Source: a virus. From it: a stretch of 24,141 nt of DNA. The stretch lies in the IMG/VR virus record IMGVR_UViG_3300013123_000783, positions 1 through 24,141 of that record, one strand, 5' to 3'. Within the stretch, counting starts at the first letter, position 1; each line of letters begins with the position of its first letter. A program made the position numbers and the translations under genes. The notes beneath the pieces are model-generated. The model did no database searches and was not told the origin of the DNA. It saw nothing but the letters and a program-made list of their open reading frames with translations. Below, one piece after another: positions 1 to 24,141 of the stretch.

Positions 1-82
1 AAAAAAAAAATAATATTTTTATTATAATAATAAAAATAAAATAAATGAGTAAAAATTTATTTAATATAAATTATAAAAAGAA

Positions 83-100
83 GGGGGGGGGGGGGGGGGG
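83..100. repeat. Homopolymeric G tract (18 G)
   Basis: Eighteen consecutive G residues sit in otherwise extremely AT-rich DNA. The run ends 10 bp before a TATTTTTG promoter box (111-118), so it covers the place where a Bacteroidetes -33 box would lie. Runs of this kind slip during replication, and a length change here would move or replace the -33 region. An assembly or sequencing artefact near the window edge is the main alternative. Confidence 0.9.
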
Positions 101-110
101 TATTTTTTTA

Positions 111-118
111 TATTTTTG
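111..118 (+). promoter_or_regulatory. Putative -7 promoter box (TATTTTTG)
   Basis: TATTTTTG fits the Bacteroidetes TAnnTTTG -7 consensus and lies 43 bp upstream of the ATG at 162. No TTTG box is seen 17-20 bp upstream because that position is occupied by the G run. Positions 1-82 are AT-rich and show no gene. Confidence 0.5.
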
Positions 119-161
119 ACATTACAATTCTAAAAGGCTATGAATACTTAGAAGATAGAAT

Positions 162-1646
162 ATGAAAAAAACTAAATCCATCTTAGCTTCTTACTTTCGT
201 TTTATTTTACTCTTTATTCCTTTACTTTTCCTTTCCTTTTCTGCCGGTGACAACAAAAGCCATTACAACATCCCACTTGCAGCCTGGAGCGTCACTGCAG
301 GCGATATTGACATGGACGGTGATAATGATATTGTTGTAGGACATAATTCAAATATTCACGGTGTCACTGTACTATATAATACTGGTTACGGATATTTACA
401 ATTAATAGATACCTTATTTATTGATAATGGTTTTCCATCTGTCAACTTTGATCATTTTGATGATAACAGTTTTATCGATATTTATGGTGGACATGTTACT
501 ACTAATCCTTACAATTTTTATATTGGCATTATTTTTAATTTTGGAATCAATGGTTTTGATAGTATTAACTCCTATTTAATAAGTACTAATGAATCCATTC
601 ATTATTTTACCAGTGGAGATATTAATAATGACAATCTAAGAGATATTGTTTTTGCCTCCCATCTCGGACAATTCTGGGGCGTAATTTACAATAGTAATTT
701 TGGTAACTTTTCTACTCCTGAATACCATTATGTGAATGATTATTACCCTTCAGAGATTGCTTGTGGCGACCTTAATGCTGATAATTGTGAAGACATTGTG
801 GTTTGTGGGCAAAACACAGAAGTTTATTTCAGTTATCCGGAGGGATTTCAAAGTATTATATTGGAAACCTATAATTTTAAAGAGGGAGTCTCGATAGAAG
901 ATTTCGACCTCGATGGAGATAATGATATATTAACTTTTGTAGGTATTTCAGTTGCGAATGTGACTAGTCTTATAATGTATGAAAACCATGGAAATAATTT
1001 ATTTGATACAATTGATGAATTTTATTTCCAACCCATGTCGGATCGGTTCTTCGTAACCGATTTTGACAATGATAACCTGCAGGATATTTTATTTCAATTA
1101 TCCAATAAAACTGGCTTTATAATTTACTATAATCAGGGTAATTTTCAGCTTGGCGATTCGCAATTTGTTGCCCTTCCGCCATCAAATCCTGAAGAAGCTT
1201 GGCGAGATTGCTGTAGTGCTGACATTGACGGAAATAGTTACACCGATATAATAACAGTCAAAACCTTAAATGTTCTTTTGCCCGATAACCTATCAATACT
1301 TTTCAACGATGGAATGGGCAATTTTTTAGAAGAACCTTTAACAAATATAGATTTTCAAAATAATAATACCGAAATTTCAATGCATTGTTATCCAAATCCT
1401 TTTGTTACTGATATAACATTTGAAATTAATGAACGAGCAAGCAATAATTCGGAACTTTATATTTACAGCATTCAGGGAAACTTTATTACATGTTTAACAA
1501 ATAATACAAAGGAAGGAGGTCAAAATATAATAAAATGGGACGGGTTTGATACAGTCGGCAAACCTTGCAAACCCGGCCCTTTAGTCGCTTACCTGAAGGT
1601 AAACGGTAAAGTCCGCCAATCAATTAAATTAATTAAATTAAACTAA
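162..1646 (+). CDS. Secreted FG-GAP/VCBS repeat protein with T9SS sorting domain
   Basis: A 494-residue secreted host protein. Residues 1-28 are a signal peptide: lysines, then a hydrophobic stretch ending near FSAG. At least six Asp-rich calcium-loop repeats follow, of the form GDIDMDGDNDIVVG, GDINNDNLRDIV, GDLNADNCEDIVV, EDFDLDGDNDIL, TDFDNDNLQDIL and ADIDGNSYTDII. This is the FG-GAP/VCBS beta-propeller signature. The last 80 or so residues (YPNPF motif, then YSIQGNF, WDGFDTVGKP and a lysine-rich end) match a type A T9SS C-terminal sorting domain, so export across the outer membrane and surface attachment or release are expected. Ligand and role are unknown. The next gene starts 14 bp downstream. 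The promoter carries the 18-G run, so expression may be phase variable. Confidence 0.9.
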   Translation: MKKTKSILASYFRFILLFIPLLFLSFSAGDNKSHYNIPLAAWSVTAGDIDMDGDNDIVVGHNSNIHGVTVLYNTGYGYLQLIDTLFIDNGFPSVNFDHFDDNSFIDIYGGHVTTNPYNFYIGIIFNFGINGFDSINSYLISTNESIHYFTSGDINNDNLRDIVFASHLGQFWGVIYNSNFGNFSTPEYHYVNDYYPSEIACGDLNADNCEDIVVCGQNTEVYFSYPEGFQSIILETYNFKEGVSIEDFDLDGDNDILTFVGISVANVTSLIMYENHGNNLFDTIDEFYFQPMSDRFFVTDFDNDNLQDILFQLSNKTGFIIYYNQGNFQLGDSQFVALPPSNPEEAWRDCCSADIDGNSYTDIITVKTLNVLLPDNLSILFNDGMGNFLEEPLTNIDFQNNNTEISMHCYPNPFVTDITFEINERASNNSELYIYSIQGNFITCLTNNTKEGGQNIIKWDGFDTVGKPCKPGPLVAYLKVNGKVRQSIKLIKLN

Positions 1647-1659
1647 AATTTAGGAGGAC

Positions 1660-3162
1660 CTGACAAAATTAAACAATTTATTTTTACTAGTAGTATTCTG
1701 CATTGTTACATTTAATTTACAATCTCAATTCTCAAGACAGCAAGCTACAGACCTTGTTTTACAGATGTTATCAGCTGAACTTGACTATATTGATGTTTAT
1801 AGGTTAGAGGAACAAAAATCAGGACAGAGTACAATTTTACTGGAAACCGATCAAATCGTAGAACTGCCTTATTCATCAAACTGGGTATTTTTTGTCAATG
1901 ACTTACCATTTGCCAATTGGGCTCATCCATGCAGATATATTTTTGTTGATGTTTTAAGCGGAGAATACCAAACAGTTTATCAAAATTTTTTCCCACCGAA
2001 TTGGAAGATTTCTTATACTACGATTTCTTTAATGAACAGACCTTCATTACAAGATTTACCTGTAAATCCGGATGCTGTTACTGACGAACTTGACCCAAAT
2101 CCACATCTATTCGCTGTAATTATTAATCCTATTGAAGAAGAAAATTGGCTATGGTATGATGTTTCTGCAATTTATTGTACGCTTCTAAATTATTATGGAT
2201 TTACAAAAGAGAATATTTTTATTCATTATGATCACGGTTCAAGTAATATTAGTAATGATTTGGATGGCAATAATGTTTGGGATGATATTGATTATGATGC
2301 GTATGAATCCTCAATTAGCCACACATTTGAGGAATTGTCAGGGGAAAGCAATACATCACCAGAAATACCTAAACTAGGAGCCGCAGACCAGTTATTTATT
2401 TTTATTGATGGTTATGGCTGGATATATAATGGTCATTCATATCTCATTCTCTATAATTCAGATATTATTGATTATGAAATGGCAGGATACCTTGACAATA
2501 TTAATTGTTCTCAAATGATTATAATGATGCAGGCAAACGAAATGGGTGGATTTTATTCAGAATTGTCTGATTACATCAGTTATAATGTTAGTTGTAAGAA
2601 CAGATTTATACAGTCAACTGATTTAGACGGTCAAACTTTTTTAGAAACATGGATTACAGGAATTTATAGTGAATTTGTATATTACTGGACTGCGGCAGTT
2701 CGTGGTTATTATCTGCATAATGCGTATCCCTGGCAAAATTCTTATGAGGTCGGTCATTTTGTATGGGAAGATTACTTCCCAGAATACCCTGAACCTGGTT
2801 GGCACCCTGCTGATTATAATCCAGATTTAAATGGAGATGGATATATACAAATGCTGGAGGCATTTGATTACGCTAATAATTGGGACACATGGTCTCCCCC
2901 GCCAGATGGCGGTTACTATAATCCGAATGATGGCGGAAGTGTTGAACATCCTCAACAATTCATTGATGTATCGTTTTTTGAGGATTATGAGACCCAAGAT
3001 CTGCTTACACTATCCGGATTAGCCGGTCATGTGGTTATCGGGGAAACCGTTGAAAACAGAAATTATATGATTGGCGGTAAGTTTTATATTGAACCTCAGG
3101 TGTCTTTAATTTTTCAGGATGAAACCAATATCTATCTGGGAATAAAGATGCAGATATCATAA
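1660..3162 (+). CDS. Caspase-fold (C13/C25-like) secreted protein, catalytic residues lost; C-terminus frameshifted
   Basis: The first ATG (1765) falls after a signal peptide. The frame is open upstream to a CTG at 1660 just after AGGAGG (1653-1658), giving the N-terminus L/M-TKLNNLFLLVVFCIVTF. Either CTG is used or one base differs from ATG. The middle follows the bacterial caspase-fold pattern: DELDPNPHLFAVIIN, YYGFTKENIF, ADQLFIFIDGYGW, NCSQMIIMMQANEMGGF, EFVYYWTAAVRGYY. In active relatives the second strand ends in DHG and the third in QC-SGG. Here these read DGYG and QANEMGG, so both His and Cys are missing. An EF-hand-like DLNGDGYIQMLEAFDYA follows. The frame stops at 3162, but the adjacent frame continues from 3147 with coherent coding, so the gene is frameshifted. 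It follows the FG-GAP gene directly and may share its promoter. Confidence 0.75.
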   Translation: MTKLNNLFLLVVFCIVTFNLQSQFSRQQATDLVLQMLSAELDYIDVYRLEEQKSGQSTILLETDQIVELPYSSNWVFFVNDLPFANWAHPCRYIFVDVLSGEYQTVYQNFFPPNWKISYTTISLMNRPSLQDLPVNPDAVTDELDPNPHLFAVIINPIEEENWLWYDVSAIYCTLLNYYGFTKENIFIHYDHGSSNISNDLDGNNVWDDIDYDAYESSISHTFEELSGESNTSPEIPKLGAADQLFIFIDGYGWIYNGHSYLILYNSDIIDYEMAGYLDNINCSQMIIMMQANEMGGFYSELSDYISYNVSCKNRFIQSTDLDGQTFLETWITGIYSEFVYYWTAAVRGYYLHNAYPWQNSYEVGHFVWEDYFPEYPEPGWHPADYNPDLNGDGYIQMLEAFDYANNWDTWSPPPDGGYYNPNDGGSVEHPQQFIDVSFFEDYETQDLLTLSGLAGHVVIGETVENRNYMIGGKFYIEPQVSLIFQDETNIYLGIKMQIS

Positions 3163-3773
3163 TTGAACCAGAAGCTGATCTTTCTTCAGGTAAAGCAACA
3201 AAATTCACAAATCTTAATGATTATTATAACGAAATAACTGTGAATGGCTCTTTTACTATTGAAGACTTCGCATCATTTTACAGTGAAGGTGGATTCTGTA
3301 AGATTATTATCAATGGTAATTCTGTCGTTGGTACAAATACAATTTATACAGGCGTAGATGATGGTCAGGTCTGGGTTGTAATTAACAATCAAAATTTGGA
3401 TATTACTTTTGATCAGGCATTTTTAACCAATTCTGTTATCATCGGTTATAATAATCTATTAAATGTAACTAATTCCACTTTCAGTGCGAGTGGACTTTAT
3501 GGTTTAAATGGAAATTATGATATTAGAAATACCGAATTCCGTAATTCATTTGTTGATGTTTTTAATGCTGATGATGATCATAGGTATTTGAATATACTCG
3601 ATCACTGTGAATTTAGCGGAGTTCAGGGAGCCTCAGCAATAAGTATCACTAATTATCCAAATTTCAAAATTGAAGACTGTACTATATTCGGTGGCTCTCA
3701 GGGAATTTACATTTATAATTCCGGTTTTGTTTACTACTCCCCATTCTTTAGACCACGAAATTACTTTTCTTAA
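3147..3773 (+). pseudogene. Beta-helix C-terminal part of the frameshifted caspase-fold gene
   Basis: From 3147 the frame reads DADIIIEPEADLSSGKATKF without a start codon, then repeats typical of right-handed beta-helices (NSVVGTNTIYTG, LLNVTNSTFSASG, LNGNYDIRNTEFRNS, HCEFSGVQGASAISI, FKIEDCTIFGGSQGIYIYNS). It overlaps the end of the preceding frame by 16 bp. Loss of one base around 3140-3146 would explain the split. The end after YNSGFVYYSP looks unnatural, with stops in all frames before the prophage end, so the gene is probably broken again or truncated by prophage insertion. Confidence 0.65.
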
Positions 3774-3814
3774 TTGAAATTAATGATATTATTTGTAGAT
3801 GTAATATAGGCCGT

Positions 3815-3854
3815 TAAAACCAAATGTATAACTTTATCTTTATTTAATTTTTGC
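3815..3854 (+). other. Putative transposase-binding end site L1
   Basis: TAAAACCAAATGTATAA (3815-3831) is followed by TTAATTTTTGC (3844-3854). Both blocks recur in the same order about 93-98 bp further in. The arrangement and the position outside the repressor fit the left-end MuA-binding sites of Mu-like phages. The rest of 3774-4000 shows no gene. Confidence 0.6.
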
Positions 3855-3907
3855 CGGAAATCTTAGTTAATTGCGGATTTGAGGTATGCTTTGCAATGTG
3901 ATGTTTT

Positions 3908-3952
3908 TAAAACCAAATGTATAAATTTATACCATTTTGAGTTAATTTTTGC
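3908..3952 (+). other. Putative transposase-binding end site L2
   Basis: Second copy of the two-block repeat: TAAAACCAAATGTATAA at 3908-3924 and TTAATTTTTGC at 3942-3952. The 17-bp block is identical to that in L1. The block spacing is 5 bp longer, which suggests two recognition half-sites rather than one long duplicated sequence. Confidence 0.6.
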
Positions 3953-4000
3953 TGTTTTTGAGGGATTAAACGGCTGGAACCGGACTTGTGACCAATATTA

Positions 4001-4483
4001 CTACCCTGCCTTTCTTTTTTGCCCACTGGACGGGCTTTTGCCGGTGAGCAGCTCTATTGCCGCCGCCTGGGTGCTTATGGTTTGTATTTGCGCGGCTATA
4101 ACCTGCTCTTTTGCGGCAATGATGCTATCTTTAAGCGCACAGGCCTGGCATTTTACCGGAGACGGCTCTCCTTTTTCGACAACTAACTCAATAGTATCGC
4201 TAACTTGTGCATTCACCTGTGCATTTACCTGTGCATTTTCATAAAAAAATATGATAGGTTCCTTACCCAAAAATATGTATCCAGGATTAACCGGATAATT
4301 AATAAATAATTTCTGTAATAAATCAGCGCTTGTATTTGTCCTAAACTTCAATATTTCTGTAAAAGATTGAGGAGTTAGACCCATTTTTAAAGCAAAATCA
4401 GTATTATTTTTAATTAATTTATTTTTTTTCAGCAAATTAAACACCTCTACAAACCGCTTATTTACTATGTTTTCAGATTTCAT
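4001..4483 (-). CDS. Phage repressor-like HTH protein
   Basis: 160 residues from the ATG at 4483. An upstream ATG in frame (4591) would run through the operator and is unlikely. The N-terminal 60 residues form a lambda-type helix-turn-helix (RFVEVFNLLKKN, DFALKMGLTPQSFTEILKFR), then NYPVNPGYIFLGKEP, a linker typical of Bacteroidetes prophage repressors. Residues about 79-90 are three tandem NAQV units from a 12-bp DNA repeat. The C-terminus (ALKDSIIAAKEQVIAAQIQTI) is a probable coiled coil for oligomerisation. The gene is divergent from the early operon, with a palindromic operator between, as expected for a lysogeny regulator. Target and inducer are not visible. Confidence 0.75.
   Translation of the reverse strand: MKSENIVNKRFVEVFNLLKKNKLIKNNTDFALKMGLTPQSFTEILKFRTNTSADLLQKLFINYPVNPGYIFLGKEPIIFFYENAQVNAQVNAQVSDTIELVVEKGEPSPVKCQACALKDSIIAAKEQVIAAQIQTISTQAAAIELLTGKSPSSGQKRKAG
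4207..4240. repeat. 12-bp tandem repeat inside the repressor gene
   Basis: Nearly three units of TGTGCATTYACC, encoding NAQV NAQV NAQV on the minus strand. Unit gain or loss keeps the reading frame and would change the length of the linker between the DNA-binding domain and the coiled coil. Confidence 0.75.
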
Positions 4484-4514
4484 AAAAAATAAATTAAAAA
4501 TTTCTGTAAAATAA

Positions 4515-4545
4515 TTTGGAAATACAGAAATTCTGTATATTTTTG
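4515..4545 (+). promoter_or_regulatory. Early rightward promoter with embedded operator
   Basis: TTTG (4515-4518), 19 bp spacer, TATTTTTG (4538-4545): a full match to the Bacteroidetes promoter. A perfect palindrome with 8-bp arms around one central base (ATACAGAA A TTCTGTAT, 4522-4538) fills the spacer and touches the -7 box, so a bound repressor would exclude RNA polymerase. A further TTTCTGTAAA half-site lies at 4501-4510 towards the repressor gene. Start of transcription is expected near 4552, just before the ATG at 4569. Confidence 0.7.
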
Positions 4546-4568
4546 TAGCAAAATAATTTACAAAGGTA

Positions 4569-4805
4569 ATGCAGAAAAGTTCAAAAGTCAAATATGAATA
4601 TGATTACCCTGAAAACAGGGCGATAGCAGCCCGGCTGACGATGTTTGAGAAAAAGGAGATAGCTAAGCGGACTGGATACAGCTTATCATACGTGATAATG
4701 TGGAGCCGCGGAATGCGCCGGAGCGCTGTGATAGAAAAAGCAGCGGAGCTGATGACGGAGGTGATGGATTTCAGGGAAAAAAAAGCGGAAGAGATTACTG
4801 TATAG
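4569..4805 (+). CDS. Small HTH DNA-binding protein (Ner/Cro-like position)
   Basis: 78 residues, first gene of the early operon, starting about 17 bp from the predicted transcription start. The centre, MFEKKEIAKRTGYSLSYVIM followed by WSRGMRRS, reads as a helix-turn-helix with a basic recognition region. The C-terminus is a charged helix. Position directly opposite the repressor matches Ner of Mu and Cro of lambdoid phages, which shut down the repressor and early promoters. That role is inferred from position and fold only. Confidence 0.65.
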   Translation: MQKSSKVKYEYDYPENRAIAARLTMFEKKEIAKRTGYSLSYVIMWSRGMRRSAVIEKAAELMTEVMDFREKKAEEITV

Positions 4806-4835
4806 TTCGACAAGCTCACTATAAATATAAGGTAT

Positions 4836-5102
4836 ATGAAAATACTATTCCATACAACGGCAGGCGAACGGAAACCCGGCGAAAAGATATGGCTGAAAGG
4901 TTACCGGCGACCATGGGTAATAATGGGCGAAGATAAAGGACTGGTGAAGGCAAGGCACAGTTTAACGGGGTGCATTATCTGGCTGAGCCCGGGATGGAAA
5001 TGCCAGTATGAGAATAAGGAAATGGAGCAGACACTTGGATTGTCCTCCCCCTGCCCCCTCCAAAGGGGGAAAAAAGCTGAAACAACTGGATTGTCGAACT
5101 AA
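4836..5102 (+). CDS. Hypothetical early protein with palindrome-derived C-terminus
   Basis: 88 residues with no recognised family. It is basic and rich in Gly and Trp (GERKPGEKIWLKGYRRPW, GCIIWLSPGWKC). The last part, LSSPCPLQRGKK, is the in-frame translation of a palindromic repeat (5044-5070), so the ancestral protein was probably shorter at its C-terminus. It lies 30 bp after the HTH gene in the same direction. A TTCGACAAGCTCA fragment (4807-4819) in the gap resembles a widespread bacterial repeat half. Confidence in coding is moderate because the reverse-strand frame is also open. Confidence 0.5.
   Translation: MKILFHTTAGERKPGEKIWLKGYRRPWVIMGEDKGLVKARHSLTGCIIWLSPGWKCQYENKEMEQTLGLSSPCPLQRGKKAETTGLSN
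5044..5070 (+). repeat. Palindromic element copy 1 (in frame in a CDS)
   Basis: Family layout: lead-in CCTCCCCCTG, then CCCCCT, a 4-nt loop, and AGGGGG followed by A. This copy is complete and is translated as SSPCPLQRG at the C-terminus of the 88-residue protein. Confidence 0.85.
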
Positions 5103-5121
5103 ATACTTAAAAAAATGAAAA

Positions 5122-5379
5122 CTAATGTTTTTCCAATGATTCAATTTGTTTGCGAACCGAATTCTTCACAGTTCCGGCGGGCATCCGATTTATGTAGCCA
5201 TCGAGATTTTCGCGGCAAAATTCGTCGAATAATTGCCGGTACTCTTTCGATTTTTTCGCGCTATGGCAAGTATTGAACCAGGCAAAAAACACATCCTCCA
5301 TAGCCTGCACCCTGGAGCAGACCTGGAGGTACTGAGCATAAAGAGAAATGATGTTCTCTTCAGTAATGACTTTATCCAT
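5122..5379 (-). CDS. Hypothetical protein, antisense-oriented within the early region
   Basis: 85 residues starting MDKVITEENIISLYAQYLQV, with mixed helical composition (VQAMEDVFFAWFNTC, YRQLFDEFCRENL) typical of a real small protein. It reads against its neighbours and starts 42 bp from the ATG of the transposase gene, so the two diverge. No family is recognised. A small regulator or lysogenic gene is possible from position, but nothing in the sequence shows a function. No clear promoter was found in the 41-bp gap. Confidence 0.5.
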   Translation of the reverse strand: MDKVITEENIISLYAQYLQVCSRVQAMEDVFFAWFNTCHSAKKSKEYRQLFDEFCRENLDGYINRMPAGTVKNSVRKQIESLEKH

Positions 5380-5420
5380 ACTGTTAATTTTTAGACGCTC
5401 AAAATTAAGAATTTATCCTG

Positions 5421-7514
5421 ATGCCCGAATACCGCACATATAACGACAAACAGACGCTCTGCTGCACAGTGGATGAGCTGGTGACATGCGGATTAAGCAT
5501 AAATAGTATATGGGACGGGCTTAAACGTCATCGCCAGGGCATTGTCACCTGCTGGCCTCACCATAAGGACGGCAAAGTGTGGCTTCACTACGACGGGCTG
5601 CGGGAGGAGTACCGGAACATGTTACGGCAGATCATCTGCCAGGGCAAGGACCCACACGCTGTGGCAGGGGCAGCCATCCTGAACCAGTACACGACGCTGC
5701 GCAAGGAAGATCACGATGCCATAGAGTTGGCGATACTCGACATACCGCAATTATCGGCAAAGAAGAAGCAGATGACCGACGCATGCAGGGTACTGTGGCT
5801 GATGAAGCAATGTACGAACCGGAAGGCGATGCAGAAGCTGCTGCCGTTTGATACGATGAAGGAATTTACCGAGGCAGTTATACATTATATTATAGGTAAC
5901 AAAATTGACCTTCCGCAGAATTATGCAAGGCTGAAAGAAAAGCTGCGGAAATACGACCGGGAAGGGGCGGCATGCGTGATCAAAGCACATAACTACGGCA
6001 ACAGCCACCGGCTGAAGGTGGATGCCGAAACGGAATGGATACTGAACAGCCTGTACGGAAGGCATGACAAGCCTTATTACACCATCCTTCACGGCTTGTA
6101 CGAAGATTTCAGGAAGGGCAGGATGCAACTGACGGACACCGAAACAGGCGAGATCATCAGTTTTGAGCCCTTCGCCGGTAAGAGCCTGGGGATAACGACG
6201 GTTTACAACTGGGTGAACCATACCGGTAACCGCACAACAGTTGACAAGGTACGCACCGAAGGGCTGGAATACGGCAATGTTCACCGCCCGCATATACACA
6301 GGCACTCGCCGCAGTGGAGCTTCAGCAAGATCACGATAGATGACATCGATATTCCTTTCAAAATGAAGGATGGCACGCGCGTGAAGGCTTACGAGATATG
6401 GGATGTGGCGAGCGGCGCCGTGATCGGGCGGGCATACTCGAAAGAGAAGAAAACCACGCTGATGGTGGATGCGCTGAGGAACATGTTCAGGCTGATCGTG
6501 CGCAACGGATGGAAGATGCCTCACCAGATAGAGACCGAAAGGCACTTAGCCTGGGACATGAAAGGAAAAGAGACCGAAAACGGATTTGAAGCCGACATTT
6601 TCTCTACCGGCGCCCTGTTCCCGTTTGTTGAGTTCTGCCTGGGAGGCAATCCGAAGCAGAAACGGGCTGAGCATAACATACGCGGAAAGAAATACCAGTT
6701 ACAGAACAAGCGCGAAGGCTTCCAGCGAAGGCCATTTGCCAGGCTGGAGAGCAACCGGCTGAATAAGGATCGTGACAAGGTAACCTACACTTACGAGCAG
6801 ATATGCGCCAATGAAGATCAGGACATAGAAACATGGAATGCGATGTTGCACCCGGATCAAAAGAAATACCCCGGCATGACCCGGTGGGATGTGCTGACAA
6901 GGAACCAGAATCCTGAACTGAACGAGCCGGCAAAGCATGTGATGGCGCTTTATGTGGGATATGCAACAGAAACTTCGGTACGGAACAGCCAATATGTGAA
7001 GGTGAGGGGACGGAAATACATGCTGCCCGATCCGGAGGAGATCAAGAAGCTGAAGCGGGTGGAGGTATCGGCCTATTACTTAGACAAGAACCCGGAGATG
7101 GTGTACCTGTATCAGGATAAGCATTATATCTGCGCCTGCGACCTTCTGGAGACCTTTAACGAGGCAGCGATAGAGCAGACTGACCGCGACAGAGAGATCA
7201 TGCAGAAGCAGTTCAGCTACAGGGCTAAGTTTGACAAGATGGTGAAGGAGAATGTGGGGAGGATGAAGAGCCTGGATATTGCAAGGGGCGTGGAGCATGG
7301 AGCATGGAGCATGGGGAAGGAGGAGACGATGGATGAGTATGACCAGGTACCGGTGACAGTGACTCAAATTAGGGAAGAGGAAGTGATGGATGAGTATGAT
7401 AAGCCGACCTCCCCAAGCCCCATCCGTCAGGAGCCGGACACAGTCCAAAGAGGAATAAACCACAGAGAACGCAGAGGAGGCACAGAGAATTATATTGATG
7501 AATATGACAATTAA
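5421..7514 (+). CDS. Mu-type transposase (MuA homologue, DDE integrase fold)
   Basis: 697 residues, close to Mu A (663). It pairs the phage ends and joins them to target DNA. The N-terminal 65 residues (TVDELVTCGLSINSIWDGLKRHR) form the Mu-type winged/HTH enhancer-binding region. The RNase H-like core starts at about residue 300: KITIDDIDIPF with D307/D308, then YEIWDVASGAVIGRAYSKEK, and the catalytic Glu about residue 417 in KQKRAEHNIRGKKYQ. The middle acidic residue is not in a canonical DN motif; an acidic cluster (IETERHLAWDM, about 371-380) occupies its place. After residue 600 the tail is low complexity, with three (M/I)DEYD motifs and stretches derived from repeats (GVEHGAWSMG, INHRERRGGTE). 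MuB follows 18 bp downstream. Confidence 0.92.
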   Translation: MPEYRTYNDKQTLCCTVDELVTCGLSINSIWDGLKRHRQGIVTCWPHHKDGKVWLHYDGLREEYRNMLRQIICQGKDPHAVAGAAILNQYTTLRKEDHDAIELAILDIPQLSAKKKQMTDACRVLWLMKQCTNRKAMQKLLPFDTMKEFTEAVIHYIIGNKIDLPQNYARLKEKLRKYDREGAACVIKAHNYGNSHRLKVDAETEWILNSLYGRHDKPYYTILHGLYEDFRKGRMQLTDTETGEIISFEPFAGKSLGITTVYNWVNHTGNRTTVDKVRTEGLEYGNVHRPHIHRHSPQWSFSKITIDDIDIPFKMKDGTRVKAYEIWDVASGAVIGRAYSKEKKTTLMVDALRNMFRLIVRNGWKMPHQIETERHLAWDMKGKETENGFEADIFSTGALFPFVEFCLGGNPKQKRAEHNIRGKKYQLQNKREGFQRRPFARLESNRLNKDRDKVTYTYEQICANEDQDIETWNAMLHPDQKKYPGMTRWDVLTRNQNPELNEPAKHVMALYVGYATETSVRNSQYVKVRGRKYMLPDPEEIKKLKRVEVSAYYLDKNPEMVYLYQDKHYICACDLLETFNEAAIEQTDRDREIMQKQFSYRAKFDKMVKENVGRMKSLDIARGVEHGAWSMGKEETMDEYDQVPVTVTQIREEEVMDEYDKPTSPSPIRQEPDTVQRGINHRERRGGTENYIDEYDN
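7293..7318 (+). repeat. Tandem GGAGCAT units in the transposase gene
   Basis: Three imperfect units of (T)GGAGCAT encode GVEHGAWSMG in the transposase tail. A related fragment (CATGGGGCATGGAG) occurs at 16159-16172 outside coding sequence, pointing to a mobile or expanding low-complexity repeat. Confidence 0.6.
7458..7489 (+). repeat. ACCACAGAG-type repeat copy 1 (inside transposase CDS)
   Basis: AACCACAGAGAACGCAGAGG plus a CACAGAGAA end. The unit is an irregular array of (C)ACAGAG and recurs five more times in the early region. Here it is translated as NHRERRGGTE near the transposase C-terminus. Confidence 0.8.
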
Positions 7515-7532
7515 TGAATTAATAATGTAATT

Positions 7533-8390
7533 ATGAAGACGCAACAGATCAATTACAAAGAAATCGCAGGTAACCTATATGCCAAGATCGGCAAAAAGAA
7601 GATCACGGCCAGTGTAGCCGCCCGTCAGATAGGGGTGAGCGACGCCACCATCAGCAACATCATCAACGAAGCCTACATAAACAATCCAACGCTATTCCCC
7701 AGCGACAGGATGTGGCTGAAGATAGCAAGCTGGACGGGGATGAAGACCGGCTGGCAGACGGCTGAAACAGCCAATTATAAGCGGGTGATGAACGTCTGCC
7801 GCCACGCCCAGGACAACGGCATCAGCCGCGCCATCAGCTTCGACCCCGGAACGGGAAAAACATTCGCCCTGAAGGCTTACAGCAACGACACGCCAAACTG
7901 CTGGTACATTGAATGTGATGAATTCTTCACCAAGAAGATATTCCTGCGCGAGCTGATGAAGGCGATGGGCATAGCCGGCGGGCCCCTGAGCGTGGCAGAT
8001 ATGGTGTATGAGATTACCGATAAGCTGAACACTACCGACCGTCCGCTTGTGATCATTGACGAGGCAGACAAGCTGAACGACAGTAGCCTGAACCTGTTCA
8101 AGACCTTTTATAACAAGGCAAATGCAGGCTTTGTGCTCACAGGAACTCCCTATTTCCGCAACCGGATAGACCGGGGAGTGCGTAAGCTGAAGATGGGCTA
8201 CTGGGAGATATTCAGCCGGTTCGGCGGTGAGTTCATACCGCTGCACAAGGTGGATGAAAAGATGGTGAGGCAGGTGTGCGAAGCAAACGGAATGACAGAC
8301 GAAGGCGAGATACAGGAAGTGATGGAAGCAGCCAACGGCGATTTGAGAAGGGTGAAGAGTATGGTGGAGAGGATACAATTGAGGAATTAG
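7533..8390 (+). CDS. MuB-type target-capture AAA+ ATPase
   Basis: 285 residues. MuB binds target DNA, forms ATP-dependent filaments and activates MuA. The N-terminus has an HTH (residues about 22-45, KITASVAARQIGVSDATISN) as in MuB. The ATPase core has a Walker A at 103-110 (FDPGTGKT, where the usual first Gly is Phe), Walker B LVIIDEAD at about 172-179, and a sensor-1 LTGTP at about 202-206. The C-terminal helical region (DEGEIQEVMEAANGDLRRVK) resembles the MuB C-terminal domain. It lies 18 bp after the transposase gene and is followed directly by a palindromic repeat. Length is near that of Mu B (312). Confidence 0.9.
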   Translation: MKTQQINYKEIAGNLYAKIGKKKITASVAARQIGVSDATISNIINEAYINNPTLFPSDRMWLKIASWTGMKTGWQTAETANYKRVMNVCRHAQDNGISRAISFDPGTGKTFALKAYSNDTPNCWYIECDEFFTKKIFLRELMKAMGIAGGPLSVADMVYEITDKLNTTDRPLVIIDEADKLNDSSLNLFKTFYNKANAGFVLTGTPYFRNRIDRGVRKLKMGYWEIFSRFGGEFIPLHKVDEKMVRQVCEANGMTDEGEIQEVMEAANGDLRRVKSMVERIQLRN

Positions 8391-8391
8391 A

Positions 8392-8420
8392 CCTCCCCCT
8401 GCGCCCCCTATGAAGGGGGA
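8392..8420 (+). repeat. Palindromic element copy 2
   Basis: Starts one base after the MuB stop codon. Lead-in CCTCCCCCTG, then GCCCCCT and AAGGGGGA. It is followed without a gap by an ACCACAGAG-type repeat, so two repeat families share this 62-bp gene junction. Confidence 0.85.
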
Positions 8421-8421
8421 T

Positions 8422-8453
8422 AACCACAGAGGACACAAAGAAGACACAGAGAA
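8422..8453 (+). repeat. ACCACAGAG-type repeat copy 2
   Basis: AACCACAGAGGACACAAAGA continuing to CACAGAGAA; the next codon is the ATG of the following gene. The repeat therefore serves as the whole translation-initiation leader of that gene. Confidence 0.8.
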
Positions 8454-8855
8454 ATGGACAGAGTTGAGATAAAGCGGGAGATCATGGTGAGGCTCGGCAT
8501 CGGCGAGGGGGAATACAACCGGCTGATGTATGAGGCGGGAGAGCTTTATTTTGAGCGCAAATGCCGGGGATGGGATAGGATAAGGGAGGCTTTCAGACAG
8601 AGCAGGCAGATATGGGCATGGTGGACACAGCAATGGGAGCTGATGGACGAGCAGATAGTGAGGACGGGGATGCCCATCACCGGTATGCGCTCTTACGCGA
8701 ATATCCATTTAAATCTGGAACACTACCCCAATTCGGGGCTGGTGAAGAAGGCGCTCGATGGATATGACAGGGCTGTGCTGGATGAGATTGAGCAGGCAAC
8801 CTCCCCCTGCACCCCCTTCAAATGGGGACAATCCCGGAAGGAGATAAAGACATGA
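8454..8855 (+). CDS. Hypothetical early phage protein
   Basis: 133 residues, unrecognised family. Helical and charged, rich in Trp and Arg (CRGWDRIREAFRQSRQIWAW, then WTQQWELMDEQIV). No membrane segment or zinc motif. The last part (TSPCTPFKWGQS) is translated from a palindromic element, so the native C-terminus has been extended or replaced. The ATG directly abuts an ACCACAGAG repeat, and the stop overlaps the next start as ATGA, so the two genes are probably translationally coupled. Its place between MuB and the GemA-like gene suggests a replication-accessory role; this is inference only. Confidence 0.7.
   Translation: MDRVEIKREIMVRLGIGEGEYNRLMYEAGELYFERKCRGWDRIREAFRQSRQIWAWWTQQWELMDEQIVRTGMPITGMRSYANIHLNLEHYPNSGLVKKALDGYDRAVLDEIEQATSPCTPFKWGQSRKEIKT
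8800..8828 (+). repeat. Palindromic element copy 3 (in frame in a CDS)
   Basis: CCTCCCCCTG, then CACCCCCTTCAAATGGGGA. The right arm carries a T, so the stem is imperfect. It is translated as TSPCTPFKWG at the C-terminus of the 133-residue protein. Confidence 0.75.
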
Positions 8856-9286
8856 AGATAACTGCGGGACAAAACCGGAGGCTGCATGCACTGCTGACTC
8901 AATACGATCTGATGGACAACAAGGAGTACATCATAGAATGCTATACCGATGGACGGACAGCGCACAGTTCGGAACTGGAATATAACGAGGCAGCACAACT
9001 CATTAAAAATATTGGTTCAGGACAAATGGCTTCAATGAGCTATAAGGCGGGCGACAACCAGCGTAGGAAAATATTGAGCATCTGCTACCAGCTTCCGGTA
9101 GAACTCGGGTTTACGGTATATGACGAAAAAAAGGGGCGCAGAGTAGTGAATATGATCCGTTTGAATGAGTTTTTAAACGGGCCTAAATCAATTTTTAAGA
9201 AGGATTTGTACAGGCATGATCCGAAGGAGCTGAGCAAGGTGATCGTTCAGTTTGAGAATATACTGAATGGGTATTTGAAAAAATGA
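8852..9286 (+). CDS. GemA/gp16-like phage protein (DUF1018-like)
   Basis: 144 residues from the ATG at 8852, which overlaps the previous stop (ATGA); a GTG or other start upstream is less likely. The beginning MKITAGQNRRLHALLTQYDL, then NKEYIIECYTDGRTAHSSEL, a repeat-like EAAQLIKNI, and DNQRRKILSICYQLPVELGF fit the Mu gp16/GemA layout: a first module starting with a Q-x-x-x-H-x-L helix, then the R-RKIL-IC-Q motif. Mu GemA modulates host gene expression and DNA topology during early growth. Family assignment is by motif only. The gene ends directly at palindromic element copy 4. Confidence 0.6.
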   Translation: MKITAGQNRRLHALLTQYDLMDNKEYIIECYTDGRTAHSSELEYNEAAQLIKNIGSGQMASMSYKAGDNQRRKILSICYQLPVELGFTVYDEKKGRRVVNMIRLNEFLNGPKSIFKKDLYRHDPKELSKVIVQFENILNGYLKK

Positions 9287-9316
9287 CCTCCCCCTTAATC
9301 CCCCTCCAAAGGGGGA
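9287..9316 (+). repeat. Palindromic element copy 4
   Basis: Begins immediately after the GemA-like stop codon. The lead-in ends in TTAAT instead of G (CCTCCCCCTTAAT), followed by CCCCCT, loop CCAA and AGGGGGA. Confidence 0.85.
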
Positions 9317-9366
9317 TACCCACCTGGTTCTGACCGGAGGGGTATATCGGGGACAAAACAGAAGCA

Positions 9367-9564
9367 ATGACGAAAGAAGAGATCAAACAGGAAAAACAGA
9401 GGCTGAGGAAACAGATCGAGTTTCTGAACACTTATCTGAGCCGGACATCTCCGAATGTAACGGGATGGAATGAGAAATTCAACGAGCGTGCCGACTGCCG
9501 CGAGTGCTATGCGCTGATTGTAGAACTTGAAAAAGAGGAGTTGTATGCTGCGAAAGCTGTTTAA
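9367..9564 (+). CDS. Small hypothetical coiled-coil protein
   Basis: 65 residues, ATG start. The first half (EEIKQEKQRLRKQIEFLNTY) is a strongly charged heptad-like helix. Two Cys (CRECYALIV) are in the second half. No family recognised. The end overlaps the next gene by 20 bp. It follows the repeat-bearing gap at 9287-9366, which otherwise contains no gene. Confidence 0.6.
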   Translation: MTKEEIKQEKQRLRKQIEFLNTYLSRTSPNVTGWNEKFNERADCRECYALIVELEKEELYAAKAV

Positions 9565-9820
9565 CCGGGAGATCGCAAGCAGGCATAAAAAGGGTCGTAA
9601 CCCGGAGCTGGTTAAGCTGCGGGATGAGGCGCTGCTGAGGCGTTTCGTCTATTGGAACGATGTGAAGCGCGTAAGGCTGGATGATGTGCTGTCGAAGCTG
9701 AGTCTTGAGGAATTCTTTATTGACGAAAAGCGGATCATACAGATACTGAACCGCAACAGTGAGCGGATCAATGCGATAAGGAACGGGGGGAAGAAGAATC
9801 AACTGAAGCTGTTTGAATAG
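9545..9820 (+). CDS. Small basic hypothetical protein
   Basis: 91 residues from the ATG at 9545; an in-frame TTG at 9527 is an alternative. The protein is very basic (MLRKLFNREIASRHKKGRNP, GGKKNQLKLFE) with a helical centre (DDVLSKLSLEEFFIDEKRII). The sequence DDVLSKLSLEEFFIDEKRI resembles small Bacteroidetes phage proteins that precede Gam, but no function is known. It overlaps the previous gene by 20 bp, so they are likely co-translated. An ACCACAGAG repeat fills the gap after it. Confidence 0.6.
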   Translation: MLRKLFNREIASRHKKGRNPELVKLRDEALLRRFVYWNDVKRVRLDDVLSKLSLEEFFIDEKRIIQILNRNSERINAIRNGGKKNQLKLFE

Positions 9821-9831
9821 CAAAGGCAATG

Positions 9832-9868
9832 AACCACAGAGACACGGAGAACACGGAGAAACATAGAG
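9832..9868 (+). repeat. ACCACAGAG-type repeat copy 3
   Basis: AACCACAGAGACACGGAGAA, then CACGGAGAAACATAGAG, in the leader of the Gam gene, 24 bp before its ATG. Confidence 0.8.
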
Positions 9869-9891
9869 TACTAACATAAATTAATTTGAAA

Positions 9892-10413
9892 ATGAAAACA
9901 CGTGAGAAAAAAGTGATCGTAAGCGGAATTACGCGCGAAGAGGCTGAGGAAGCCTTCGGGAAATACGCTGCAGCCGACGCACGGCAGCAGAGGATCAACG
10001 CAAAGATGGATGTGGAGTTCACAGCCATCCGCGAAAAGTACCAGGATGAGCTGCATAAACTTGCTGAGGAAAAGGAAAAGAGCTTCGAGGTAATGCAGGT
10101 TTTTGCTACAGAAAAGAAAGTGGAACTGTTTGCGAAAAAGAAGAGTATGGAAATGGTGCATGGAATTATGGGTTTCAGGATCGGGACTCCGAAACTGAAA
10201 ACAATGAAGGGTTTTACCTGGGGAGCGGTTCTTAACCTGCTTAAGGAATTCCTTCCGGATTATGTACGTACATTAGAGGAACCGGCAAAAGACAAGCTGC
10301 TGGCCGACCGCGATGTGGAGGATGTGGCAATTCTGATGCCGAAGGTAGGAATATATGTTGACCAGGATGAAACATTTTATGTGGAACCGAAAAAGGAAGA
10401 TTCGGTTAATTAG
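9892..10413 (+). CDS. gam: Mu Gam-like double-strand-end protection protein
   Basis: 173 residues from the ATG at 9892 (an in-frame TTG lies 6 bp upstream). Mu Gam binds DNA ends and shields linear DNA from RecBCD-type exonucleases; it is a Ku homologue. The layout matches: a long helical N-terminal half (REEAEEAFGKYAAADARQQR, INAKMDVEFTAIREKYQDEL) followed by a beta-rich core with GFRIGTPKLKTMKGFTWGAV, LKEFLPDYVRTLEEPAKDKL and PKVGIYVDQDETFYVEP. The family is recognised from this conserved core. Downstream lie a zinc-ribbon gene and a tRNA. The leader contains an ACCACAGAG repeat. Confidence 0.85.
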   Translation: MKTREKKVIVSGITREEAEEAFGKYAAADARQQRINAKMDVEFTAIREKYQDELHKLAEEKEKSFEVMQVFATEKKVELFAKKKSMEMVHGIMGFRIGTPKLKTMKGFTWGAVLNLLKEFLPDYVRTLEEPAKDKLLADRDVEDVAILMPKVGIYVDQDETFYVEPKKEDSVN

Positions 10414-10437
10414 TTAATTCAGATAATTAGGTTAATT

Positions 10438-10929
10438 ATGAAGCCGATAATCAATATTACCAACGAAAGCATTAAGGTGGAAACCGAAAGCTTTGAGATG
10501 ATGATATATCTAAAGCCGTTCAACAATAAGGAAGTAGTTGATCTGAGGCATACGAAGAGAGACCCGGTAGAAATATGTCCTAAGTGCCGGCAGATTAAGT
10601 CTGTTTGCTTCTGCAATCCTGAGCCAAAGAAGATAGACGAATACGATGATCCCCTTAAAACGAACAAAGGTACTTCGGCAAGCTCAGGTAAAGCCAAGGG
10701 CAAACGCGGGGGTTTTAATACGACGAAAATAAGGACATGCCACAGATGCGGCAAAGATTTCAAGCCCCGGGGCAACCGACAGAATTACTGCAGCGAAGCA
10801 TGCGGTTTGAAGCCTAAAAAATACATGAGAAAAAAACACAAATTAACTCCGGAAAAGGAAGCAGAGTTGAATAAAACGCTGGCTGAAATTGAAGAAAGAA
10901 GGTTGAAGCCTTATCAGGTGGGGAATTGA
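10438..10929 (+). CDS. Double zinc-ribbon hypothetical protein
   Basis: 163 residues. The first Cys cluster is C47-x2-C50 ... C57-x-C59 (ICPKCRQIKSVCFCNPEP). The second is C101-x2-C104 ... C118-x3-C122 (TCHRCGKDFKPRGNRQNYC, then SEAC), a classic zinc ribbon. Between them is a Ser/Gly/Lys-rich linker carrying KKIDEYDDP, the same DEYD motif found three times in the transposase tail. The C-terminal third is a basic then acidic helix (KKHKLTPEKEAELNKTLAEI). Nucleic-acid binding is likely; the role is unknown. The stop is followed after 2 bp by palindromic element copy 5. Confidence 0.7.
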   Translation: MKPIINITNESIKVETESFEMMIYLKPFNNKEVVDLRHTKRDPVEICPKCRQIKSVCFCNPEPKKIDEYDDPLKTNKGTSASSGKAKGKRGGFNTTKIRTCHRCGKDFKPRGNRQNYCSEACGLKPKKYMRKKHKLTPEKEAELNKTLAEIEERRLKPYQVGN

Positions 10930-10931
10930 CA

Positions 10932-10960
10932 CCTCCCCCTGCCCCCTCGGAGAGGGGGAG
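10932..10960 (+). repeat. Palindromic element copy 5
   Basis: CCTCCCCCTG, then CCCCCTCGGAGAGGGGGAG. It lies between the zinc-ribbon stop codon and the tRNA, only 4 bp from the tRNA 5' end, so a hairpin here would sit directly next to the RNase P cleavage site. Confidence 0.85.
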
Positions 10961-10964
10961 AGTA

Positions 10965-11038
10965 GCTCCGGTGGGCAAACGGGTTAAGCCGCTACCCTTT
11001 CATGGCAGAAATTGCGGGTTCGAACCCCGCCCGGAGTA
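10965..11038 (+). tRNA. tRNA-Glu (anticodon TTC)
   Basis: Acceptor GCTCCGG (10965-10971) pairs with CCGGAGT (11031-11037), including one G-T. D-stem GGC/GCC (10974-10976 with 10988-10990). Anticodon stem CTACC/GGCAG has one A-C mismatch around the loop CTTTCAT (10997-11003), with anticodon TTC at 10999-11001. T-arm GCGGG-TTCGAAC-CCCGC (11014-11030) is perfect. The discriminator is A and no CCA is encoded. The anticodon mismatch and short D-stem make it less canonical than a chromosomal tRNA. It lies inside the early operon on the same strand. Confidence 0.8.
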
Positions 11039-11058
11039 CGGAGATAAGTTAAAATTCA

Positions 11059-11316
11059 ATGTTTATGAAAAAGAAATTTGTTGAAAAAATGGAATCGGGG
11101 TTCGTTCTGGCTGACAGGATCATCCCTTATACGCTGGTTTTGATCTGCGTGTATGTAATATTCATAGCAGGGCTTGTTTTCCTGTTGGGATGCAAAACCC
11201 AAGTGAACACCTGCATTAAAGACAAACGGTATTTCGCACCCCAGGCAAAGGAAAGCCACAGCGAAAGAAATGCGCAATTCAGAAAGCATGTAGTTAACAA
11301 AACAAACAGGAAATGA
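11059..11316 (+). CDS. Small membrane-anchored protein, possible lipoprotein
   Basis: 85 residues (an in-frame ATG at 11065 is also possible). One hydrophobic segment, TLVLICVYVIFIAGLVFLLG, ends in LLGC, which resembles a lipobox with Cys about residue 45. The segment is preceded by 25 charged residues, long for a lipoprotein signal, so a simple membrane anchor is equally possible. The remainder is basic (KESHSERNAQFRKHVVNKTN). Its stop overlaps the next start as ATGA. No family recognised; the early position argues against a lysis role. Confidence 0.6.
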   Translation: MFMKKKFVEKMESGFVLADRIIPYTLVLICVYVIFIAGLVFLLGCKTQVNTCIKDKRYFAPQAKESHSERNAQFRKHVVNKTNRK

Positions 11317-11768
11317 AACAGATTATCATTAACATTCCGGAAGAAACGCAGATGATCAATCTTAATATTCTGATAACCGGAGACCAGGTGGATGTGAAGC
11401 ATGATGGTGATCAATTGCAACCTGATCAAATCATCAATGAGGTGTGCCGCTATATGCAGGTGACGCCGGAAAAACTGAAAAGTAAATTGCGGCATAACCG
11501 GATTACGCGGGCGCGCAAGCTGGCGATGTATTCGCTGAGAATGAACACACGGTTGAGTTTTACCGAAATAGGTAATAATATGAATAGGAATCACTCCACA
11601 GTTATAACAGCATTACGCCAGACCAATAACTGGATCGAAACACATTATCAGCCCTTCGAGAGAGAATTCCGGCATATACAGCGAAGGATGGAAGATTTGA
11701 AAATACAGAATCAAAAGAACGCCGATTTATTAGTAACCACAGGGGTCACAGAGGAAACACAGAGATGA
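11313..11768 (+). CDS. DnaA domain IV-like DNA-binding protein
   Basis: 151 residues. Residues about 35-110 match DnaA domain IV: QIINEVCRYMQVTPEKLKSK, RITRARKLAMYSLRMNTRLS, FTEIGNNMNRNHSTV. The RNHSTV segment (92-97) is the DnaA signature that contacts the DnaA box. The AAA+ ATPase part of DnaA is absent, so this is a stand-alone DNA-binding domain. It may recruit or block host initiation, or act as a transcription factor; which one cannot be told. The C-terminus (VTTGVTEETQR) is translated from an ACCACAGAG-type repeat. It overlaps both neighbours by 4 bp (ATGA). Confidence 0.8.
   Translation: MKQIIINIPEETQMINLNILITGDQVDVKHDGDQLQPDQIINEVCRYMQVTPEKLKSKLRHNRITRARKLAMYSLRMNTRLSFTEIGNNMNRNHSTVITALRQTNNWIETHYQPFEREFRHIQRRMEDLKIQNQKNADLLVTTGVTEETQR
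11735..11765 (+). repeat. ACCACAGAG-type repeat copy 4 (inside DnaA-like CDS)
   Basis: AACCACAGGGGTCACAGAGG, then AAACACAGAG, ending at the ATG of the next gene. It encodes the last residues of the DnaA-like protein and also supplies the start region of the following gene. Confidence 0.75.
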
Positions 11769-12190
11769 AATACTTAGTGAACATTGATGGCGGCAAACTG
11801 AAGGTGATCTTCGAATACAATGCCGAAGGCTACCTAACCGCTTTTAAGATCGACAGCCGGCTGGCGAAGGAAGGCATTGTATGGCTGCATCAGCGTATGC
11901 CTTTCATCAGCGAAGAGCTGGAGACCTGGCGGACGAAGATCAGGAACGTAGTGATCGAAACCATACAGGACGACACCACCTTTACGGGTTTCTGGAATGC
12001 CTATAATTATAAGGTAGGCAATAAAAAGCGGGCTGAAAAGCTGTGGGCGCTCCTTCGTGAAGATGAGAAGCTGCAGACGCTGGTAGCCATTCGCAAATAC
12101 GACCGCTACCTGGCGCAGCACACGAAGATGGAAAGGGCATACCCGGAAACCTTCCTGGCGCAACGCAGGTGGGAAAATGAATATAAGTAA
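11765..12190 (+). CDS. Hypothetical early phage protein
   Basis: 141 residues. The N-terminus is beta-rich (VNIDGGKLKVIFEYNAEGYL), followed by helices (WLHQRMPFISEELETWRTKI). The end, KMERAYPETFLAQRRWENEY, resembles the C-terminal helix seen in phage replication or accessory proteins, but no family can be named. The ATG overlaps the preceding stop (ATGA), implying coupled translation. It is followed by a 70-bp imperfect palindrome. Confidence 0.65.
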   Translation: MKYLVNIDGGKLKVIFEYNAEGYLTAFKIDSRLAKEGIVWLHQRMPFISEELETWRTKIRNVVIETIQDDTTFTGFWNAYNYKVGNKKRAEKLWALLREDEKLQTLVAIRKYDRYLAQHTKMERAYPETFLAQRRWENEYK

Positions 12191-12192
12191 CC

Positions 12193-12263
12193 GTCATTAC
12201 GAGGGAGGCACAACCGAAGCAATCTGTTCATTAATAGGGATTGCTCGCTATGCTCGCAATGAC
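12193..12263. repeat. Imperfect palindrome of a dispersed genomic type
   Basis: GTCATTACGAG at the left end pairs with CTCGCAATGAC at the right end (one G-T type difference), and GCAATC near the middle pairs with GGATTGC. CGAAGCAATC and CTCGCAATGAC motifs of this type are common intergenic repeats in many bacterial genomes. It fills the 87-bp gap between two early genes. Confidence 0.7.
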
Positions 12264-12277
12264 AAAAAAAATAAACA

Positions 12278-12598
12278 ATGAAAATAAAGATTAAGCTGAG
12301 CGGTAACGAAATAAGGGCGGTGGTACTGATATTACAGACTATTGACCACATAGGAAGCCGCAAAGGATTTGCCAGCCTGGCGCAGATGGAGCTGCTCGAA
12401 GACTTGTATATAAGGCTGGTGGTTAGGATGAAAAAATTCAAAAACGAAAACAATACCCTCTCTCTTACCTTTGCCGAAGCCTGGGCAATGAGCATGCAGG
12501 TTGAGCATAAATGCGACATGTTTCCGGTGTTTGAGTGGAATACCTGGGGAAAGATTGAAGCTGAAATTAACAGGGCGTTGGTGAATGAGGGGCAATGA
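12278..12598 (+). CDS. Hypothetical early phage protein
   Basis: 106 residues, helical and basic at the start (KIKIKLSGNEIRAVVLILQT) with an aromatic-rich end (DMFPVFEWNTWGKIEAEINR). No recognised family or motif. ATG start 15 bp after the imperfect palindrome. The gene is followed within 2 bp by a branched terminator-like structure, so it is probably the last gene of the first early transcript. Confidence 0.65.
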   Translation: MKIKIKLSGNEIRAVVLILQTIDHIGSRKGFASLAQMELLEDLYIRLVVRMKKFKNENNTLSLTFAEAWAMSMQVEHKCDMFPVFEWNTWGKIEAEINRALVNEGQ

Positions 12599-12600
12599 AG

Positions 12601-12663
12601 ACGCTAACTAAGAGCTAACGCGCGTTTTAATGCGCTGTTAGCGGGAGTTAGCAGCGTTTTTTT
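12601..12663 (+). terminator. Branched intrinsic terminator-like structure
   Basis: Outer stem ACGCTAACT (12601-12609) pairs with AGTTAGC-A-GCGT (12646-12657). It encloses a second hairpin, GCTAACGCGC (12614-12623) with GCGC-T-GTTAGC (12632-12642). A run of seven T (12657-12663) follows. The repeated GCTAAC/GTTAGC motif also builds the leader at 12944-13098. Confidence 0.65.
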
Positions 12664-12688
12664 AACCACAGAGGACGCAGAGAAAACA
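12664..12688 (+). repeat. ACCACAGAG-type repeat copy 5
   Basis: AACCACAGAGGACGCAGAGA then AAAC, directly after the T run of the terminator and 13 bp before the ATG of the next gene. Confidence 0.75.
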
Positions 12689-12701
12689 AAAATTATAAAC
12701 T

Positions 12702-12908
12702 ATGAAAAGAAAAGTGATCAGCAGTAAAAATGATCGTGTTAATATCCCTACGATCCCGACAGCAGTGGCAACATTATGCCTGTATGTGTTTAAAGCGCCT
12801 ATGTGGCTGTGGGGCGCAACAGGCGCTATTTTTTTACTCATCTGGATTGCCTGGATTGTAGGGTTAACCCAGCAGGAACAGGTTGATATTTTTAAGGACA
12901 AAAAATAA
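12702..12908 (+). CDS. Small membrane protein
   Basis: 68 residues. A basic N-terminus (MKRKVISSKNDR) is followed by a hydrophobic half with one long or two short membrane segments (TIPTAVATLCLYVF, then WGATGAIFLLIWIAWIVGL) and a charged tail. No family is recognised; holin is a possibility by size but the early position gives no support. It lies between a terminator and the promoter of the antirepressor-like gene, whose -33 box begins 2 bp after the stop codon. Confidence 0.6.
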   Translation: MKRKVISSKNDRVNIPTIPTAVATLCLYVFKAPMWLWGATGAIFLLIWIAWIVGLTQQEQVDIFKDKK

Positions 12909-12909
12909 A

Positions 12910-12938
12910 TTTGCTTTTTAAATTTTGTTGTATATTTG
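12910..12938 (+). promoter_or_regulatory. Promoter of the antirepressor leader
   Basis: TTTG (12910-12913), 17-bp spacer, TATATTTG (12931-12938): full consensus. The expected transcription start is about 12944-12946, which is the first base of the leader's pairing segment A. Confidence 0.75.
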
Positions 12939-12943
12939 CCCTC

Positions 12944-13098
12944 GCTAACATAGTTAATCAGGGGTAAATTCCTTGAAGTTTAAGAAATATCCCGGATGGA
13001 GGAGTCCGCAAGGCCCTCAACCCTTCAAGCCCTGCTTGACTGTGTTAGCACATCCGGGGTTATTTATTAATTAAAATTTATTTATTATGCTAACACAG
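12944..13098 (+). ncRNA. Structured 5' leader, candidate RNA switch over the antirepressor start codon
   Basis: About 143 untranslated nt precede the ATG at 13087. A (GCTAACATAG, 12944-12953) pairs with A' (CTGTGTTAGC, 13040-13049). A' extended by one base also pairs perfectly over 11 bp with A'' (TGCTAACACAG, 13088-13098), which includes the start codon's TG. B (ATCCCGGATG, 12989-12998) pairs with B' (CATCCGGGGT, 13051-13060). C (CTTGAAG, 12972-12978) pairs with C' (CTTCAAG, 13023-13029). A small hairpin TCAAG/CTTGA spans 13025-13039. A:A' and C:C' are mutually nested but cross B:B', so alternative folds exist. In one, the start codon is free; in another it is buried. Confidence 0.6.
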
Positions 13099-13623
13099 AA
13101 AAAAAATGAGGTTATGAACCTCACTGTGACTGAAGGTCTGACAGTCTCAATCATTCCAAGTTCAGATCATGAATATCTAATCCCTTCAACAGACGTAGCC
13201 ATTGGCTATGGTATTAGCAGAACAACTCTTCGTAGACACCTTCAGGAACATGGAGATGAGCTTAATGAAGGAAAGCATTTTATCAAGGGTGTTCATATTT
13301 TGAACACCCTTGTCAAAGGCGTGCAACCTAATACTACCTTTTGGACGAAGCGTGGCATTGTCCGTCTTGGGTTTTTTATCAAGAGCGAGCGGGCGCGACG
13401 GTTCAGGGACTGGGCGGAGGATTTGGTGATAGCGACGGTAACCGGCAGGACCTCCCCCTCGATCCCCCTCCAGAGGGGGACAAGCCTGCACCAGGTGCAT
13501 GGCGGATTTAACCGGCTTACGCCGGCGCGGCTGGTTGATCTGCTTGCCGACGTATGCCTGGTTGATGACCCGGATCTGCGCCAAAGGCTGGTGAACAAGT
13601 TAACGGGGAGGGCTGCCCTGTGA
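13087..13623 (+). CDS. Phage antirepressor-like protein
   Basis: 178 residues. The N-terminal half (YLIPSTDVAIGYGISRTTLR, EGKHFIKGVHILNTL) followed by TKRGIVRLGFFIKSERARRF and RDWAEDLVIA matches the N-terminal domain of BRO/ORF6N-type phage antirepressors, whose hallmark is a hydrophobic 'G-L' strand then A-x-x-FRDW. Such proteins interfere with repressors or bind DNA. A palindromic element is translated in frame after residue about 121 (TSPSIPLQRGTS). The C-terminal part (LVDLLADVCLVDDPDLRQRL) is helical. A 12-bp-arm hairpin (13284-13312) lies inside the coding region. Its own promoter and a long structured leader set it apart from the rest of the early operon. Confidence 0.7.
   Translation: MLTQKKNEVMNLTVTEGLTVSIIPSSDHEYLIPSTDVAIGYGISRTTLRRHLQEHGDELNEGKHFIKGVHILNTLVKGVQPNTTFWTKRGIVRLGFFIKSERARRFRDWAEDLVIATVTGRTSPSIPLQRGTSLHQVHGGFNRLTPARLVDLLADVCLVDDPDLRQRLVNKLTGRAAL
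13284..13312. repeat. Perfect 12-bp-arm inverted repeat inside the antirepressor gene
   Basis: CAAGGGTGTTCA (13284-13295), 5-nt loop TATTT, TGAACACCCTTG (13301-13312). It encodes KGVHILNTLVKG. It would form a stable mRNA hairpin or a protein-binding palindrome about 200 bp into the coding sequence. Confidence 0.85.
13451..13480 (+). repeat. Palindromic element copy 6 (in frame in antirepressor CDS)
   Basis: CCTCCCCCTCGAT, then CCCCCT, loop CCAG, AGGGGGA. Translated as TSPSIPLQRGTS between the conserved FRDW domain and the C-terminal helices, so it acts as an inserted linker. Confidence 0.85.
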
Positions 13624-13808
13624 AGCCCGCAGTATGGATAGCCGACTACAGCCAGTGGAGCCATAAAGACCTGGTGGAGTTGATGAAAACTTATGATCAG
13701 CTGGTGGAGGCGTGGAGCTACTATTTCAATTCTAAGGTCACCCCCCTTAATCCCCCCTCAAGGGGGGACATGCTGCCGATGATGTGGTGGAAGTTTTCGG
13801 CGAACTAA
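13620..13808 (+). CDS. Small hypothetical protein, GTG start
   Basis: 62 residues starting with GTG at 13620, overlapping the previous stop codon (GTGA). The first 40 residues (WSHKDLVELMKTYDQLVEAW) form a plausible helix. The second part, KVTPLNPPSRGDMLPM, is translated from palindromic element copy 7. No family recognised. It is the last rightward gene before the convergent terminator. Confidence 0.5.
   Translation: MKPAVWIADYSQWSHKDLVELMKTYDQLVEAWSYYFNSKVTPLNPPSRGDMLPMMWWKFSAN
13741..13768 (+). repeat. Palindromic element copy 7 (in frame in a CDS)
   Basis: CCCCCCTTAAT, then CCCCCCT, AAGGGGGGA. One base longer in each arm than the typical copy. Translated as TPLNPPSRG. Confidence 0.8.
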
Positions 13809-13820
13809 GCCCGAAAAGAT

Positions 13821-13843
13821 AACAACAGAGATCACAGAGAAAC
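13821..13843 (+). repeat. ACCACAGAG-type repeat copy 6 (diverged)
   Basis: AACAACAGAGATCACAGAGA followed by AAC. Located between the last rightward stop codon and the terminator hairpin. Confidence 0.6.
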
Positions 13844-13869
13844 CCCGCAGAAATACGGGGTTTTTTTTT
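13841..13869 (+). terminator. Intrinsic terminator closing the early region
   Basis: AACCCCG (13841-13847), 8-nt loop, CGGGGTT (13856-13862) and a run of nine T (13861-13869). It separates the rightward early genes from the convergent leftward tail-fibre gene, whose stop codon touches the T run. Confidence 0.85.
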
Positions 13870-15361
13870 AAAGCAAATGTATTCCCGCATCCAGGTCAAC
13901 CCATCCGTCTGCATGGAAACGCTTAACGGGTAGCAGCGATGGAAGCGTTATTTCAAAGGAAGTGGTTTCGGTTAGGATGAAATTTTGGGTAAATGACTTT
14001 CTGCCCGGGGCCGAAGCGGTTATGGTATGATACCGGCCTCCGGCTAACGAATCTGACCATTGTGTATAAGTACCAATACCATTAGAAGAAGTATCTTCCT
14101 TTTCTATTAAAAAGCAATCATCGCCGAATATATCTTTGACATACCCGGCAGAGTTGGTTAACCAGTTCCAACTTTCATAGCCCTGAGACTGACCTATCCT
14201 GACGCTTGCATTTTCAATCGGAGCGCCATTTTCATCAATGACCCGAATTGTCACATCTTTACCGAATAGTGTTCTCGAATCGGCATCTTTACTCCACTTC
14301 GCATTGGTGTAATCAGTGAAAATATTGTCACCAATAAATATTGCTGTCGAACCATTAATAATTGAATAAAAGCACCGATAAATGGAGCTCGATGCTTCTT
14401 TGCGGAAAGTGCAATTTTTAAATTTAGCAACCGCACTATATGCGAGTTGATAAAAGGAATATTTGTTGCCAGATGAGTCATAATTAGACTCAAATATGCA
14501 GCCATCAAATGTAATTTGTGACTGATTGATTTTATTCAATGAATTCAAAGGATTGTATTGCAATGCCCCATTTACGGAAACTACAGGATTGGCAATTAAA
14601 GGCATATTGCTATTCATTTTTGAAAACAGGCTATTTTTGAACTGCATTAATTCTCCTGTTGTGAAATTTATATGTGAATTACTATTGCGAAAAACACAAT
14701 CTTCAATCGTGAATCCGATCACAATAGGACTTCCGCCCATTGTAATTCCTGCGCCATAAGTAGTTGGTGCAACAGCCTGTTCAATAGTTACATTCTTTAG
14801 TGTTCCAATGCCAATAGAATAACAACGATAAGCCAATCCAACATATCCTGAAGCTGTCCACGTATCCCGTATTTTAACGTACTCCCATTGTATGTAATTG
14901 ACATTGGCTTTAGGCGTATGAAGTATTGCGCCATAGTTTTTTATGATCACCTCATGACCTGCCGATCCGATGGCAATAAACCTTCCATAAACCTGAATTG
15001 ATGGCGAAGGCGTTGTAGCGCTTCCTCCCAAATCTATCGTTATATCATTCCTTATAACCAAGAATTCACCTCCTGAAATGATTGTAAGTGCATAGTAATT
15101 AGAAGCAAAAGTTGCTTGGCGCCACTGTAGCATGTCGCCAGTGTTTTCCATGCGGATAACACAGCCTGCACCTATCGATAAATTTCTTGCATAAGTTACT
15201 CCTACACCTTGCTTGATCTGGTAGATGTATGGATTATCGCCAATCTTCTCCATTATTGAAGCATTGTTAATGGCTGTACATACCTGATCAATGGAATTAC
15301 CACCAACATCAGTACTTGTGATATTGATGGCTGTATTTGTATATGTTACAATAAGTGCCAT
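13868..15361 (-). CDS. Beta-helix tail fibre/appendage protein
   Basis: 497 residues. The N-terminal region (MALIVTYTNTAINITS, then SIDQVCTAINNASIMEKIG) is followed by repeated short beta-strand turns (LTIISGGEFLVIRNDITIDL, IQVYGRFIAIGSAGHEVIIK, GFTIEDCVFRNSNSHINFTT, SQITFDGCIFESN), the pattern of a right-handed parallel beta-helix. From about residue 370 an Ig/carboxypeptidase-regulatory-like domain appears (VTIRVIDENGAPIENASVRI, SAGYVKDIFGDDC, HTITASAPGRKSFT). The end is GWVDLDAGIHLL. It is the last gene of the leftward structural cluster; an adhesin or distal tail fibre is most likely. It is more AT-rich than the neighbouring head genes. Confidence 0.7.
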   Translation of the reverse strand: MALIVTYTNTAINITSTDVGGNSIDQVCTAINNASIMEKIGDNPYIYQIKQGVGVTYARNLSIGAGCVIRMENTGDMLQWRQATFASNYYALTIISGGEFLVIRNDITIDLGGSATTPSPSIQVYGRFIAIGSAGHEVIIKNYGAILHTPKANVNYIQWEYVKIRDTWTASGYVGLAYRCYSIGIGTLKNVTIEQAVAPTTYGAGITMGGSPIVIGFTIEDCVFRNSNSHINFTTGELMQFKNSLFSKMNSNMPLIANPVVSVNGALQYNPLNSLNKINQSQITFDGCIFESNYDSSGNKYSFYQLAYSAVAKFKNCTFRKEASSSIYRCFYSIINGSTAIFIGDNIFTDYTNAKWSKDADSRTLFGKDVTIRVIDENGAPIENASVRIGQSQGYESWNWLTNSAGYVKDIFGDDCFLIEKEDTSSNGIGTYTQWSDSLAGGRYHTITASAPGRKSFTQNFILTETTSFEITLPSLLPVKRFHADGWVDLDAGIHLL

Positions 15362-15376
15362 TACTTATTTTTTTAT

Positions 15377-15733
15377 TTAAATTTGAATCCAAATATCATT
15401 TTCCCGTGCATCGCCTGGCTCGATTTCCTGAACAAAAACAGCGACTCCGCGCTGTGGAGTTGCTGCCGGATCGGCATGCTGCGATTGACTATGTTCATAA
15501 GCCGCAACTATAGCCAATCGTTCCTCGGCCGTCATTATCTTAGCATCGCCAGTCTCATCCATATTGCCCATGCTGAAAGCATCCGCTTCCTTGCCTGTAG
15601 GATCATAAACCTCTTTGGTCATGTCGCCCGATCCGCCGCCGCCTGCATTACCGGGATACATATTGAAGAGGACAGCCTCTTTTTTGCTGAGGGTGACCAC
15701 TTCCTTGCGGGGTATTGTCATCGTTATCTTCAT
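15377..15733 (-). CDS. Hypothetical phage structural-region protein
   Basis: 118 residues. N-terminal beta-like segment (MKITMTIPRKEVVTLSKKEA), then a glycine-rich hinge (YPGNAGGGGSGDMTKEVYDP), an acidic centre (TGKEADAFSMGNMDETGDAK) and an end GDARENDIWIQI. The ATG overlaps the stop of the preceding leftward gene (ATGA). Placed between a BppU-like protein and the tail fibre, it may be a fibre connector or chaperone; no family is recognised. Confidence 0.65.
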   Translation of the reverse strand: MKITMTIPRKEVVTLSKKEAVLFNMYPGNAGGGGSGDMTKEVYDPTGKEADAFSMGNMDETGDAKIMTAEERLAIVAAYEHSQSQHADPAATPQRGVAVFVQEIEPGDARENDIWIQI

Positions 15734-16116
15734 GGCTCAGGCTCTTCGGGGTTGCTTTCGTCGCCTACGGCGGCGGGTTTAATGATTATCACGTCACTCA
15801 GGGCGATGAGGTTCTGCTTCTGATCGGTCAGATCCTCGTTGGCTTCCTCGATGTTCAGTTCGAGGTGTAACTTTTTTCCGGCAAGATCAGCCGTCAGATC
15901 GCTTTGCAGCCATAGTCTGATCTTTTCGGCAGTTACATTTAAAGCCTGGTATTCTGCCTTTTCAGGCTCGGCATATTTTGCCACAGCAGTTCCAGACTGA
16001 TCAATTACATAAATATAGATTGCCTGCAAGCCTGTGGGATCGATGATAACGTCCTCGTCATCCTTCAGGACGATGTCAATGGCGATGTCTTCGCCGGTGT
16101 AACGGATGGTTTCCAT
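15730..16116 (-). CDS. BppU-like baseplate/fibre-associated protein
   Basis: 128 residues. The sequence RYTGEDIAIDIVLKDDEDVI, then DPTGLQAIYIYVIDQSGTAV, KIRLWLQSDLTADLAGKKLH and LELNIEEAN, follows the beta-sandwich pattern of the N-terminal domain of phage baseplate upper proteins, where 'G-D/T-I' and 'D-L-A-G-K-x-x-E' type motifs recur. The C-terminus is acidic (VGDESNPEEPEP). Its stop overlaps the next start by 4 bp. The assignment is by pattern only. Confidence 0.5.
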   Translation of the reverse strand: METIRYTGEDIAIDIVLKDDEDVIIDPTGLQAIYIYVIDQSGTAVAKYAEPEKAEYQALNVTAEKIRLWLQSDLTADLAGKKLHLELNIEEANEDLTDQKQNLIALSDVIIIKPAAVGDESNPEEPEP

Positions 16117-16118
16117 AG

Positions 16119-16157
16119 TTAAATTGTTGAATTAATGAATTGTTGAATTAATGATTT
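16119..16157 (-). repeat. TTCAACAAT-type leader repeat 1
   Basis: Read on the minus strand: TTCATTAATTCAACAATT-type units immediately before the ATG at 16116. Similar arrays precede four other leftward genes. Confidence 0.7.
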
Positions 16158-16172
16158 GCATGGGGCATGGAG

Positions 16173-16712
16173 TTAATTGGGTTGTTCTTTTTGAACATCC
16201 ACATCAGTGAGTGTCGTTTGGGTAATCTGCGGCATGGCGACGCGGTCGCGGATGAGGGTGGCGAAGGTGATCTCATATACCTTGAGGCCATCGGCGCGTT
16301 TTTCACTCGTCAGCGACTGGCGGACGAGCTTGGCGAAATGATTGTCCTCATAACCTGCAACGGCTCCATCCTGAATAATCTCAAGCGCTAGTCCGCTATA
16401 ACCATGCAGGGCTTTATGAATTGAGTTAAGCAGTTGCAGCCTCGAAGCAGCGGCATCCATATCGGGAGATGTTCCGTGGAAGTCTTCATATATATCGAAT
16501 GCCACCCTCACAGCTACCTGGCAATTACCCTGCTGCGCTCCGCGCTGGAGGCTCTGGTATTGAATGGAAGGGAAGTCGATGAATACAGCCGGGAACTGCA
16601 CCGGATAGTTTTCGTCCGGGGCTTCGAGCTGTCCGCCTTCGAGATCGATCCAGCGAAGTGCAGGGATCTCTGTTTGGAGGCGCTTGACGATTGAGCGATA
16701 GATGATGTCCAT
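16173..16712 (-). CDS. Mu gp37-like tail protein (DUF1834-like)
   Basis: 179 residues. The start MDIIYRSIVKRLQTEIPALR, then FPAVFIDFPSIQYQSLQRGA, QQGNCQVAVRVAFDIYEDFH and DGLKVYEITFATLIRDRVAM, fits the fold of Mu gp37-type/tail-terminator proteins: an N-terminal helix, a beta-hairpin giving 'PA-V-I', and a long strand pair. The last residues (DVDVQKEQPN) are charged. It lies upstream of the BppU-like gene and downstream of a hairpin and a rightward small gene. The leader carries TTCAACAAT-type repeats. Confidence 0.55.
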   Translation of the reverse strand: MDIIYRSIVKRLQTEIPALRWIDLEGGQLEAPDENYPVQFPAVFIDFPSIQYQSLQRGAQQGNCQVAVRVAFDIYEDFHGTSPDMDAAASRLQLLNSIHKALHGYSGLALEIIQDGAVAGYEDNHFAKLVRQSLTSEKRADGLKVYEITFATLIRDRVAMPQITQTTLTDVDVQKEQPN

Positions 16713-16748
16713 GATGAATTGTTGAATTGATGAATTGTTAAATTAATG
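16712..16748 (-). repeat. TTCAACAAT-type leader repeat 2
   Basis: Read leftward, TTCATTAATTTAACAATTC, then ATCAATTCAACAATT, ending at the ATG at 16712. Confidence 0.7.
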
Positions 16749-16758
16749 AATCAGAAGG

Positions 16759-16792
16759 AAAACTGCAGGAGGTATTTCGTTCCTGCAGTTTT
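16759..16792 (+). terminator. 12-bp hairpin with T tail
   Basis: AAAACTGCAGGA (16759-16770) pairs with TCCTGCAGTTTT (16781-16792) around a 10-nt loop; the rightward reading ends in six T. It may stop rightward transcription running in from the left. In the leftward direction the tail (TTTTCCTT) is weaker. Confidence 0.6.
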
Positions 16793-16796
16793 TTCA

Positions 16797-16804
16797 TAAT
16801 TTTG
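16797..16804 (+). promoter_or_regulatory. Putative -7 promoter box (TAATTTTG) for the rightward small gene
   Basis: TAATTTTG fits TAnnTTTG, and its last base lies 17 bp before the ATG at 16822. The upstream box is weak (TTTCG at 16775-16779), so this is a partial match. Confidence 0.4.
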
Positions 16805-16821
16805 AGCGTCACCAAAAAATT

Positions 16822-17109
16822 ATGAAGATGAAAAATAAATTTGATAACCTCGATATTATCGAGGATGATGATGTAAAGGCGCTTGATCCGAAAATGATCA
16901 GCCTGCATGATATGCAGAATATAGAGTTTTATACCACGATGGCAGAGCTTGGAAGAAAGCATAATGCCACCATTGTTATCCATCTTTATATCGGCGATCA
17001 TATCGGTAAGTATAAAGCGATTTTTGTCAGACTCCAAGCACCGAAGGATCTAAGTGCTGAGGCGGAACGGATTCAGCGCCGCCTCTTCCACACAACGCTG
17101 CTGTCATAA
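16822..17109 (+). CDS. Rightward small protein inside the leftward structural cluster (moron candidate)
   Basis: 95 residues, transcribed against all neighbours. The composition is that of a real protein: an acidic start (NKFDNLDIIEDDDVKALDPK), a middle helix (EFYTTMAELGRKHNATI), a strand region (VIHLYIGDHIGKYKAIFVRL) and a basic end. No family recognised. It has a hairpin and a TAnnTTTG box immediately upstream, i.e. a self-contained unit. Its 3' end overlaps the leftward gene 17027-17371 by 83 bp. A lysogenic-conversion or immunity gene is the natural hypothesis, unproven. Confidence 0.6.
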   Translation: MKMKNKFDNLDIIEDDDVKALDPKMISLHDMQNIEFYTTMAELGRKHNATIVIHLYIGDHIGKYKAIFVRLQAPKDLSAEAERIQRRLFHTTLLS

Positions 17110-17371
17110 ACTCGCCGCTTCTGCTGTAAGTCCGATGCTTGTGCTGGTTATCAGGGTCGATGGTATGCCTGAATACGGGACCATCGATAAAGGCGGATAC
17201 TGCCATTCCGAGGAATGAATAGAGGAACCTGACCGGATTGCGCGGATCGAAAGGATTTGCTTTGGGGTCAAGTTCGCTGAGCGGGAAATGAACAAACAGG
17301 GTTTGATCATATCCCGTTTTGATCTCATTGTCATGTTCGTCGAACATTTTGACTGTTACTTCCATTTTCAT
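17027..17371 (-). CDS. Hypothetical structural-region protein
   Basis: 114 residues. The start MKMEVTVKMFDEHDNEIKTG, then DQTLFVHFPLSELDPKANPF, DPRNPVRFLYSFLGMAVSAF and HTIDPDNQHKHRTYSRSG, looks coding. The last 27 residues overlap the opposing rightward gene and look like chance reading, so the ancestral stop may have been lost. It lies 16 bp after the gpG-like gene. No family recognised. Confidence 0.6.
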   Translation of the reverse strand: MKMEVTVKMFDEHDNEIKTGYDQTLFVHFPLSELDPKANPFDPRNPVRFLYSFLGMAVSAFIDGPVFRHTIDPDNQHKHRTYSRSGEFMTAALCGRGGAESVPPQHLDPSVLGV

Positions 17372-17387
17372 AATTTAAAGGATTAAG

Positions 17388-17948
17388 TTATCGTAATGCT
17401 TTATTTATTTCAGCCAGTACAAGCCGTTTAATCTGATTGTTAAGGACTGCGCTATTGCCCATGAACTGTCGTTTTGGGAGGTTCATCCGCTTCATGTGTG
17501 CTTTCACCTTGATTTCGCCGCCTTCCACTTTTTCCTTTACGGTCCGTTGTCTTTCCTTCCGGGATTTAATGGAATAGATGCCTGTTCCGTATTTCACCTT
17601 CTGGTAGCGGTTGCGGATATGCTCAGGAACCTGAACCGAACCCCGGAATCCTTCATTATGCGCTTTGGCATAAGGCGCATCCGTACCGATAGTCACGCTG
17701 TTATGTGTCGTTGAAATGACCCGGATACTACGTCGGAGCCTTCCGGTATCCATTAATATTCCGCGACCGGTGTTGCGTTTGGCTCCGGGTTTTCGTTTTT
17801 GCCAGGGTTCAGTGGCATTATCAGCCCATGCCTGCTCGATGAATCGCCGTTTATAAAAAACGACAGCCTGCGCTCCCACCTTTCGGGGCAGCGATTTTAA
17901 GGCTCTTTGAAGGCCGTTTAATTTGTTGTTAAAATCTTTTATTTCCAA
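17388..17948 (-). CDS. Mu gpG-like virion morphogenesis protein
   Basis: 186 residues starting with TTG at 17948; no in-frame ATG lies upstream before the stop. The sequence KVGAQAVVFYKRRFIEQAWA, TEPWQKRKPGAKRNTGRGIL, DTGRLRRSIRVISTTHNSVT and TDAPYAKAHNEGFRGSVQVP matches Mu gpG/phage virion morphogenesis proteins: F-x-x-Q-x-W, W-x-x-RK, L-x-x-TG-L-x-x-SI, Y-A-x-x-HN-G. In Mu, gpG acts in head-tail joining. Residues 110-150 carry an unusual basic insertion. The gene is separated from the F-like gene by about 90 bp holding the small RNA candidate. Confidence 0.8.
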   Translation of the reverse strand: MEIKDFNNKLNGLQRALKSLPRKVGAQAVVFYKRRFIEQAWADNATEPWQKRKPGAKRNTGRGILMDTGRLRRSIRVISTTHNSVTIGTDAPYAKAHNEGFRGSVQVPEHIRNRYQKVKYGTGIYSIKSRKERQRTVKEKVEGGEIKVKAHMKRMNLPKRQFMGNSAVLNNQIKRLVLAEINKALR

Positions 17949-17974
17949 AACATATCTTTTTTAAAAAATGTTCG

Positions 17975-18054
17975 TATATTTGCAGCGGTAGTTTTGATTG
18001 TACTGATCGGATTGCAGATCCTTTTGATGTTAATCAAAGCTACTTTTTCTTTTT
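17975..18054 (+). ncRNA. Candidate small RNA (promoter-hairpin-terminator) opposite the head operon
   Basis: A TATATTTG -7 box (17975-17982) is followed 5 bp later by GTAGTTTTGATT (17988-17999), which pairs over 12 bp (one G-T) with AATCAAAGCTAC (18032-18043). TTTTTCTTTTT (18044-18054) follows, as in an intrinsic terminator. The 32-nt loop contains GGAT/ATCC. The product would be about 65 nt, with its 3' end antisense to the last codons of the F-like gene. The -33 box is poor. An alternative is a simple terminator for rightward read-through. Confidence 0.45.
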
Positions 18055-19260
18055 AAGCCCATCCACTATGCTATAAAAATTAATATTACCATTGTTAAAT
18101 TCCCGTAAAACAATGAATGATGCCTTATTTTTTATTATTGTTTTCAGGTAATGATACATTTTTATCTGGGGCTTACTAACATTATTATTAATTGCATTAT
18201 CAAAATATTCTGATTGGCGTATTAATTCTGTTATCTTATAGATTGCTAAGTTTTTATCATATTTGAATTTATGGGGCTGATTGATAGCTTCATTAATTCC
18301 CTTCGAAGAGAATGTTATTGAAGCCTCAAAAGGATCATTATTTGAGTCCTTCAATGTTTTCGATATACTGACATTTTTTTTAACCAAAGCAGCTTTTGCC
18401 CATTTCCCGATTTGCTTATATTCAAGATTTTGGGCTCTTTTCAGAACATCATCCGGCACTCCTTTGTAATAAGAATGTGCTTGCGGAAAAGCAAGTCCCT
18501 GTTTTGCTAAGTTTACCCGGAACATCGGCGGAACATCGGGAGGATCAATTCTGGATTCCGGCGTTTCGGATCCGGAAGCCAATTGTGAGACATCGCACCT
18601 GCATCCCCAGCCGTTGGGCGGATAATAGGAATCCCAGAACGGGTCGTCCATGTTCCTGGTGACACCATTGAGCTTTGCATGGTCAGGACGGACCCTCGCA
18701 TCTCCTGCCGTTTCGTACCGGAGCAGCGGCATGATCCTTTTATTCTTTTCGAATTCGACCCATCTCCCTGCCATTTGCCCGGAACCTATGGCAGTGTCGT
18801 ATTCTGTTTGCAGCCAGTTAACATTGAATTGCTTATCGATCTTTGCAGTATCTTTCTGAAACTCACTGAATTTTCTTATTTTGCCCTGGTCGTCTTTCAG
18901 CGCAAGGGTCATGCTTTTCAGTTCCTGGTAATTTTTGGCAGCAGAGAAAGCGTAAACATTTCTTTCGAGGTTTGTAAGCATTTCATAATCCGGCGTATCA
19001 TAAGCAATGGAATCAAAACTTTTTCCGAAGCCTTCGGTTACAGCGCTGGTGAGATGTTTTGCAGTGATCTTTACCAGCTCAGGGCTAATGTCGCCGCTTG
19101 TGAGCCTTCCTTCATAAATGTCCTTTGCCATCCTGGCAGCAGCCTTTTCAATCTCTTTTTGTGTTTTTTTGGAGGCATTCAGGAACCATCCGGCGCCCGG
19201 GAAACCGTGACGATGTCCGCCGCAGACTTTGCATATTTCATACTGCGGCCCCTCAATCAG
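18040..19260 (-). CDS. Mu F-like minor head protein fused to a PBECR/barnase-EndoU-like nuclease domain
   Basis: Probably 406 residues from a CTG at 19260 that overlaps the portal stop as CTGA; the first ATG (19131) would give 363. The 43 extra codons read as coding (EICKVCGGHRHGFPGAGWFL, NASKKTQKEIEKAAAR). The Mu F head domain spans about residues 140-230 (QTEYDTAIGSGQMAGRWVEF, LRYETAGDARVRPDHAKLNG, DPFWDSYYPPNGWGCRCDV). From about residue 310 a separate AT-rich domain appears (ITFSSKGINEAINQPHKFKY, KITELIRQSEYFDN, KASFIVLREFNNGNINFYSI). This matches the small nuclease-like domains fused to phage head proteins (PBECR type). F may thus deliver a toxin with the genome. The hairpin downstream is the small-RNA candidate. 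Confidence 0.8.
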   Translation of the reverse strand: MIEGPQYEICKVCGGHRHGFPGAGWFLNASKKTQKEIEKAAARMAKDIYEGRLTSGDISPELVKITAKHLTSAVTEGFGKSFDSIAYDTPDYEMLTNLERNVYAFSAAKNYQELKSMTLALKDDQGKIRKFSEFQKDTAKIDKQFNVNWLQTEYDTAIGSGQMAGRWVEFEKNKRIMPLLRYETAGDARVRPDHAKLNGVTRNMDDPFWDSYYPPNGWGCRCDVSQLASGSETPESRIDPPDVPPMFRVNLAKQGLAFPQAHSYYKGVPDDVLKRAQNLEYKQIGKWAKAALVKKNVSISKTLKDSNNDPFEASITFSSKGINEAINQPHKFKYDKNLAIYKITELIRQSEYFDNAINNNVSKPQIKMYHYLKTIIKNKASFIVLREFNNGNINFYSIVDGLKKKK

Positions 19261-20516
19261 CGAGGGGCTTCGCCGAAAAAACTGAAGAATTTGTTTTTGT
19301 TCTGGGCTCCCTCATCCTGATCCTTTGACCGGGGATCGCCCTCACCCTGCCCTCTCCCGGGGGGAGAGGGTTGGGTTGAGGCCTTCATTTCTTCTTTCAG
19401 CTCGTCGTAGTTTTCGGGTTTGGGGATGTTGTAGGTTTCGTACCAGTAATCATCATCTATAGGAACCTTCGAGGCGATCTGAAGATCGATGAGCGCCTTT
19501 TCCTTCAGGTCAATGGTTTCCTTTTCATAAAAGATGAACTCGCCGCCCTGGGTGTTCATGCCGAGGTTGGCAAAGATGTCGGACAGGTTGTAGTTGAGGA
19601 TGTCGAGGATGAACTTTTTATCCTGCCTCAATATCTGTTCTTCCACATCCTTATGAATTTCGCCCAGGCTTCGGGCGCCTTTGTCGCCCGGCTCTGTGGT
19701 GAGCGTATTGCCGAGGATAAGTTTGCTGATCTCCGCATTGCAGAATGTCATCATGTCGCGGTACAATCCCGACCCGGATGATTTCTGGGTGGTTTCGATG
19801 AGCTTGATCTGGGTGTTCTCAGGGTGGATGAACACTGCCGATCCCCCCATACCATTCATATCCTGCTTCAGTTTTTCACGTGCCATATCGTCAAACGAAT
19901 CGTAAATGCCTTCGCGTATGGGCTGTCCGAACAGTTCGGCGAACTGGGCATAGTCGCCCATACCGTTGCGTTTATAGATGACCCAGGGAGCCGCTTTGCA
20001 GAGCAGCCCCAGATCATTAATCTGACCGATTTCGAGGATGTTGGGAAATGCGCCATCGCGGTATAGTATCCCGGTGAGGTCCGTTTGCGATTTAAGCAGC
20101 GCTCCTATATCAGGACGTATATGCTTGCGCGGTATCAGGTCATAATTGATCCAGTCGCCTTCTTTATAGAACTGCATGACGGTGAATCCCCAGAATATGG
20201 TATCAATAAGGTTGGAGATCATCCGGGTGAACCAGGGTGAGCTGATCTGCAGATCTATCGTTTCGTCCGGATCGCCATCGGTTTGAAATACGATCTGCGA
20301 GTTGAGGACGGCTGTTTTTCTTTTCAGGATGACGGAAGAGAGATGCGTATCGAGGAGTACGTCATGATACAGATCGTACAGCGCAATCCGTTTGGGGCTG
20401 GTAATACTTTCAGCCGATCGGAGGGCGCTTCGCCATTTGTCTATATCAACATTCTGGCGGTTCACCTGGCTTAATACCACCTGGTTGATGATGATTTTTT
20501 TATCCTGCTTTGCCAT
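19257..20516 (-). CDS. Phage portal protein (DUF935, Mu gp29-like)
   Basis: 419 residues from the ATG at 20516; a start 39 bp upstream would read through a repeat. The portal ring forms the DNA channel and docks terminase. Recognisable segments: IDKWRSALRSAESITSPKRI, ALYDLYHDVLLDTHLSSVIL, WFTRMISNLIDTIFWGFTVM, LIPRKHIRPD, PWVIYKRNGMGDYAQFAELF, GQPIREGIYDSFDDMAREKL, SKLILGNTLTTEPGDKGARS, LGEIHKDVEEQ. These are the DUF935 core blocks. The C-terminus contains STQPSPPGRGQGEGD, translated from palindromic element copy 8. The stop overlaps the start of the F-like gene. Confidence 0.9.
   Translation of the reverse strand: MAKQDKKIIINQVVLSQVNRQNVDIDKWRSALRSAESITSPKRIALYDLYHDVLLDTHLSSVILKRKTAVLNSQIVFQTDGDPDETIDLQISSPWFTRMISNLIDTIFWGFTVMQFYKEGDWINYDLIPRKHIRPDIGALLKSQTDLTGILYRDGAFPNILEIGQINDLGLLCKAAPWVIYKRNGMGDYAQFAELFGQPIREGIYDSFDDMAREKLKQDMNGMGGSAVFIHPENTQIKLIETTQKSSGSGLYRDMMTFCNAEISKLILGNTLTTEPGDKGARSLGEIHKDVEEQILRQDKKFILDILNYNLSDIFANLGMNTQGGEFIFYEKETIDLKEKALIDLQIASKVPIDDDYWYETYNIPKPENYDELKEEMKASTQPSPPGRGQGEGDPRSKDQDEGAQNKNKFFSFFGEAPR
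19339..19378 (+). repeat. Palindromic element copy 8 (variant, in frame in portal CDS)
   Basis: CCCTCACCCTG, then CCCTCTCC, CGGG, GGAGAGGG and TTGGGTTGAG. This is a CCCTCTCC-type variant of the family; its lead-in side lies in the same direction as in all other copies. It encodes TQPSPPGRGQGEG (minus strand) in the portal tail. Confidence 0.8.
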
Positions 20517-20518
20517 GT

Positions 20519-20548
20519 TAATTGATGAATTAGTGAATGAATGAATTA
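20519..20548 (-). repeat. TTCAACAAT-type leader repeat 3 (diverged)
   Basis: Read leftward: TTCATTCATTCACTAATTCA followed by TCAATT, 3 bp before the portal ATG. Confidence 0.5.
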
Positions 20549-20880
20549 AAAACATCCCCCTTCGCCCCCCTCAAGGGGGGATAGAAAAAGTTTTTAAATA
20601 AATTTTTAAGTAGTTGACAATGTGTTTTAAGTAAATTTTTCGGGCTGTTTTTCGGGGTGTTATTTAGAATGATTAAAAGAACATTGCCCATGATTTTGAT
20701 CAATTTTGTAAAAATGGCTTTAAATAATTCGCTGTGCTGAATGCAGACCCCCTTATAAGGGGCTGATGCCAAAAAAAAATTATCGTTCAATTTAAAACAA
20801 TCTAAACCGGGTTTAAAATATATGGCGGGTAGGGATGAAACCGGACCTGTAATTTTTGATATGTTTTTAGTATTTTTCAT
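20530..20880 (-). CDS. AT-rich small ORF between two palindromic elements
   Basis: 116 residues from the ATG at 20880. No family recognised. The first half looks like a protein (VSSLPAIYFKPGLDCFKLND, LFKAIFTKLIKIMGNVLLII); the second is monotonous Lys/Asn/Leu (NNTPKNSPKNLLKTHCQLLK), as expected from very AT-rich DNA. The last residues (YPPLRGAKGDVF) come from palindromic element copy 9. Direct-orientation copies 9 and 10 bracket it, and its composition differs sharply from the terminase and portal genes. It may be an acquired cassette or non-coding. Coding is uncertain. Confidence 0.4.
   Translation of the reverse strand: MKNTKNISKITGPVSSLPAIYFKPGLDCFKLNDNFFLASAPYKGVCIQHSELFKAIFTKLIKIMGNVLLIILNNTPKNSPKNLLKTHCQLLKNLFKNFFYPPLRGAKGDVFNSFIH
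20554..20582 (+). repeat. Palindromic element copy 9
   Basis: CATCCCCCTTCG, then CCCCCCT, CAAGGGGGGA. Located just upstream of the portal leader, inside the C-terminal end of the AT-rich ORF. Confidence 0.85.
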
Positions 20881-20886
20881 ATTTTT

Positions 20887-20913
20887 CCTCCCCCTGCCCC
20901 CTCCAAAGGGGGA
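20887..20913 (+). repeat. Palindromic element copy 10
   Basis: Identical to copy 1 over the whole 27-bp element (lead-in CCTCCCCCTG, stem CCCCCT/AGGGGG). It lies just past the stop codon of the gp36-like gene in the leftward direction. Confidence 0.9.
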
Positions 20914-20918
20914 TAATT

Positions 20919-21350
20919 TTAAAAATGATTGATTCGTTTTTGATTGGAGTCCATGCTGAATGAAGTGGCGCCGCCCTGGTCGCCATCTGCGTTTTCCTTT
21001 AATGTGAGTCCGTCCGGATTGATGTCGCCTTTCTGAACGCCCTTGAGCCATTCGATGGCCCGGTTATACCTGTCAATCCGAACCTGCGGGAACTTCTGCG
21101 GGTTATGGATGCTATGCAGATGATACAGCGTTATGTCAATACAAAACATCTTAATAAGCTGATGCCTGTCGTCTCCGGTTTGGCTGAAAATATCATCGGT
21201 ATCATACCTTGCTGAGAGGTATCCTTTCATTTCCTCTACGGCCTGGTCTTCCATGATCTCGAGTATGGCATCATCCTGCCGGGTGACGGCATTGAGAATT
21301 TCGGCATGGATAGCGGCGTCGTAGTCTGATAATGTTATGAATGCGCTCAT
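20919..21350 (-). CDS. Mu gp36-like head/tail-joining protein (DUF1320)
   Basis: 143 residues. MSAFITLSDYDAAIHAEILN begins with a motif (L-D-Y / A-I-H-x-E-I) typical of DUF1320, followed by AILEIMEDQAVEEMKGYLSA, RYDTDDIFSQTGDDRHQLIK, MFCIDITLYHLHSI and RYNRAIEWLKGVQKGDINPD. This helical-bundle family is a connector-like protein next to terminase and portal genes, as here. A TTCAACAAT array forms the leader. Palindromic element copy 10 lies 5 bp after the stop codon. Confidence 0.85.
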   Translation of the reverse strand: MSAFITLSDYDAAIHAEILNAVTRQDDAILEIMEDQAVEEMKGYLSARYDTDDIFSQTGDDRHQLIKMFCIDITLYHLHSIHNPQKFPQVRIDRYNRAIEWLKGVQKGDINPDGLTLKENADGDQGGATSFSMDSNQKRINHF

Positions 21351-21387
21351 GTCAATTGTTGAATTGTTGAATTGTTGAATTGTTGAA
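21351..21387 (-). repeat. TTCAACAAT tandem array (leader repeat 4)
   Basis: Four perfect 9-bp units TTCAACAAT in leftward reading, followed by TGAC and the ATG at 21350. This is the most regular copy of the leader family. Confidence 0.85.
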
Positions 21388-21390
21388 TCA

Positions 21391-22899
21391 TCAGAATCTG
21401 TATTTATTTGATTCGTGGAAGTTTTTCCGGCTTATAAAAGAAGCGGGAGCCAGCTCCCTTGCCTTATTATTGAGAATCCAAACGGCTCCTTCCACGGCAT
21501 CGGGTCCGTCATCGTGGGCACGTGATCCTGGCTGTAAAGCCTTGAACTGCTCTTCCAGTCTCATCATGTGGGGATTCTGTTTTTCTTTTTCGTTAAAGAT
21601 AAGTTTTCCCGCCCTATTGAGCGGTTCGAGCAGACTCTCGATGCGGGTAAACTTATCGGGTTTCTTCCGGTCGTCTCCTTTGATAGGAACAGTTCTTCCG
21701 GCGGCTTCTCCTACCTTGAAGAATTCTTGCATAAGGATGTCCTGGATGAAATTACTCTCCATCAGATAATAGCAGGAGCGTACTCCGACCAGGTTCATGA
21801 TCTGGTAATGCCATGATACCATATTGGCTGTACTGGTTTGCTCAACAAAAGCCTTAATGACGTGAAATTCTCCCTTATACAGTCCGACCAGTACTGTCGC
21901 TTTATAGTCGTTCTTTTTGGTATCCTTGAAGCTCGGATCAGTATAACATACAAGCAGCTTGTATTCTTTCATCGGGCGCATGGCCCCCCAGGTGAGTTCC
22001 GGGAATACCGTTCCGACACTCAGGGGATTATTCATATATTCCTTCTGGAAACTGATGTAGCTGATCTTGCGCTGTATATATTCAATATCAGCGGGCTTCA
22101 CTTTCTCGGGCCAGTTGCTCATCCCGTTGGTATCTGTAAGGTTGATGATGTCAACATGATCGGCATGCTGCTGCGCGCGGACGATGCAACAATCCTTGGC
22201 GATGATGTTTCCACAGAACAACACCCGGATGTTTTCTGAAATATCCACGGTGGGAATTAGCGCCTGCTCAATCCATTCCCATTTATCCTGGATGCTTTTT
22301 TGGCTGCGGGTTTCCTCATCGGTATCTATGTCGTCAATTATGATCATATCGGGGCGGACGGCTTCTTTTTTACTTCCTCGCGGAGACTGACCGGCACCGA
22401 CGGCGGTGAATGAAACGCCGTTCCGGGTAGTGAATTCGCCCATAAGCCATTGCCCCACGTTCATCTGGTGACCATAATCGTTCTGAATGCGCTTGTTCAG
22501 TTCCATATTGAGCTGATAAGGAAGCAAAAGGCGAACAGCATTATCGTGGCTATGGCTGACAAGAAGAATATTCTTCACCTTGCCGGTCATTGCCAGGTAA
22601 ATGACCTCGAACATGGTTCGTGTGCTTTTTGCAAAGCCGCGGCACCATGAACGCACTTCGTACCAGCGCGGGTTTGAAATGATCCTGGTGGAGGCTTTTT
22701 TATGGAATGCAGCGGGTTGGCTCTTTGAGTATTTTGGAAAGTAATACCTGAACCATAATTCCGGATCGGCTTCAAGTTTGGCTATACGCTTGACCTTTTG
22801 CGCAGGGCTCTCATTAAGCTCCGGCGCTACATCAGCAATGAAAGAGCGGTGGTATTCGCTCCATTCAACCAATGCCCGTTTGTCTTCTGTAGTGCTCAT
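21391..22899 (-). CDS. Large terminase subunit (Mu gp28-like)
   Basis: 502 residues from the ATG at 22899; a longer frame starting 39 bp upstream would include repeat-derived residues. It packages DNA using an ATPase and a nuclease. Walker A-like RGFAKST is at about 87-93, Walker B DMIIIDDIDTDEE at about 184-196, and a coupling motif FCGNI follows. The C-terminal nuclease region has YTDPSFKDTKKNDYKA (first acidic residue) and HDDGPDAVEGAVW near the end, standard for terminase_6C-type nucleases. The order small terminase, large terminase, gp36-like, portal, F is the usual Mu-like packaging cluster. Confidence 0.92.
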   Translation of the reverse strand: MSTTEDKRALVEWSEYHRSFIADVAPELNESPAQKVKRIAKLEADPELWFRYYFPKYSKSQPAAFHKKASTRIISNPRWYEVRSWCRGFAKSTRTMFEVIYLAMTGKVKNILLVSHSHDNAVRLLLPYQLNMELNKRIQNDYGHQMNVGQWLMGEFTTRNGVSFTAVGAGQSPRGSKKEAVRPDMIIIDDIDTDEETRSQKSIQDKWEWIEQALIPTVDISENIRVLFCGNIIAKDCCIVRAQQHADHVDIINLTDTNGMSNWPEKVKPADIEYIQRKISYISFQKEYMNNPLSVGTVFPELTWGAMRPMKEYKLLVCYTDPSFKDTKKNDYKATVLVGLYKGEFHVIKAFVEQTSTANMVSWHYQIMNLVGVRSCYYLMESNFIQDILMQEFFKVGEAAGRTVPIKGDDRKKPDKFTRIESLLEPLNRAGKLIFNEKEKQNPHMMRLEEQFKALQPGSRAHDDGPDAVEGAVWILNNKARELAPASFISRKNFHESNKYRF

Positions 22900-22905
22900 A
22901 TTTTG

Positions 22906-22935
22906 CCTCCCCCTGCGCCCCTTCAGGGAGGGGGA
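22906..22935 (+). repeat. Palindromic element copy 11
   Basis: CCTCCCCCTG, then CGCCCCTTCAGGGAGGGGGA. Fills the 39-bp gap between the small and large terminase genes. Confidence 0.85.
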
Positions 22936-22938
22936 CAT

Positions 22939-23382
22939 TTATTTCAGTTGATCCTTGATGAATATGTCAAATACATTGCTCAGTTCCTTTGCTTTGTTGA
23001 AGTCGATGGGCCGCAGCCAATCCAACAGGCGAATGCTGACGTCTATGATATCTGACACGCTGGTTTCCGTTTCCAGGTCGCGGGCCGCCGAAGTGAGTTT
23101 ATTAAGCGTGTCGGCTTCTTTAGTATTGGCGAATCTTTCGCCTTCGGGACGCCGAAAAATGAAATCGTTCAGCTCGCGTATCTGCATATATACCCGCTGA
23201 AGCTCTTCGCTTTTGGTTACAATGATGGATGCCTTCATCTGCTCCCACCGTTCGGTGTTCACCCATTTACTGAGTGTTTTTTCGGTCACATTCACCTTAG
23301 CGGCGATCTCCTTCTGAGTCATATTCTCCTTCAGATACAGGAGCTTCGCCCATTCTTTTTTTTCGGTTTGCTTAACAGCCAT
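22939..23382 (-). CDS. Small terminase subunit, HTH type
   Basis: 147 residues. The N-terminal HTH (AKLLYLKENMTQKEIAAKVN, VTEKTLSKWVNTERW) is the DNA-binding domain used to recognise packaging sites. A central helix (EELQRVYMQIRELNDFIFRR) and a C-terminal helical region (DVSIRLLDWLRPIDFNKAKE) complete the fold. It is the first gene of the leftward packaging cluster, next to the large subunit. The 134 bp upstream (23383-23516) contain a TTCAACAAT-type leader and AT-rich DNA without any other gene; no full promoter match was found in either direction there. Confidence 0.85.
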   Translation of the reverse strand: MAVKQTEKKEWAKLLYLKENMTQKEIAAKVNVTEKTLSKWVNTERWEQMKASIIVTKSEELQRVYMQIRELNDFIFRRPEGERFANTKEADTLNKLTSAARDLETETSVSDIIDVSIRLLDWLRPIDFNKAKELSNVFDIFIKDQLK

Positions 23383-23392
23383 CGGTACAATT

Positions 23393-23426
23393 ATCGAATT
23401 TTTGAATTAATGAATTATCGAATTAA
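23393..23426 (-). repeat. TTCAACAAT-type leader repeat 5 (diverged)
   Basis: Read leftward: TTTAATTCGATAATTCATTA then ATTCAAAAATTCGATAA, 10 bp before the small terminase ATG. Confidence 0.55.
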
Positions 23427-23516
23427 AGAAGCAAAATTGAAAACAAAAAACGGTAAGCGCATAGATTAATGCATATTATGAACAGCCCGCCACACTTAAA
23501 AAACAGTTAATAGATT

Positions 23517-23585
23517 ATGATGGAAATGCAATTTGCACAGGTAAAACAGTACGCTGAATTTTGCCGCAATGAACCGGTGGTTTAA
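23517..23585 (+). other. Short upstream ORF overlapping the protease start
   Basis: A 22-codon frame, MMEMQFAQVKQYAEFCRNEP then VV, ends at 23585, 14 bp inside the protease gene (ATG 23569). The overlap would couple translation. It could be a leader peptide or simply the remains of a longer protein. Confidence 0.3.
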
Positions 23586-24141
23586 CATATTGCCCGATGG
23601 CTCCTATGGATGCAAAATCCTGATCTATGGCTATATCAGCACATGGGAGTATGATGGCGTTAGCAGCAAGAGCTTTGTAACCGAACTGGCGCAGGCCGAA
23701 GCCTCCTATAAAGAGATCAATGTTCATATCAATTCCAACGGCGGCGACGTGTTCGAAGGGCTGGCCATATTCAATGCGCTGCGGAATTCACAATCAAATA
23801 TCAATATTTACATTGACGGAGTGGCAGCCTCGATAGCATCAGTAATAGCGCTATGCGGAAAATCGGTTTATATGAACCGCTACAGCCGGATGATGATCCA
23901 TTCTGTTACAGCCGGAAGCTACGGCAATGCGCAGCAAATGGAAGAGGCGGCAAAGATGATCAGGGATATTGAGAGTATCCTGGTCAGCATTTTTTCGGAT
24001 AAGACCGGACTAAAGGATACGGATGTTAAAAAGAAATGGTTCGACGGCAGCGATCACTGGCTGACGGCTGATGAAGCGATTGAGGCAAAGCTGATTAACG
24101 GAGTGTTTGACGGGGTTAAGGCTGAAACACCCCCCAACCCC
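23569..24141 (+). CDS. ClpP-like phage prohead (head maturation) protease, partial
   Basis: 191 residues visible, running off the window. NVHINSNGGDVFEGLAIFNA and IDGVAASIASVIALCG form the ClpP/S49-like core. Ser88 in the GVAASIAS motif is the nucleophile and His111 in MMIHSVTAG the second catalytic residue. A third acidic residue is expected near FDGSDHWLTADEAIEAKLIN. It should cleave scaffold or capsid during head assembly. The end (AETPPNP) enters a proline-rich linker encoded by ACACCCCCCAACCCC, possibly the start of another palindromic element. It starts a rightward module likely to continue with scaffold and major capsid. Confidence 0.9.
   Translation, partial: MNRWFNILPDGSYGCKILIYGYISTWEYDGVSSKSFVTELAQAEASYKEINVHINSNGGDVFEGLAIFNALRNSQSNINIYIDGVAASIASVIALCGKSVYMNRYSRMMIHSVTAGSYGNAQQMEEAAKMIRDIESILVSIFSDKTGLKDTDVKKKWFDGSDHWLTADEAIEAKLINGVFDGVKAETPPNP

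Follow-up and report, generated by a model that had tools for sequence, protein, structure and literature searches.

The stretch analysed here, called the window, spans a virus record of 24 kb (24,141 nucleotides) in which the leader of an antirepressor gene carries segments complementary to each other and to the start of that gene. The question raised by this locus was whether the leader is a regulatory RNA and, if so, how it could control synthesis of the antirepressor. The phage was recognized as Mu-like by a MuA-type transposase (PHROG 310), a MuB-like AAA ATPase, Mu Gam and a portal protein, and the promoter type and its relatives place it in Bacteroidota. A nucleotide search for close relatives among phages returned chance matches only, and the MuB-like protein gave no yield as bait for relatives. 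The antirepressor ORF matched Pfam PF02498 (Bro-N) with E=2e-5 and 25.4 bits, just under the cut-off of 25.6, and four PHROG anti-repressor families with E=2e-5 to 4e-4. A divergent HTH-type ORF at 4001-4591 on the minus strand, with weak PHROG matches only, may encode the repressor of the phage.

Other features of the window were recorded. Palindromes of the CCCCCTCC-AAAGGGGG type recurred at 5047, 8395, 9291, 10935, 13455, 13742, 20556, 20890 and 22910, several of them within ORFs or at ORF ends, the antirepressor ORF included. A tRNA-Glu (TTC) gene at 10965-11039 in the phage early region directly followed one of these elements. A run of 18 G at 83-100, near the contig end, is possibly an assembly artefact.

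The elements of the leader and the gene behind it were located as follows.

12910..12938, plus strand: promoter of Bacteroidota type, TTTG at 12910-12913 and TATATTTG at 12931-12938 with a spacer of 17, from the sequence
12944..12963, plus strand: A, target copy at the 5' end (seqA-like), pairing with A'
12987..13064, plus strand: Rfam c4-2 match (RF02944, clan CL00128) below the gathering cut-off, 28.6 bits against 41, E=7.9e-4
12989..12998, plus strand: B, 5' strand of the stem closing the antisense hairpin, 10 bp with B'
12998..13018, plus strand: inner hairpin 1 (GGAGGAGTCCGCAAGGCCCTC), from the fold; aligned by cmscan with inner hairpin 1 of c4-2
13030..13050, plus strand: A', antisense segment (seqB-like) with its core at 13040-13050, complementary to A and A''
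13051..13060, plus strand: B', adjoining A' directly and forming the 3' side of the closing stem, from sequence and fold
13060..13086, plus strand: U-rich tract 3' of B' and AU-rich region ahead of the start codon, a possible intrinsic-terminator tail
13087..13623, plus strand: antirepressor gene, Bro-N type, 178 aa, from PF02498 and the PHROG anti-repressor families
13088..13098, plus strand: A'', downstream target copy (seqC-like), spanning the last two bases of the start codon (UG) and codons 2-4, pairing with A'

From 12931 to 13098 the order was thus A, B, A', B', U-rich tract and A'' over the antirepressor start codon, and every segment named in a preliminary description of this DNA (promoter, A, A', A'', B and B') was recovered at its position. 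A' formed a perfect 11-bp duplex with A'' (13040-13050 with 13088-13098), as had been described. The pairing of A with A' was also present, and the 10 bp given for it proved too short: 14 bp including two G-U pairs were found (12944-12957 with 13036-13049), reaching 19-20 bp past one mismatch (12959-12963 with 13030-13034), with a duplex energy of -30.8 kcal/mol. B and B' paired over 10 bp with one G-U (12989-12998 with 13051-13060), followed by the U-rich tract, and this helix crossed both A:A' and A':A'', again in agreement with the preliminary description.

Transcription probably starts at about 12942-12945, and a TAnnTTT[G/A] element was present just 5' of A, at the equivalent position, in 16 of the 17 homologous leaders described below. 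A sigma-70 promoter scan was set aside as unsuited to Bacteroidota promoters. Six of the first 8 bases 3' of B' in the window were T, and the same interval contained at least 4 T in 10 of 13 tabulated loci; the U tract was weak in L026, L027 and L080. Termination of transcription at B/B' and the U-rich tract is predicted from these features. A AGGGGCAAA-like stretch was located just 3' of A at 12959-12966 and was conserved in L018, L025, L031 and L037. It was complementary to the segment ahead of A' and to the promoter/start TTTGCCC(C), and may in addition fold into a 5' hairpin presenting A.

The combined score for the three helices and a start codon within A'' was 35 in a 460-base stretch of the window, which was reached in 0 of 150 dinucleotide shuffles; a score of at least 31 was reached in 0 of 3000 pooled shuffles over 20 loci. 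The plain minimum free energy (MFE) of the leader was unexceptional (z = -1.55), because a nested fold cannot contain both crossing helices, and this z-score was dropped as uninformative for such helices. When the leader was folded up to 13068, the two forms were nearly isoenergetic, at -41.7 kcal/mol with A:A' and -39.4 kcal/mol with B:B', and with B:B' formed the core of A' was largely unpaired or looped. The two forms were similarly balanced at several other loci, and some loci strongly favoured A:A'.

Homologous leaders were sought by collecting proteins related to the antirepressor or to Gam and scanning the surroundings of their genes for the leader architecture. The same architecture, in unrelated letters, was found at 16 further loci: L005, L018, L023, L024 (Flavobacterium), L025 (Bacteroidales), L026 (Winogradskyella), L027 (Maribacter), L030 (Prevotellaceae), L031 (Prolixibacteraceae), L033 (Dysgonomonas), L037, L045 (Chitinophagaceae), L080, L084 and L096, the last with two tandem units. 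The shared plan consisted of a TAnnTTTG promoter, A where the transcript is expected to begin, a B..B' stem with A' next to B', a U-rich tract and A'' over an AUG. The targets were antirepressors of two different families, Bro-N or AntA, or a small ORF overlapping the antirepressor start (L005 and L096), while the ORFs behind the L023 and L080 leaders belonged to no convincing family. The contig of L037, binned with an Aliivibrio MAG, carried a typical Bacteroidota promoter and leader and is probably mis-binned.

On the minus strand of L096, at 590-1170, two tandem leader units were located ahead of an AntA antirepressor. The units had a common scaffold, and A, A' and A'' were all altered together, giving each unit its own specificity. 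Behind the first unit, the ORF was only 36 aa long and resembled the start of the ORF of the second unit.

A strict scan, which required the promoter and the start-codon register, gave 7 matches in 1.08 Mb and 0 in shuffled sequence, all 7 directly 5' of antirepressor genes or their coupled ORF; this scanner missed the window itself, where the A/A'' anchor is offset by one base. The leader was absent from 8 of 17 related Bacteroidota Bro-N loci and from 4 of 7 AntA loci (L028, L029, L032, L038, L039, L043, L046, L047, L095 and L097-L099) and is common but not universal at such loci. Two loose-scanner matches in L097 (scores 39 and 34, minus strand, AT-rich) had neither promoter nor antirepressor context and were not counted.

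Covariation in homologues, which the preliminary description had proposed as a check, was found for all three helices. MAFFT alignment of the divergent leaders put the stems out of register, so no covariance model was built on it and a swap test was used instead, in which the A, A' and B segments of each locus were set against the A', A'' and B' segments, respectively, of all loci. Across the 17 loci, most of which came from a scanner that rewards complementarity, true and off-diagonal energies were -29.4 and -12.4 kcal/mol for A:A', -14.7 and -7.4 kcal/mol for A':A'', and -20.0 and -11.2 kcal/mol for B:B', respectively, and for each helix 0 of 100000 permutations attained the observed mean. 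The true A:A' partner ranked first in row and column in 17 of 17 loci. L027, L030, L037 and L045 were found by protein homology with their segments read by position, and A:A' also ranked first in these; L080 entered the set through the c4-2 covariance model. In L030 the A':A'' pairing was only weak and failed the A':A'' test. The three pairings exist, exceed chance and co-vary over the 17 loci.

G-U pairs accounted for 35 of the 384 A:A' pairs in the 17 loci. In about nine loci an A:A' pair was retained as G-U where A'' has C, and such retention where A and A'' differ speaks for RNA pairing over DNA repeats. With few exceptions among the 17 loci, the A':A'' duplex started exactly at the U of AUG and ran into codons 3-5. 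Shine-Dalgarno sites are generally missing in Bacteroidetes (PMC3155529). Covering the start codon and not a ribosome binding site would therefore be a plausible adaptation to such hosts.

To place the leader among known RNAs, 601 bases around it were scanned against 4227 Rfam families. The C4 model (RF01695), also suggested in the preliminary description, gave no match in the window at gathering, nor around the leader at E<=10 with overlapping clan members reported once; the clan relative c4-2 did match, at 28.6 bits and below its cut-off of 41 bits. A genome-wide RF02944 search matched exactly four of these leaders (L026, L027, L030 and L037), at 21.9-39.3 bits and likewise below the cut-off, and L080, with its long A:A', reached 48.3 bits. 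The antisense element is recognizably related to c4-2. Both share a closing stem, an inner GAAA-type hairpin, the antisense and a CCUAA-like element ahead of B', and both are found in Bacteroidota. Both also begin with a promoter and a target copy, followed by the antisense, a second target copy and the start codon, and the antisense of the window is flanked by targets as at c4-2 loci. In true c4-2 loci the antisense co-varied with both flanking targets (23 distinct loci, 0 of 100000).

There were also differences. The c4-2 antisense is bipartite (variable loop and UAGGA), whereas that of the window is one contiguous stretch of 11-20 nt; the downstream c4-2 target lies mostly just ahead of the AUG, whereas A'' lies over the start codon; and the usual c4-2 target gene encodes a protein of about 77 aa of unknown function instead of an antirepressor. 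This conserved protein (MSTNTLSKETELRLxxFFNNSIDPxxMAKTIRQVNY...) was encoded directly 3' of c4-2 RNAs in loci L054-L083 and had no match in Pfam, NCBIfam or PHROG. c4-2 was present in 9 of 346 Bacteroidota genomes, usually in several copies each, and each copy had its own antisense and target letters.

As positive controls, P4 CI and P1 C4 scored 74.9 and 68.8 bits, respectively, against RF01695, and both had one target copy 5' and one 3' of the antisense. The layout of the window is therefore the known P4/P1 plan, and the different layout claimed in the preliminary description was mostly wrong. As in P4 CI, a 5' target, an antisense in a stem-loop and a 3' target stand on a single leader, in the order A-A'-A'' corresponding to seqA-seqB-seqC. 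P4 CI immunity works by premature termination (summarised in PMC4825925); unlike the window, P4 CI has a bipartite antisense (CTGTGAA, TTCTCAC), an RNA made by processing and no antirepressor target. In P1/P7, synthesis of the antirepressor is controlled by C4, an antisense RNA that pairs close to the start region (PMC8546580, PMC12197685). C4 likewise has targets on both sides and an antisense acting at the start region, and in the window A'' lies at the translation start (AUG) of the Bro-N antirepressor. However, C4 of P1/P7 has a bipartite antisense, a ribosome-binding-site target, a processed 77-nt RNA and a host with Shine-Dalgarno sites. The window differs from P4 and P1 in its contiguous antisense, the pairing from the U of AUG, the U-rich terminator-like B/B' and the phylum.

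Two further systems were compared. In IsrK-orf45-anrP of Gifsy-1, a short terminated RNA and a long mRNA come from one promoter, and a small ORF is translationally coupled to the antirepressor (PMC4825925); the target ORF overlapping the antirepressor start in L005 and L096 resembles this coupling. The sar RNA of P22 blocks translation of the antirepressor (ant) by antisense (PMC12197685), and by the description in that review it is an asRNA on the ant mRNA without the leader arrangement of the window.

The leader of the window is probably a phage immunity RNA of the C4 (P1/P7) or CI (P4) kind in a Mu-like Bacteroidota phage, a reading to which we give a probability of roughly three in four. 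A constitutive-looking promoter would give a transcript beginning with A, followed by the stem-loop B..A'..B' and the U-rich tract. Polymerase stopping at this tract would release a short RNA in which B:B' closes the stem and A' is displayed. The released RNA would pair in trans with the A segment of newly made transcripts, at their 5' end; with A occupied, the transcript's own A' would not be held by A, B:B' would form and transcription would end early. The released RNA, or A' in cis, would also pair with A'', and with the start codon and codons 2-4 covered no antirepressor would be translated. When no RNA has been released, nascent A would capture A' (about 20 bp), B:B' would be disfavoured and the start codon would stay free, allowing the antirepressor to be made and the lytic cycle to start. 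Antitermination by A is a kinetic assumption; A:A' and B:B' can be sterically compatible as a pseudoknot. The preliminary description had proposed that an antisense of C4 type controls an antirepressor in another phylum and that A and A'' compete for A'; this idea is supported by the 17-locus covariation.

A switch acting only in cis, as the preliminary description had it, is unlikely but the most serious competitor. No free RNA would exist, B/B' would be just one part of the fold, and A and A'' would compete for A' within one molecule; all three segments do lie in one transcript, and A:A' and A':A'' do compete directly. A pure cis switch, however, needs no change of specificity, whereas the letters of A, A' and A'' differ in the 17 loci and between the tandem units of L096, and this diversification argues for action in trans. 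The U-rich terminator-like ends and the C4, CI and IsrK relatives also point to a released RNA, so a released trans-acting RNA fits better.

The repressive sign assumed for that RNA is not certain, as the related IsrK acts positively, increasing the translation of anrP by about 140-fold in trans (PMC4825925), opposite to the repression predicted here. That the RNA of the window likewise switches the antirepressor on, by sequestering A or by making the start region accessible, seems improbable: A' covers the start codon itself, nothing else hides the start region in the folds, and pairing in trans to A should free A' in cis to block A'' and allow B:B'.

It is more doubtful still that A, A' and A'' are repressor operators in the DNA (GCTAACA/TGTTAGC) with incidental complementarity. 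Repeated half-sites are typical of operators, and four more GCTAAC/GTTAGC copies, the core of A, A' and A'', were found at 12603-12652, in and just 5' of a terminator upstream of the leader; these could be chance, decoys or operator-like. Operators would not account for the covariation of B:B', the A:A' pairs kept through G-U, the register on the U of AUG or the match to the c4-2 covariance model. A plain transcription terminator with chance repeats, which B/B' and the U-rich tract resemble, can be dismissed, as 0 of 3000 shuffles reach the score and the 17-locus covariation refutes it.

Antirepressors under antisense control are known in a small number of enterobacterial elements (P1/P7 and Gifsy-1), and the immunity of P4 relies on the same RNA plan. 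The same logic would now extend to Mu-like and other Bacteroidota phages and prophages, adapted to hosts that are generally without Shine-Dalgarno sites. As a broader proposition that could go either way, such RNA switches may be widespread in Bacteroidota phages and prophages: an antisense released by attenuation would act both on the nascent 5' end, causing termination, and on the start codon, with the U-of-AUG register as an adaptation to translation without Shine-Dalgarno sites; the fast-diversifying A, A' and A'' would define RNA immunity groups; and orphan c4-2 would be the same machinery driving the unknown 77-aa protein. The unexplained c4-2 family also gains a testable target model. 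Since the letters of the antisense are directly legible, it could be predicted from sequence which prophage should block which, and hence which immunity groups exist.
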